From: an uncultured Paracoccaceae bacterium
GTDB taxonomy: Bacteria > Pseudomonadota > Alphaproteobacteria > Rhodobacterales > Rhodobacteraceae
NCBI GenBank assembly: GCA_947492585.1
Contig: CANLND010000022.1
Span: 1-54,945, forward strand
Direction of reading: 5' to 3'
DNA length: 54,945 nt
Shown here one piece after another: positions 1 through 54,945 of this stretch. The notes beneath the pieces are model-generated. The model was not told the origin of the DNA. It searched no databases and worked only from the letters and a program-made list of their open reading frames with translations. Position numbers and translations under genes: made by a program. Each line of letters starts with the position of its first letter. Position 1 is the stretch's first letter.

Positions 1-53
1 AGGTCTTCCTGTCAGCCATCGCTCTCGCAGCCATCGTCATCTACTGGCTTTGA
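1..53 (+). CDS. C-terminal end of a membrane protein (partial)
   Basis: The reading frame starting at base 3 stays open to a TGA at 51-53. It encodes about 16 residues that are almost entirely hydrophobic (Ala, Ile, Val, Leu, with Tyr-Trp-Leu at the end), like a last transmembrane helix ending at the membrane border. The rest of the gene lies outside the window, so the family cannot be named. No gene is visible from here to the tRNA at 283. The frame choice rests only on hydrophobicity and the stop. Confidence 0.45.
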   Translation, partial: VFLSAIALAAIVIYWL

Positions 54-282
54 AACTCAATGAGTCCAGACCCTAGACTTTCCCAAAACTGGGTCTCGAA
101 GGCCCTTAATTTCAGGGCATGATCGAGTTAGTGGCTAAGTGCCACTCTCAGTCGTTAATCCCGCGGTTTTCGGTTGGTTTGCGCGGTTTGAACGGTTCTT
201 CAGCGTGGCAAGTTCCGTTCCGCTAGAGGCAACATATCTGACCAAAAAGGCAGAACTATGTGATCATTAACAAAAGAAGATT

Positions 283-358
<76 letters not shown>

Positions 359-512
359 TAGCCATCCGCTTATGTGTTGTCAAATCTACGGTAAAACCGT
401 TTGTTTAACTGCACGTCGCGGTGTGTGGGTGATTTAAGGGAGCTTTCGGAAGGCTGCAAGGGAAAAATGCAGCTGCCATCTCTTTTTTTGATCTGATCGA
501 AAAATGTAAGGA

Positions 513-558
513 GGGCCGCCGTTTGCAGTAGGTCCGCGACCTAGAAACTTGGCGGCCC
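513..558 (-). terminator. Nested hairpin downstream of the TIGR02300 gene
   Basis: An 8-bp stem (GGGCCGCC 513-520 with GGCGGCCC 551-558) encloses a second perfect 6-bp hairpin (TAGGTC 529-534 with GACCTA 538-543). It starts 7 bases after the stop codon of the minus-strand gene at 565. On the minus strand a short T-run follows about 8 bases later. The position suits a transcript end, but the T-run is detached, so this may be a 3'-protecting structure instead. Confidence 0.5.
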
Positions 559-564
559 GAACCT

Positions 565-894
565 TTAGGAATCGTCTTCGGGTTGGGACATGTCTGCGAT
601 TTCGTCGAGCGAGACATTGTCTTCCTCGTCGTCGTCATCCAGAACATCATCGCCCAGATCCATGTCGACGTTTGCATCATCGTCGTCGTCGAGAACGACA
701 TCTTCTGCTTCGTCGTCTTTGTTCTTGGCGTTTGCTGCGTCAGCAGCGTCGGCTTCAATCATCCGGTTCTTACCGGTTTCAACTACCACGACCTCACCCG
801 TATAGGGGCTGACGATCGGGTCCTTGTTCAGGTCGTAAAACCGCTTGCCAGTGGTTGGGCAGACGCGTTTTGTACCCCATTCTTCTTTGGGCAT
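565..894 (-). CDS. TIGR02300 / FYDLN acid domain protein
   Basis: A 109-residue protein. The N-terminal third carries the family signature: MPKEEWGTKR, a Cys-Pro-x-x-Gly-Lys-Arg-Phe-Tyr-Asp-Leu-Asn stretch at about 12-23, and DPIVSPYTGE. The rest is strongly acidic, with long Asp/Glu runs at about 60-105 that are probably disordered. The FYDLN family is found mainly in alphaproteobacteria and has no established function; the single visible Cys-Pro motif hints at a small metal- or nucleic-acid-related fold, which is inference. It is followed on the minus strand by a hairpin and then tRNA-Ala. Confidence 0.88.
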   Translation of the reverse strand: MPKEEWGTKRVCPTTGKRFYDLNKDPIVSPYTGEVVVVETGKNRMIEADAADAANAKNKDDEAEDVVLDDDDDANVDMDLGDDVLDDDDEEDNVSLDEIADMSQPEDDS

Positions 895-992
895 GTGGGT
901 CCCCTTGATTTTCGCTTGAGTCGTATCGACGATTCAGTTGCCTTGCCATATGAGGGGGGGACTGTCAAAGCCTTTGCGACCCGGAACGCTGC

Positions 993-1682
993 ATGACCAC
1001 GCACCACTTGCCTGGGGATCCTCCCATTCCACTGACCCTGCGCCGATCTGCGCGGGCGCGGCGCATTTCATTGCGGGTTTCTGCACTGGATGGACGGGTG
1101 ACGCTGACGGTGCCGTTACGGGTAACGGATCATGTTGCCGTTGCATTTGCCGCTGAAAAGGAGGACTGGATCCGCGGTCATCTGGGCCGTCGACCTGAAA
1201 TCGTAAAAGTTGGCATTGGCTCTGTTTTACCCATTGATGGTGTGCGCCATCAGATCGTTCAGGGAGCGGGGAAACGGGTCGTGCGGGATGCGGGCCTATT
1301 GAAGGTGCCTAAAGGCGAGGCAGGCGCGGTTGCGCAGCGGTATTTACGTGAACTTGCACGGGAACGGTTGGTGGCGGCCAGCGACATCTATGCGGCGCGG
1401 TTGGGTCAGGGCTACAGCAGGATCACGCTCCGCGACACGCGATCCCGCTGGGGGTCATGCTCCAGTCAAAAGGCCTTGATGTATTCGTGGCGACTGATCT
1501 TAGCCCCGCCTCAGGTCTTGCGCTATGTTGCGGCGCATGAAGTGGCGCATTTGACCGAGATGAATCATTCCTCGGCGTTTTGGGCCACGGTGGGGCAGAT
1601 TTTTGGCGACTATGAACCGCCCCGACAATGGCTGCGCGCACATGGGGCAGAGCTGCACCGCTATCACTTTAAAGACGTCTGA
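993..1682 (+). CDS. YgjP-family (M48-like / DUF45) metal-dependent hydrolase
   Basis: A 229-residue protein of the YgjP/WLM (DUF45, SprT-like) zinc metallopeptidase family. The catalytic motif His-Glu-x-x-His starts at His182 (AAHEVAHLTEMNHS) and a third likely zinc ligand follows in NHSSAFW. The preceding RDTRSRWGSCSS segment is also a family hallmark. The usual family length is about 230 residues. The physiological substrate is not known. The gene overlaps the end of the convergent glutathione S-transferase gene by 19 bases. No signal peptide or membrane segment is seen, so it should be cytosolic. Confidence 0.9.
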   Translation: MTTHHLPGDPPIPLTLRRSARARRISLRVSALDGRVTLTVPLRVTDHVAVAFAAEKEDWIRGHLGRRPEIVKVGIGSVLPIDGVRHQIVQGAGKRVVRDAGLLKVPKGEAGAVAQRYLRELARERLVAASDIYAARLGQGYSRITLRDTRSRWGSCSSQKALMYSWRLILAPPQVLRYVAAHEVAHLTEMNHSSAFWATVGQIFGDYEPPRQWLRAHGAELHRYHFKDV

Positions 1683-2299
1683 TCTGGAAACAGATGTGTC
1701 GGGCTTGTAGGCGTCCATTGGGGGTACTTTCCCATGATCCCAGCAAACAGATCACTGCGCAGGTGTGCGTTTAGCCACGCCTGAAGTTGTGGCCAGTCCT
1801 GCGCATCAAACCACGCTTTGTCTATAAACGCGAACTGACGTACAAATGGGAAAATCGCAAAATCGGCCAGCGTAGGGCGCTCAAAGATCGAGGTTGTGAT
1901 CTGTTGATTAAGTGCGGTCAAAAACGCGGCGGCCTGGGCGCGCTGCACGCTGGGGTCCAGGTCCGGGTAACGGGTGTGGTATTTGGTGCGGTCTAATGCG
2001 GATTTGAACGGGCCGTCCGAGCGGGCAATCCAGTCGTGCCCTTCGCCGGGCATGTCCAGCCAGCCCATTGGATCATTTTGGGCCAGCGCCCATTTCATGA
2101 TATCGAGGCTTTCGTCAATGACAGTATCTGAGGCGTGCAGACAGGGCACGGTGCCACTGGGCGAAGTGTCGAGAAAGGTTTGCGGCTTGTCACGCAGAAC
2201 GATTTCTCGAAGTTCGACATGTTGGCCCGATGCGACAAGGGCCAGTCGAGCGCGCATCGCATAGGGGCACCGGCGAAACGAATATAGGATTGGTGTCAT
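1664..2299 (-). CDS. Glutathione S-transferase family protein
   Basis: A 211-residue protein. The N-terminal thioredoxin-like domain begins MTPILYSFRRCPYAMRARLA, with Cys-Pro-Tyr-Ala at 11-14 as the putative catalytic Cys, and contains the cis-Pro region (SGTVPCL) followed by ESLDIMKWA as the glutathione-contact segment. An alpha-helical C-terminal domain follows. The frame is open further upstream, but the conserved fold begins at the ATG at 2299. The gene diverges from the GntR regulator at 2451, leaving 151 bases for both promoters, so GntR control is possible but not shown. The substrate is unknown; a Grx2-like or omega-like role is possible. Confidence 0.86.
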   Translation of the reverse strand: MTPILYSFRRCPYAMRARLALVASGQHVELREIVLRDKPQTFLDTSPSGTVPCLHASDTVIDESLDIMKWALAQNDPMGWLDMPGEGHDWIARSDGPFKSALDRTKYHTRYPDLDPSVQRAQAAAFLTALNQQITTSIFERPTLADFAIFPFVRQFAFIDKAWFDAQDWPQLQAWLNAHLRSDLFAGIMGKYPQWTPTSPTHLFPDQTSLK

Positions 2300-2450
2300 G
2301 CGGTGGCTCCCGTCTGTGTCTTGTTTTGGCAACTTAAGGGGCGTCGCGGATGGGTGCAAACCTTTGATCAAAGAGGGCGTTGTTTGCAAAGGGCAGGGGT
2401 CTGGTGCACAAAGAGGTTGACCCATTTCATATTTGTGATCACTTAACGGC

Positions 2451-3104
2451 ATGATGCAGACACACCGCAGTCCCTCCGATGCAATACCTGCCGCGCATGA
2501 CCGCGTATTTCGCGCGTTGCGAACCCGCATAATGCATGGAGACATCGCGCCAGGTGCGGCGCTGACCTTGCGGGGGATCGGTCGGGAATTTGATGTGTCG
2601 ATGACGCCCGCACGCGAAGCCGTCAGACGGTTGGTGGCCGAAGGGGCGTTGTTTTTGTCTTCGTCTGGCCGGGTTTCCACCCCAGAGCTGACCAACGAAC
2701 GCATCGAAGAGCTGGCAGCCTTGCGCTCACTCTTGGAAGTGGAGCTGGCCAGCCGCGCATTGCCACGTGCCCATATGGCGCTGATTGATCGTCTTCAGAC
2801 GATCAATGCCAGTGTGGCCGAGATGGTCGCGAAACAGGACGCTGTTGGGTATATCCGGACAAATCTGGAATTTCACCGCACGCTCTACCTGCGAGCGCAA
2901 GCGCCTGCGATGCTGGCCATTGCAGAAACGGTCTGGCTCCAGTTGGGGCCAACGATGCGTGCACTATATGGCCGGTTGCGTCGCACCGAGCCACCGCACA
3001 ATCACCGCCTGATTATTGCCGCGCTCAAGGCTGGAGATGAGCCAGGTCTGCGGTTGGCCGTGCGATCTGATGTGACACAGGGTTTGCACCTGTTGACCAG
3101 CTAA
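2451..3104 (+). CDS. GntR-family transcriptional regulator (FadR/FCD type)
   Basis: A 217-residue regulator. An N-terminal winged helix-turn-helix (about 15-80, with RTRIMHGDIAPGAALTLRGI and MTPAREAVRRLVAEGAL) is followed by an all-helical FCD effector domain (about 90-210) with ELASRAL and FHRTLY segments. In this subfamily FCD domains bind small carboxylates, often through a metal. The start is the first of two adjacent ATGs. It diverges from the glutathione S-transferase gene, which is the likeliest local target along with itself. A bidirectional terminator follows directly. Confidence 0.9.
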   Translation: MMQTHRSPSDAIPAAHDRVFRALRTRIMHGDIAPGAALTLRGIGREFDVSMTPAREAVRRLVAEGALFLSSSGRVSTPELTNERIEELAALRSLLEVELASRALPRAHMALIDRLQTINASVAEMVAKQDAVGYIRTNLEFHRTLYLRAQAPAMLAIAETVWLQLGPTMRALYGRLRRTEPPHNHRLIIAALKAGDEPGLRLAVRSDVTQGLHLLTS

Positions 3105-3109
3105 ACGAA

Positions 3110-3135
3110 AAAACCCGGCACCAGGGCCGGGTTTT
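3110..3135. terminator. Bidirectional intrinsic terminator
   Basis: A 10-bp stem (AAAACCCGGC with GCCGGGTTTT) around a 6-base loop lies between the converging GntR gene (stop at 3104) and accA (stop at 3157). A-rich and T-rich flanks on opposite sides allow it to work in both directions. Confidence 0.88.
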
Positions 3136-3156
3136 GGAAGACTAGTTATCGCGCTT

Positions 3157-4119
3157 TTAGGTCGCCAACCCTTTGGAGCCTATGGCCAGGAATTTTTCGC
3201 GCCGATCTTTGATCAGTTCATTTGGATCCATCTTGCCCAAGCTTTCAAGCAGGTCCGCAATGGTGCCACGAACGGCGGCCAATGTGGCTGCTGCATCACG
3301 ATGCGCGCCGCCTTTGGGTTCGGTGATCACGCGGTCCACAACCTCCAGCTCCAATAGGTTCTGTGCGGTCAGGCGCAGGGCTTCGGCTGCTTCACGGGTT
3401 TTTTCCGCATCTTTCCACAGGATAGACGCGCAACCTTCGGGGCTGATCACGGAATAGATCGAGTGTTCCAGCATTGCCACGCGGTTGGCGGTGGCAAAGG
3501 CCACAGCGCCGCCGGATCCACCTTCGCCGATGATGATTGAAATCATCGGCACGCCCAGTTTCAGGCACATCTCGGTTGAGCGCGCAATCGCTTCGGATTG
3601 ACCGCGCTCTTCGGCGCCCTTGCCGGGGTAGGCACCTGCGGTGTCAACCAATGTGATCACAGGTAGTTTGAAGCGGTTGGCCAGCTCCATCAGGCGGATC
3701 GCCTTGCGGTATCCTTCTGGACGGGCCATGCCAAAATTGTGGGTCAAACGACCTTTGGTGTCTGATCCTTTTTCGTGGCCGATGACCACAACAGGCTGAT
3801 CGTTGAACCGGGCAAGCCCGCCCATGACAGCAAGATCGTCAGCAAAGTTCCGATCCCCTGCCAGAGGTGTGTATTCGGTGAACAGCTCTCTGATGTAATC
3901 TTTGCAATGGGGGCGGTTGGGATGGCGCGCGATCTGACATTTTCGCCAAGGGGTCAGATCTTGATACAGCTCTTCCAGCAACTGTGCCGCTTTTGCGTCC
4001 AGTGCTGCGGCCTCATCCGCGATATCCATTTCCTCATTGGCCCGAGCCAGTGCGCGCAGTTCTTCAGCTTTGCCTTCAATCTCGGCCAAGGGTTTCTCGA
4101 AATCGAGGTAATTGGTCAT
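3157..4119 (-). CDS. accA: Acetyl-CoA carboxylase carboxyltransferase subunit alpha
   Basis: A 320-residue cytosolic enzyme subunit. With AccD it transfers the carboxyl group from carboxybiotin to acetyl-CoA, giving malonyl-CoA for fatty acid synthesis. The conserved start [17 protein letters not shown], the GDRNFADD and GGLARF segments, the [11 protein letters not shown] loop and the oxyanion region [10 protein letters not shown] are all present, and the length is typical. A start 5 codons upstream is open, but MTNYLDFE is the conserved N-terminus. It is transcribed alone toward the GntR gene and shares its terminator. The next gene upstream is 625 bases away and points the other way. Confidence 0.97.
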
Positions 4120-4744
4120 GGGGACGGACTCCAAACACGTTTGGGCCGCTATATGGCCCCGGCACGACGCAATTGCAACATCTCAAGCCGGAAAGAACCG
4201 GGGGAGCGGGCGTTGTGCGCCGAACGCACTGGTTGTGACACCGCCTTTATCAATTCCGTAGGATTTGCATATAGCCGTCATGAAAAGGGCATGTCGCGCT
4301 TTCCTGGGCGCCGGGAGTTGCGCGCACGCGCCAGACGCATGTGCGCAGGCTGTGCCACGGATCCGCATGTATCCGACGTCGATCGAGTGGTCGCAAAACG
4401 ATTTTCACCATCCTTTGCACAGTCCTGTGGGCTCTGTGCTGCGCGTAATTTGTGGCCTCAATCATGGTGTTTCTGGTCACTAGAGTTTTCAAAACGGTGA
4501 AATTATCCGCAAAACTCTTTACCATAGATTGCAACGCCATATGCCGCGATCTTGACCAGTATCTTAATATTGTTTGGTTTTTTCATTCTAACGCTATCAT
4601 CCCTGTTCGTTCATAGGGGCGGGTTATGCGTGTTGTGCATGGGGGGCTGCGAAATCGGCATTGGCATGTTCACGCTGCAAGCCGGTATTGTCCTTAACGC
4701 ATAGCAAAAAGACGACTTGTGGCTTCCGACATGGAGAACAACCA
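4120..4744. other. 625-bp intergenic region between divergent accA and the peptide ABC operon
   Basis: No convincing gene is seen: the short open frames on both strands lack recognisable motifs and ribosome sites. It must hold the accA promoter (minus) and the ABC-operon promoter (plus). The part from about 4480 to 4610 is clearly AT-richer than its surroundings and includes TTGACC at 4552-4557, a possible -35 element, but no good -10 follows at the right distance. The leader before the binding-protein gene is about 130 bases or longer and may carry regulation. Confidence 0.5.
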
Positions 4745-6301
4745 ATGAAACAATTTCTGAGCTTTGCAGCTGCTGGGGTGATGTCTGTCGCCTTTGGTGT
4801 GGCTGCCCAGGCTGAAACAACCGTGCGCGTTGCTTATGACGCCGACCCCGTTTCGCTTGACCCGCACGAGCAACTGTCCGGCGGCACCCTGCAACTGTCC
4901 CATATGGTCTTTGACCCGTTGGTCCGTTGGACACAAGATCTGCAATTCGAAGCCCGTCTGGCAGAGAGCTGGGAACAGATTGATGAGCTGACCACCCGTT
5001 TCCACCTGCGGGACGGTGTCCAGTTCCATTCGGGTAACGCGCTGACCGCTGCAGACGTCGATTGGACCTTTGATCGTCTAAAGGCCAGCGCTGACTTCAA
5101 AGGTATTTTTGCGCCCTTTACCGATGTCAAAGTGATCGATGAGAACACGTTTGATCTGATCACCTCAGAGCCGTATCCGCTGGTCCTGCACACTGCGACT
5201 TATATTTTCCCAATGGACAGCGCGTATTACAGCGGCACCACGGCAGACGGTAAAGACAAGGCCGAACTGGTCAAGCACGGCGACAGCTTTGCGTCGCGCA
5301 ACGTCTCAGGGACCGGGCCATACGTTGTTTCCGAGCGGGAACAGGGCGTCAAAGTGGTCTTTGATCGTTTTGGCGATTACTGGGACACCGACAGCGATGG
5401 CAACGTTGACAAGATCGTCCTGACCCCCATCAAAGAAGACCCCACACGCGTTGCAGCCCTGCTGTCGGGGGACGTCGATTTCATCGCTCCGGTTCCTCCA
5501 ACTGATTTGAAGCGTCTGGATGCAGATGAAAACACCAGCCTGATTACCATGCCGGGCACCCGTATCATCACCTTCCAGATGAACCAAAATCGTGTTGAAG
5601 CCTTCAAAGACGCACGCGTCCGTAAGGCGATCGACTTTGCTGTGAACAACGAGGCCATCGTAAAGAAGATCATGCGTGGCTTTGGTACCGTTGGCGCGCA
5701 GGCGTCGCCTGCAGGTTACCTGGGCTATGACGAAAGCCTGACACCGCGTTTTGATCTGGACCAAGCCAAGGCTCTGATGGCCGAAGCAGGTTACGCAGAT
5801 GGTTTCTCGATCACTATGATGGCGCCAAACAACCGCTATGTGAACGATGACAAAATTGCGCAGGCTGTGGCCTCGATGCTGTCGAAGATCAACATCAAGG
5901 TTGACCTGCAGACCATGCCAAAAGCGCAATACTGGCCCAAGTTCGATGAGCGCGCGGCTGACATGATGATGATCGGTTGGCACGCAGACACTGAAGATTC
6001 GGCGAACTTTCACCAGTTCCTGAGCGCTTGCCCAGATGAGGCAACCGGCAATGGTCAGTATAATTCGGGCGCGTATTGTAACGCAGAAGCGGACGCATTG
6101 ATGGCGGCATCCAATTCGGAAACTGATATTGAAAAACGTTCCAATATGCTGCGCCAATTGGAAGGCATTCTGTACAACGAGGCGGCCTTTATCCCGCTGC
6201 ATTGGCAGAACCTGGCTTGGGGTGCGCGCAAAGGTGTACACGCTGAAAAAATCGTGAATGCCCTGAACTTCCCCTACTTTGGCGATCTGGTCGTCGAATA
6301 A
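4745..6301 (+). CDS. ABC transporter substrate-binding protein, oligopeptide/dipeptide type (SBP family 5)
   Basis: A 518-residue periplasmic binding protein. A signal peptide (MKQFLSFAAAGVMSVAFGVA, cleavage near AQA-ET at about 25) leads into the family-5 fold: RVAYDADPVSLDPHEQ, LVRWTQDLQFEARLAESWE and FHLRDGVQFHSGNALTAADV are hallmark segments. Family members bind di- or oligopeptides, nickel, glutathione or sugars, and the ligand cannot be told from sequence. The start at 4745 is set by the signal peptide and a GGAG about 8 bases upstream. It is first in a five-gene operon and is separated from the permeases by a hairpin. Confidence 0.93.
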   Translation: MKQFLSFAAAGVMSVAFGVAAQAETTVRVAYDADPVSLDPHEQLSGGTLQLSHMVFDPLVRWTQDLQFEARLAESWEQIDELTTRFHLRDGVQFHSGNALTAADVDWTFDRLKASADFKGIFAPFTDVKVIDENTFDLITSEPYPLVLHTATYIFPMDSAYYSGTTADGKDKAELVKHGDSFASRNVSGTGPYVVSEREQGVKVVFDRFGDYWDTDSDGNVDKIVLTPIKEDPTRVAALLSGDVDFIAPVPPTDLKRLDADENTSLITMPGTRIITFQMNQNRVEAFKDARVRKAIDFAVNNEAIVKKIMRGFGTVGAQASPAGYLGYDESLTPRFDLDQAKALMAEAGYADGFSITMMAPNNRYVNDDKIAQAVASMLSKINIKVDLQTMPKAQYWPKFDERAADMMMIGWHADTEDSANFHQFLSACPDEATGNGQYNSGAYCNAEADALMAASNSETDIEKRSNMLRQLEGILYNEAAFIPLHWQNLAWGARKGVHAEKIVNALNFPYFGDLVVE

Positions 6302-6310
6302 TCCTAGTGT

Positions 6311-6341
6311 CCGGGACGCATACAACCCTGTTGCGTCCCGG
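6311..6341 (+). promoter_or_regulatory. Intercistronic hairpin between binding-protein and permease genes
   Basis: A perfect 9-bp stem (CCGGGACGC with GCGTCCCGG, 13-base loop) begins 9 bases after the binding-protein stop. No T-run follows, so it looks less like a full terminator than a 3'-stabilising or attenuating structure. Such structures commonly let a binding protein be made in excess over its membrane components. This is inference from position. Confidence 0.6.
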
Positions 6342-6449
6342 CGTTTCCGTGGCTTTCACCCGTCACCTGTCGCGGAATTTTTTTCATAGGCATTCCCACG
6401 GTGGTGACATGCCTATCAAAAAGTTTTCCGCCCAATCAGAGAAGAAAAT

Positions 6450-7430
6450 ATGCTCGCCTATTTAGTGAAACGAGTCTTTCAGGCCATAGCGGTTATGTTC
6501 GCTATATCGCTTGTGAGCTTTGCCATTCAGGATAACCTTGGGGATCCGCTGCGCGAACTGGTCGGCCAATCGGTCTCAGACGAGGTGCGCCAACAGTTGC
6601 GTGACGAACTGGGGCTGAACGACAGCTTTTTGCAGCAATACATCCGTTTTATCGGGAATGCGCTACAAGGCGATCTGGGCACGTCATATTTCTTCAAAGA
6701 ACCTGCGCTGGACGTGATCATGAAGAAGCTGCCAGCCACCCTGGAATTGGTGTTTGGTGCAACAATCATCATTATTGGCCTGTCTGTGCCGCTGGGTGTT
6801 TATACCGCGATCAAGCCAAACGCGATCGCCAGCCGTATCATTATGGGAGCCTCGATCATTGGCATATCTGTGCCGGTTTTTTTGACCGCAATTGGCATGA
6901 TCTTTGTGTTTTCAGTTGAGCTGCGCTGGTTGCCATCCTTTGGCCGGGGGGACATCGTTCATATGTGGGGCCCCTGGAGCACGAACTTTGCCACTGTCGA
7001 TGGCTGGGCGCATATTTTGATGCCGTCGATTGCCCTGGCGTCAATCATGTTGCCGCTGTTTGTGCGTCTGATCCGCGCCGAGATGATGGAAACCCTGCAA
7101 AGCGAATATGTGAAATACGCCAAAGCGAAAGGTATTCATCCCTTTCGCATCTATTTCGTCCACGCGCTGAAGAACACTTTACTGCCTGTTATCACTGTGG
7201 GCGGTGTGCAGATCGGCACCATGGTGGCCTACACCATCTTGACTGAAACTGTATTCCAGTGGCCGGGTATGGGCTTCATGTTCCTTGAGGCTGTGAACCG
7301 CGTCGATACGCCGTTGATCGTGGCCTATCTGATTGTTGTGGGATTCATATTTGTTGTCACCAACACCATCGTTGACCTGATCTATGGTCTCGTGAACCCC
7401 ACTGTTAACCTTGCGAGGATGGGGGCATGA
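6450..7430 (+). CDS. ABC transporter permease, DppB/OppB type
   Basis: A 326-residue inner-membrane protein with about six transmembrane helices. The first starts right at the N-terminus (AYLVKRVFQAIAVMFAISLV). The conserved permease loop that meets the ATPase is seen around 210-235 (RAEMMETLQSEYVKYAKAKG). GTMVAYTILTETVFQWPGMG is the usual C-terminal signature of the DppB group. It follows the binding-protein gene by 148 bases and overlaps the next permease gene by 4 bases (ATGA), so the two permeases are translationally coupled and presumably form the heterodimeric channel. Confidence 0.94.
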   Translation: MLAYLVKRVFQAIAVMFAISLVSFAIQDNLGDPLRELVGQSVSDEVRQQLRDELGLNDSFLQQYIRFIGNALQGDLGTSYFFKEPALDVIMKKLPATLELVFGATIIIIGLSVPLGVYTAIKPNAIASRIIMGASIIGISVPVFLTAIGMIFVFSVELRWLPSFGRGDIVHMWGPWSTNFATVDGWAHILMPSIALASIMLPLFVRLIRAEMMETLQSEYVKYAKAKGIHPFRIYFVHALKNTLLPVITVGGVQIGTMVAYTILTETVFQWPGMGFMFLEAVNRVDTPLIVAYLIVVGFIFVVTNTIVDLIYGLVNPTVNLARMGA

Positions 7431-8374
7431 GCAGCCTGAGCACCAACACAAACCGACCGTCGCGGCTGGCCCGAATTCTGAATTCAAACATGGCGTACAG
7501 CTTTCGTCGCAACCCGGTCGCGATGGTCAGTATGGGCGTTTTCCTCCTGATCGCCATCGCGTCGATTTTTGCGCCGTTGATTGCGCCGTTTGATCCCTAT
7601 GATCCGGCGAACATCGACATCATGAATTCAGAATTCCCCCCCGTATGGGTGGATGGAGCCGAAGCAGAATTTGTTTTTGGCACTGATGATCAGGGGCGCG
7701 ATCTTTGGTCGACGATCTTGTATGGTACGCGTCTGTCGCTGATCATTGGTCTATGCGCTGTGGGGTTGCAGGCGTTTTTGGGCATCACCATCGGATTGCT
7801 GGCGGGGTATATCGGGGGACGTCTCGACAGCCTTTTGATGCGTCTGGCAGATATCCAATTGTCGTTTTCGACACTGATGGTCGCAATCATTTTTCTGGCA
7901 ATCACCCAGGCGATGTTTGGCAGCGAGACGTTCAACCAATATGCCGTCTATTTTCTGATCGCGGTCATCGGTATCGCGGAATGGCCGCAATATGCCCGGA
8001 CCGTGCGTGCGACCGTGCTTGCTGAAAAGAAAAAAGAATATGTCGACAGCGCGCGTGTGTTGGGCTTTGGGCCAATCCGGATCATGGTGCGGCACATATT
8101 GCCAAACTCCCTGTCGCCAATTTTTGTGATCTCGACCGTGCAGGTGGCCAACGCGATCATTTCCGAAGCCTCGCTGTCGTTTCTTGGTTTGGGCATGCCG
8201 CCGAGCCAGCCGTCGCTGGGTTCTTTGATCTCCTCGGGCTTTGATTACATTTTCTCGGGCAGCTGGTGGATCACCACCATTCCGGGCGTGGTGCTGATTG
8301 TGCTGGTACTGGTCATCAACCTTCTGGGTGATTGGATGCGCGACGTCCTGAACCCCAAACTCTATAAAGGATAA
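7427..8374 (+). CDS. ABC transporter permease, DppC/OppC type
   Basis: A 315-residue inner-membrane protein. The cytosolic N-terminus contains the OppC_N segment (MAYSFRRNPVAMVSMGVFLL). A first helix, a periplasmic stretch and five further helices follow. FGTDDQGRDLWSTILYGTRL and the EAA loop (EYVDSARVLGFGPIRIMVRH) are characteristic of the DppC group. It overlaps the DppB gene by 4 bases and precedes the first ATPase gene by 4 bases. It pairs with the preceding permease. Confidence 0.94.
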   Translation: MSSLSTNTNRPSRLARILNSNMAYSFRRNPVAMVSMGVFLLIAIASIFAPLIAPFDPYDPANIDIMNSEFPPVWVDGAEAEFVFGTDDQGRDLWSTILYGTRLSLIIGLCAVGLQAFLGITIGLLAGYIGGRLDSLLMRLADIQLSFSTLMVAIIFLAITQAMFGSETFNQYAVYFLIAVIGIAEWPQYARTVRATVLAEKKKEYVDSARVLGFGPIRIMVRHILPNSLSPIFVISTVQVANAIISEASLSFLGLGMPPSQPSLGSLISSGFDYIFSGSWWITTIPGVVLIVLVLVINLLGDWMRDVLNPKLYKG

Positions 8375-8378
8375 AACG

Positions 8379-9368
8379 ATGTCCTTGCTTTCAGTCCGCG
8401 ACCTGACGGTCAAATTTGCCATGCGCGACGACACGGTGACCGCGCTCAACCAGATCAGCTTTGATCTGGCCAAGGGGGAACGTTTGGGGATCGTGGGGGA
8501 GTCCGGCGCCGGAAAATCGATCACGGGATTTTCGCTGATGAATTTGATCAGCAAGCCCGGCTTTATTGACAATGGCCAGATCCTGTTCGATGGCGAGGAT
8601 GTCGCCCAAATGAGCGACAAAGCGTTGCGCGACATGCGTGGCAATCGCATGGCGATGATCTTTCAGGACCCCATGGTCACGCTGAACCCGGTTTTGACCA
8701 TTGGTCAGCAAATGGTCGAGACCCTGCGCGCGCACCGTAAGTTGAGCAAAGCAGAGGCCGCGCAAATCGCGATTGTTAAGCTGCGCGAGGTCTATATTCC
8801 GTCGCCCGAAGAGCGCATGGACCAGTACCCGCACGAATTGTCGGGTGGCATGCGTCAGCGGATCATCATCGCGATGGCCCTGTTGCTTGACCCGCAGCTG
8901 ATCATCGCGGATGAGCCAACCACGGCGTTGGATGTGACCATTCAAGCCGATATCATGGAGCTGTTGCTAGAGCTGTGCCAAAGCAACAAGGTCGGCCTGA
9001 TCCTGATTACACATGATTTGGGCGTTGTTAGCCAGATGACCGAGCGCACTCTGGTCATGTATGCAGGTCGCATCATTGAAGCGGGTAAAACCCGTGAGAT
9101 CATCAACGATCCACAGCACCCCTATACCCAAGGGTTGATCAACGCGCTGCCGCAGCAAACGCTTCCGGGCCAAAAACTCAAACAGATTCCGGGGACCATG
9201 CCGTCACTTACGGCGATCCCCCGCGGGTGCCCATTTAGCCCACGCTGTCAATACGCGGTTGAAAACTGTCGAAATACCTTGCCTGAGGTTGTTCAATACG
9301 CAGGCATCGAAGTGGCGTGCCACGAGGTCAAACGCCTGCACAACGATAGGCTGGAGCAAAGCGCATGA
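8379..9368 (+). CDS. ABC transporter ATP-binding protein, DppD/OppD type
   Basis: A 329-residue ATPase. Walker A is GESGAGKS (about 41-48), the signature is LSGGMRQR and Walker B is LIIADEPTTALD, followed by the switch histidine in LITHDLG. The C-terminal oligopeptide-transporter extension is present (PRGCPFSPRC), whose cysteine-rich motif (CPFSPRC with two further Cys) binds an iron-sulfur cluster in some family members. It powers import together with the next gene, which it overlaps by 4 bases (ATGA). Confidence 0.94.
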   Translation: MSLLSVRDLTVKFAMRDDTVTALNQISFDLAKGERLGIVGESGAGKSITGFSLMNLISKPGFIDNGQILFDGEDVAQMSDKALRDMRGNRMAMIFQDPMVTLNPVLTIGQQMVETLRAHRKLSKAEAAQIAIVKLREVYIPSPEERMDQYPHELSGGMRQRIIIAMALLLDPQLIIADEPTTALDVTIQADIMELLLELCQSNKVGLILITHDLGVVSQMTERTLVMYAGRIIEAGKTREIINDPQHPYTQGLINALPQQTLPGQKLKQIPGTMPSLTAIPRGCPFSPRCQYAVENCRNTLPEVVQYAGIEVACHEVKRLHNDRLEQSA

Positions 9369-10390
9369 ACGATTTAATGCTGGATCAGCCTATTCTACAG
9401 CTGAAGGGTCTGGAAAAACGTTTTGATCTGGACCAGGGATTTCTGGAAACGGTCAAGCTGCGCAAAGGAAAATTTGTGCGCGAGCAACGGTCCGTTCATG
9501 CGGTGAACAACGTGACTTTGGATGTGGCGCGCGGCGAAGCGCTGTGCGTGGTCGGAGAGTCGGGCTGTGGAAAATCTACTGTTGCGCGGCTTGTGGCGGG
9601 GCTATTGCATCCCAGCGCAGGCGAAATTCATTATGACGGGGAACGTATCGACGATCGTTCGCGCAAATCCATGCTGCCGTTGCGCAAAAAGATGCAGATG
9701 ATTTTCCAAAACCCCTATGCCTCACTTAATCCACGTATGACGATCCAGCAGGCGCTGGAGGAACCGGTACGCCACCACAATCCGTTGCTGTCACGTGGTG
9801 AGGTGCGCGAAAAAGTGGCCGACGTCATGCAGTCGGTGGGGGTCGATCCGCTGTGGTCCGGGCGCTACCCGCATGAGTTTTCAGGTGGTCAGCGTCAGCG
9901 GATTGCCATCGCACGGGCTCTAACGGTGGATCCTGAATTCATCATCGCGGATGAACCCATTTCCGCATTGGATGTGTCCATTCAGGCTCAGGTGCTGAAC
10001 CTTATGCTCGACGCCAAAGAGCAGCGCGGTTTGACCTATTTGTTTATCACTCATGATCTGTCTGTGGTGGAACATTTCGGAACCAAGGTGGCGGTTCTAT
10101 ATTTGGGAGCGGTCTGCGAATTGGCCGAGACTACGACGCTGTTTGCCAATCCAAAACATCCGTATACCAAGGCCTTGTTGTCTGCGGTGCCGCAGCTGAA
10201 CGATGACAAACCAAACCACATTCGCCTGAAAGGGGAGATCCCGACACCGATCAACATGCCGTCCGGATGTCCGTTTCACACGCGCTGCCCATCGGCCAAC
10301 AATCGGTGCATGACGGAAAAACCACGTCCCTTACGGCAACCTGATGGCAGCACAGTTGCCTGTCATGCAGTTGAAGAAAATCGCGCCTGA
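9365..10390 (+). CDS. ABC transporter ATP-binding protein, DppF/OppF type
   Basis: A 341-residue ATPase and the last structural gene of the transporter. Walker A is GESGCGKS, the signature FSGGQRQR, Walker B FIIADEPISALD and the switch His is in FITHDLS. The C-terminal Opp extension contains PSGCPFHTRC. The roughly 30-residue stretch between the N-terminus and the first ATPase strand (DQGFLETVKLRKGKFVREQR) is a common feature of DppF-type subunits. It is expected to form the ATPase heterodimer with the preceding gene. A small hairpin and then a LysR regulator follow. Confidence 0.94.
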   Translation: MNDLMLDQPILQLKGLEKRFDLDQGFLETVKLRKGKFVREQRSVHAVNNVTLDVARGEALCVVGESGCGKSTVARLVAGLLHPSAGEIHYDGERIDDRSRKSMLPLRKKMQMIFQNPYASLNPRMTIQQALEEPVRHHNPLLSRGEVREKVADVMQSVGVDPLWSGRYPHEFSGGQRQRIAIARALTVDPEFIIADEPISALDVSIQAQVLNLMLDAKEQRGLTYLFITHDLSVVEHFGTKVAVLYLGAVCELAETTTLFANPKHPYTKALLSAVPQLNDDKPNHIRLKGEIPTPINMPSGCPFHTRCPSANNRCMTEKPRPLRQPDGSTVACHAVEENRA

Positions 10391-10393
10391 GGT

Positions 10394-10423
10394 TAGCGTT
10401 AAGGCAACGCTACCGCCCATTTT
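10394..10423 (+). terminator. Possible weak terminator or attenuator after the ABC operon
   Basis: A 7-bp stem (TAGCGTT 10394-10400 with AACGCTA 10406-10412, 5-base loop) starts 4 bases after the dppF-type stop, and a T5 run is at about 10419-10423. Seven bases separate stem and T-run, so it is a weak terminator at best. It could instead be an operator just upstream of the LysR gene. Confidence 0.4.
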
Positions 10424-10447
10424 TACCCAAGGTACGGACCCAGGTTT

Positions 10448-11365
10448 TTGGATACCATTTGGCTCAGAGATTTTGAGGCTTTGGTCGCGCACAAGAATTT
10501 CTCGCGCGCGGCAGAAGACCGTAATGTAAGCCAGCCTGCGTTTTCCCGCCGTATCCGCGCGCTGGAGGACGAGGTTGGGGTGCGTCTGATCAATCGTCAG
10601 ACCCTACCGCTGTCGCTGACTCCGGCCGGTGAGGTGTTTCTGACACAGGCGCACGTGATCCTTACGACCTATGATGAAACCATTGAACGCTGTCAGATCG
10701 TGGATGCGGCCGGTGAAAATGTTATTAGGTTTGCAACGTCGCAGTCGCTTTATATGACCCATTACAAAAGCCATATTGCGCCGCTGGTCGAAGACGGGGG
10801 GCTGGATATCGACCTTAACTCTACCAGCTGGGGCGCCAGTCAGTTTGTCGCGGCACTACAGCAGCAGTATTGCGATGTCATCCTGACCTACTGGCACCCT
10901 ACGATGGACTTTCTTTCGCCGCTGGAGGCGGCAAATTGCGATTTTGTGACCTTGTCGCGGGATCTGTTTTTACCCGTGTCCAAGGCAGGACCAGGTGGCC
11001 CTATGCATCATTTGGGGCGGGGCCAAAATAAGCCGGTGCCTTTGTTGTCTTATGGCAGTGCGTCTGCGCTCAAATCTGTTGTAGATGCGACGTTGCGGAC
11101 GCATTTGGACGGGCCAAAAATACTGGTCGTCAACCGGAGTGCGCTGGCGAATTCGGTGAAAGCCATGATTTTAGAAGGATTTGGAATGGGATGGCTCCCG
11201 CAAGCCTTGTGTAAACAAGAGTTGGCCAGCGGAGAGCTGCAACGTGTTGGAGAGGGCAGCCATGTCAGCGAATTGGAAATCCGGATATATCGAGATCGGG
11301 ACAACTCCAAGCCAACTCTGAACAGGCTATGGACCGATATTCAGGCCACTGCGATCCGCGACTGA
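10448..11365 (+). CDS. LysR-family transcriptional regulator
   Basis: A 305-residue regulator with the N-terminal winged helix-turn-helix (about 1-60: FEALVAHKNFSRAAEDRNVS, QPAFSRRIRALE, and LTPAGE at the end) and a C-terminal LysR substrate-binding domain (about 90-295). The best start is a TTG at 10448, because the product then begins at the residues conserved in the family; no ATG is available nearby. The rare start suggests low expression, common for regulators. It is 57 bases downstream of the peptide transporter on the same strand and may control it, which is not shown. Confidence 0.88.
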   Translation: MDTIWLRDFEALVAHKNFSRAAEDRNVSQPAFSRRIRALEDEVGVRLINRQTLPLSLTPAGEVFLTQAHVILTTYDETIERCQIVDAAGENVIRFATSQSLYMTHYKSHIAPLVEDGGLDIDLNSTSWGASQFVAALQQQYCDVILTYWHPTMDFLSPLEAANCDFVTLSRDLFLPVSKAGPGGPMHHLGRGQNKPVPLLSYGSASALKSVVDATLRTHLDGPKILVVNRSALANSVKAMILEGFGMGWLPQALCKQELASGELQRVGEGSHVSELEIRIYRDRDNSKPTLNRLWTDIQATAIRD

Positions 11366-11376
11366 ACTGGCGTCGC

Positions 11377-12111
11377 TTACATGTGCTGATACAAAAGAGT
11401 GGCAAGGCTGCCATCGCGTCGCATATCCATCAGTGTTTTGTTGAAATCAGCAATCACCTTGTCGCGATCGGGCAGGTCATTTCGGACCGCCATATGGATG
11501 TTCTGCGCGGCTAGAACGCCGGGTGCAAATTCGACCTGATCCTGCAGGGAGGGATCTTCGGCGCGGAGCGCGTAGTTGACCACATCGACACTGTCCAACG
11601 TCAAATCGGTACGCCCAAAGGCGACCATCTGGATTGCCTGCAAGCTTGTGGTCACGACCACTTTGTTCAGATCATCCGCGTGATCAAATTCGGTTTGGTA
11701 TAGAAATCCATCACCAACCGCGATGCTATAGGGCTGCAAGGCGGCGACCGTACTATAGCTGATGTCGCTTCCGGTTTTGCGGACAAGGCGGATGTTGGTG
11801 GCGTAAAACGGGGCTGAATAGGTCAGGTTTTCTTCTAAACTGGGATCATAGAACAGGCTGCCGATAACGTCATATTGCCCTTCGCGCGCGCCGCTCATGA
11901 TCCGCGGCCACGGGAGCACCTGTGTTTCAATCTCATATCCTGCGCGCGTCATAACTGCCGAAATAACATCAAGAGACATCCCTTTCTGCGGCAAGGCCGC
12001 GCCAGAGAACGGGGGCCATTCATATGCGACAACCGTCAATGATTGCGCAGCAAGGCTGGTCGTTTGAGCGAACAATACGGCGGCCAACATGGCGCGTGTG
12101 ACGTGCTTCAT
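11377..12111 (-). CDS. Periplasmic solute-binding protein, family 3 (amino-acid type), orphan
   Basis: A 244-residue exported protein: signal peptide (MKHVTRAMLAAVLFAQTTSLA, cleavage near AAQ-SL at about 23) and then a family-3 solute-binding fold (LTVVAYEWPPFSG, SLDVISAVMTRAGYE, GQYDVIGSLFYDPSLEENL, FGRTDLTLDSVDVV). No permease or ATPase of the amino-acid ABC type lies beside it. It may serve a transporter elsewhere or act as a sensor. It converges on the LysR gene with only 11 bases between the stops and no visible terminator there. Confidence 0.84.
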   Translation of the reverse strand: MKHVTRAMLAAVLFAQTTSLAAQSLTVVAYEWPPFSGAALPQKGMSLDVISAVMTRAGYEIETQVLPWPRIMSGAREGQYDVIGSLFYDPSLEENLTYSAPFYATNIRLVRKTGSDISYSTVAALQPYSIAVGDGFLYQTEFDHADDLNKVVVTTSLQAIQMVAFGRTDLTLDSVDVVNYALRAEDPSLQDQVEFAPGVLAAQNIHMAVRNDLPDRDKVIADFNKTLMDMRRDGSLATLLYQHM

Positions 12112-12363
12112 TCGATGGCCCTTTGCAGCTCAATATACTTGGGTGGCACCAAAACTTTGGGCGGATGGCATTGGGGGTCTAACGTGAACTGCAAACGTGT
12201 AGGTTGTATAAACGTCAGGTCAAAAAGTTGTTCTGGTGTCGCTGCTCCAACGAGAGAGATACAAGTGACCCGATATCAGGGGTTTTCACTGTAACAACTC
12301 TGTGTGGACGATTGCCCGGGGGCACGGGGGGGCGTTAAATAGCGGGAAACGACAGGACTGCCC

Positions 12364-12978
12364 ATGCTTGACGCGACGATGCGTAAAATGATTGACCCAC
12401 CGCTTAACCGGCTGGGAGTGCTGCTGGCACAGCGTGGTGTGTCGGCGAATGGCATGACGCTAATAGGGCTTGCTCTTGGCCTTTTCTCTGCGGGGCTCAT
12501 TGCCTGCGGTCGTCCAGATGTCGCGCTAGTCCCGATGTTGCTGTCTCGACTGGCCGATGGGTTGGACGGTGCAATTGCACGGGCGACACGCAAAACCGAT
12601 TTTGGCGGATTTCTGGATATCGCAGCTGACTTTTTGTTCTATGGCGCGGTACCCTTTGCGTTTGTGCTCTCTAATCCGGATCAAAACGGCGTTGCTGGCG
12701 CGTTTCTGCTTACCTCGTTCTATTTCAACGGAACCAGTTTTTTGGGCTATGCGATTTTGGCAGAGAAACACGATCTTCAGACCGCTGCACAGGGGGTAAA
12801 ATCGCTTTATTATTCCAATGGGTTGCTGGAAGGCACTGAGACAATTGCATTTTTTGTAGTGTTGTGTCTGTTGCCGGGTTTGTTCTCGCCCTTGGCCTGG
12901 GGGTTTGGGGCGTTGTGTTTTGCGACGGCCGTTTTACGGATCTTGGGTGCCAGCACATTGTTTTCCAAACAAGACTGA
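12364..12978 (+). CDS. CDP-alcohol phosphatidyltransferase family protein
   Basis: A 204-residue integral membrane enzyme. The CDP-alcohol signature is visible at about 61-84: Asp-x-x-Asp-Gly-x-x-Ala-Arg then Gly-x3-Asp-x3-Asp (LADGLDGAIAR, GGFLDIAAD), with seven rather than the usual eight residues between Ala-Arg and Gly. The Asp residues coordinate two metal ions. About five or six hydrophobic helices surround the motif. The enzyme transfers a phosphatidyl or similar group from a CDP-activated donor onto an alcohol; the acceptor cannot be inferred. It lies 86 bases upstream of the RidA gene on the same strand. Confidence 0.86.
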   Translation: MLDATMRKMIDPPLNRLGVLLAQRGVSANGMTLIGLALGLFSAGLIACGRPDVALVPMLLSRLADGLDGAIARATRKTDFGGFLDIAADFLFYGAVPFAFVLSNPDQNGVAGAFLLTSFYFNGTSFLGYAILAEKHDLQTAAQGVKSLYYSNGLLEGTETIAFFVVLCLLPGLFSPLAWGFGALCFATAVLRILGASTLFSKQD

Positions 12979-13064
12979 TCTGTCTTTGCGACCGTGTCGA
13001 TAAAATCAGGCTTGGCCTCGCCAGGTCGTGCTGTCATGTCATGAGAAAATCACAAGGAGCAATC

Positions 13065-13406
13065 ATGATTGAACGTCTTGATCCACAGCCGCGCTCTAGC
13101 GCGGTGGTTAAGCACAATGGCGTAGCTTATCTGTGCGGGCAGGTTGGCGAGGGCCCAACAGTCACCGACCAGACAATAGAAACCCTGCGGCGTGTAGAGG
13201 CGTTGCTGGTTGAAGCAGGTTCGTCGCGAGAAAAAATTCTGCGGGCTGAAATTTGGCTGGCTGATATGGCCGATTTCGCGGAAATGAATGCTGTTTGGGA
13301 CAGTTGGGTCCCGGCTGAGCACGCCCCTGCACGCGCCTGTGGCGAAGCCAAACTGGCGCGCGCAGAGCTGAAGGTTGAGATCATCATCACCGCAGCTTAC
13401 GACTGA
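13065..13406 (+). CDS. RidA family protein (YjgF/YER057c/UK114)
   Basis: A 113-residue small cytosolic protein. RidA-type enamine/imine deaminases hydrolyse reactive enamines such as 2-aminoacrylate made by PLP enzymes. Visible family features are AYLCGQVGEG, VEALLVEAGSSREKILRAEI and the C-terminal KVEIIITAAYD. The usual catalytic Arg (in the position before Val-E in many RidA proteins) appears displaced: the region reads PARACGEAKLARAELKVEI. This is therefore probably one of the RidA paralogue subgroups (Rid4-7 type) whose activity is uncertain. The start at 13065 has an AAGGAG ribosome site; the frame is open further upstream without support. Confidence 0.88.
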   Translation: MIERLDPQPRSSAVVKHNGVAYLCGQVGEGPTVTDQTIETLRRVEALLVEAGSSREKILRAEIWLADMADFAEMNAVWDSWVPAEHAPARACGEAKLARAELKVEIIITAAYD

Positions 13407-13412
13407 ATAAAG

Positions 13413-13452
13413 AAAAAGGGGCAGATGTCGGAATACATCTGCCCCTTTTTTT
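13413..13452. terminator. Strong bidirectional terminator
   Basis: A 16-bp perfect stem (13413-13428 with 13435-13450) and 6-base loop, flanked by A5 on one side and T7 on the other. It ends the RidA transcript (plus) and the glycogen operon transcript (minus, pgm stop at 13472). Confidence 0.95.
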
Positions 13453-13471
13453 GACTGAAATTTGGGTGCGA

Positions 13472-15133
<1,662 letters not shown>

Positions 15134-17230
15134 TCAATTTGGTGTCGGTGTCAACGTAAAGGCCACGACCGAGGAATCGTGGATCAGAGCGTGCTCTGAT
15201 ACAAGCGTGGTAGCCTGAACGTGGGCGTCTTCATAGGTGTCAAAACTGCGATGCCACAATTGGCCGTCTGGCGCATCGGGCAGCGTGATCTCAACTTCGG
15301 GGCCGGTGTTGAAAACGATGTAGATCGCTCCATGCCGCGGTTCATATGGAGGGGTGCCGCGCGCCATGCGCATTTCCGCCCCCAAAAAGGTCTGTGTCGG
15401 CTGGTTCCAGTCCTCGTCTGACATGGGTTCGCCATCGGCGCGACGCCAGAATAGATCCGTTTTGCCATCCACAAATCGTTGCTGGGCGTGCAAAAACCGC
15501 TTTTGTCGCAGAATTGGATTGTCGGCACGAAAGGCGATGGCTTTCTGGCAGAAGGCCAGAAAATCAGGATCCATTTGGTTCCAGTTGACCCAGCCGACGG
15601 AATTGTCCTGACAATAGGCGTTGTTGTTGCCGCCCTGAGAGTTGCCCAGCTCATCGCCCGCCAAAATCATCGGAGTTCCCTGGCTGAGGAGCAAAGTTGC
15701 CAACATATTGCGGCGACGTCTGGCACGTTTCGCAACAAGGTCGGGATCATCACTGTGACCATCCACTCCAAGATTGTCAGAAAAATTGTGATCATGGCCA
15801 TCACGGTTGTCCTCACCGTTGGCGAGATTGTTCTTCTGTTCAAAACTGACAGTGTCCATCAGGGTAAAACCGTCATGGGCCGTCAGAAAATTGACGGAAG
15901 AGGTCGCACGTCGACCATCGTGGTCAAATCGCAAGGCGGACCCTGTCACGCGGGAGGCCAGTTTTGAAACCATTCCCTGATCGCCGCGCCAGAACCGGCG
16001 TACCTGATCGCGGTATTTGTCATTCCATTCTGAAAACGGTGCCGGAAAAGCGCCCAGCTGGTATCCGTCGGGGCCCACGTCCCAGGGCTCGGCGATCAGT
16101 TTTACCTTGTTCAACACCGGATCTTGACGCACAGCACGCATGAATGGACCGTCACGGTTGAACGCACCATCCGCACGCGCCAGCGTCGACGCCAGATCAA
16201 AACGGAAGCCGTCGATGTGCATCACTTCCACCCAATAGCGCAGGCTGTCCATGACCATGCGCAGCACAAACGGATGATCCATGTTGAGCGTGTTGCCGCA
16301 GCCGGTGTCGTTTACGTAATAGCGTTTGTTGTGGGTGAGGCGGTAGTAGCTGGAATTGTCGAACCCTTTGAAACACAGAGTCGGTCCCATATGATCACCT
16401 TCGGCGGTGTGATTGTAGACCACATCCAAAATGACCTCGATGCCCGCTGCATGGAAGCGCGCGACCATTTGTTGAAATTCCGAGATGTCGCCGTCCGACA
16501 TATAACGGGGTTCAGGGGCAAAGAAACCATAGGTCATGTAGCCCCAGTAATTGGTCAAACCTTTGTCGATCAGGAAACGATCATTTACAAAGGCCTGTAC
16601 CGGCATCAACTCAATCGCGGTAATTCCAAGCTTGGTCAGGTGTTCCAGAATTGGATCAGAGGCCATGCCCAGATAGCGTCCCGCATGCGGAACATCGCGG
16701 CGTTCTGCGGTCAGGCCTTTAACGTGGGCCTCATACAAAATCGTTTCAGACCATGGGCGATCAATGCGGCGCTGTTCCTGTCGGCCCCAGGTGAACGCGG
16801 GATCGACGACAACGGAACGCGGCATATAGCGTGAACTGTCGCGCTTTTCATAGCTTAGATCCCCGTCCGCATGGCCGACTTTGTACCCAAACAGAGCATT
16901 GTTCCACTTGGGTTGGCCCGAGAGTTTTTTGGCATAAGGGTCGATCAAGAACTTGTGCGGATTGAACCTGTGGCCGTTTTCCGGATCGTAAGGTCCATGT
17001 ACCCGGTAGCCGTATTGCTGGCCCGGACGCAGGCCTGAAATATAGCCATGCCAGACGTGACCATCCCGCTCTTGCAGATCGATCAGCTGTGTTTCATTGC
17101 CCTTAGCGTCACACAGACACAGGGTCACGCGGGTGGCGTGCTGAGAAAAAACAGCAAAATTCACACCTTCGCCATCAAAGGTGGCTCCAAGTGGGGTGGA
17201 GCGTCCGGCAGTCAGCGTCAAAGCGGTCAT
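15134..17230 (-). CDS. glgX: Glycogen debranching enzyme (isoamylase type)
   Basis: A 698-residue GH13 enzyme that hydrolyses alpha-1,6 branches in (usually phosphorylase-trimmed) glycogen. An N-terminal CBM48 domain (about 1-130: PLGATFDGEGVNFAVFSQHA) precedes the catalytic barrel, which shows VVYNHTAEG, the nucleophile Asp345 in GFRFDLAST, the acid Glu381 in LIAEPWDVG and the transition-state Asp in LTAHDGF. The start is the ATG at 17230, which overlaps the glgA stop by 4 bases; a longer frame upstream lies entirely in glgA. A phosphorylase gene (glgP) is not in the window. Confidence 0.96.
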   Translation of the reverse strand: MTALTLTAGRSTPLGATFDGEGVNFAVFSQHATRVTLCLCDAKGNETQLIDLQERDGHVWHGYISGLRPGQQYGYRVHGPYDPENGHRFNPHKFLIDPYAKKLSGQPKWNNALFGYKVGHADGDLSYEKRDSSRYMPRSVVVDPAFTWGRQEQRRIDRPWSETILYEAHVKGLTAERRDVPHAGRYLGMASDPILEHLTKLGITAIELMPVQAFVNDRFLIDKGLTNYWGYMTYGFFAPEPRYMSDGDISEFQQMVARFHAAGIEVILDVVYNHTAEGDHMGPTLCFKGFDNSSYYRLTHNKRYYVNDTGCGNTLNMDHPFVLRMVMDSLRYWVEVMHIDGFRFDLASTLARADGAFNRDGPFMRAVRQDPVLNKVKLIAEPWDVGPDGYQLGAFPAPFSEWNDKYRDQVRRFWRGDQGMVSKLASRVTGSALRFDHDGRRATSSVNFLTAHDGFTLMDTVSFEQKNNLANGEDNRDGHDHNFSDNLGVDGHSDDPDLVAKRARRRRNMLATLLLSQGTPMILAGDELGNSQGGNNNAYCQDNSVGWVNWNQMDPDFLAFCQKAIAFRADNPILRQKRFLHAQQRFVDGKTDLFWRRADGEPMSDEDWNQPTQTFLGAEMRMARGTPPYEPRHGAIYIVFNTGPEVEITLPDAPDGQLWHRSFDTYEDAHVQATTLVSEHALIHDSSVVAFTLTPTPN

Positions 17231-18672
17231 TGTGGGTCCGTTGTCAAATTCGAGTAAAGCGTGGCATAACGTTGTGCAGAGTGTTCCCAGCCCACCGGAT
17301 GCGCCATGGCATTGCGCTGTAGTTTTGCCCAAAGTTTCGCATCGGCATAAAGATCACATAGCTTCCCCAGCGCGTTTGTCAGCGCTTCGGCGGTGACCGG
17401 GTGAAACTGAATGCCGGTTGCAACCTGACGCGCCAATGTGGCGGGCGAGGCCGGAATAACCGTGTCGGCTAACCCACCAGTCAGAGCCACAACTGGTAGC
17501 GTACCATATCGCAACCCGTATAATTGCGTCAGGCCGCAGGGTTCAAACCGCGACGGCACTAAGATGGCATCTCCGCCGGCCATCATGCGGTGTGAAAGCG
17601 CTTCATCATACCCGATGCGCACGGCTACGTTTGGCTGCTCTGCCGCCGCCAAATAGGCTTTTTCCAACGCAGGATCGCCCGACCCAAGCAACGCAAGCTG
17701 CCCGCCGCGTTCGAGCAGGGCCGGAAGCGCTTCGAGTAGCAGATCAAGGCCTTTTTGATCCGTCAGCCGCGAAACAACCACACACAACGGCCCGTCGGAT
17801 GTGGGCAAACCGAATTCATCGCGCAACAATTGTTTGTTGGACGCTTTGCCCCGTGGTGTCTTATAGGGGCGGATTTCGGGGTCGGTGACCGGAGACCAGA
17901 TCGTTTCATCAATGCCGTTTAAGATGCCGCTTAGATCGGCGCGACGGGCCCGCATCACGCCATCCAATCCCATGCCAAAATCGGGGGTCATCAATTCCTC
18001 TGCATAGGTCGGAGAGACAGTCGTCAGGTTGTCGGCATAGACCAAACCTGCTTTGAGTGCAGAGATTTTTCCGAAATATTCAACACCATCACTGGTGAAG
18101 TCTGTTTCGTCGATTTCGAGCTGTTCCAGTGCTTCAACCGATGTAAGCCCCTGAAAGGCCATGTTGTGCACAGTGATCACCGAGCGCACGCGGTTTGCGG
18201 CATCTGATTTTGCCAAGTAGTACGGCGCCAATCCGGCCTGCCAGTCGTGGCAGTGCAGAACATCGGGCTGCCAGTCCGTAAGCGCCCCATTGGCGATTTC
18301 GCTTGCGATCCGGCTGAGCGCGGCAAAGCGCTGGGCATTGTCGCTCCAGTCCAATCCGTCTTCGTTCAGATAGATGCCAGCACCTCGATCATACAGATGC
18401 GGCGCATCCAGCACCAAAAGATCCAGCCCCGCTGCTGTCGCCGCCAAGACCCGTGCGCTGCCACCAAACAGGTCATGAAATTGCGCAACCAGTTGCGCGG
18501 CTTTCAATTCCTTGATCACCTGAGGGTATCCGGGGAGAAGCGTGCGCATTTCAACCCCCAGCGGCGCCAAGGCCGCGGGGAGCGCCCCGGCAACATCAGC
18601 CAGCCCGCCGGTTTTCACCAGCGGTGCGCATTCTGACGCAACAGACAAGACACGGGTCACCTGAGAGGTCAC
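17227..18672 (-). CDS. glgA: Glycogen synthase (ADP-glucose, GT5)
   Basis: A 481-residue GT-B glycosyltransferase that extends alpha-1,4 glucan chains from ADP-glucose. The N-terminal ADP-glucose motif is [13 protein letters not shown] (about 20-32, the Lys contacts ADP-glucose). The C-terminal domain has the donor-binding segment [33 protein letters not shown] is a further family mark. The gene overlaps glgC upstream and glgX downstream by 4 bases each (ATGA), so these three are translationally coupled. Confidence 0.97.
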
Positions 18673-19928
18673 AGGGTTGCCTCCCGTTTGTCGATCATGT
18701 TCTGGGTGATCAAAGTCGTGCCCTTCTCGGTCACACGGAAAAATTTGGCATCTTCAATCGGATCTTCGCCAACCACCAAGCCGTGTGGAATGATGACGCC
18801 TCTGTCGACAACACATTTCGTCAACCGGGCGGAGCGATTGACCACCGCATGTGGCAGCACCACAGATTGATCCAGAACCGCGTAGGAGTTGGTTTGGACT
18901 TGGGTGAACAGCAACGAATTACGTACCTCCGTGCCGGAAATAATGCAGCCACCTGAAATCATAGAAGAGATGGCGATGCCACGTCGATCCTTTTCGTCGT
19001 GGATGAATTTCGCCGGTGGGACGCTTTCTGAATACGTCCAGATCGGCCATTCGGTGTCCCATAGATCCAGTGTGGGCGTGAAATTGGTCAGATCAATGTT
19101 GGCCTCCCAAAACGCGTCCAAGGTGCCGACATCACGCCAATAGCTATCCGCGCCATTTGCGCGCACGCAGCTGTTGTCAAAACGGTGTGCGATGGCCTTC
19201 CCGTTTTTGACGATCTCTGGGATTAAATCGTTGCCAAAGTCGTGGGATGAATTGGGGTTGTCGGCGTCTTCGCGCAGCATCTCACGCAGGAACTTCCAAT
19301 TGAATACATAGATGCCCATCGATGCGAGCGAGACATTTGGATCTTCTGGCGTCGCAGGCGGATCCGCCGGTTTTTCCAAAAACGATGTGATCCGGCTGTC
19401 TTCATCAACGGCCATGACGCCAAAGGCGCTTGCGTCTTCACGGGGCACGGTCAGGCAGCCCACTGTCACGTCGGCACCGGCCTCGACATGTTGGCGCAGC
19501 ATAATCTCATAGTCCATCTTGTAGATGTGATCGCCCGCCAGAATGACGATGTAGTCTATGCCATAACTGTCAATGATATCAACGTTCTGCGCGACCGCGT
19601 CTGCGGTGCCTCTGTACCACATGCTTTCGTCGACGCGCTGTGATGCCGGGAGAATGTCGAGGAATTCGTTGCGTTCCGCGCGGAAAAAGTTCCAGCCTCG
19701 CTGACAGTGACGGATCAGGCTGTGGGCCTTGTATTGCGTGGCCACGGCAATACGACGAATGCCAGAGTTCAGAGCGTTAGACAGGGCAAAGTCGATGATC
19801 CGTGTCTTGCCGCCGAAATAGACTGCGGGTTTCACGCGGCGGTCTGTCAGCTCTTGCAGGCGCGATCCGCGCCCGCCGGCCAGAACAAATGCCATGGAAC
19901 GTTGCGTCAAGCGTTTGTTTTCAGTCAT
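18669..19928 (-). CDS. glgC: Glucose-1-phosphate adenylyltransferase (ADP-glucose pyrophosphorylase)
   Basis: A 419-residue enzyme that makes ADP-glucose from ATP and glucose-1-phosphate, the committed and usually allosterically controlled step of glycogen synthesis. The nucleotidyltransferase start [38 protein letters not shown], the sugar-phosphate motif FLEKP and the C-terminal left-handed beta-helix are all present. The length is typical of the proteobacterial type. It sits 26 bases downstream of glgB and overlaps glgA by 4 bases. Confidence 0.97.
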
Positions 19929-19954
19929 AATTTCCCTCCCAAAAAAATATTACG

Positions 19955-22147
19955 TCAGGTTGTGCGCAGCTCAAACATGACCGTCGAAAGCGGCGGTAAC
20001 GTGATTTCAAGCGCATGGGGCTGACCATCCCAGCCCTGCGATGTGGTGTGGACATCTGTTGCATTCACTCGGTTGCCTCCGGAAAATGCAGTTGCATCAG
20101 TGTTGAGGATCTCGCGCCACTGGCCAGGCCGGGGAACGCCAACGCGAAAATCGTGATGCTCCGTCGGCGTGAAATTACAGACCACCAGAACTGGCGCATC
20201 GGACTCATCTCCCCACCGAATGAAGCTGGTGATTGACTGTTGCGGGTTGTTCGAGATCCACTGGAACCCCGACGGATCGCAATCACGTCGATGCAGTGCC
20301 GGCGTGGATGTATAGATCTGGTTCAACGCGCGGATCAGCGCCTGCATGCCAAGATGGTTTGCCCCCTGAAGCGCGTCCCAGTCGAGCGATACATCGTGGT
20401 CCCATTCTTTCCATTGGGCAAATTCACAGCCCATGAACAACAGTTTCTTGCCGGGATGCCCCCACATAAATCCATAGTAGGCGCGTAGATTGGCAAAACG
20501 TGCCCATTCGTCGCCGGGCATCTTTTGCAGCATCGACCCTTTGCCATGTACCACCTCATCATGACTGATGGGGAGGATGAAGTTTTCGGTAAAGGAATAG
20601 TCGATCGGGGTGGTCATCAGGTGATGATCATAAGAGCGATGGATGGGATCTTTTTCGATGTAACGCAGGGTGTCATTCATCCACCCCATGTTCCATTTGA
20701 ACCCAAATCCAAGCCCTCCGGCATCGACCGGGGTCGACACTCCGGGAAAGGCGGTGCTCTCCTCGGCAATCGTCATGATGCCATCGGAGTCCCCGTAGGC
20801 GTTGAGGTTCATTTCCTTTAGAAAATCTATCGCTTCGTAGTTGTTTCGCCCGCCATCACAATTGGGGATCCATTCGCCGTCTTTTCGGGAATAGTCGCGA
20901 TAAAGCATCGAAGCCACAGCGTCGACGCGCAGGCCGTCAACGTGATATTCCTGCAGCCAGTAACTGGCGTTGGCCGTGAGAAAATTGCGCACCTCTGTAC
21001 GGCCGTAATTGTAGATCAGGGTGTTCCAGTCCTGATGAAACCCTTCGCGCGGATCAGCATGTTCATAAAGATGAGTGCCGTCAAATGTGACCGGGCCGTG
21101 TGCATCTGATGGAAAATGACCGGGGACCCAATCCAGAATGATCCCCAATCCTGCGTTGTGGGCGGCCTCTATCAGATCGCGAAACTCATGCGGGGGGCCA
21201 AATCGAATGGTTGGCGCATATAGGCCTACGGGCTGATAGCCCCAAGAGCCATCAAAGGGAAATTCGCTGACGGGGAGAAATTCAAGATGGGTGAACCCCA
21301 TATCGACCGCATAAGCGACCAACTCATCTGCAAGCTCTTTGTAACTGAGGCGACGATTGTCTTCGTCGGTTTTTCTGCGCCATGATCCCAAATGCACTTC
21401 GTAAATTGAGATCGGCGCATCGTGGCGATTTCGCTCTGCGCGTGTGCTCATCCAGTGGGCGTCGTCCCAGCCATAGCCGCCAATATCGCGCACCACTGAG
21501 GAGGTTGCAGGAGGGTGCTGCGCGCCAAAGGCAAATGGATCCGCCTTCATGAACGAGGGACCCTCTTGTGGCAGGATTTCAAATTTGTAGAGGGTGCCCT
21601 CGCCAAGCGCTGGTATGAAAATTTCCCAGATGCCGGTGGCCCCGACACGGCGCATGACATGTCGCCGACCATCCCACGTATTGAAATCACCAACCACGGA
21701 CGCGCGCAGGGCATTGGGGGCCCAAACTGCAAAATGTGTCCCACTGATGCCCGCATGTTCCATGACATGCGCACCCAAAACCTGCCAAAGCTGGCGGTGC
21801 TTTCCTTCGCCAATGAGATGCTGATCTAATGCCCCGATGACCGGTTCAAATTTATATGGGTCATCAAACGTCCAGCTGTTGCCATCGGCAAATCCCGCCC
21901 GCAACTGATATTGGGTATCCAGCGCGGGCAGCCGCCCGGAAAATACGCCTTCGTCAATTTGCTGGAGTGGCAGCGCGGCGCCGTCAATCAAGGCCTCGAC
22001 TTTGGTTGCTTGGGGGGCAAACACGCCAAGCCACGCCATGCCTTCGACCATATGCACCCCAAGCACATCAAAGGGGGCGTCGTGCCGCCCGGCCTGCAAA
22101 GCCTCGATTGTGGCGGCACAGAGGTGGGGGGGCAGATCGCTTGGCAT
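19955..22147 (-). CDS. glgB: 1,4-alpha-glucan branching enzyme
   Basis: A 730-residue GH13 enzyme that introduces alpha-1,6 branches. Two N-terminal beta-sandwich modules (about 1-215) precede the catalytic barrel: WVPGHFPSDAHG, the nucleophile Asp409 in GLRVDAVASM, the acid/base Glu462 in TIAEESTAFP and LPISHDEVVHGKGSM. The start at 22147 (MPSDLPPHL) has a GAGGGA ribosome site 5 bases upstream and gives the usual length; a TTG 4 codons upstream is less likely. It opens the tightly packed glgB-C-A-X-pgm run. Confidence 0.96.
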   Translation of the reverse strand: MPSDLPPHLCAATIEALQAGRHDAPFDVLGVHMVEGMAWLGVFAPQATKVEALIDGAALPLQQIDEGVFSGRLPALDTQYQLRAGFADGNSWTFDDPYKFEPVIGALDQHLIGEGKHRQLWQVLGAHVMEHAGISGTHFAVWAPNALRASVVGDFNTWDGRRHVMRRVGATGIWEIFIPALGEGTLYKFEILPQEGPSFMKADPFAFGAQHPPATSSVVRDIGGYGWDDAHWMSTRAERNRHDAPISIYEVHLGSWRRKTDEDNRRLSYKELADELVAYAVDMGFTHLEFLPVSEFPFDGSWGYQPVGLYAPTIRFGPPHEFRDLIEAAHNAGLGIILDWVPGHFPSDAHGPVTFDGTHLYEHADPREGFHQDWNTLIYNYGRTEVRNFLTANASYWLQEYHVDGLRVDAVASMLYRDYSRKDGEWIPNCDGGRNNYEAIDFLKEMNLNAYGDSDGIMTIAEESTAFPGVSTPVDAGGLGFGFKWNMGWMNDTLRYIEKDPIHRSYDHHLMTTPIDYSFTENFILPISHDEVVHGKGSMLQKMPGDEWARFANLRAYYGFMWGHPGKKLLFMGCEFAQWKEWDHDVSLDWDALQGANHLGMQALIRALNQIYTSTPALHRRDCDPSGFQWISNNPQQSITSFIRWGDESDAPVLVVCNFTPTEHHDFRVGVPRPGQWREILNTDATAFSGGNRVNATDVHTTSQGWDGQPHALEITLPPLSTVMFELRTT

Positions 22148-22200
22148 TTGGTCCCTCAATTCATGTTATGCAAAACAACGGTGCGTGCTTTGCTGGGGGG

Positions 22201-22231
22201 CAGCAGCGCGGCGGTCGCCACCGCGCTGCTG
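22201..22231 (-). terminator. Hairpin between the alpha-glucosidase gene and glgB
   Basis: An 11-bp perfect stem (CAGCAGCGCGG 22201-22211 with CCGCGCTGCTG 22221-22231, 9-base loop) starts 9 bases after the alpha-glucosidase stop on the minus strand and 53 bases before glgB. No T-run follows, so it could be a partial terminator that lowers read-through into the glg genes, or a 3'-end stabiliser. Confidence 0.6.
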
Positions 22232-22240
22232 TATCAGGTA

Positions 22241-23839
22241 TTAAACGCCGGAAACTGTGGCGATGACAAACCCATTTGCTGCCAATGTTACCGATTTACC
22301 GTCTATGGTCACGCCCTGTGCCAGAACGGGGGTGATTTCCGAGCGCAGCTCGGTACTTACTGGATCGGCCGACAGATTGAACAGGCAGACGGTTCCGTTG
22401 CCACGCTGATAGCCGAGCACCGGTTCAGGAAGGTCCAGAAACACCTGTTCGCCCAGTCGTAGATCTGTGCTCTCTTTGCGCAAGGCCAGCATCTTGCGGT
22501 AAAAATTCAGTACGCTGCCGTCGTTTTCCTGTGCTGATACCGCGCGGGCCTGCTGCGGTGCCTTGACCGGCAGCCAAGTTTTTGCCGCGGTCGAAAACCC
22601 ACCATGCGGCGCGTCCGCGTCCCAGACCATTGGGGTACGACAGCCGTCACGGCCGGTGGCTTCGGGCCAAAAGTTGATGCCCTGAGGGTCTGTCAGTTCT
22701 TCGAACGCCAATGTGGTGTCGATTTGCCCCAACTCTTCACCCTGATACAGGCACACAGAGCCTGCAAAGCTCAGCAACATCGCGGCGGCCTGGCGGGCCA
22801 GATCATCCTGATTGTCGGCAAATGGCATCCAGCGGCCAACATGGCGCGGCACATCGTGGTTGGAAAATGCCCAGCAAGGCCAGCCTTCGGGGGCTTTTTC
22901 GAAAAAGTTTTGGATCCGGCTGCGGAAGTGTTCGGCGCTGAAATCCGGGCCCAGCATATCAAAAGAGTAGGCCATGTTCAGACGTTTGCCCGAGGTATAT
23001 TCTCCCATCATTTCAATCGCATGATGGCTGTCGCCGACTTCACCTACGGTTGCGCGGGCGTCGTATTTGTCCAACAGGGCGCGGATGCGTTCCAGAAACT
23101 TCAGATTTTCTGGCTGGTTCTTGGAGTACAGGCAATACTGCATATCATAAGGTTTCACAGCATCCTGCGACCAATCCAAATAGTTGGCAGGATTGTCGCG
23201 CAACAGTTTGTCGTGGAAGTAAAAGTTCACTGTATCCAGGCGAAACCCGTCAACGCCGCGATCCAGCCAAAACTGCATCGTGTTCAGAAGGTGGTCCTGC
23301 ACCTCGGGATTGTGAAAGTTCCAATCTGGCTGTTCACGCAGGAAGTTATGGAAATAATACTGACGTCGGCCCGCATCCCATTCCCAGGCACCACCGCCAA
23401 AGATCGCCTGCCAGTTGTTTGGTGGGGTGCCATCCAGATTTGGGTCCGCCCAGACATACCAATCTGCCTTGGGGTTGGTACGTGATTTGCGGCTTTCCAC
23501 AAAGTACGGATGCTCGTCCGAGGAATGCGAAATCACCTGATCAATGATCACTTTCAGGCCCAGTTCATGGGCACGTGCGACAAAGGCGTCAAAGTCATCA
23601 AGCGTGCCGAAGGTGGGGTCAATATCAGTGTAATCCGAGACATCGTATCCCATGTCTTTCATCGGAGACTTGAAAACCGGAGAGATCCAGATCGCATCCA
23701 CCCCAAGGCTTGCGATGTGATCCAGCCCGGACGTGATGCCAGGCAAGTCACCGATCCCGTCGGCGTTGGAATCCATAAAGGAGCGTGGGTAAATCTGATA
23801 TGTGACCGAACCGCGCCACCATTCGTTTGTTGTCGTCAT
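22241..23839 (-). CDS. Alpha-glucosidase (GH13, oligo-1,6-glucosidase/AglA type)
   Basis: A 532-residue cytosolic GH13 enzyme with no signal peptide. The barrel motifs are WWRGSVTYQIYPRSFMDSN at the N-terminus, DQVISHSS, the nucleophile Asp202 in GFRLDTVNF, the acid/base Glu267 in ATVGEVGDS and the third acid in SNHDVPR. It hydrolyses short alpha-glucosides such as maltose, isomaltose or sucrose; Val after the catalytic Glu (EV) fits alpha-1,4 preference in related enzymes, but this is a weak guide. It is upstream of glgB with a hairpin in between. A dyad cluster that could bind a LacI-type regulator lies 173-209 bases before the start. Confidence 0.92.
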   Translation of the reverse strand: MTTTNEWWRGSVTYQIYPRSFMDSNADGIGDLPGITSGLDHIASLGVDAIWISPVFKSPMKDMGYDVSDYTDIDPTFGTLDDFDAFVARAHELGLKVIIDQVISHSSDEHPYFVESRKSRTNPKADWYVWADPNLDGTPPNNWQAIFGGGAWEWDAGRRQYYFHNFLREQPDWNFHNPEVQDHLLNTMQFWLDRGVDGFRLDTVNFYFHDKLLRDNPANYLDWSQDAVKPYDMQYCLYSKNQPENLKFLERIRALLDKYDARATVGEVGDSHHAIEMMGEYTSGKRLNMAYSFDMLGPDFSAEHFRSRIQNFFEKAPEGWPCWAFSNHDVPRHVGRWMPFADNQDDLARQAAAMLLSFAGSVCLYQGEELGQIDTTLAFEELTDPQGINFWPEATGRDGCRTPMVWDADAPHGGFSTAAKTWLPVKAPQQARAVSAQENDGSVLNFYRKMLALRKESTDLRLGEQVFLDLPEPVLGYQRGNGTVCLFNLSADPVSTELRSEITPVLAQGVTIDGKSVTLAANGFVIATVSGV

Positions 23840-24262
23840 AATGACCCGTCCTCGTTCGCCAACTGTTTGCAGGTCGGGATGTTAGCCCTAACGCTGCGTC
23901 ATTAAATGGCGGAATAAAGCAGAGTGCTCATAAAATATACGATTATCTTACGTGTTGGTGTCTCATCTTCACGTTGAATGCTGTTTTGCTTTTTTATCAG
24001 ATACTTGAGGTGTTGCGTTTTGGGTGCAACCTGTTGCGCCATCGCAACGGCTGCGTGAACCCTCTTATGTACCTCCACCAGCTGAAACGGTCGGTTTCCC
24101 GAAACGGCGTGCAATTGCGCGTCAGTTTTTTGGGGGGCAAGCCGCTGATCGGTGGAAAACTTCACCCGTCTTGGGCGCGCCGCGTCGGTGGTTTCTAGCG
24201 ACGGCTTTAATATAGTAAAAACAACCGGCTATGTCGGTCAATCGACCCCATATAAACTGGCA
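23840..24262. promoter_or_regulatory. 423-bp intergenic region with a LacI-type dyad cluster (24012-24048)
   Basis: It separates the alpha-glucosidase gene from the PhoD-like gene; both are on the minus strand, so it must contain the alpha-glucosidase promoter. Three GTTGCG/GCAAC half-sites overlap: GGTGCAAC (24023-24030) and GTTGCGCC (24033-24040) form an 8-2-8 dyad with one mismatch, GTTGCG (24033-24038) and CGCAAC (24043-24048) form a perfect dyad, and another GTTGCG is at 24012. LacI-family operators often look like this. No gene-sized reading frame with motifs is seen. Confidence 0.5.
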
Positions 24263-25705
24263 TCAGATTGGCATGGGGGCCGAGGGGCCTGACGCTTCGA
24301 TATCCCAACTGGCCGTCCACTGTGCCTGTGTGCGATCCAATATCAGAAAATTGCGTTCCGCCACATAGCGATACCGCTGTCCGGGAATGCGAGATATGCG
24401 GATCGGGTGCTTTGGCACAGGCGACTCACCCAGCGAGGCCAGATTACCCAGAATACGCGCCCAGATTTTTGGGGGCGCGCGGTGGGCAATCCCTGAGGCC
24501 ACCAGTTGGTGCAATACTTCGCCGTTGCGCATCTTCATCGTGGCACGGGTGGCCAGATGGATCTCACCTGACAGGGCGGTGACACTATGTTTGGGATCGT
24601 CCGCCATATCCATGACCAAATGTAACAGGCGGCACCAGCTGTCCCGGTGGGCGCGGCTTTGCCATTGATCCCTTAGGTCGTCCTCGTATTTTTGCATTTG
24701 TGGGATCACCACCATCGCCGTTTCTAGCAATGATAGGCGTGGCCCCAACAAAGGTACGCTCGACATCAAAAAGGTGCGCCCCTGAAATCCGCAATCGCGG
24801 GCCGCCTCTAGTTGTGCCCAACCGCCCGCGCCAAGGATCTCGCGTCGGGTGCGTTCAGATCGCAAGTCCGGCGCCAAAATACGCAGCCCTGGAATATCAA
24901 CACTCCAGCCCAGATGGTGGCCGTTCCCATCCGCAAAGCGACGGGGCAAGTTCTGATCTGATGTCGCGTGTTGAAAGACCAGAAATGCTTCACGTGCAAC
25001 GCTAAACAGCGTTTGGCCCACTGGGGAATATGTCCGCGATCGCGGCAGGCTGCCCCAGCCATCGCAGATGTCGTGGTCGTCCCATTGCATCAGTGACGGG
25101 ACGCGGGCAGCGATCCAGGAAAACTCGGGTGACTGGTAGAGTGCGGCGTAGCGTTCAAAGAACTTCTCGCGCAGGTGATCACGTAAGTCGGCAAGGTCAG
25201 CGCGCGCGGGATCGCGGGGAATACTGTCAGGCCAATCCCGGCTTAGGGGGTGATCACGGGTGGCTTCATCGGCATATACCTGATCTCCGCCGTGCAGTAG
25301 CAGGCCGAAGGGGGCCTTTGCATGTGCCGATTTTAGGCGGGCCCACATGGCGTTGCGTTCAGACCCTTCACGTTCTAGATCGCCGACTTCCTCACCGTTG
25401 CACGACACATAGGCAATGCGCATATCTGCCGTTAGGTTGCCTGCCACCAAATAGGATTGACCATCCCAGTTGTAGTGCGAGGTTTTATCCGCCGGGAGTG
25501 AAAACCGGGCCGCCCACACTGTGGCCTGTGCGTATTGGGCGATCTGCACAACATCTGCGTTGCCCGCCTCGGTGCTGAGCGGAGGCAGGGATTGCCCGTT
25601 AGGCAGGATAAACAGGGCGGCCAGATGAAGGGTCAGATCGCTGATCTGATCCAAAATCAGGATGGGACCTATGATGGTGTCGGGGGCAAATTGGGGACTG
25701 CTCAT
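24263..25705 (-). CDS. PhoD-like metallophosphatase (alkaline phosphatase D family)
   Basis: A 480-residue protein. The metallophosphatase core is visible: YVSCNG (about 99-104), LLLHGGDQVYADE, the MQWDDHDICDGWGS segment and LSGEIHLATRA, which supply the Asp, Asn and His metal ligands of the PhoD-like domain. There is no Tat or Sec signal, unlike classical secreted PhoD, so it is probably cytosolic. An N-terminal region of about 90 residues is less conserved. The natural phosphoester substrate is unknown. It stands alone between the alpha-glucosidase and TRAP genes. Confidence 0.85.
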   Translation of the reverse strand: MSSPQFAPDTIIGPILILDQISDLTLHLAALFILPNGQSLPPLSTEAGNADVVQIAQYAQATVWAARFSLPADKTSHYNWDGQSYLVAGNLTADMRIAYVSCNGEEVGDLEREGSERNAMWARLKSAHAKAPFGLLLHGGDQVYADEATRDHPLSRDWPDSIPRDPARADLADLRDHLREKFFERYAALYQSPEFSWIAARVPSLMQWDDHDICDGWGSLPRSRTYSPVGQTLFSVAREAFLVFQHATSDQNLPRRFADGNGHHLGWSVDIPGLRILAPDLRSERTRREILGAGGWAQLEAARDCGFQGRTFLMSSVPLLGPRLSLLETAMVVIPQMQKYEDDLRDQWQSRAHRDSWCRLLHLVMDMADDPKHSVTALSGEIHLATRATMKMRNGEVLHQLVASGIAHRAPPKIWARILGNLASLGESPVPKHPIRISRIPGQRYRYVAERNFLILDRTQAQWTASWDIEASGPSAPMPI

Positions 25706-25816
25706 ATTGCGCTCAAACTAGGCATGACCGCTGGTGGGTACAAGCGGCGCGGGCGCGAATTTTGCATCAACGGGTGTTCATGGGCTGGCGGGAATGACCG
25801 GCCTTGGCTTTAGGAA

Positions 25817-25845
25817 CGAAGGGCAGCCGAGTGGGCTGCCCTTCG
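25817..25845 (-). terminator. Terminator-like hairpin after the TRAP operon
   Basis: A perfect 12-bp stem (CGAAGGGCAGCC with GGCTGCCCTTCG, 5-base loop) starts 19 bases after the dctM-type stop on the minus strand. No clear T-run follows, but stem strength and position fit an operon end. Confidence 0.7.
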
Positions 25846-25863
25846 CGTCGAATTTGGATGTGG

Positions 25864-27264
25864 TTACGCCAACGACGGCAGCCACAGCACGATGGCCGGG
25901 AAGGCGACCAATAGCGCGATGGTGATGGCATCGGCGATAAAGAAGGGCGTGACGCCTTTGAACACGTCCTGAACGGTCAGATCATCCCGGACACCGGCGA
26001 CAACAAAACAGTTGAGACCAATCGGGGGCGTGATCAGACAGAACTCGGCCATTTTGACCACCAATATGCCAAACCAGATCGCACACATTGGGCCTGACAT
26101 GCCAAAGGTGCTTTCGACAGCTGTAACAGCGTCACCTCCGTTCAATGCCATTACGGCAGGGTAAACCACCGGCAGAGTCAGCAGCAGCATACCGATGGCG
26201 TCCATAAACATGCCGAGGACCGCATAGGCCAGCAAGATGCAGATCAGGATCAACATTGGTGACACTGTGAGCGAGGTGACCCAGTCCGAGAATGCGCCCG
26301 GTAGATCCGCAAAGCCGAGGAAGCGCACGTAGATCAGCACGCCCCAGATGATGGTGAAAATCATCACCGACAGTTTTGCTGTTTCCATCAAAGCGTCGCG
26401 CAACTCACTCCAGCGCATTCCCTGATAGAGTGCCATCAAAAACACCACAAAGGCCCCGATCGCGCCACCTTCTGTAGGTGTGCCCCAGGCTTCACCGCCA
26501 AAGGGGTTGTAGACGAATAGGATGATCGTCAGCACTACAAACACGATGGGCAGGGCAGGGGGCAGAGACGCAAAGCGTTGACGCCAGGTGAAGCCTGACA
26601 CTGGTGGGCCGAACCCTTTGATTGTCATCGCCATGGCCACGATCAGCAGGCCGTAGATCATCGCCGAAAATGCACCGGGGACAAAGCCGGCCAACAGCAG
26701 CATGCCGACGTCCTGTTCCACGATGATGGCATAGATCACCAGAATAGCAGAGGGTGGGATCAGCGAGGCCAGCGTGCCCCCAGCTGCCACGACGCCCGCA
26801 GCAAAGCGTTTGTCATAGCCAATCGCCAGCATTTCCGGGATGGCAATGCGGGCAAAAACAGCGGAGGTCGCGACCGAGGCGCCAGATACTGCGGCAAAAC
26901 CTGCGGTGGCAAATACGGTTGAGACCGCCAAACCACCGGGTACCCAGGCCAGCCAACGTTTGGCAGCCTCAAACAGCGCCTTTGTCAGGCCCGCGTAGTA
27001 GGCAAGATAGCCAATTAGGATGAAGGTGGGGATCAGGCTTAGGGCTTGGCTTGAGACCTTGGAATGCGGCACCTGCCCAGCGGTTTTCGCCGCGATGGTC
27101 AAGGCTTTGCCAAACCGTGACGGATCGTAGCCAAATTTCGCCCAGAAGATCCAGACCAGCCCCACAAGGCCAGCCAGTCCCGCAGCAAAGGCCACGCGCA
27201 TGCCGAGAACAACCAAAAGCAACATGCCGCCCGACACAATCAGGCCGATATCAATAGGTTCCAT
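25864..27264 (-). CDS. dctM: TRAP transporter large permease (DctM family)
   Basis: A 466-residue inner-membrane protein with about 12 hydrophobic segments, forming the ion-coupled channel of a TRAP uptake system. Family marks are ALVGLVWIFWAKFG near the N-terminus, the PPSAILVIYAIIVEQDVGML segment, AVLGMFMDAIGMLLLTLPVV and CLITPPIGLNCFVVAG near the C-terminus. The length (about 430-470) is normal. It follows dctQ by 11 bases. The substrate of this TRAP system is unassigned; related systems take up carboxylates, keto acids, taurine and similar organic anions. Confidence 0.95.
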   Translation of the reverse strand: MEPIDIGLIVSGGMLLLVVLGMRVAFAAGLAGLVGLVWIFWAKFGYDPSRFGKALTIAAKTAGQVPHSKVSSQALSLIPTFILIGYLAYYAGLTKALFEAAKRWLAWVPGGLAVSTVFATAGFAAVSGASVATSAVFARIAIPEMLAIGYDKRFAAGVVAAGGTLASLIPPSAILVIYAIIVEQDVGMLLLAGFVPGAFSAMIYGLLIVAMAMTIKGFGPPVSGFTWRQRFASLPPALPIVFVVLTIILFVYNPFGGEAWGTPTEGGAIGAFVVFLMALYQGMRWSELRDALMETAKLSVMIFTIIWGVLIYVRFLGFADLPGAFSDWVTSLTVSPMLILICILLAYAVLGMFMDAIGMLLLTLPVVYPAVMALNGGDAVTAVESTFGMSGPMCAIWFGILVVKMAEFCLITPPIGLNCFVVAGVRDDLTVQDVFKGVTPFFIADAITIALLVAFPAIVLWLPSLA

Positions 27265-27275
27265 TGCGTGATCCT

Positions 27276-27908
27276 TTAGTCTTCACGGCCCGAGACGTGC
27301 TCGGCTTCCATTGCAGCCTGCGTGGCGGCGTCGGCCACCAGCGGCACGGCAATGGGGGTTTCACTGTTGGTGATAAGGGCGCGCCCATAGGCACAAAACT
27401 GCAAGAGTAAGCGCAGGCACAACACAGCAAAGGCCACGGGCGCCAGCAGTTTGGCGGGCCAGAGCGGCAGGCTGATGTCCATCGAACTGTCCCGGCTCCA
27501 CAACGGCATGGCGAAATCAAACGAGCGGGCAAAGTGCGCCCAAGTGCCCCACACCAAAAGCGCCATCAGGATCAGCATGGCGAGAGTTGTGATCATTTCT
27601 GCCAGATACAGCGGACGGCCTTTTAGTGCGCCGACCAGAATATCCATGCGGATATGTCCGCCGTCGCGTTGGGTGAATGAAATGCCCATAAAGGCAATCA
27701 GCGGCATCGCCTGTTCGATCCAGTCGACATATCCGGGCAGTGGTTGGTTGAAGAAATTGCGCCCGCCAACGGACCACACCGCCAGCAGCATCAGGGAAAA
27801 TACGGCAAGACCACTGAGCAGGGCGAGCTTTTGCTCCACTGCATAAAGGCCGCGGTCCAGTTTCGAGAGAGTGCTGTTATCGGTCAGCACCAGTGAAGAG
27901 CCAGCCAT
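27276..27908 (-). CDS. dctQ: TRAP transporter small permease (DctQ family)
   Basis: A 210-residue inner-membrane protein with four hydrophobic helices (about 28-48, 62-80, 100-122 and 150-175). It shows the family signature WIEQAMPLIAFMGISFTQRD followed by GGHIRMDI. It forms a complex with the large permease. It lies between dctP and dctM on the same strand, with a perfect hairpin separating it from dctP. N- and C-terminal tails of about 25-35 residues are probably cytosolic. Confidence 0.92.
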   Translation of the reverse strand: MAGSSLVLTDNSTLSKLDRGLYAVEQKLALLSGLAVFSLMLLAVWSVGGRNFFNQPLPGYVDWIEQAMPLIAFMGISFTQRDGGHIRMDILVGALKGRPLYLAEMITTLAMLILMALLVWGTWAHFARSFDFAMPLWSRDSSMDISLPLWPAKLLAPVAFAVLCLRLLLQFCAYGRALITNSETPIAVPLVADAATQAAMEAEHVSGRED

Positions 27909-27950
27909 CGCAGATCTTTCTGTCTTTTAAATGTCAGGGGTGCGCAAAAG

Positions 27951-27980
27951 CTCTGCGCCGCAGATGAATGCGGCGCAGAG
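27951..27980 (-). promoter_or_regulatory. Intercistronic hairpin between dctP and dctQ
   Basis: A perfect 12-bp stem (CTCTGCGCCGCA with TGCGGCGCAGAG, 6-base loop) starts 9 bases after the dctP stop. Only a short T4 follows on the minus strand. It resembles the hairpin after the peptide-binding gene at 6311-6341 and probably favours excess binding protein. Confidence 0.65.
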
Positions 27981-27989
27981 GCATATGCG

Positions 27990-29000
27990 TTACTTGGAGG
28001 TTTCAGCGATTTTCGCTTGTACCATGTCATAGAGTTCCTGCGCGGGCAGACCGCGGCTTTGGTTCTCTTCGATCCAGTTTTGTGCAATCGGCTGCGCCGT
28101 TTCGCGGAACGCGGCCAGTTCAGAGTCGGCAAATGTCACTTCGGTGATGTTGCGCTCTGCCAGAGCGGGGCCCCAGGCTGCCATAGTTTTGGAATTGTAG
28201 GTGTCCACGTAGTGGTCCAACGCCTCGTCAACCGAGCTCATGAGAGCATCACGGTGGCTGTCGGACAGGAACTCCAGCGCGTCGGCGTTCACCACGACGG
28301 GGCAGTTTACAGTGCCGGGGTTCAGGTTGGTGGTCCACCATGTGGCGTTTTCAATGGTCCCAAACGACATGTGGGCATGGGGCGCAAAGGCCACGGCCTT
28401 GATCACGCCGCTGTCCATGGCCTGACGTACTTCGGTGGCCGACATTGACGTTGGAACCGCGCCGACGCTTGTCAGTGCTTGCCCGATGCCGCCGGTGGCG
28501 CGTACGGTGAGACCTTTGAAATCAGCCAATGAAGCGGGGGTATCCCCCAAGCCGGCCAGATTGTATTGCGGCAGCGGGGAGGGCATCAGCGGCACGGCGT
28601 TCCAGCGTGCCAGATCGTCCAGAACTGCAGGGTGCTGATACAGTGCCATCGACACTTCAACCTCTTGCTCCAGCGAGGAAATGCCAAGGAAGGGCAGCTC
28701 AAGAACTGTGATCGAGGGGTTCTTGTCACGGTGATAGCCGGCGCAGAATTGTGCCATCTCAAACGCACCGATCGAGATACCATCAAGGTTCTCGCGGTTC
28801 TTGGACAAGCCCCCATAAGAGATGTTCAGAGTGAATTCGCCGTTGGTTTTTTCCGAAACCAATTCCGCTAGTTTTTCAACATGTTCGGTAAAGGCGCGGC
28901 GCTTGCCCCACAGGGACACGTTCCATTCGGTGGCCAAAGTTTCAGTGGCAAAAGTAGCGGCCAATGCCACAAGAGCAGTACGGCTCAATAGGTGACGCAT
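27990..29000 (-). CDS. dctP: TRAP transporter substrate-binding protein (DctP family)
   Basis: A 336-residue periplasmic binding protein and the first gene of the TRAP operon. The signal peptide is MRHLLSRTALVALAATFATE, with cleavage near LAT-EW at about 24. TRAP family features are the FEMAQFCAGYH and LPFLGISSLEQEVEV region, and LKGLTVRATGGIGQALTSVG, whose Arg is the usual contact for the substrate carboxylate. The ligand cannot be assigned. A hairpin separates it from dctQ. Upstream is the terminator of the helicase gene. Confidence 0.93.
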   Translation of the reverse strand: MRHLLSRTALVALAATFATETLATEWNVSLWGKRRAFTEHVEKLAELVSEKTNGEFTLNISYGGLSKNRENLDGISIGAFEMAQFCAGYHRDKNPSITVLELPFLGISSLEQEVEVSMALYQHPAVLDDLARWNAVPLMPSPLPQYNLAGLGDTPASLADFKGLTVRATGGIGQALTSVGAVPTSMSATEVRQAMDSGVIKAVAFAPHAHMSFGTIENATWWTTNLNPGTVNCPVVVNADALEFLSDSHRDALMSSVDEALDHYVDTYNSKTMAAWGPALAERNITEVTFADSELAAFRETAQPIAQNWIEENQSRGLPAQELYDMVQAKIAETSK

Positions 29001-29193
29001 GGTATCCTCCCAATTTGTTCTAATTCGTTTAAAGTTTAGACGCAGTGTTCCCTACAAAGGATCCCCAAATAAATCAGGTATGCAATACATATTTCCGCGC
29101 TTGTTTTTCATGACGCCTTGCGGCTTCATTTGGTCGGGTAGTGACGGCAGGGCTTTGGTCGCCTTGGTGCACCAGCAGCGCGGCACATTTGAG

Positions 29194-29227
29194 GGAAAAA
29201 AAGGCATGGCCCGGAGGCCACGCCTTT
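29194..29227 (-). terminator. Intrinsic terminator of the DEAD-box helicase gene
   Basis: The stem AAAGGC/GCCTTT plus TGGCC/GGCCA, with one A-C mismatch and a CGGA loop, is followed on the minus strand by T7. It begins 24 bases after the helicase stop. Confidence 0.85.
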
Positions 29228-29251
29228 AGCAGTCATCGCAATTGGCGGCTG

Positions 29252-31342
29252 TTAGTCCTTAGGACGACGGGGCGTGTCAAAGGCGCCGGGTTTGCTGGAA
29301 CGACGTGCGCCGGGCTTACCCGCGCTTGGGCGTCCGGTCCCTTTGCCACCCAGACGGGCGGAAGGGTTGCTTGCTTTGCCGCCAAATTTCCCGGCGGGTT
29401 TGCCTCCGGGTTTTCCAGCAGGTTTGCCTGCGGGCTTGTCAAAACCACGGCTGGGGGCACCCTCACTTTTACCTTTGAAGGGCTTGCGTGGCGCTTTGTC
29501 GTCGCGATCCGCGCGTGGTTTGCTGGAGGCGGGCTTTGCAGTGATCTTGGGGCGATCGTCGTCGTCGCGGTCCGATTTCTTGGACCAGGGCTTGCGATCT
29601 TCCTTGGGGCGATTGTCGTCAAATTTGCGCGGGCCCTTGCCTTCATGGCGTGGTTTTCTGTCGCCATCGTGGCGGGGCTTTTTGTCAAAACGTGGCTTGC
29701 TGTCACCACGCGAGTCGCGGTCTTGACGGGGGCCTTTGCGGTAGGGCTCGGCGCGGGTCAGGTCGGGTTTGCCTTCCACGAAGGACAGCTTGATGTTGTC
29801 TTCAAGCACATTGTCGGCAGGCAGCGCCTGTTTCATGGAGTCAATCGCCGGTTCGGCCACTTCCACCAATGTCTGGTTGTCCTGCACGCGGATGGCACCG
29901 ATTTGCTCACGGGTCAGATTGGCACAGCGGCACAGCAGCGGCAACAACCAGCGGGGTTCAGCGCGCTGATCCCGGCCAACTGACAGGGAAATCCATTTGC
30001 TGGGTCCAAAGGCGTCGCGATCGCGCTCTTTGCGCTCAGGGCGTGCACCGGGTGCGCTCAACTCTTCAGGGGCCGAGTGACGGCTGCGGTATAGACGCAG
30101 GTAGGCGGCGGCGATCTGATCGGCGGTGTATTCGGCAACCAGTTTCGCTGCAAAGGCGGCTTCGACTTCGCTTGCGTCTTCTTTCCAGGTCGGATCGGTC
30201 AGCAGACGCTCTTCGTCGCGGGCCAGAACCTGTTCTGCGGAGGGGGCGTCTTGCCATTCCGCTGTCACCTTGGCCCACTTCAGCAGGCGTTCGGCTTTTT
30301 TGATCTGCTTTGGGGGGACGATCACGGCTGAGAAGCCTTTGCGGCCAGCACGGCCGGTGCGGCCCGAACGGTGCAGCAGGGCTTCGGTGTTGGTTGGCAG
30401 ATCCGCGTGGATCACCAGTTCCAGTTTCGGCAGGTCGATGCCGCGTGCCGCAACATCGGTGGCAACACAGACACGTGCGCGACCATCGCGCATGGCTTGC
30501 AGGGCGTGGCTCCGCTCGGTTTGGCTCAGCTCACCAGACAGGCATACGACCGAAAAACCCCGGTTCGACAGGCGCGCCGTCAACCGGTTTACCGCGGCAC
30601 GGGTATTGGCAAATACAATGGCGTTTTCGGCTTCGTGGAAGCGCAGCACGTTGATGATGGCGTTTTCGGCATCCTGCTGGGACACGCGCAACGCTTGATA
30701 GGTAATATCGGCGTGCTGGCCACCGGCAGACACGGTGCTGACGCGCTGGGCGTCGTTTTGGAAGTTCTGTGCCAGCTTGGCAATCATGGGTGACACTGTG
30801 GCCGAGAACAGCAGCGTGCGGCGGCTTTCAGGCGCGGCGCCCAACATGAACTCCAGATCTTCACGAAAGCCCAGATCCAGCATCTCGTCGGCTTCGTCCA
30901 GCACGATGGCTTTCAGCGCGGTCATGTCTAGTGCGCCACGGTTGATGTGGTCACACAGACGTCCGGGCGTTCCGACAACGATGTGAACGCCACGTTCCAG
31001 CGTGCGACGTTCGTCGCGGGCGTCCATGCCACCGACACAGGATGCGATGCGCGCACCGGTTTTGGCATAAAGCCATTTCAATTCCGTCATCACCTGCAAC
31101 GCCAGCTCACGAGTGGGCGCGATCACCAAACCCAATGGGGCAGCCGCAGGGCCAAATTTTTCACCGTCCTCGATCAGCGTCGGGGCGATCGCCAGACCAA
31201 AGCCCACCGTTTTACCAGAGCCGGTTTGGGCCGATACCAAAAGGTCGCGTGTCTCCAGGTCAGGTGCTGTGACAGCTTCCTGAACGCTTGTGAGAGTCTC
31301 ATAGCCACGCTCTTTTAGCGCGTCGAAAAGGGGGGTGGTCAT
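29252..31342 (-). CDS. DEAD-box RNA helicase with DbpA-type C-terminal domain and basic tail
   Basis: A 696-residue ATP-dependent RNA helicase. The Q motif region (FDALKERGYETLTSVQ), Walker A AQTGSGKT (38-45), LDEADEM, FSATV and HRSGRTGRAG are all present. After the two RecA domains, about 440-515 resembles the RNA-binding domain of DbpA/CsdA-type helicases. The last roughly 165 residues are a low-complexity tail of Lys, Arg, Asp, Gly and Pro (GKPAGKPGGKPAGKFGGKA region), probably disordered and RNA-binding. The start is the conserved MTTPLFDAL at 31342, not the longer upstream frame. Likely roles are ribosome assembly and cold adaptation. Confidence 0.93.
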   Translation of the reverse strand: MTTPLFDALKERGYETLTSVQEAVTAPDLETRDLLVSAQTGSGKTVGFGLAIAPTLIEDGEKFGPAAAPLGLVIAPTRELALQVMTELKWLYAKTGARIASCVGGMDARDERRTLERGVHIVVGTPGRLCDHINRGALDMTALKAIVLDEADEMLDLGFREDLEFMLGAAPESRRTLLFSATVSPMIAKLAQNFQNDAQRVSTVSAGGQHADITYQALRVSQQDAENAIINVLRFHEAENAIVFANTRAAVNRLTARLSNRGFSVVCLSGELSQTERSHALQAMRDGRARVCVATDVAARGIDLPKLELVIHADLPTNTEALLHRSGRTGRAGRKGFSAVIVPPKQIKKAERLLKWAKVTAEWQDAPSAEQVLARDEERLLTDPTWKEDASEVEAAFAAKLVAEYTADQIAAAYLRLYRSRHSAPEELSAPGARPERKERDRDAFGPSKWISLSVGRDQRAEPRWLLPLLCRCANLTREQIGAIRVQDNQTLVEVAEPAIDSMKQALPADNVLEDNIKLSFVEGKPDLTRAEPYRKGPRQDRDSRGDSKPRFDKKPRHDGDRKPRHEGKGPRKFDDNRPKEDRKPWSKKSDRDDDDRPKITAKPASSKPRADRDDKAPRKPFKGKSEGAPSRGFDKPAGKPAGKPGGKPAGKFGGKASNPSARLGGKGTGRPSAGKPGARRSSKPGAFDTPRRPKD

Positions 31343-31766
31343 AATTGGGCGGATCCGTGATTGCGAGCGGGAGGGCATGCTGCAAAAGCATGTCACGCCT
31401 CGGCAGAAGCGGCTCCATTAGCATCTGTTGCGGCAAATGTATATGCTTGGATGCCACAGTAGAGATATATTTCGTCGGGTGACTGGCTGCCATGTGTTGC
31501 TGGCATGGCTGCGCATTGTGAACCCTATGTGCCTCCTTACATGCGATGATTGTTTTGACGGGAGCGATGCACGTGAATTGCGTGCTCCACGCAGGGATCA
31601 CCACATCGGTTTAATGCGCTTAGTGTTTCTTAACGGGTGCGCGTTAAGGTTGCAGCCACTGAAAGCTCCGTCTTTGGGAGGAGGAGGCATTTATGTGCGG
31701 TATGGCGGATGGTTTGTTTGATATGACAATCTTGGTGTGTGGTTCTCACCCGTCAGGGCATCACGT
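31343..31766. promoter_or_regulatory. 424-bp region between divergent helicase and histidine kinase genes; dyad at 31630-31647
   Basis: No supported gene is seen. The region carries promoters in both directions. The clearest element is a perfect dyad TTAACG-N6-CGTTAA (31630-31647), about 120 bases before the histidine kinase start. It shares TTAA half-sites with CtrA boxes, but the spacing between them is 10 rather than 7, so CtrA cannot be claimed. A GGGAGGAGGAGG-like purine stretch at about 31675-31687 resembles a ribosome site but precedes no convincing frame. Confidence 0.4.
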
Positions 31767-33254
31767 ATGATTGGTGCGCTAAAATCTTTACGTCATGATC
31801 GACTTAGTTTGCGGTTGGTGTTCGCCTCACTGATCATCGGCGGAGTCTTATCCGTTTTTTCGACGGGCGCGCAGGTCTATTCCAGTTTTAACCGGCAGAA
31901 ACAGGATCTGACATATGTGTTAGATCAGATCGAACAAACCATGGTGCCGTCCTTGCGATACGCGTTATGGCAGCTTGATTTTGGTCAGGTCGAAACCATC
32001 CTAGCGGGTTTGATAACCTCTGAAATTGTCACCTACATCGATTTGACCAGCCCCACCGGTCACCGCTGGACCCATGGAGAACCGGCGCATGCGCCTGTGT
32101 CGCGTGTGTATGCTTTGACCGAAGCCCAGCCCGACGGCGAGGTTTTGGAGATTGGGACCATGAAGGTGGAGCTGTCGCTCGAAACCGTGAAAAAACTGGT
32201 GTGGGCCCAGTTTTGGATCCTCCTGATTTCCAATGTCGCAAAAGCCTATATCGCAGCCTTGGCTCTACTATTGGTTGTTCATCGTATGATCATCCGACAT
32301 CTGGTGCAAATTTCTGAATACGTTTCGGACGCAAATCCTTTGGCAACACGTGGCGCGTTGTGTTTGAACCGCTGCGCCCCGGATACTCCGGATGCGTTAG
32401 ACCGCATTTGCGCGTCGCTTGAAGGGTATCGTGCGCGGGTGTCGGGACACGTCGCTGAACTTGAAACTGAAATCGCCACCCGGCAAGAGGCTGAACGCGT
32501 CGCGAAACGTGCCGACAAGGCGCGGACATCGTTTCTGGCGAACATGAGCCATGAGATCCGCGAGCCCTTGAATTCGATTCTGGGCTTGTTCCATCTCATA
32601 AAAGAAGGCGAAGCTGTCCCCGCACCACATCGCCAACAAGCGTCGGTTGGCCACAAGGCGGCGCAGCGTCTTCTGGGGCAGTTTGTGAATATTCTGGATT
32701 TGTCCCGGCTTGATTCCGGCGGTATTCAGGTCTCGTTGAAGCCAACCAATATTCGTGTGTTGGCGCACCAATGGCTGGAAGCCGCGCAGGGTATGGTTCA
32801 TCGGCGCAATAAACCGTTGCAGGTGTTTTTGGAGATCGATCCGACCGTACCACAGATTTACGATCTGGACGGTGCTCGGTTAACGCAGATAGTGAACAAT
32901 CTGACTGACAATGCGAGCAAATTCACCGACACCGGGCAGATACAGATCAAGATTATGCCTGGCGGCACAGATGAATATGGTCAGACCACAGGGCTAGTGG
33001 TGTTGGTCTCGGATACGGGCGCTGGCGTCAGCTATGAGCATCAGGATTACATTTTTGAGCGCTTCACACAGATCGATGCCCATTCACAAGATGTGCAAAA
33101 CGACGGGACTGGGCTAGGACTGGCAGTGAGCCGCGATTTGGCGCAGTTGATGCAGGGTACTCTTACTGTGCAGCGCAGCCCATCGGGTGATTATTCAACT
33201 GAGTTCCGCCTAACCTTGGAAAATGTTTACAGCCGTGTACCTGCGGAAGTCTAA
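31767..33254 (+). CDS. Membrane-bound sensor histidine kinase, orphan
   Basis: A 495-residue kinase. A transmembrane helix at about 15-38, a periplasmic domain of about 105 residues, and a second helix at about 145-172 lead to a coiled-coil-like linker (AELETEIATRQEAERVAKRA). The HisKA box has the phospho-acceptor His262 (FLANMSHEIREPLNSI). The ATPase domain shows the N box NNLTDNASKFTD, G1 DTGAGV, F box FERFTQID and G2 GTGLGLAVS, so it should be active. There is no receiver domain and no adjacent response regulator. The ATG at 31767 is preferred; a GTG 10 codons upstream is possible. It precedes the kinase-dynamin operon by 341 bases and could feed it. Confidence 0.88.
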   Translation: MIGALKSLRHDRLSLRLVFASLIIGGVLSVFSTGAQVYSSFNRQKQDLTYVLDQIEQTMVPSLRYALWQLDFGQVETILAGLITSEIVTYIDLTSPTGHRWTHGEPAHAPVSRVYALTEAQPDGEVLEIGTMKVELSLETVKKLVWAQFWILLISNVAKAYIAALALLLVVHRMIIRHLVQISEYVSDANPLATRGALCLNRCAPDTPDALDRICASLEGYRARVSGHVAELETEIATRQEAERVAKRADKARTSFLANMSHEIREPLNSILGLFHLIKEGEAVPAPHRQQASVGHKAAQRLLGQFVNILDLSRLDSGGIQVSLKPTNIRVLAHQWLEAAQGMVHRRNKPLQVFLEIDPTVPQIYDLDGARLTQIVNNLTDNASKFTDTGQIQIKIMPGGTDEYGQTTGLVVLVSDTGAGVSYEHQDYIFERFTQIDAHSQDVQNDGTGLGLAVSRDLAQLMQGTLTVQRSPSGDYSTEFRLTLENVYSRVPAEV

Positions 33255-33595
33255 TTTTCGCGTCCGTTGCTGTGGTGATGTCTGTTCCGTGGCGAATCAA
33301 GGCTGCGTGTCTCTCGGCGACCGTTCAGGCCGACGACACCAAGGTGTGGTGACCAACGTTGGTTTTGAAATTTTATCGTATTTGCTTGAAATAGAACAAT
33401 TTTACCAAAAGTGACGAGAGATCTTTAAGAATTGTAAGCGCCTTATTTGAAGGGGAATTTTGGGGATTGTGTTGGAAATGGGGCGAGAGTGCCTTGATTG
33501 CCTAAATCCCAACGCATTTTTGCCGCGCCGCAATCTCAGCGTAAAAGAGCGCACATGTCCCGTTTGGGGTGCGCCCGAGCTATGAGGATGGCACC
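33255..33595 (+). promoter_or_regulatory. 341-bp leader of the kinase-dynamin operon with two dyads
   Basis: No gene is seen. Two compact palindromes lie together: ACACC-AA-GGTGT (33336-33347) and the perfect 12-mer ACCAACGTTGGT (33352-33363). They are 233-260 bases before the protein kinase start. An AT-rich stretch (about 33363-33480) follows and probably contains the promoter, though no strong -35/-10 pair stands out. The dyads are candidate operators. Confidence 0.4.
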
Positions 33596-34978
33596 GTGCT
33601 GCATCAAACCAGTCGATCTGCAACTGTAGAACAACAAGAATTACCCACTGGGCACAGTCTGTTGCAGGGGCAGTACCAGATCGAAAAACAACTGATCGCG
33701 GGGGGGTTTGGGGTCACGTATCTTGCACGTGACAGCCTGGACCGGCAGGTGGTGCTGAAAGAGTGCTTTCCCGCAGGATTTTGCCATCGCGACGGGACCA
33801 ACGTCAGCGCGCACACACCGCGTCAAAGTAAGTCGTTCCGAAATATCCTGCGTCATTTCTTGCGAGAGGCGCAATGGTTGGCGCGGGCCCAGCATCAAAA
33901 TATTGTGGCTGTGCATCAGGTGTTTAAAGAAAACAACACCGCTTATATCGCAATGGAATTTATCGACGGGTGCGACCTGTATGAATTGCGCCTAGAGCAG
34001 CCTTCGCGTGTCTCGCCATCCCTGTTGAACACGATAACATGGCAAGCGTTACAAGCACTTGGTGCGGTGCATGCCTTGGGTATTTTGCACCGGGATGTTT
34101 CACCTGATAACTTCTTAATTTCGCCGTCAGACAAACTGACCTTGATCGACTTTGGCGCAGCCTGTGGTGAAGATCCCACCGAAGATACGGCGCTGTCAGC
34201 GCTGTTGGCCGTCAAAGATGGGTATTCCGCGCATGAGCTTTATCAGCCGAATACGCCCCAGCGCCCGACCAGCGATATTTATGCGTTGGGGGCAACGCTG
34301 TATTTTTTGGTGACCGCCGAGGCACCGCCCAACAGTGTGATCCGATTGAAGGCAGTAACCGCCGGTGAACCTGACCCTTATGCCCTACTGGTCGACGGCG
34401 ATTGGCCGTATGACCGGACATTTTTGGCGACAATCGACAAGGCGCTGTCGATATTACCCGGCGCGCGCTATCAAAGCGCAGACGAATGGTTTGCTGTACT
34501 TCCGGACGTGCCTCTGGATTTCCCTTGCGCGCATAGTTCATCGCAGTCTTCCGAAGCCCCCCTGCCGTCTGAAACGGTGGCAGCTGAACCCGACGATGCG
34601 TTGATGTATTCGATTGCGGATCTGGTGTCTCAAACGAATAAAGCCCTAAGGGGAACACCTGCAATACAGCGTCGTCATCGCGCACCGAAACAGGAAGAAA
34701 CGTTGGATGTTCCTGAGCAACTTGTTGATATTTTTGGAAATCCCGTTTCCGACATCGACAGCTGGCTGGACGAGCAGGATCGTATCGCACGCGCGACGCC
34801 CTCTCCGGTGCCTCTTGGGCCATCGCCACAACCACAAAGGCAGCTGCGCCCCAAAACTGCTGTGACCCCTCTCGCGGACGTCACAGATGTACCTCTCACG
34901 ATGTCGCAAAAATTGCTCTCGTTTTTAGGGTGGGACGCATCGCAGGCCAGATCTGAACGCTATGGGGATTGGACATGA
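33596..34978 (+). CDS. Serine/threonine protein kinase (Hanks type), cytosolic
   Basis: A 460-residue protein. The kinase domain spans about 25-285: glycine-rich loop IAGGFGVTYLA (34-44), ATP-binding Lys55 (VVLKECFP), catalytic HRDVSPDN (Asp167) and DFG at 185-187 (LIDFGAACG), then the DIYALGATLYFL helix. The key residues are intact, so it should phosphorylate Ser/Thr. The C-terminal 170 residues are acidic and Pro-rich with no transmembrane helix or PASTA repeats, unlike PknB. The GTG at 33596 has GAGGA 7 bases upstream; a GTG 9 codons earlier is the alternative. Its stop overlaps the FHA gene start (ATGA), so product and reader are co-translated. Confidence 0.93.
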   Translation: MLHQTSRSATVEQQELPTGHSLLQGQYQIEKQLIAGGFGVTYLARDSLDRQVVLKECFPAGFCHRDGTNVSAHTPRQSKSFRNILRHFLREAQWLARAQHQNIVAVHQVFKENNTAYIAMEFIDGCDLYELRLEQPSRVSPSLLNTITWQALQALGAVHALGILHRDVSPDNFLISPSDKLTLIDFGAACGEDPTEDTALSALLAVKDGYSAHELYQPNTPQRPTSDIYALGATLYFLVTAEAPPNSVIRLKAVTAGEPDPYALLVDGDWPYDRTFLATIDKALSILPGARYQSADEWFAVLPDVPLDFPCAHSSSQSSEAPLPSETVAAEPDDALMYSIADLVSQTNKALRGTPAIQRRHRAPKQEETLDVPEQLVDIFGNPVSDIDSWLDEQDRIARATPSPVPLGPSPQPQRQLRPKTAVTPLADVTDVPLTMSQKLLSFLGWDASQARSERYGDWT

Positions 34979-36156
34979 AATTCATCAAAGACATCATTGG
35001 CGAAAAACGGGAGCAGGTGGAACTGCACCGGGCAGAGGCGAGCGGGACCGAAGCGGACGCGCTGAAAAAGGTATTGGCGCAAACGCGGGGGCACGCGGCA
35101 CCATTGCATTTGAATGCGCAACTGAGAGTGCCGCAAGAGGGGCCTTCACAGCCCGAAATTGTTGAGGATGAGGGGCCCGAGCTGGCGGACACCACCCGGC
35201 GGTCGGTGACGCCTGATATGCACGAAAAAGCTGCAAAGGCGCAGGACGTGGTGGCCCAGTTTATTGCGCAGCACAAGGCCGGTATCGAAACCCCTGATAC
35301 TGACAACACCGTTGCCGCGCCCGAGCCGCCAAAGGTGCCTGAGCCCGTTGCGATTGATCCTGATACAGAGCACGAGCGTACGCGGAGAGTTTTTTCCCGT
35401 CGTCGACCTACTGAGCTTTTGCCCGAGCCATCGGTGAAGGCCTCTGTTCTCACCTCAGACACAGACGTATTGGAGCGCAATGCGCCCCGTCAACACGAGG
35501 ATGCGGCTCCCGTAAGTGCGAAGCCTGACCACGCCGAAGTCGGGTTTCGCTCAGATGCTGCATTTCCTGAACCGGTGCATTCGGAGTTTGTGGAACAGGA
35601 TGCCGCGGTTGCCCCCGAGACGGAGCAGAATGTGGAGGCTTCAGAACCTGCGCCGATGATCGGACGCGCAGCGGGGCGGGCCGGAAGGGTCAAAACGCGT
35701 TTGCTTGGTTTTGATCCTGAGCAGTTGTCAGATGATCCTTTGAAGCAGGATCAATCTGACAGCTCAGCACAGATGAGCACCTTTCCCGTCGGCTGGCTTG
35801 CTGTCGTTGACGGCCCCGGACGAGGAGCGACATTTACGCTGTTCAGCGGTGTTTCGGCCATTGGGCGAGGCGCACAGCAAACGGTGCGGTTGGATTTTGG
35901 TGACAACAGTATTTCGCGCGAAAATCACGCGGCGGTGGCGTACGACGCGGAGCAACAGGCATTTTTTATTGGGCACGGAGGCAAGGCCAATTTGGTGCGG
36001 CGTAATGGTCGGCCCGTATTGTGTACCGAAACGCTCACTACGGGTGATCTGATCCGCGTCGGAGAAACCACGCTGCGGTTTGTGCCATTGTGTGGAGAGG
36101 GGTTTGATTGGCACGCCAAGACCACCGAATTTGGGCAGGAGTCCAGCCTTGGCTAA
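34975..36156 (+). CDS. FHA domain protein
   Basis: A 393-residue protein. The first 250 residues are charged, Pro/Glu-rich and probably disordered, beginning with a short helix (KFIKDIIGEKREQVELHRAE). The C-terminal FHA domain (about 275-385) has the GRG and SxxH core (SAIGRG, ISRENHAAV) that binds phosphothreonine. FHA proteins next to Ser/Thr kinases usually recognise the kinase or its substrates, and the disordered part has many Thr residues that could be targets. The ATG at 34975 overlaps the kinase stop by 4 bases. Its own end overlaps the PP2C start by 8 bases. Confidence 0.92.
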   Translation: MKFIKDIIGEKREQVELHRAEASGTEADALKKVLAQTRGHAAPLHLNAQLRVPQEGPSQPEIVEDEGPELADTTRRSVTPDMHEKAAKAQDVVAQFIAQHKAGIETPDTDNTVAAPEPPKVPEPVAIDPDTEHERTRRVFSRRRPTELLPEPSVKASVLTSDTDVLERNAPRQHEDAAPVSAKPDHAEVGFRSDAAFPEPVHSEFVEQDAAVAPETEQNVEASEPAPMIGRAAGRAGRVKTRLLGFDPEQLSDDPLKQDQSDSSAQMSTFPVGWLAVVDGPGRGATFTLFSGVSAIGRGAQQTVRLDFGDNSISRENHAAVAYDAEQQAFFIGHGGKANLVRRNGRPVLCTETLTTGDLIRVGETTLRFVPLCGEGFDWHAKTTEFGQESSLG

Positions 36157-37081
36157 ATTTTCCTATGACAGCGCGACGGCGATCAGCCAGGGGTGCCGGG
36201 ACCGTCAAGAGGATGCAATCGCCGCGGATTTTCAGGCCGGTTTTCCGTTTGGTTTTGCGGTTCTGGCGGATGGTATGGGCGGTCACGCCGCCGGAGATGT
36301 CGCCAGTAAGGTGATTGTAACCGAAGTCTTTGCAGAGCTGAAGTTACACGCAGCCGACATTGCGGCAGATCAGGGCCAGATCGGCACGGTGTTGCAACGC
36401 GCCGCTGCGGGGGCCAATGCCTGTCTGGCGGACTATACCGCCACGCGCCCCAAGGTCACGGGGATGGGGGCAACCTTACTGGCTCCGGTTATCTTGGAGG
36501 ATCGCCTTTATTGGATTTCGGTCGGAGATTCACCTCTTTTTCTGTTTCGTGACGGGCAGTTACATCGGCTGAATGAGGAACATTCGGTTGCCGCGCAGTT
36601 GGATCAAATGGTGGCGCGCGGTAAAATTTCAGAAATGCAGGCGCAAAGCCACCCGGACAGGCACTGCGTGACGTCCGTGCTTACTGGGCGCAGCTTGGGG
36701 CAGGTGGATTGCCCGGGCCACCCTGTGACGCTGCGAGCAGGGGATATTGTCCTGGCGGCCAGCGATGGGGTGCAATCGCTGGCGACAGCGGATCTGGCAG
36801 AGGTTCTGCGCGCTGGGCATGCTTTGCCAAGTGCCGTTCTGGCGCAACGGGTGTTGGACCGCGTGTTGCAGCAGAACGCACCAGAGCAGGACAACCTTTC
36901 GTTTTGTGTCGTTCGAATTGTGCCCAGCGCGATCGTGGCCCAGTCGTGCGCTGCACCATCCCCGCAGGTAGCGGGCCACGGCGGGCAGCGGCCGCGCATG
37001 CGGCGTCTGACATTCGCCGCCACGGCCCATCGACGTGAGGGCCAACTTGTTTTTGAAACCCTGACCCGGAGCGCGCCGTGA
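36149..37081 (+). CDS. PP2C-family Ser/Thr protein phosphatase
   Basis: A 310-residue metal-dependent phosphatase that should reverse the neighbouring kinase. PP2C motifs are in order: GCRDRQEDA (about 15-23), LADGMGGHAAGDVAS, TGMGATLLAP, WISVGDSPLF, LAASDGVQSL and QDNLSFCVV, which supply the Asp residues for two metal ions. The last 60 residues are a less ordered tail. The start is a TTG at 36149 with an AGGAG 7 bases upstream; it gives the usual PP2C beginning (AKFSYDSATAISQG), while an earlier ATG would add about 23 unrelated residues. The downstream GTPase gene begins inside its stop codon. Confidence 0.92.
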   Translation: MAKFSYDSATAISQGCRDRQEDAIAADFQAGFPFGFAVLADGMGGHAAGDVASKVIVTEVFAELKLHAADIAADQGQIGTVLQRAAAGANACLADYTATRPKVTGMGATLLAPVILEDRLYWISVGDSPLFLFRDGQLHRLNEEHSVAAQLDQMVARGKISEMQAQSHPDRHCVTSVLTGRSLGQVDCPGHPVTLRAGDIVLAASDGVQSLATADLAEVLRAGHALPSAVLAQRVLDRVLQQNAPEQDNLSFCVVRIVPSAIVAQSCAAPSPQVAGHGGQRPRMRRLTFAATAHRREGQLVFETLTRSAP

Positions 37082-38322
37082 CCCAAGTACACTCTCATTC
37101 GCCACCGTTGGATGTCACATTAGAACAAGCCTTACAGGCGCCGGGCATCCCACAGGAATTGGACGCACGCGCACGGCGGGTGCTGGAGCGGTTGCGCACG
37201 CCTGTTCGGGTTGTGGTCTTAGGGCCAGAAAGGTCGGGAAAGTCTGCCCTGATTGATATGCTGCTGGAGCAGACAATATTGGGGCAGCAGCCCAAAATCC
37301 CGATCATTGAACTTTGCTTTGGGGACACGGCAACGGTTGGGGTCGAAGATCATGATGGCCGCATCACAACGCTCCCGGGCCATCTGGTCGATTTTGATAT
37401 CACGCGTGACATCCTGAGCGTGCAGCAGCAGCTACCCTTGGAGTTCCTACGCGATCAGACGGTGACGGAAATCACCGTCGACGGAAGTGCAACGCAAAAA
37501 CAGGCGATCCTGCGGTATGCGGCGGACTATGCAGACGTATTGATTTGGTGCAGCAGCACCTTTAATCCCGCCGAACAGGCGCTCTGGGCACAGGTTCCTG
37601 ATGCCCGTAAAGACAATAGTTTTCTTGCACTTACCCTAGCGGATCAAACCGTAAATCAGGCGGCGTTGCCCAAGGTTTTGGAACGCGTGGCGCCGGTGGC
37701 CCAGCACGAGTTTTTGGGGATCTATCCTGTGTCTGCCTTGCAGGAAGTTCCGGCGCAAGGTGCCACACACGAGACAGGCCTTTGGCGCAGCAGTGGGGGG
37801 CAGCAATTGCGTGCGGATCTTTTGCAGCAGCTTCGCACCGGGCGTATGGCGGACGCCGATCACGCAGAATGGATGCTTCGGCAGCTGACCTTGGCGGCAT
37901 CAGTGCCGGGAACAGCGTTGCGCGCTCCGGCGGGAAGGGCAGCAGACGATCCCCCCAGCGCGACGGAGGATAAACCAGAGGCCAAGGGGCAGGGTGATAC
38001 TGTGCTCAATCGTGCCCTGTCTCAACTACAGTCGCGTGCGCAGGATATGTTGGCGGAGGCAGGGGATCTGGATCCCCAAAGCGAGGCTGTGTTGGCGCAG
38101 TGTTTGGAGGCCGCGCGTGAAATGACCTCAACTTTGATGGCCGCGGGTGGCACGTGCCCGGAGTTGAACGCGGCACAGGAGGTCGTTGAAGAGGGGGAGG
38201 AGATGTTGATGCTGTTACAACTGGAACAAAACGATGAGGCGGCGTTGGATGCCGTAACTGTTTTGTTGCAGCTAAAAAAGGAAATGACGCAACCCCCGCT
38301 CATGTCTGAGAGGGCTGAATGA
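37078..38322 (+). CDS. P-loop GTPase-like protein with degenerate motifs
   Basis: A 414-residue protein. A P-loop is clear at 49-56 (GPERSGKS). The G3 position reads VDGS rather than DxxG, after strand ITEIT, and the G4 position reads TLADQ rather than NKxD, so nucleotide specificity and hydrolysis are uncertain. The roughly 250-residue G-like domain is followed by an Ala-, Gln- and Glu-rich helical C-terminal half (about 295-405) that looks like coiled coil. The GTG start overlaps the PP2C stop (GTGA) and its own stop overlaps the dynamin gene (ATGA). It may form a heteromer with the two other GTPases. I do not recognise a named family beyond dynamin-related. Confidence 0.8.
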   Translation: MTQVHSHSPPLDVTLEQALQAPGIPQELDARARRVLERLRTPVRVVVLGPERSGKSALIDMLLEQTILGQQPKIPIIELCFGDTATVGVEDHDGRITTLPGHLVDFDITRDILSVQQQLPLEFLRDQTVTEITVDGSATQKQAILRYAADYADVLIWCSSTFNPAEQALWAQVPDARKDNSFLALTLADQTVNQAALPKVLERVAPVAQHEFLGIYPVSALQEVPAQGATHETGLWRSSGGQQLRADLLQQLRTGRMADADHAEWMLRQLTLAASVPGTALRAPAGRAADDPPSATEDKPEAKGQGDTVLNRALSQLQSRAQDMLAEAGDLDPQSEAVLAQCLEAAREMTSTLMAAGGTCPELNAAQEVVEEGEEMLMLLQLEQNDEAALDAVTVLLQLKKEMTQPPLMSERAE

Positions 38323-40421
38323 ACGTTGCCATCCCTGTCCCGCCGCCTAACGATAGCGATGATGCCGCAACCCGTATCCGTGCAACAGCATTGCCAACCA
38401 ATCTGTCCGCGGGGTTTGCGCCGCTGGCGCAGTTTGCGGAACGCAAACAGGACATCTCGCGGGCACTGGTGCAACTGGAACAGGCTGCGGGCCCCCATGT
38501 CGCGCGTGCCTTGATCCGCTTAAAGCGCGATATGGACATGTTTGAACCGTCAGTGACTGTTTTGGGGCAGGTCAAATCCGGCAAAACATCGTTGGTGAAC
38601 GCTTTGGCGGGGTGGTCAGATCTGTTGCCCTGTGACGTAAACCCATGGACGTCAGTTGTGACCTCGTTGCACCTAAAACCGGGACGCGCGCGCGGTGAAA
38701 CGGCGGCGCGGTTTCAGTTTATGTCGGAGCGCGAATGGGATCGGTTGCTGGTCAAAGGCGGGCGCATTGGCGAAATGGCGGGCCGGGCTGGCGCCGAAGG
38801 AGAGCTGCAACAAATCCGCAGTCAGATCGAGGCCATGCGAGATCGTTCGAAACAACGACTGGGGCGCAAATTTGAGCTGTTGATGGGGCAGGTGCATGAC
38901 TATGGGTATTTTGATAAGAACCTGATTGAACGCTATATTTGCCTTGGTGATGATCTTACGCTTGATGCTCCGATTGGTCAGGATCAGGGACGTTTTGCCG
39001 ACATCACGCGCGCGGCGGATTTGTCATTGAACAGTGAAGTGATCCCGCATGCCCTGTGCTTGCGCGATACGCCGGGGGTAAACGACACCTTTATGATGCG
39101 TGAACAGATAACCATTCAGGCGATCCGGGGCAGCGGTCTTTGTGTGGTGGTCTTGTCGGCCGGGCAGGCGCTCACGTCGGTTGATCTTAGTCTGATCCGC
39201 ATGTTGGCCACGCTCGACAGTCGTGAAGTGGTGATTTTTGTCAATCGGATTGATGAGCTGGCCGATCCGTCACGTCAGGTGCCGGAGATTGAAACCGCCA
39301 TTCGTGAAACCCTGCGTACGCACCACGGGCCGCAAGAGGCCGAGATCCTGTTTGGCAGCGCCTTTTGGGCCAATGCTGCATTGACGGGAGACGTCGAAAC
39401 ACTGCCCCCTGCCAGTGCGGCGGCATTGTTGAACTGGGCCAAGGCGCCGTGCAACGCGCCGCAGCTGTCTCAGGCGAACCCAACTGGCGCGGCGCAGGAT
39501 CTGGTGTGGTCGTTGTCGGGAATGCCCGCCCTTAATCAGGTGCTGTCAGAACGGACAGTCGCCCGAGGCGGCGCGGCGTTGCTAAAACGTGTTGCAGCAT
39601 CAGCATTGGCAGCGGCATCTGGGCTGGAGGCCAGTCTTGGCATTTCTGTGGGCGCGGGCAAAAACAGCGCGGATCCGGCCAGGTCCGTGACAGGCGCGGC
39701 AGACCTTATGACGGCGTTTCTTCAACTGAAGACTGATCAAATGCGCGCGTTCGAACAGGAAATCGAAACGGTTCAACAGGCGTTTCGAGAGCGTGCAGAG
39801 CGAACACACGCCACGTTTTTGGACCGTGCAACGCAGGCCCTGATTACGCACCTCGAACGCAACGGTGATCAGGTCGCGTGGAAATATGATCCAACCGGAT
39901 TGCGGGTGCTACTGCGCACAGCCTATTCCGTGATGTCCAGTAGACTGCACACCGCCGCAGAGGCCCGGCACACTGCGGCAGTCCACGAGGTGGCCAAATT
40001 ATTGTTTGATCACTTCGGACAACAGGTTCAGGGGGTCCAGTTGGGGGTGCCGCAGGTCGCGGATATCACGCCTCCTGTGGCCTTGGGGCAGACGCTAGCG
40101 CTGGATTTTCAAGATGGGTGGTGGGCCAACTGGTGGCGTCGCACGCGCGGGTACGATGCTTTTGCCGATACATTTCGGGCTTTGATAGACGCCGAAACCG
40201 AAGATTTCATGCAGCAGGTCAAAAAACAGCAATTGGCCGACCTCAAAGCTGACTTTTTACAGCGACTGCAAGGATTTTTTGACGAAATGGGAGATATCCT
40301 GAAGGAAATGTCCAGCGCCCACGAAGGAGAGCTTCGCGCGCGATTGACGGACAGCGAAACCCACGCGCGCACAACGGCCATTCACACCGCGATGGAAAGC
40401 CTGCGCAACTATGTCGCCTGA
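38319..40421 (+). CDS. Dynamin-like large GTPase
   Basis: A 700-residue protein. GTPase motifs are intact: G1 GQVKSGKTS (83-91), G3 DTPG (250-253) and G4 NRID (309-312). A long insertion with charged helices (about 140-215) lies between G1 and G3. The C-terminal 250 residues are helical and carry a Trp/Arg-rich hydrophobic patch (DGWWANWWRRTRGYDAFAD, about 597-616), like the membrane-inserting tip of bacterial dynamin-like proteins, then a coiled-coil stretch to the end. No true transmembrane span is seen. It likely binds and remodels membranes on GTP hydrolysis, which is family knowledge and inference. The ATG start overlaps the preceding stop. Confidence 0.88.
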   Translation: MNVAIPVPPPNDSDDAATRIRATALPTNLSAGFAPLAQFAERKQDISRALVQLEQAAGPHVARALIRLKRDMDMFEPSVTVLGQVKSGKTSLVNALAGWSDLLPCDVNPWTSVVTSLHLKPGRARGETAARFQFMSEREWDRLLVKGGRIGEMAGRAGAEGELQQIRSQIEAMRDRSKQRLGRKFELLMGQVHDYGYFDKNLIERYICLGDDLTLDAPIGQDQGRFADITRAADLSLNSEVIPHALCLRDTPGVNDTFMMREQITIQAIRGSGLCVVVLSAGQALTSVDLSLIRMLATLDSREVVIFVNRIDELADPSRQVPEIETAIRETLRTHHGPQEAEILFGSAFWANAALTGDVETLPPASAAALLNWAKAPCNAPQLSQANPTGAAQDLVWSLSGMPALNQVLSERTVARGGAALLKRVAASALAAASGLEASLGISVGAGKNSADPARSVTGAADLMTAFLQLKTDQMRAFEQEIETVQQAFRERAERTHATFLDRATQALITHLERNGDQVAWKYDPTGLRVLLRTAYSVMSSRLHTAAEARHTAAVHEVAKLLFDHFGQQVQGVQLGVPQVADITPPVALGQTLALDFQDGWWANWWRRTRGYDAFADTFRALIDAETEDFMQQVKKQQLADLKADFLQRLQGFFDEMGDILKEMSSAHEGELRARLTDSETHARTTAIHTAMESLRNYVA

Positions 40422-40435
40422 CACAGGAGCTTGTG

Positions 40436-41305
40436 ATGCCAGATACGACCGCCAAATCCCGGAAACCGCGCATCGCTTTGATGGGGGAATTCAGCGCGGG
40501 CAAAAGCACGCTGACCAATCTTTTGGTTGGGTTGGAACCCTTGCCCGTCCGGGTGACCGCAACACGTTTGCCGCCTGTCTGGATTTCGCATGGTCCCGCC
40601 GCCGCGGCCCGCGTCGATCTGCGAGGATTGGAAACGCCCATTTCACTTGACGCGATTGATGATGTCCCGCTGGAGGACACTGCGTTTATCCGCCTGTCCC
40701 TCCCGGCCGAGGCACTGGAATTGTGTGATCTCATCGACATGCCTGGAATTTCGGATCCAAACATGCCCGCCGAAGTCTGGAAAGCCTTGCTCCCGGACGT
40801 CGACGGGGTGATCTGGTGCACCTCTGCCACGCAGGCCTGGCGACAATCCGAGGCTGCTACATGGAAGAGTATTCGACAGGAAATTCCCGGCCCCAATACC
40901 TTGTTGATCACGCATTTCGACGCGCTGCAAAATGACCGCGATCAGGCGCGTGTGCTGAAACGTGTGGTGCGTGAGGCTGGCGATACCTTTCAGTCTGTTT
41001 TTCCGGTGTCTTTATTGCAGGCCTTGTCTGCGGGAGATGACATGGACGTGTGGAAACGTAGCGGCGCGGACGCCTTTGTTGAAAACTTGATCGAACTTTT
41101 GGTGCGGTGGTCCGCGACGCCTCAAGAAGAGGCCGACGCGCCAGAGGCAATAGCCAGTGTTCTGGCGCGCGAAGCTGCGCGGGACCGTGGACGCAACAAG
41201 GCGCCGCAACCTGACAACCTCCTACAGGGGCGCGTTGTCCCTCGTCGTGTAAAACGAGAGCGGCACAGCGCGCGGCCCGAACGCGCTAGGTTGGATCTGG
41301 GATGA
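40436..41305 (+). CDS. Dynamin-superfamily / Era-like small GTPase
   Basis: A 289-residue protein. G1 GEFSAGKST (17-25) and G3 DMPG (101-104) are clear; the G4 region is ITHFDAL, with THFD instead of NKxD. The Ser-Ala-Gly-Lys-Ser P-loop is typical of dynamin-superfamily GTPases. The C-terminus (about 260-289) is strongly basic (Arg, Lys), a possible membrane or RNA contact. An AGGAG 6 bases before the ATG at 40436 supports this start, 14 bases after the dynamin gene. It overlaps the next gene by 4 bases. Pairing with the larger dynamin is likely, as bacterial dynamin-like proteins are often encoded in tandem. Confidence 0.85.
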   Translation: MPDTTAKSRKPRIALMGEFSAGKSTLTNLLVGLEPLPVRVTATRLPPVWISHGPAAAARVDLRGLETPISLDAIDDVPLEDTAFIRLSLPAEALELCDLIDMPGISDPNMPAEVWKALLPDVDGVIWCTSATQAWRQSEAATWKSIRQEIPGPNTLLITHFDALQNDRDQARVLKRVVREAGDTFQSVFPVSLLQALSAGDDMDVWKRSGADAFVENLIELLVRWSATPQEEADAPEAIASVLAREAARDRGRNKAPQPDNLLQGRVVPRRVKRERHSARPERARLDLG

Positions 41306-41679
41306 CCAACTTTGCCTCGCGTGCAGATCTGGAACAGCAGCTAGGTAAAATCCGCGCCTTGGATCCGGGCTGTCGTCTGGTTGCTTTTGGCGATTTGGGC
41401 TCTCATCTTGTTCTGGCGGCAAGCCATGATCACCCGTGGCCACAAGAGCGGTTGGATGACCTGTGTTTGCAGGCCGCCGAAGGTTTTGCGATGCTTGATC
41501 AGCTGGATGACGCCAACGATTTTTTTGTCACGCTGACGTCGGGCAGCGCGCGGCTGTTTTTGCGCGCGTCTGGCGGCGAACAAGATGCATTGCTGATAGA
41601 AGGTGCGCAGCTGTCGTCTGTTGAACCTATGGTGCCCCAAGCCCGTCTGTTTCTCGCAGCTGCGACCGAGGACGCATGA
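41302..41679 (+). CDS. Small protein with Roadblock/LC7-like predicted topology
   Basis: A 125-residue protein without a recognised sequence signature. The predicted order is helix (5-20), strand (CRLVAFGDLG), strand (HLVLAASHD), long helix (about 48-70), strand (FFVTLTS), strand (ARLFLRAS), strand (DALLIEGA), helix (PQARLFLAAA). That alpha-beta-beta-alpha-beta-beta-beta-alpha pattern and length match Roadblock/LC7 proteins such as MglB, which regulate small GTPases. The assignment is by eye and tentative. The gene overlaps the preceding GTPase gene by 4 bases (ATGA) and ends one base before the next start. Confidence 0.6.
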   Translation: MTNFASRADLEQQLGKIRALDPGCRLVAFGDLGSHLVLAASHDHPWPQERLDDLCLQAAEGFAMLDQLDDANDFFVTLTSGSARLFLRASGGEQDALLIEGAQLSSVEPMVPQARLFLAAATEDA

Positions 41680-41680
41680 T

Positions 41681-42418
41681 ATGGCCAACCGCGCGCGCCC
41701 CGCTTCACAGCCCCACCTGACGGACCATGCGCTTCGCGATGCGCTGCGCCAGCTGGTGGCCGATGAACAGGCGGCGCAGGACGTTTTGGGGAAAATTTTA
41801 ACTGAGATTGAGCAAACAATTCTACCACGCCGTGTGCGCGTATTTACAGACACAACACAAGCATCTGAAGTGTTTTCGCTGTTTGTCTCTCAGCGGCGAT
41901 TGGTGGCCGTTAGACCGGTCCATGGGGAAGGCACTGGGGATCTTCTGGCGCGATTTCTGGCCGCGCTAGCGGGTCTGGGATCTGGGCCTGTTTTCTTGCA
42001 TGCGGAACCGGCGCTCGTGGTTGTAGATTCCGCCAGTTTAACCTCTGTGCACCTTAGAACGGTGATAAACGCGTCTGCCACGCGAGAGGTTTCAGGGTTA
42101 AAGCGGTTTTCCAATGTGATCAAACCTGTGTCTCAGGCTTGGATGTGGTGTGATGCTGACACGGGAGAGCGAGAACAAAAGGGGCACAACTCTGAATTGC
42201 AATCGCTGACGGATATCGCGGCGATACTGGAAACCTCACGCCGGTTTGGGGGAGCGATGATCGGATCTGCGAGACCGGAATGTGTGTTTTTGCCATATTC
42301 GCAGTCGCGGTACGTTGTAGTGGCGCGCGCCGGGTGTGATGTGGTGTTGGCGTTGATTGAGACTGCTCAACGTGCCGAGATTGTCTCGTCGTGGCAGGGA
42401 GAATTTGACCCGCAGTGA
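41681..42418 (+). CDS. Uncharacterised protein, last gene of the kinase-dynamin operon
   Basis: A 245-residue protein I do not recognise. It begins with a Gln/Ala/Leu-rich helical stretch (about 15-50) that could be coiled coil. Next come alternating beta segments (VRVFTD, VFSLFVS, RLVAVRPVHG, PVFLHAEPALVVVD) and a second alpha-beta part near the C-terminus (RPECVFLPYS, YVVVARAGCDVVLALIET). No signal peptide or transmembrane helix is present. The start is the ATG at 41681, one base after the previous stop (TGA-T-ATG). The two mixed alpha-beta halves may be related small-ligand or Roadblock-like folds, but this is speculation. Confidence 0.65.
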   Translation: MANRARPASQPHLTDHALRDALRQLVADEQAAQDVLGKILTEIEQTILPRRVRVFTDTTQASEVFSLFVSQRRLVAVRPVHGEGTGDLLARFLAALAGLGSGPVFLHAEPALVVVDSASLTSVHLRTVINASATREVSGLKRFSNVIKPVSQAWMWCDADTGEREQKGHNSELQSLTDIAAILETSRRFGGAMIGSARPECVFLPYSQSRYVVVARAGCDVVLALIETAQRAEIVSSWQGEFDPQ

Positions 42419-42502
42419 ACGGCGCGTCGGGGTTGACCAAACACATGGGATGCGGCACAGCAGCGGCCAGCCCGAAATGCCCTGATGATGGATCTGTGAC
42501 CA

Positions 42503-43237
42503 ATGTCTGATGACCAAAAGCCCAATGCTGCCGATAAACATGCCCACGGCGCTCCTTGGCGTAACTTTTACGGCCGGACCAAAGGCAAGCATCTAAAGCA
42601 AAGCCAGCAGCGGTATCTGGCTGAAGATTTGGCGGCACTCAGCCCCGGTGCTGTGGATTGGGATGTGAACCCGGATCGCGCTCCGTTGGATTTGAACGCG
42701 CTGTTCGGCGATCGTGATGTCTGGCTGGAGATTGGCTTTGGCGGTGGTGAGCATCTGGTGCATCAGGCCGCTCAGAATCCGGATGTCGGTATCATTGGCG
42801 CAGAACCTTATATTAACGGCGTGGCCATGTTGTTGGGGAAAATTCGCGCCGTCGGAGGGGACAATATCGCGGTGCATCCGGGCGATGCACGGGATTTGAT
42901 GGATGTGTTGCCTGCGCAATCTATCTCGCGGGCATTTCTGCTATACCCGGATCCCTGGCCCAAGGCGCGTCATCACCGCCGTCGTTTCGTGACGCAAGAA
43001 CATCTTGAACCGCTGGCGCAGGTGTTAAAACCGGGCGCGATTTTCCGGGTGGCAACGGACATTCCGGATTATGTGCGGCAAACCCTGGAAGAGGTGCCCA
43101 AGGCTGGGTTTGAGTGGCTGGCCGAAGGGCCGGGTGATTGGCGTGAACCCTGGGGGGATTGGATTTCAACTCGGTACGAACAAAAAGCGCTGCGCGAGGA
43201 CCGTACACCTCACTATCTGACGTTCCGCCGGATTTAA
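42503..43237 (+). CDS. trmB: tRNA (guanine-N7-)-methyltransferase
   Basis: A 244-residue SAM-dependent enzyme that makes m7G46 in the variable loop of tRNAs. [16 protein letters not shown] at the N-terminus, the SAM-binding loop [21 protein letters not shown] and the signature [18 protein letters not shown] are diagnostic. [16 protein letters not shown] closes the protein, as usual. It is 84 bases after the kinase-dynamin operon on the same strand and may be reached by read-through, since no terminator is seen between them. Confidence 0.96.
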
Positions 43238-43412
43238 CCTTCAGCGCCCGGTGGCCGGTCGTGGTGACGTCAGTCCAAATGCGGCGTCTTGCCAGAGGAG
43301 CACGCGCAAAAAGCAGCGGGCATTTTGGGAATGTAACAGAAGCCGCTTGGGGCGTGGACTACGGCGCAGTCATGCGGTAACAGCGGTGCGTAACTTAGAC
43401 GAGGAAGCCCTG

Positions 43413-44765
43413 ATGTCCGCACACGGAACGCCCATCCCGATGACCTCCCACCGTGCCAAGCCACTGACTGGTGTGGCGGAAGTGCCGGGTGATAAATCGA
43501 TTTCACATCGTTCACTGATCTTGGGCGCCATGGCCGTTGGCGAAACCAAAATCTCTGGTCTGCTCGAAGGCGAAGATGTGCTGGACACAGCCAAGGCCAT
43601 GCAGGCCTTTGGCGCCGAGGTGGTGAACCATGGTGGCGGCAACTGGTCGGTCTTTGGCGTTGGCGTTGGCGGTTTTGCCGAACCTGAAAACGTGATCGAT
43701 TGCGGGAATTCTGGTACGGGCGTGCGTCTGATCATGGGCGTTATGGCGACCTCACCCATTGCGGCGACCTTTACGGGCGATGCGTCGCTGAACAAACGTC
43801 CCATGGCACGGGTGACCGATCCGTTGGAACTGTTTGGCACCAAAACCGTGGGCCGCAGCGGTGGACGCCTGCCGATGACATTGGTCGGCTCCGCAGAGCC
43901 AACACCGGTGCGCTACGTTGTCCCCGTGCCGTCGGCACAGGTGAAATCTGCGGTTTTGTTGGCGGGGTTGAACGCGCCGGGAAAAACGGTTGTGATCGAG
44001 AAAGAAGCCACGCGGGATCACTCTGAGCGCATGTTGGCGGGATTTGGCGCGGAAATCACCGTGGAAGACACCGAGGAAGGCCGGGTCATTACGCTGACCG
44101 GACGTCCCGAGCTGAAGCCACAGGTTATTGCTGTGCCGCGGGACCCATCGTCAGCGGCCTTCCCGGTCTGCGCGGCCTTGATCACCCCCGGTTCTGACGT
44201 ATTGGTGCCGGGCATCGGTTTGAACCCAACCCGCGCTGGCCTGTTTGCGACGCTGCGCGATATGGGCGCGGATCTGACCTATGAAAACGAGCGCGAAGAA
44301 GGTGGCGAACCCGTCGCCGATCTGCGCGCCAAATTCTCACCCAACATGAAAGGCATTGACGTGCCGCCGGAACGTGCAGCATCGATGATCGATGAATACC
44401 CCGTTTTGTCGGTTGTTGCATCCTTTGCCACCGGCAAAACCATGATGACAGGTGTCAAAGAGCTGCGGGTCAAGGAAAGCGACCGGATTGATGCGATGGC
44501 GCGCGGGTTGCGGGCCAATGGCGTCACCGTCGACGAAGGCGATGACTGGTGGTCTGTTGAAGGTCTTGGCCCTGAGGGTGTACCTGGCGGCGCAACCTGT
44601 GAGAGCTATCTGGATCACCGCATTGCGATGTCGTTCATGGTGATGGGCATGGGCGCACAGCGGCCCGTGTCGGTTGATGATGGGACCCCCATCGCAACGT
44701 CATTCCCAATTTTTGAACGTCTCATGGGCGATCTGGGGGCTCAACTGGTTCGTGATACTGCCTGA
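43413..44765 (+). CDS. aroA: 3-phosphoshikimate 1-carboxyvinyltransferase (EPSP synthase, class II-like)
   Basis: A 450-residue shikimate-pathway enzyme that joins phosphoenolpyruvate and shikimate-3-phosphate. [55 protein letters not shown] and [13 protein letters not shown] are all present. Sequence and length resemble the class II enzymes typified by Agrobacterium CP4. The loop NSGTG has Gly at residue 101, where CP4 has Ala. The ATG at 43413 follows a GAGGAAG ribosome site; a longer open frame upstream is not supported. cmk follows by 35 bases. Confidence 0.97.
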
Positions 44766-44800
44766 TTGCCCCATTAGTAGCCCGGAAGGAGACGTCGACC

Positions 44801-45406
44801 ATGAGCTTTACAATTGCCATTGATGGCCCTGCGGCTGCGGGTAAGGGCACCATTTCACGTGCTGTGTCAGAGCATTATGGGTTTGCGCATTTGGACACCG
44901 GGCTGCTTTACCGCGCTGTGGGCGCGAAGATGTTGGATGGGGTGGCGCCGGTCGATGCAGCGCAAAATCTGCAGCCCGAAGATCTGGCCCGTACGGATCT
45001 GCGTGGGCCGGAGATCGCACAGGCGGCGTCAAAGGTGGCTGTGATAGGGGAGGTGCGTTTGGCGTTGGTGGATTTTCAGCGCGCCTTTGCCCGCCGTGTT
45101 GGCGGGGCTGTGCTTGATGGACGCGACATTGGCACGGTGATTTGTCCGCGTGCCGACGCCAAACTGTTTGTTACAGCCAGCGCAGAAGTGCGCGCCAAAC
45201 GCCGTTTCATGGAACTTGCGGCTAAGGGGCTGGCGGATTCGCTTGACGAAGTTCTGGCGGACGTAAAGGCGCGCGATGACCGGGATATAAACCGGGCGGA
45301 ATCGCCATTGAAGCCAGCGGATGATGCGGTGTTGATTGACACCAGTGAGTTGAGCATCGAAGCCGCAATCGCCGCCGCAATTGCGGCGATCGAAGCGCGC
45401 CGCTGA
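44801..45406 (+). CDS. cmk: (d)CMP kinase
   Basis: A 201-residue nucleotide kinase that phosphorylates CMP and dCMP with ATP. The P-loop is GPAAAGKGT (about 9-17), LDTGLLYRA and [10 protein letters not shown] are the CMP-binding segments, and the lid region has [13 protein letters not shown]. The length is at the short end for the family but complete. aroA-cmk-rpsA order is common in alphaproteobacteria; here two extra genes separate cmk from rpsA. An AGGAG ribosome site precedes the ATG. Confidence 0.96.
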
Positions 45407-45494
45407 CCAAAAAGGCCGTGCCCCTCACCAACCTGTGCATCGCCTATGCGCCGGATCTCGCCTAGTTTGGAGTAACCCGACAGGAGAGATCATT

Positions 45495-46043
45495 ATGAAT
45501 ATTCTGTGTCCCATTGTTTTGTGCGGCCTTGTGGCATTTTCTGTGCCAGCTCTGTCACAAGAGCAACCGCAATCCCCCGTGACGTCCGAGGTTCCAATGA
45601 CCTATGAACGACTGGGGCGCATATTGGCGGCACTTGATCCAGAACTGCAGCCAAATGGCGCGGCGTTTGCGTTGACCATCCGGGATGTGCAGATGCTGGT
45701 GATCACGGACGCCGGGGCCGATCGTATGCGGGCGATGGTGCCTATTCGTCCTGCATCAGATCTAAGCGCGGAAGAGCTGCGGCGCATGATGCAGGCCAAT
45801 TTCGACAGTGCATTGGATGCGCGCTATGCGGTGGCCAATGGCATGGTATGGGCGACCTATATTCATCCCTTGTCACCGCTTGAAAAGGATCAGCTGATTT
45901 CGGGGCTTGCGCAGACTGTGAACATCGCGCGCACATATGGGACGGTGTATTCTGGTGGTGCCATGCAGTTCGGCGGTGGCGACAGCGGCAATCTGCAACG
46001 TCAGCTGATTGACGAGCTGTTGAAGCAAGGTGAAGACATCTAA
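45495..46043 (+). CDS. Secreted YbjN-like protein
   Basis: A 182-residue exported protein: signal peptide MNILCPIVLCGLVAFSVPAL, with cleavage near LSQ-EQ at about 22. The mature part (about 35-165) has the mixed alpha-beta pattern of the YbjN / type III chaperone-like fold (MTYERLGRILAALDPE, then three beta strands, a helix, and HPLSPLEKDQLISGLAQTV). The assignment is by eye. A good AGGAGA precedes the ATG at 45495. It lies 88 bases after cmk and overlaps the end of the convergent acetyltransferase gene by 4 bases. Function is unknown. Confidence 0.7.
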   Translation: MNILCPIVLCGLVAFSVPALSQEQPQSPVTSEVPMTYERLGRILAALDPELQPNGAAFALTIRDVQMLVITDAGADRMRAMVPIRPASDLSAEELRRMMQANFDSALDARYAVANGMVWATYIHPLSPLEKDQLISGLAQTVNIARTYGTVYSGGAMQFGGGDSGNLQRQLIDELLKQGEDI

Positions 46044-46471
46044 AGTCTACGGGACATCCGCAAATAGGGCACGGAGCGTTTGAAAAATACCTCTCCGTCA
46101 GCGCTAAATCCGAATCTTGCGTAAAATGGTTGGGCGCTTTGACGTGCATCCATCCAAAAGGTTTCCATATTTTGCGCGCGGGCAGTGTCCAGGAGAAACT
46201 GCAACATTGTGCTGCCAAACCCGCAGCCTTGATGTTCGGGGGCCGTCGCAAATTTTCGCAGGCGGAGGGAGGCGTCGGAGGGAAACAGTGAGGCGGTGCA
46301 GATCAATTGATCGGCTTCAAAGCCGCCATAATGCTGCGCTGTTGCGTCCCCTTCAACGCGGCTGGCCTGTGGTGGATGATCAGGCCAAAGCGCCCGCTGA
46401 CGGAGGGGGAGCGTCTCGTTTGCTGTGATGGTCGTAATCCGCACGTCGCCCGTCCATTTTTGGTTTGGCAT
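46040..46471 (-). CDS. GNAT-family N-acetyltransferase
   Basis: A 143-residue protein with the GNAT fold. The acetyl-CoA pyrophosphate loop is in motif A (KFATAPEHQGCGFGSTMLQF, about 72-91), followed by motif B (FYARFGFSADGEVF). The substrate is unknown. It is the only minus-strand gene in the trmB-to-trpB block and overlaps the end of the YbjN-like gene by 4 bases. Its promoter must lie in the same gap as the rpsA promoter. Confidence 0.85.
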   Translation of the reverse strand: MPNQKWTGDVRITTITANETLPLRQRALWPDHPPQASRVEGDATAQHYGGFEADQLICTASLFPSDASLRLRKFATAPEHQGCGFGSTMLQFLLDTARAQNMETFWMDARQSAQPFYARFGFSADGEVFFKRSVPYLRMSRRL

Positions 46472-46855
46472 CTGATTCTCTGATGCCCCTCAGTCTAACG
46501 CAGAGACAGAGGGGGATTTAGCCAAATTGGCCCACGTGGCATCAGACGGGGCGTGTCGCGCAGGGGAACGGTTCTAAATGCTTCGTCAAATCGACGTTCC
46601 CAGCGGTGCAGGAGGGCTTTGTCCTTGAACTGTGCAGGTGCGGGGCTTATACATCGCGCTGTCGAGTGAGATGTGGAAAACGCACGATTGACAGCCTGAG
46701 CAGGGTCGGGGTTACCTCCGGCCCTTTGTGTATGTTTGCAAAGGCTGTCTGTGTGAAGGCCCCATTCGGGGATCTGCAAATCGCGCTGAAGACCACCAAG
46801 ACCGGCGGAGACAACCGCACGGCCAGTAAAACGTAACAAAGGATAACTACGCCAG
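46472..46855 (+). promoter_or_regulatory. 384-bp gap with the rpsA leader and candidate promoter
   Basis: It holds the promoter of the acetyltransferase gene (minus) and the rpsA leader (plus). TTGACA at 46688-46693 is a perfect -35 element, with GTTACC 17 bases later as a poor -10; alphaproteobacterial promoters often keep only the -35. If used, the rpsA leader is about 140 bases, long enough for autoregulation by S1. AAAGGA about 10 bases before the ATG is the ribosome site. No additional gene is supported. Confidence 0.4.
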
Positions 46856-48529
46856 ATGGCTGATAACATCATGGAGGAATTCGAAGCCCTCCTGCAAGAA
46901 AGCTTCGAAATGGACACACCCGATGAGGGTTCTGTTGTCAAAGGCAAGGTTCTCGCAATTGAAGCGGGCCAAGCTATCATCGACGTCGGCTACAAAATGG
47001 AAGGCCGCGTTGATCTGAAAGAATTCGCAAACCCAGGTGAAGCACCCGAAATCGCTGTTGGCGATGAGGTTGAAGTCTTCCTGCGCGCTGCTGAAAACGC
47101 GCGCGGCGAAGCTGTCATCTCTCGTGAGATGGCGCGTCGCGAAGAAGCATGGGACCGCCTGGAAAAAGCATACGCAGACGATGCACGCGTCGAAGGCGCG
47201 ATCTTCGGCCGCGTCAAAGGTGGCTTCACTGTCGACCTCGGCGGCGCTGTTGCGTTCCTGCCCGGTTCGCAAGTTGACGTTCGCCCTGTGCGTGATGCAG
47301 GCCCTCTGATGGGTCTGAAGCAGCCGTTCCAAATCCTGAAAATGGACCGTCGTCGTGGCAACATCGTTGTTTCGCGTCGTGCTATTCTGGAAGAATCCCG
47401 CGCCGAACAGCGTGCAGAAGTCATCGGCAACCTGTCCGAAGGCCAAGCAGTTGATGGTGTGGTCAAGAACATCACCGAATACGGTGCGTTCGTTGACTTG
47501 GGCGGCGTTGACGGCTTGCTGCACGTCACCGACATGGCATGGCGCCGTGTGAACCACCCGAACGAGATCCTGAACATCGGCGAAACCGTCAAAGTTCAAG
47601 TGATCAAGATCAACAAAGAAACCCACCGTATCTCCCTCGGCATGAAACAGCTGCAGGAAGATCCATGGGATCTGGTTGGTGCCAAGTACCCACTGTCGTC
47701 GGTCCACAAAGGCCGCGTGACCAACATCACCGATTACGGTGCATTTGTTGAGCTGGAAGCTGGCGTTGAAGGCCTGGTGCACGTCTCTGAGATGTCCTGG
47801 ACCAAGAAAAACGTTCACCCCGGCAAGATCGTTTCGACCTCGCAAGAAGTCGACGTTATGGTTCTGGAAATCGATGGCGCCAAGCGTCGCGTATCCCTGG
47901 GCCTGAAGCAGACCATGCGTAACCCATGGGAAGTGTTTGCAGAAACACACCCCGAGGGCACCGAAGTCGAAGGCGAAGTCAAGAACATCACCGAATTCGG
48001 TCTGTTCATCGGCCTCGAAGGCGACATCGACGGCATGGTTCACCTGTCCGACCTGTCATGGGACGAACGTGGCGAAGACGCGATCCAGAACTACCACAAG
48101 AACGACGTGGTTCAGGCCGTTGTCTCCGAAGTTGACGTTGAAAAAGAGCGTATCTCGCTCTCGATCAAAGCACTGGGTGGCGACAAGTTCGCAGAAGCGG
48201 TTGGCGGCGTGAAGCGCGGCTCGATCGTGACTGTTAACGTGACCGCGATCGAAGAAGGTGGCATCGAAGTCGAATATGAAGGCATGAAGTCCTTCATCCG
48301 TCGCTCCGATCTGTCTCGTGATCGCGCTGACCAGCGTCCTGAGCGTTTCAATGTTGGCGACAAAGTTGACGTTCGCGTCACCAATGTCGACTCCAAGACA
48401 CGCCGTCTGGGTCTGTCGATCAAAGCACGCGAAATCGCGGAAGAAAAAGAAGCCGTCGAACAGTATGGCTCTTCGGACTCCGGCGCGTCGCTGGGCGACA
48501 TCCTGGGCGCAGCTCTGAACAACGACTAA
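46856..48529 (+). CDS. rpsA: 30S ribosomal protein S1
   Basis: A 557-residue mRNA-binding ribosomal protein with six S1 (OB-fold) repeats: the first two bind the ribosome, the later four bind mRNA. Repeats are seen as GQAIIDVGYKMEGRVD, GGFTVDLGGAVAFLPGSQVD, NITEYGAFVDLGGVDGLLHV, NITDYGAFVELEAGVEGLVH, NITEFGLFIGLEGDIDGMVH and GGIEVEYEGMKSFIRRS. Length is normal. The codon use is strongly biased, as in highly expressed genes, which also opens a long spurious antisense frame. A terminator follows 31 bases after the stop. Confidence 0.98.
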   Translation: MADNIMEEFEALLQESFEMDTPDEGSVVKGKVLAIEAGQAIIDVGYKMEGRVDLKEFANPGEAPEIAVGDEVEVFLRAAENARGEAVISREMARREEAWDRLEKAYADDARVEGAIFGRVKGGFTVDLGGAVAFLPGSQVDVRPVRDAGPLMGLKQPFQILKMDRRRGNIVVSRRAILEESRAEQRAEVIGNLSEGQAVDGVVKNITEYGAFVDLGGVDGLLHVTDMAWRRVNHPNEILNIGETVKVQVIKINKETHRISLGMKQLQEDPWDLVGAKYPLSSVHKGRVTNITDYGAFVELEAGVEGLVHVSEMSWTKKNVHPGKIVSTSQEVDVMVLEIDGAKRRVSLGLKQTMRNPWEVFAETHPEGTEVEGEVKNITEFGLFIGLEGDIDGMVHLSDLSWDERGEDAIQNYHKNDVVQAVVSEVDVEKERISLSIKALGGDKFAEAVGGVKRGSIVTVNVTAIEEGGIEVEYEGMKSFIRRSDLSRDRADQRPERFNVGDKVDVRVTNVDSKTRRLGLSIKAREIAEEKEAVEQYGSSDSGASLGDILGAALNND

Positions 48530-48560
48530 TCGTCGCGGTTCTGTACCTACAAAGTTTGAG

Positions 48561-48591
48561 AAACGGCTCCGAATTTCGGGGCCGTTTTTCG
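48561..48591 (+). terminator. Intrinsic terminator of rpsA
   Basis: A 12-bp stem (AAACGGCTCCGA with TCGGGGCCGTTT, one T-G pair, 3-base loop) ending in T5, located 31 bases after the rpsA stop. Confidence 0.9.
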
Positions 48592-48816
48592 TTTCCGGAT
48601 TAGCGAATCAATTAAATTAACTTTTTCCAATTTGAGGAAAATGTGATGGCTGCCACCTTGAGGCGTTAAAATTGCACCGAACAATGCGCTTTGAGAGCAA
48701 ATGTGTGCGTATTTTTGTCTTTCCGGCCTACCGTAACTGTTCCCGGCATAAGCTTTTTTTCCTATAGTCATCCAAAGTGCATAACGAACAAATGGTTTGG
48801 GAGGCCCGTGAACAGC

Positions 48817-49101
48817 ATGATCCGGTCGGAATTGATTCAGAAGATTGCAGACGAAAACCCACACCTGTATCAGCGTGATGTAGAACGGATCGTTAATACG
48901 GTGTTTGATGAGGTTACCGAAGCCATGGCGCGCGGTGATCGGGTAGAACTTCGCGGGTTTGGGGCCTTTTCGGTCAAACAACGCGACGCGCGAGTGGGTC
49001 GAAACCCTCGCACCGGGGAGACGGTCCATGTCGAAGAGAAACATGTTCCCTTTTTCAAGACAGGCAAGCTCTTGAGGGATCGGCTGAACGGAAAAGAGTA
49101 A
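48817..49101 (+). CDS. ihfB: Integration host factor subunit beta
   Basis: A 94-residue DNA-bending protein that pairs with IHF-alpha. [17 protein letters not shown] begins the family, [17 protein letters not shown] forms the body, and GRNPRTGE carries the Pro that intercalates and bends DNA. The C-terminal [17 protein letters not shown] is typical. The ATG at 48817 gives the usual N-terminus; a GTG three codons upstream is nearer the GGGAGG ribosome site (3-base spacing) and less likely. lapA follows with no gap. A separate promoter is expected in the AT-rich 225 bases after the rpsA terminator. Confidence 0.96.
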
Positions 49102-49452
49102 ATGCGTTACATTCGCTATGCGGTTCTTGTGAGCCTCGCCATCATTCTGGCCTCGGTTGCGATGGCCAACGGGACGTTTGTGGATCTGAAGTTGATGCCA
49201 GACGCGCTGGCCGAACTGGTCGGCTTCAATCTCGGAATTTCGCTGCCGCTGTTTGCGGTGGTGCTGGGCGGTGTTGGCATGGGGCTGATGATCGGCTTCC
49301 TGGCGGAGTACATTCGCGAGCACAAACATCGTCGCGAAGCGGGGGAGCGCAAGCGTGAAGCGCGCAAATTGGCCCGCGAAGTCAATAAGCTGAAAAAGAA
49401 AACGAACGAAGGCAAAGACGAAGTTCTGGCCCTGCTTGACGACGCTGGCTAA
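49102..49452 (+). CDS. LapA domain (DUF1049) membrane protein
   Basis: A 116-residue inner-membrane protein with two hydrophobic helices (about 5-24 and 44-67). After the second helix comes a cytosolic, highly charged helical tail (EYIREHKHRREAGERKREAR) likely to be a coiled coil. In E. coli, LapA-type proteins regulate LPS assembly and LpxC turnover. The start directly abuts the ihfB stop (TAA-ATG), and trpF begins 3 bases after its own stop, so the three form one operon. Confidence 0.88.
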   Translation: MRYIRYAVLVSLAIILASVAMANGTFVDLKLMPDALAELVGFNLGISLPLFAVVLGGVGMGLMIGFLAEYIREHKHRREAGERKREARKLAREVNKLKKKTNEGKDEVLALLDDAG

Positions 49453-49455
49453 CCC

Positions 49456-50103
49456 ATGAGCCGGATACGTACCAAGATCTGCGGCCTGTCGAGGCCGCAG
49501 GATATTACTGCCGCCGCCGAGGCCGGCGCTGCCTATGTTGGCTTTGTCTTTTTTCCAAAATCTCCACGCAATGTGACACTAGATCGCGCGGCAGCTTTGG
49601 CCTGCGAGACGCCCGCGGGTCTGTGCAAAGTGGCGCTGACGGTGAACGCCAATGACGCAGAACTGGATGCGCTGACGGCCAAGGTGCCACTGGATATGTT
49701 GCAGCTGCACGGAGCGGAAACGCCTGAACGTGTGGCAGAGGTGCGCACGCGCTATGGGCTTCCGGTGATGAAGGCGATTGGAATTGCTGGGTCTGAAGAT
49801 TTGGCCAGGATTGATCTCTATTCTCAGGTGGCAGACCAGCTGTTGCTGGACACCAAAGCGCCGAAAGGCGCGGATTTACCCGGCGGCAACGGGCAGACCT
49901 TTGACTGGTCGCTGTTGGCCACACGCAAATATTGGCAGCGGCCTTGGATGTTGGCCGGTGGCTTGACGCTGGATAATGTTGGCCAAGCGATCCGCACCAC
50001 CGGCACGCAGCAGGTTGATTTGTCTTCGGGTGTTGAAAGCGCACCGGGCGTCAAAGATCCGGACCTGATCCGTGCCTTTGTTGCGGCCGCGTCAGCCGCC
50101 TAA
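49456..50103 (+). CDS. trpF: Phosphoribosylanthranilate isomerase
   Basis: A 215-residue TIM-barrel enzyme of tryptophan synthesis. The catalytic Cys is in [10 protein letters not shown] (about 7-16). [41 protein letters not shown] and [15 protein letters not shown] are the phosphate- and substrate-binding loops, with the general acid Asp in LLLDTKA. It lies 3 bases after the LapA gene. trpB follows beyond a terminator, so the two trp genes are separately transcribed. trpA is not in the window. Confidence 0.97.
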
Positions 50104-50584
50104 CGACACGCTGTATCTGGCGTTTCATACATCGGTCTCTTAAACGGCGCTGTATCTCACAGCGCCTTTTTCTGCGTGCGCCATGCGTCATTAGGTGATG
50201 GCTGTGGTCAGCTGATCGAGGTCGGATCTGACATTGATACGCTGACACATGAAGAAGGGTTGGTCGGCCATCATGAGGTGCGGAACGATCCATCGATCCA
50301 TTCGCAGCGTGGTTGAGTGAATCAGATCAGGGCAGGGCATCCAGCTCGATGCACTCCCGCCCCTGCTTGTCCCCATCCGGGGCCATCGCAGACTTGGTCC
50401 GGGCGCAGCGCCTATGGCGCGGCGCGAGTCGTTTTGGCGCAGCCAAAGCGAAACCCCTTGTTCCGGGCGGGCCAAATGGGGGTGGTGCACGAAAACCTGC
50501 AGATGTCGTGGATTTTCTTGCAAAACTAGTTTCCACGCTGGCCTTCGCGCTCTAGAACCAACGGACACGACGATGGAGAGACCT
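50104..50584. other. 481-bp gap between trpF and trpB
   Basis: It begins with the trpF terminator. On the minus strand a frame is open from about 50646 to 50191. Its last 40 codons (Met-Asp-Arg-Trp-Ile-Val-Pro-His-Leu onwards) look more protein-like than most shadows, but the upstream part overlaps the trpB start and lacks a convincing beginning. It could be a decayed gene; I do not call it. The trpB promoter should lie at about 50480-50570. Confidence 0.35.
50146..50171 (+). terminator. Intrinsic terminator after trpF
   Basis: An 8-bp perfect stem (GGCGCTGT with ACAGCGCC, 5-base loop) followed by T5, 43 bases after the trpF stop. Confidence 0.92.
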
Positions 50585-51847
50585 ATGGCCGAAGATCTAT
50601 TCAACAGCTTCATGAACGGCCCTGATGAACAGGGACGTTTTGGCATTCACGGCGGGCGTTTCGTCAGTGAAACCCTGATGCCGCTGATTCTGAGCCTCGA
50701 AGAGGAATACAACAAGGCCAAGGATGATCCGACCTTCTGGGCCGAGATGAACGATCTGTGGAAACACTATGTGGGCCGCCCCAGCCCACTGTATTATGCT
50801 GAACGCCTGACCCAGCATTTGGGTGGTGCAAAGATCTATCTAAAGCGCGACGAGCTGAACCACACAGGCGCCCACAAGGTGAACAACGTGTTGGGACAGA
50901 TCCTGTTGGCACGCCGCATGGGCAAGACCCGGATCATCGCCGAAACAGGCGCTGGCCAACACGGGGTGGCTACGGCGACCGTCTGCGCCAAATTTGGCCT
51001 GAAATGCGTGGTTTACATGGGTGCCCATGATGTCAAACGTCAGGCGCCAAATGTGTTCCGTATGCGCCTGTTAGGGGCTGAGGTGATTCCAGTGACCTCT
51101 GGTCGTGGCACGCTGAAGGATGCGATGAACGATGCGCTGCGGGACTGGGTGACCAACGTGGACGATACGTTTTATTGCATTGGCACCGTTGCGGGGCCGC
51201 ACCCCTATCCTGCGATGGTTCGCGACTTTCAGTCGATCATCGGTAAGGAAGTGCGCTGGCAGCTGGCAGAGCAGGAAGGCGAAGGCCGATTGCCTGATAC
51301 AGTGATTGCGGCCATCGGTGGCGGGTCCAATGCGATGGGCCTGTTCTATCCGTTCCTCGATGATAAATCGGTCAACATTATTGGCGTCGAAGCAGGCGGC
51401 AAAGGTGTGGATGAGAAAATGCAGCACTGCGCCTCTCTCACGGGGGGACGTCCGGGCGTATTGCACGGAAACCGCACTTACCTGTTGCAGGACGATGATG
51501 GCCAGATCCTTGAGGGCTTCTCTATCTCAGCGGGGCTCGATTATCCCGGAATTGGTCCTGAACATGCGTGGCTGCATGACATTGGTCGCGCGAAATATGT
51601 TGCAATTACCGACCGCGAAGCGCTGGAAGCGTTCCAGTTGAGCTGTGCGATGGAAGGTATTATTCCCGCATTGGAGCCCAGCCATGCGCTGGCACATGTG
51701 ACCAAGATCGCGCCAGATCTGCCCAGCGATCATATCATCGTCATGAACATGTGTGGGCGCGGCGACAAGGATGTGTTCACCGTTGCACGTCATCTGGGGT
51801 TCGACATGTCGGACACCGAAGAAGGCCGCGACGTGGACGGTGAATAA
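50585..51847 (+). CDS. trpB: Tryptophan synthase subunit beta
   Basis: A 420-residue PLP enzyme that joins indole and serine. The PLP lysine is Lys98 in [30 protein letters not shown] is the substrate Glu region (Glu of AETGAGQ). GGGSNAMG binds the cofactor phosphate, and [16 protein letters not shown] and CGRGDKDVF are conserved. The ATG at 50585 has GGAG 6 bases upstream; an ATG 4 codons earlier is possible. A strong terminator follows, so trpB is monocistronic here. Confidence 0.97.
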
Positions 51848-51905
51848 TCGGATGGCGTGTCATGCCAGAACGGTATGACGCGTCACGAATTGCACTGAGT
51901 TTTTG

Positions 51906-51933
51906 AAAGGGGTGTCACGGCACCCCTTTTTTT
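51906..51933 (+). terminator. Intrinsic terminator after trpB
   Basis: A 9-bp perfect stem (AAAGGGGTG with CACCCCTTT, 6-base loop) running into T7, about 58 bases after the trpB stop. Confidence 0.93.
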
Positions 51934-52078
51934 CTGGTTCGCCAAACGACGAGAGCGTGAAATCGGCGTCCGATGCATCTGCACGAATGGCCTTGCTATT
52001 TTTGGGAGCCCTGCCAAAGGCGTTTAGCACCCCATAAGTTCATAGACGTTGTCCCGTCTGATCACGAGGGAACTGCGG

Positions 52079-52465
52079 TCAAGCCTCGTCCTGCGGGGTG
52101 ATGGCGTGGCGTTCCAGAACATGCAGCGGGACCACTTCAAGCGCGCGTTTATGGGTGGACTGCAATTGCACCTCTGGGGCGCAGCCCTCGTCTGCGGCTT
52201 GTAAAAAGCGCGCAGCGCACAGGCACCATTGATCACCGGCCTTTAGCCCGGCAAATCCATATTGTGGCTGTGGCGTCGATAAATCATTGCCGACATATTT
52301 TGAATAGGCCAGAAATTCGTCAGTCATCACAGCACATACCGTATGGCTGCCCGCGTCGCTGGCGCAGGTGTTGCAATGTCCATCACGGAAAAAACCGGTC
52401 AGGGGGCGACTCGAGCAGGGGGCAAGCGCGGTACCCAATACGTTGATGCTGTGATCTTTTTCCAT
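52079..52465 (-). CDS. DUF2237 family protein
   Basis: A 128-residue protein with the DUF2237 pattern: NVLGTALAPCSSRPLTGFFR, then GHCNTCASDAGSHTVCAVMT, EFLAYSKYVGNDLSTP and GDQWCLCAARF. The several conserved Cys residues (about 17, 32, 35, 44 and 82-84) could bind metal. Its function is not established. It has the same orientation as pth, 111 bases downstream of the pth stop, and could be co-transcribed with it. Confidence 0.87.
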   Translation of the reverse strand: MEKDHSINVLGTALAPCSSRPLTGFFRDGHCNTCASDAGSHTVCAVMTDEFLAYSKYVGNDLSTPQPQYGFAGLKAGDQWCLCAARFLQAADEGCAPEVQLQSTHKRALEVVPLHVLERHAITPQDEA

Positions 52466-52576
52466 AAATGCCAGCCTAGCGAATTTTTCGCGCTTGAAAA
52501 GCCCACACGGGCAATCGCCGGGTCACAGATCTGCCATTCCGCGTCCGTTTGTTCGCTGCCGGAGGTCGACAATGGA

Positions 52577-53260
52577 TTAGCGAAATTTGTCCATCAGTTT
52601 TTCCATGGGCGATCTGGCATCGCTGTCTGGGGCGTTGTCGGTATTGGTGTCTGTCTGCTTTGGGGGTTTGGGTTTGCTGGTCGAGCTGCGCGGCGGTGCC
52701 ACGCGCAGGGACACCGCGTTCATGAACTTACCGCCATCGCCGTTCGCCAAGGCCCCTGTGCCATCCGCGATCCCGCGCATCAAGTCGTCCAGCCAGGTTT
52801 CATCTGCTTTGGGAAAATCGCGCAAAACATAGCCAGACACCGCGTCTTTGTGGCCGGGATGACCAATACCCAACCGGACGCGGGCATATTCGGCACCAAT
52901 GTGGGCATGGATGGAGCGCAGCCCATTGTGGCCAGCATGCCCTCCGCCCTGTTTCACCCGGCATTTTCCGGGGGCAAGATCCAGTTCATCATGTAAAACC
53001 ACCACGTCTGCGGGCGTCAGTTTGTAAAACCGCATGGCTTCGCCCACGGATTGGCCTGAGTTGTTCATGAAGGTCTGGGGTTTCAGCAGTAAGAGTTTGG
53101 CACCTCCCACGCTTCCTTCGCTGATCTGAGCTTGGAATTTTGATTTCCACGGGGAAAACCCGTGATCCCGGGCGATTTCATCCAGCGCCATAAAGCCGAT
53201 GTTGTGGCGATTGCGGGCATATTTCGAACCTGGATTGCCAAGGCCAACAAAGAGTTTCAT
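52577..53260 (-). CDS. pth: Peptidyl-tRNA hydrolase
   Basis: A 227-residue enzyme that recycles peptidyl-tRNA released by stalled ribosomes. The substrate Asn9 and catalytic His19 are in VGLGNPGSKYARNRHNIGF, and the catalytic Asp is in VVLHDELDLAPG. GGHAGHNGLRSI is the conserved tRNA-contact segment. A C-terminal extension of about 35 residues (Pro, Asp, Lys, Thr-rich) follows the core. rplY, which often precedes pth, is not seen upstream; the region at 53261-53380 holds no gene. Confidence 0.96.
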   Translation of the reverse strand: MKLFVGLGNPGSKYARNRHNIGFMALDEIARDHGFSPWKSKFQAQISEGSVGGAKLLLLKPQTFMNNSGQSVGEAMRFYKLTPADVVVLHDELDLAPGKCRVKQGGGHAGHNGLRSIHAHIGAEYARVRLGIGHPGHKDAVSGYVLRDFPKADETWLDDLMRGIADGTGALANGDGGKFMNAVSLRVAPPRSSTSKPKPPKQTDTNTDNAPDSDARSPMEKLMDKFR

Positions 53261-53457
53261 GGGTTATCTCACCTTTGATCTGCTGGGGGTGTGATGCCCT
53301 GTTTTGCGACGAATTTCCAGAGCCTGCGTGTTTGACTCTTTTAGGGGCAACTGCAATCGTGACGTGGTGAGTGAGAGCAAGGCATGATCATAGATACGCC
53401 TCAGAACTCCAAAGATGACGACAAAAAACATCCTTCGCTCCGATTGAAACGAAAATC

Positions 53458-54321
53458 GTGGGAGGCGTCGAAAATTCGTGCCATCGAAGAAGACAGCAGT
53501 GTTCAAAAGAACATCGCGCAGTTTGGGCCGCGGTCTCTGGACACGTCGTCAAAGAGGAGATGATCCGATATGTCAGCCTTGTTGATGATCTACGCATGCG
53601 GTTTTCAGCTTTGATGGCGCCCACTGGTCGCCTGCGGGATCTCGACGTTTTGATATCGGCGCAGGACACGCAGTATACACTGATCCCCAAAGGCCTGCAT
53701 GGTGGTCTGGCCGTGATGCATGACGTGCAATGCGAGATACGCTCGCGTTGTCAGGCAGACGTCGCGGCCTATTTCCAAAGCCAAGATTACCAGCGTGAGG
53801 TGAGCGCTTTGCAGGAGGTCTTTTCGATCCACACGGCATCTGGCGAGTTTGGCCACGGTAAACGCGAGGCGCGACCGGTTGTGAGCTATGCCAATCAGTT
53901 GATCTGGACACGCTATCAGAAGTTTTGCGCTGCGGCCCGTCAGATCACCGATGAGACCGATGATGATGCGGTACATGATCTGCGGATCAGGTGCAAAAAA
54001 TTGCGATATCTGGTGGAATTTTTCGCGCACCAATACCCCAAGCATGACATCAAACGGGTGTTGAAACCGCTGAAGCATCTGCAGGAAAACCTTGGCCTAT
54101 TCAATGATTGTGCGGTGCAGCAGGTTGATCTTCTAAACGGTGTTGATACGCAGAAACTTACTGGGGATCAGGCAATTATGGTCGCGCAAAGCACCGGTGC
54201 GTTGATCGCCGTACTGCACCAGCGTCAACAGGTCGAGCGGGCTAAAGTGGTGCACAACATTCAACAGTTCGACAGCGTGAACATCCGCGCCTTGTGCCGT
54301 CAGTTGTTTTTCCAAACCTGA
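53458..54321 (+). CDS. CHAD domain protein, N-terminus uncertain or disrupted
   Basis: CHAD domains are helical, Lys/Arg-rich and bind polyphosphate. The frame contains RAVWAAVSGHVVKEEM and GRLRDLDVLISAQD, typical of the first helical half, and VHDLRIRCKKLRYLVEFF (about 172-189) and LKHLQENLGLFNDCAV from the second half. The first His-x-x-Arg signature helix expected before RAVWAA is missing. A different frame upstream (ATG at 53383) reads KKHPSLRLKRK and RAIEED, resembling a CHAD N-terminus. A deletion with frameshift near 53500-53530 would explain this. No good ribosome site supports the GTG at 53458. CYTH follows 50 bases downstream. Confidence 0.72.
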   Translation: MGGVENSCHRRRQQCSKEHRAVWAAVSGHVVKEEMIRYVSLVDDLRMRFSALMAPTGRLRDLDVLISAQDTQYTLIPKGLHGGLAVMHDVQCEIRSRCQADVAAYFQSQDYQREVSALQEVFSIHTASGEFGHGKREARPVVSYANQLIWTRYQKFCAAARQITDETDDDAVHDLRIRCKKLRYLVEFFAHQYPKHDIKRVLKPLKHLQENLGLFNDCAVQQVDLLNGVDTQKLTGDQAIMVAQSTGALIAVLHQRQQVERAKVVHNIQQFDSVNIRALCRQLFFQT

Positions 54322-54371
54322 CAATCGGCGTATAAGGGCATGCATTCGGGCGCGGACAGATGGAGAAAAAC

Positions 54372-54854
54372 ATGCAGGAAATCGAACGAAAGTTTCTCGT
54401 GCGGGACATGCCTGATCTGTCAGAGCTGTCGCAATTTTCGGTGCGTCAAGGCTACATCACCCATCCAACAGATGCGGTAGAGATGCGCCTGCGGCAAAAG
54501 AATCAGAAATATTATCTGACCTTCAAAACGGGTGAAGGCACCGTACGCACCGAACGCGAAGCTGAGATCACCAAGGCGCAATTTGAAATCTTTTGGCCTG
54601 AAACCGAAGGGCGCTGGGTGGAGAAAACCCGCTGGGTTGGGGAGTTGTTCGACGGGTTACAGTTTGAGCTGGACGAATTTTACGGCGCGCTTGCGGGGTT
54701 GGTTCTGGTTGAGGTTGAATTTCCTTCGCTCACCGCTGCGCACTCTTTTGTGCCTCCCGATTGGTTCGGTCGCGATGTCAGTGAAAACGGGGAATATCGC
54801 AACAAAAACCTGGCCATTCATGGCCTTGTTCCAAAGGATGCAGGACAAAGCTAA
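54372..54854 (+). CDS. CYTH domain protein (triphosphate tunnel metalloenzyme)
   Basis: A 160-residue protein. The signature Glu-x-Glu-x-Lys is at the N-terminus (QEIERKFLVRD, Glu3/Glu5/Lys7). It is followed by alternating strands rich in charged residues that line the tunnel: VEMRLRQKN, YYLTFKTGEG, TEREAEIT and FELDEFYG, then VLVEVEFPS. CYTH enzymes hydrolyse triphosphates (inorganic triphosphate, nucleotides, thiamine triphosphate) or make cAMP; the short stand-alone form is most often an inorganic triphosphatase. The ATG at 54372 has a GGAG 7 bases upstream. Its neighbour encodes a CHAD domain, the usual fusion partner. Confidence 0.9.
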   Translation: MQEIERKFLVRDMPDLSELSQFSVRQGYITHPTDAVEMRLRQKNQKYYLTFKTGEGTVRTEREAEITKAQFEIFWPETEGRWVEKTRWVGELFDGLQFELDEFYGALAGLVLVEVEFPSLTAAHSFVPPDWFGRDVSENGEYRNKNLAIHGLVPKDAGQS

Positions 54855-54945
54855 CGCTCAATCGTGGCTTAGGGTCAGGACCCATTGATTTCCGTTGGGC
54901 TTTATGATTCACGGTTCGGAAAAACGAGCGGTGAACATGTCTGAT
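54855..54945 (+). other. Window edge: hairpin and possible start of another element
   Basis: A GGGTC-AG-GACCC hairpin lies at 54872-54883, and 53 bases later an ATG-TCT-GAT (54937-54945) starts a frame that runs out of the window. The arrangement (terminal GGGTC-type sequence, short leader, Met-Ser-Asp) resembles the left end of an IS5-family element, but the sequence is too short to be sure. Confidence 0.3.

Follow-up and report, generated by a model that had tools for sequence, protein, structure and literature searches.

The analysed window, the whole stretch of 54,945 nucleotides, carries an operon, conserved among relatives, that combines a kinase, an FHA protein and a PP2C phosphatase, their key residues conserved, with two paired dynamin-like GTPases, a degenerate third one and a Roadblock protein. 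From its anatomy we infer, with somewhat less than an even chance, that the block encodes a phosphorylation-gated, Roadblock-regulated bacterial dynamin pair. The eight open reading frames occupy positions 33596-42418, all on the same strand, and are listed here with two sites of interest.

33596..34978, + strand: Ser/Thr protein kinase (Hanks type), 460 aa; Pfam Pkinase 1.8e-28
34975..36156, + strand: FHA protein, 393 aa, with a long variable tail, a KTRLLGF motif and a C-terminal FHA domain; Pfam FHA 2e-4, narrowly past the profile cut-off
35695..35697, + strand: Thr241 of KTRLLGF, candidate phospho-site; Thr in 76/76 relatives
36149..37081, + strand: PP2C-type Ser/Thr phosphatase, 310 aa; Pfam PP2C_2 1.5e-11
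37078..38322, + strand: G1, degenerate GTPase, 414 aa (gene 4); hhalign to G3
38319..40421, + strand: DLP, dynamin-like GTPase, 700 aa (gene 5); Dynamin_N 1.6e-11
40119..40136, + strand: WWxxWW of DLP, residues 601-606, candidate membrane contact; four Trp in 80/80 relatives
40433..41305, + strand: G3, second dynamin-family GTPase, 290 aa (gene 6); Dynamin_N 6.3e-10
41302..41679, + strand: Roadblock/LC7 protein, 125 aa (gene 7); assigned by fold
41681..42418, + strand: gene 8, 245 aa; a second Roadblock-type domain is probable in the C-terminal half

The genes are tightly packed. Kinase and FHA genes overlap by 4 bases, FHA and PP2C by 8, and PP2C/G1 and G1/DLP by 4 each; DLP and G3 are separated by 11 bases if G3 starts at GTG 40433, or by 14 if it starts at ATG 40436; G3 overlaps the Roadblock gene by 4 bases, and a 1-base gap precedes gene 8 (ATG 41681). 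The initial annotation had described eight head-to-tail genes with overlaps of 4-8 bases or gaps of at most 14, and the coordinates and junctions agree. The kinase start, GTG 33596, has counterparts in several aligned upstream regions of relatives when these are read by eye, and the alignment of those regions contains a loose common element at most.

Conservation was assessed in the best 80 named relatives of 495, for each of which 8 kb on either side of the dynamin match was fetched. An identical block, all eight genes collinear on a single strand, was present in 66 of the 80, and a tolerant count of 68 adds L160, where gene 4 is read as two frames, and L124, where gene 8 is weak. A contig end interrupts the block in another 10, and there were two true exceptions: L096, with no recognisable Roadblock gene, and L158, in which genes 4, 7 and 8 were not recognisable. 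As 68/80 relatives keep genes, order and strand, the eight-gene block is a real unit, beyond chance; the homologues co-occur in order and are not scattered, the outcome that the initial annotation had named as fatal to its proposal. It is highly unlikely that a phospho-switch and a dynamin pair simply lie side by side here as two independent systems with no functional link. In a family sample of 149 genomes the dynamin gene was found in 36, with the phospho-genes adjoining it in 26 and the GTPase module standing without the adjoining trio in 10, and in L077 the phospho half and the GTPase half are on opposite strands, as independence would allow. Against this, order and overlaps are kept in the 68 relatives despite differing flanks, and both halves are still together in the rearranged loci L064, L077 and L078.

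Conservation of order, which was to be sought within the Rhodobacterales and beyond, held across the relatives, and the samples gave one match outside the family. A class sample gave matches in 2/289 genomes at 1e-20, both from the window's own family, and a phylum sample gave 9/398 at 1e-8, eight from that family and one from another family of the same class; both samples include the window's own genome and G399, and the single match is the only one outside the family across the two. The dynamin gene also occurs on plasmids (18 records). This plasmid carriage, a patchy presence (36/149 genera), a two-module make-up with variants and matches to PADLOC profiles would suit an anti-phage system, with the kinase as infection sensor and the dynamin pair acting on the membrane, to seal it or to wreck it. 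The matches to anti-phage profiles (LeoABC, MADS, PD-T4-6) were of single profiles, namely LeoA on DLP (6.9e-13), LeoBC weakly on G3 (1.3e-4), and mad6 and PD-T4-6 on the kinase. However, among 119 neighbouring proteins from 30 of the 80 loci, 10 matched four PADLOC profiles and 8 of these were mad3/mad8, a weak test, made without baseline loci; no integrase or transposase was seen among 25 of 124 neighbour Pfam families; the block in the window is flanked by a histidine kinase gene on one side and a tRNA methyltransferase gene on the other; and no phage record matched the dynamin gene. We regard an anti-phage role as quite unlikely. Phages were rejected as carriers on that absence of matches in phage records.

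The kinase, FHA and PP2C identities given in the initial annotation are borne out by Pfam matches and by conserved key residues. HRD..SPDN and the D and F of DFG are kept in 74-76 of 76 relatives, the G-R, S-R and H of the FHA domain in 76/76, and the DGMGG and DN motifs of the phosphatase in 77/77; the PP2C gene also matches the Stp1 family profile at 1.3e-37, below that profile's cut-off. The kinase glycine loop and lysine, the PP2C GDS and the G3 DMPG, for which the alignment positions were a few residues off, do not enter these counts. By hydropathy, the kinase of the window has no convincing transmembrane stretch, and such a stretch is present in some variants (6 of 31 kinases examined). 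Genes adjoining the block look periplasmic in some variants. The nearest solved sequence to the FHA protein is GarA (E 0.0026), and as in GarA/OdhI the FHA domain is preceded by a conserved Thr segment; by analogy with FHA switches of this type, Thr241 is a candidate phospho-site. The block protein differs from GarA/OdhI in its long variable tail, its other Thr motif and an operon without a metabolic enzyme.

A kinase, FHA protein and PP2C phosphatase encoded together are typical of type VI secretion (T6SS), where they form the PpkA, Fha and PppA switch. Here GTPases and Roadblock proteins stand where secretion genes would be, and no secretion gene lies in the eight-gene block. The block might nevertheless be the threonine-phosphorylation switch of a T6SS encoded at a distance, given that the host possesses a T6SS and that genomes with the block match TssC somewhat more often, both in the family sample (10/26 vs 25/123 others, Fisher p 0.07) and in hand-picked sets (10/24 with the block, 3/24 without). 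Yet TssC went unmatched in 16 of the 26 block genomes. On the host's T6SS contig, profiles identify a separate kinase (3.5e-18) and a separate PP2C (4.6e-35), and an FHA-like and a TagF-like frame can be made out by eye. In all ten genomes with both, TssC and the block are on different contigs or more than 150 kb apart; a regular place inside a type VI locus, the other outcome that the initial annotation had named as refuting, did not arise. Because 16/26 block genomes lack a TssC match and the host T6SS locus encodes a kinase and a phosphatase itself, T6SS fails to explain the block, and a distant T6SS switch was rejected as extremely improbable on the TssC distribution in both sets of genomes and on the host's own T6SS genes.

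All three GTPases are dynamin-related. The initial description of a degenerate, a dynamin-like and a second GTPase stands, with Dynamin_N matches in genes 5 and 6 and a gene 4 without a conserved DxxG position. G1 gave marginal Pfam matches (best 0.035) and aligns with G3 by hhalign (99.8%, E 1.7e-28), and as judged from these profiles it is a paralogue of G3; it keeps the P-loop GK in 76/76 relatives and TxxD in 74/76. In DLP, the P-loop GK, DTPG and NRxD are present in 80/80 relatives, and the invariant WWxxWW is only suggestive of a membrane contact. G3 consists of a GTPase domain with little else, too short for a full trunk; its P-loop is kept in 77/77 relatives, P-loop and D-x-P-G are invariant across 22 aligned sequences, and its fourth motif is TxxD instead of NKxD. 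The DLP and G3 genes are adjacent in all 78 of the best 80 relatives that have both, so that they show the marks of a bacterial dynamin pair, neighbouring dynamin-family genes with conserved GTP-binding motifs in each.

The best solved relatives of DLP were 5owv chain A (2.7e-9) and, close behind, 2j68 (2.2e-8), and that of G3 was 5owv chain C (4e-15). The 5owv structure is the Cj-DLP1/Cj-DLP2 pair of Campylobacter jejuni, which tethers liposomes (PMC6104087) and is likewise encoded by two neighbouring dynamin-family GTPase genes; G3 has about half the length of Cj-DLP2. The operon described for Cj-DLP1/2 has a putative HcpA-like beta-lactamase (PMC6104087) in place of the genes that the block adds, those for kinase, FHA, PP2C, degenerate GTPase and Roadblock proteins.

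LeoABC resembles the block in that its dynamin-like proteins are encoded together and its LeoA profile matches DLP, and differs in the weakness of LeoBC on G3 and in the block's extra kinase, FHA, PP2C and Roadblock genes. LeoA is associated with vesicle release, which would be compatible with a quorum- or two-component-controlled envelope system, serving for example vesicle release or a surface behaviour, whose dynamin pair would cut or release membrane once the cells reach a certain density. Response regulator, histidine kinase and/or LuxI genes occur, in several arrangements, within 8 kb of the dynamin match in 19/80 loci, and the histidine-kinase relative is present in 10/26 block genomes vs 12/123 others (Fisher p 8e-4, uncorrected for kinship). 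However, 61/80 loci show no such genes, the window's own genome lacks both that histidine kinase (at 1e-60) and LuxI, and the shared neighbourhood may reflect common descent. LuxI presence means little, since it is too common (130/149 genomes, regardless of the block). We regard such an envelope system as unlikely.

Genes 7 and 8 were assigned by fold because sequence and profile searches gave no convincing match: neither had a Pfam or NCBIfam match, PADLOC was weak at best (0.068), and searching PDB sequences with their profiles brought up no credible relative. The structure model of gene 7 has the order alpha-beta-beta-alpha-beta-beta-beta-alpha, matching solved Roadblock/LC7 members, which upholds its earlier description as Roadblock-like. 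The C-terminal half of gene 8 is probably, on modelling, a second Roadblock-type domain; a profile comparison of genes 7 and 8 found no similarity. Roadblock proteins are regulators of Ras-like GTPases. As in MglA/MglB, gene 7 with its MglB fold adjoins GTPase genes, and in L065 one protein joins a G3-type GTPase (residues 7-283, 105.6 bits) to a Roadblock domain (482-613, 128.2 bits). Unlike that system, the block has no MglA-like gene and its GTPases are of the dynamin family.

Several lines of evidence lead us to a gated dynamin pair: the order kept in 68/80 relatives, with 10 more cut by contig ends, and the conserved key residues; the best matches of DLP and G3 to the two partners of Cj-DLP1/2; the Roadblock fold of gene 7, the GTPase-Roadblock fusion and the paralogy of G1 with G3; and the variants with a transmembrane kinase and periplasmic-looking neighbours. 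In the mechanism we propose, an envelope or metabolic signal would activate the kinase, which would phosphorylate the FHA protein, with Thr241 as candidate, and/or a GTPase. The FHA domain would bind this mark and link the switch to G1, which may act as a nucleotide-binding partner without hydrolysis, and the DLP:G3 pair would thereby be freed or recruited. The Roadblock proteins would set its nucleotide state as GAP or scaffold, like MglB for MglA; the pair would assemble on the inner membrane, perhaps via WWxxWW, and tether or remodel it, until PP2C returns the switch to its starting state. On-demand membrane maintenance or repair would be its likeliest use. The initial annotation had likewise proposed that phosphorylation controls the assembly of a dynamin-like machine on a membrane, perhaps for repair, envelope stress or phage defence; the gene anatomy supports this in part, while control of assembly, the membrane site and those roles are still proposals. 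We give very nearly an even chance to the proposal that a heterotypic dynamin pair is licensed by Ser/Thr phosphorylation, acting through an FHA adaptor and a pseudo-GTPase, that two Roadblock-type regulators govern the pair's GTP cycle, and that membrane tethering or repair is thereby turned on and off post-translationally.

To our knowledge, most bacterial dynamins have been studied as bare proteins or pairs, and little has been settled about what activates them. The initial annotation knew of no described system with this gene set, and no description of the combination was found in a search of published papers that took in few subscription journals. The kinase-FHA-PP2C trio is here outside its best-known setting, type VI secretion. 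The block is common to many marine Rhodobacterales and is found in culturable marine bacteria, a Leisingera type strain being one example. It opens two questions to direct test: can a dynamin be gated by Ser/Thr phosphorylation, and do Roadblock proteins also act on dynamin-family GTPases? If the proposal is true, this would be the first known dynamin system under both a phospho-switch and Roadblock proteins, and a bacterial machine would share its logic with the signal-controlled membrane remodelling of eukaryotes.

The eight same-strand genes that the initial annotation had claimed were all found in the window (contig C22 of a host genome of 83 contigs), and their junctions measured 4 to 8 base overlaps or 1 to 14 base gaps. 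Pfam supported the kinase, the FHA protein, the PP2C phosphatase (together, the trio) and two Dynamin_N proteins, gave only marginal matches for gene 4 (the degenerate GTPase, G1), and returned no match for genes 7 and 8; gene 7 has a Roadblock fold. By identity, the nearest relatives of the dynamin-like GTPase (DLP) were from Tritonibacter litoralis (66%) and Epibacterium ulvae (64%), which places the host among the Rhodobacterales.

33596-42418, + strand: operon of kinase, FHA, PP2C, G1, DLP, second dynamin-family GTPase (G3), Roadblock protein and gene 8
33420-33600, 5' of the kinase: loose element shared by the window and several relatives (by eye), approximately GGCG-n5-GCC then ATTGCC
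31737-33254, immediately upstream of the block: CHASE5 sensor histidine kinase, with relatives on the same side in loci L083-L085

A DLP match was present in 36 of 149 genomes of the host's family (one genome per genus). Stretches of up to 20 kb surrounding 40 occurrences of the dynamin gene were extracted and searched with profiles of all eight proteins. The trio genes adjoined the dynamin gene in 26 of the 36 genomes, including the host's own and two (G144 and G098) in which a contig end truncates the trio. The profile search of fetched loci did not find the trio next to the gene in the other ten, among them one with only a short locus (G022) and one with only a weak match (G059, 3.2e-5). 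Of 495 stretches encoding a DLP relative in the named genome collection, the best 80 were examined. Exactly eight genes on one strand in the same order were found in 66 of these best 80; the count rises to 68 when L160, whose gene 4 is split over two frames, and L124, whose gene 8 is weak, are included, so the gene order whose conservation the initial annotation had proposed to check is kept across these relatives. A contig end cuts the block in ten of the 80; no Roadblock gene was recognisable in L096, nor genes 4, 7 and 8 in L158. Taking longest frames in the same 80, the median junction was a 4-base overlap for PP2C/G1, DLP/G3 and Roadblock/gene 8, with looser medians for G1/DLP (74) and G3/Roadblock (44.5). 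Pairwise distances of the eight proteins correlated at 0.77 to 0.90 across 66 loci, as expected with joint inheritance of the genes, although shared descent alone would give the same.

Beyond the family, two samples gave a single dynamin match. The dynamin profile matched 9 of 398 genomes of a phylum sample at 1e-8 (eight from the host's own family, one from another family of the class), and in a class sample 2 of 289 matched at 1e-20, both from the own family. The gene also occurred on 18 plasmid records (Leisingera 12, Ruegeria 5, Rhodobacter 1); the phage records searched gave no match. Four plasmid loci were opened: L076 carried the whole block, L077 a split block with its halves on opposite strands, L078 a rearranged one, and L079 the dynamin genes without the trio. 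L076 and L077 are two versions in one strain, Leisingera sp. S132, on plasmids unnamed4 and unnamed5, respectively. L064 and L078 share the order DLP-G3-Roadblock-gene 8-second DLP-G1-kinase-FHA-PP2C, and L061, L062 and L073 have two Roadblock genes near a dynamin pair and no trio. These variants (L061, L062, L064, L073, L077 and L078) indicate that genes 5 to 8 behave as a module, with genes 1 to 4 as a second module that is usually attached to the first. Further arrangements were seen in loci lacking the trio:

L065:5247-7094, - strand: single protein containing both a G3-type dynamin GTPase and a Roadblock domain; kinase, FHA and PP2C are absent from this locus
L061:12240-19327 and L073:5568-15484: order tyrosine-phosphatase-like gene, both Roadblock genes, ABC-type ATPase, dynamin-type GTPase; genes for a ferredoxin/FAD/NAD/globin protein and a GFA-like protein follow

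The best solved relative of DLP was chain A of 5owv (2.7e-9), followed by Nostoc BDLP (2.2e-8), and that of G3 was chain C of 5owv (4e-15); thus the two active GTPases best match both partners of one known pair. According to PMC6104087, this is the Campylobacter jejuni DLP1/DLP2 pair, a 2:2 complex that tethers liposomes, and the 5owv chain lengths of 732 and 614 agree with the masses given there. G3, though, consists of little more than the GTPase domain. G1 is a G3 paralogue (hhalign 99.8%, E 1.7e-28) that keeps the P-loop GK in 76/76 relatives and also TxxD, with no conserved DxxG; on these motifs it may bind a nucleotide, probably without hydrolysing it.

In the trio, the residues that were checked are conserved: nearly all relatives (76 to 77 compared) keep HRD..SPDN and the D and F of DFG in the kinase, G-R, S-R and H in FHA, and DGMGG and DN in PP2C. 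In the FHA protein, a long variable tail is followed by KTRLLGF and, directly after it, the FHA domain; the Thr of this motif was present in 76/76 relatives. Its nearest solved sequence was GarA (E 0.0026). GarA and OdhI are FHA switches, and by analogy the Thr is a candidate phospho-site. A transmembrane-like stretch occurred in 6 of 31 kinases (L049, L060, L064, L077, L078 and, marginally, L179) and was not found in the window's kinase. In L077 and L078, two neighbours carry the annotation of substrate-binding-domain proteins (Pfam LysM or SBP_bac_3, only LysM in L077 above the curated cut-off), and L064 has one similar neighbour; variants of this type look like they receive periplasmic input.

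We considered whether the block is the phospho-switch of type VI secretion (T6SS) and rejected this. The host (G000) has a T6SS on contig C25 (L182, L183), where profiles identified a separate kinase (3.5e-18) and PP2C (4.6e-35) and inspection by eye showed one frame resembling FHA and one resembling TagF. The T6SS marker TssC was found in 10/26 block genomes versus 25/123 others (p 0.07, no clear association; 10/24 and 3/24 in earlier hand-picked sets). In the ten genomes with both, block and TssC lay on different contigs or more than 150 kb apart, in agreement with the initial annotation, which saw no secretion gene here. Between the two parts of the host's T6SS locus, inspection by eye showed a resolvase-like frame and a large frame resembling a transposase.

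The flanks of the block vary from genome to genome. In 19 of the best 80 of 495 relatives, the fetched locus also contained a response regulator, a histidine kinase and/or an orphan LuxI autoinducer synthase (L087 was left out, its histidine-kinase match being only 36%). Gene order and orientation varied among these loci, which are scattered across the dynamin tree. Such loci include L042:16412-19900, L101, L103, L105-L112, L115, L116, L120-L122, L126, L131, L146 and L151. Among 119 neighbours of 30 loci, Pfam gave 10 response-regulator and 3 LuxI matches, and PADLOC gave 10 matches, 8 of them mad3 or mad8. A relative of the histidine kinase occurred in 10/26 block genomes versus 12/123 others (p 8e-4, which ignores kinship), and searches of the host genome found neither it nor LuxI. 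Roseobacters are known to carry orphan luxI genes adjoining histidine kinases (PMC3824088). A quorum-sensing link is possible; these neighbours are a lead on regulation and do not belong to the block.

All parts of the block are members of known families, and operons with dynamin pairs are already described (PMC6104087). In the literature searched, we found no description of a system that combines a dynamin pair, a switch of kinase, FHA protein and PP2C, a degenerate GTPase and regulators of the Roadblock type. In the mechanism we propose, a signal would act on the kinase, the phosphorylated FHA protein would serve as adaptor, G1 would be a non-hydrolysing partner, the Roadblock proteins would act as GAP or scaffold, DLP:G3 would assemble on the inner membrane, and PP2C would reset the switch. 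By analogy with dynamin pairs, whose own repair role is only proposed (PMC6104087), our best guess is that the system may serve in membrane maintenance or repair.
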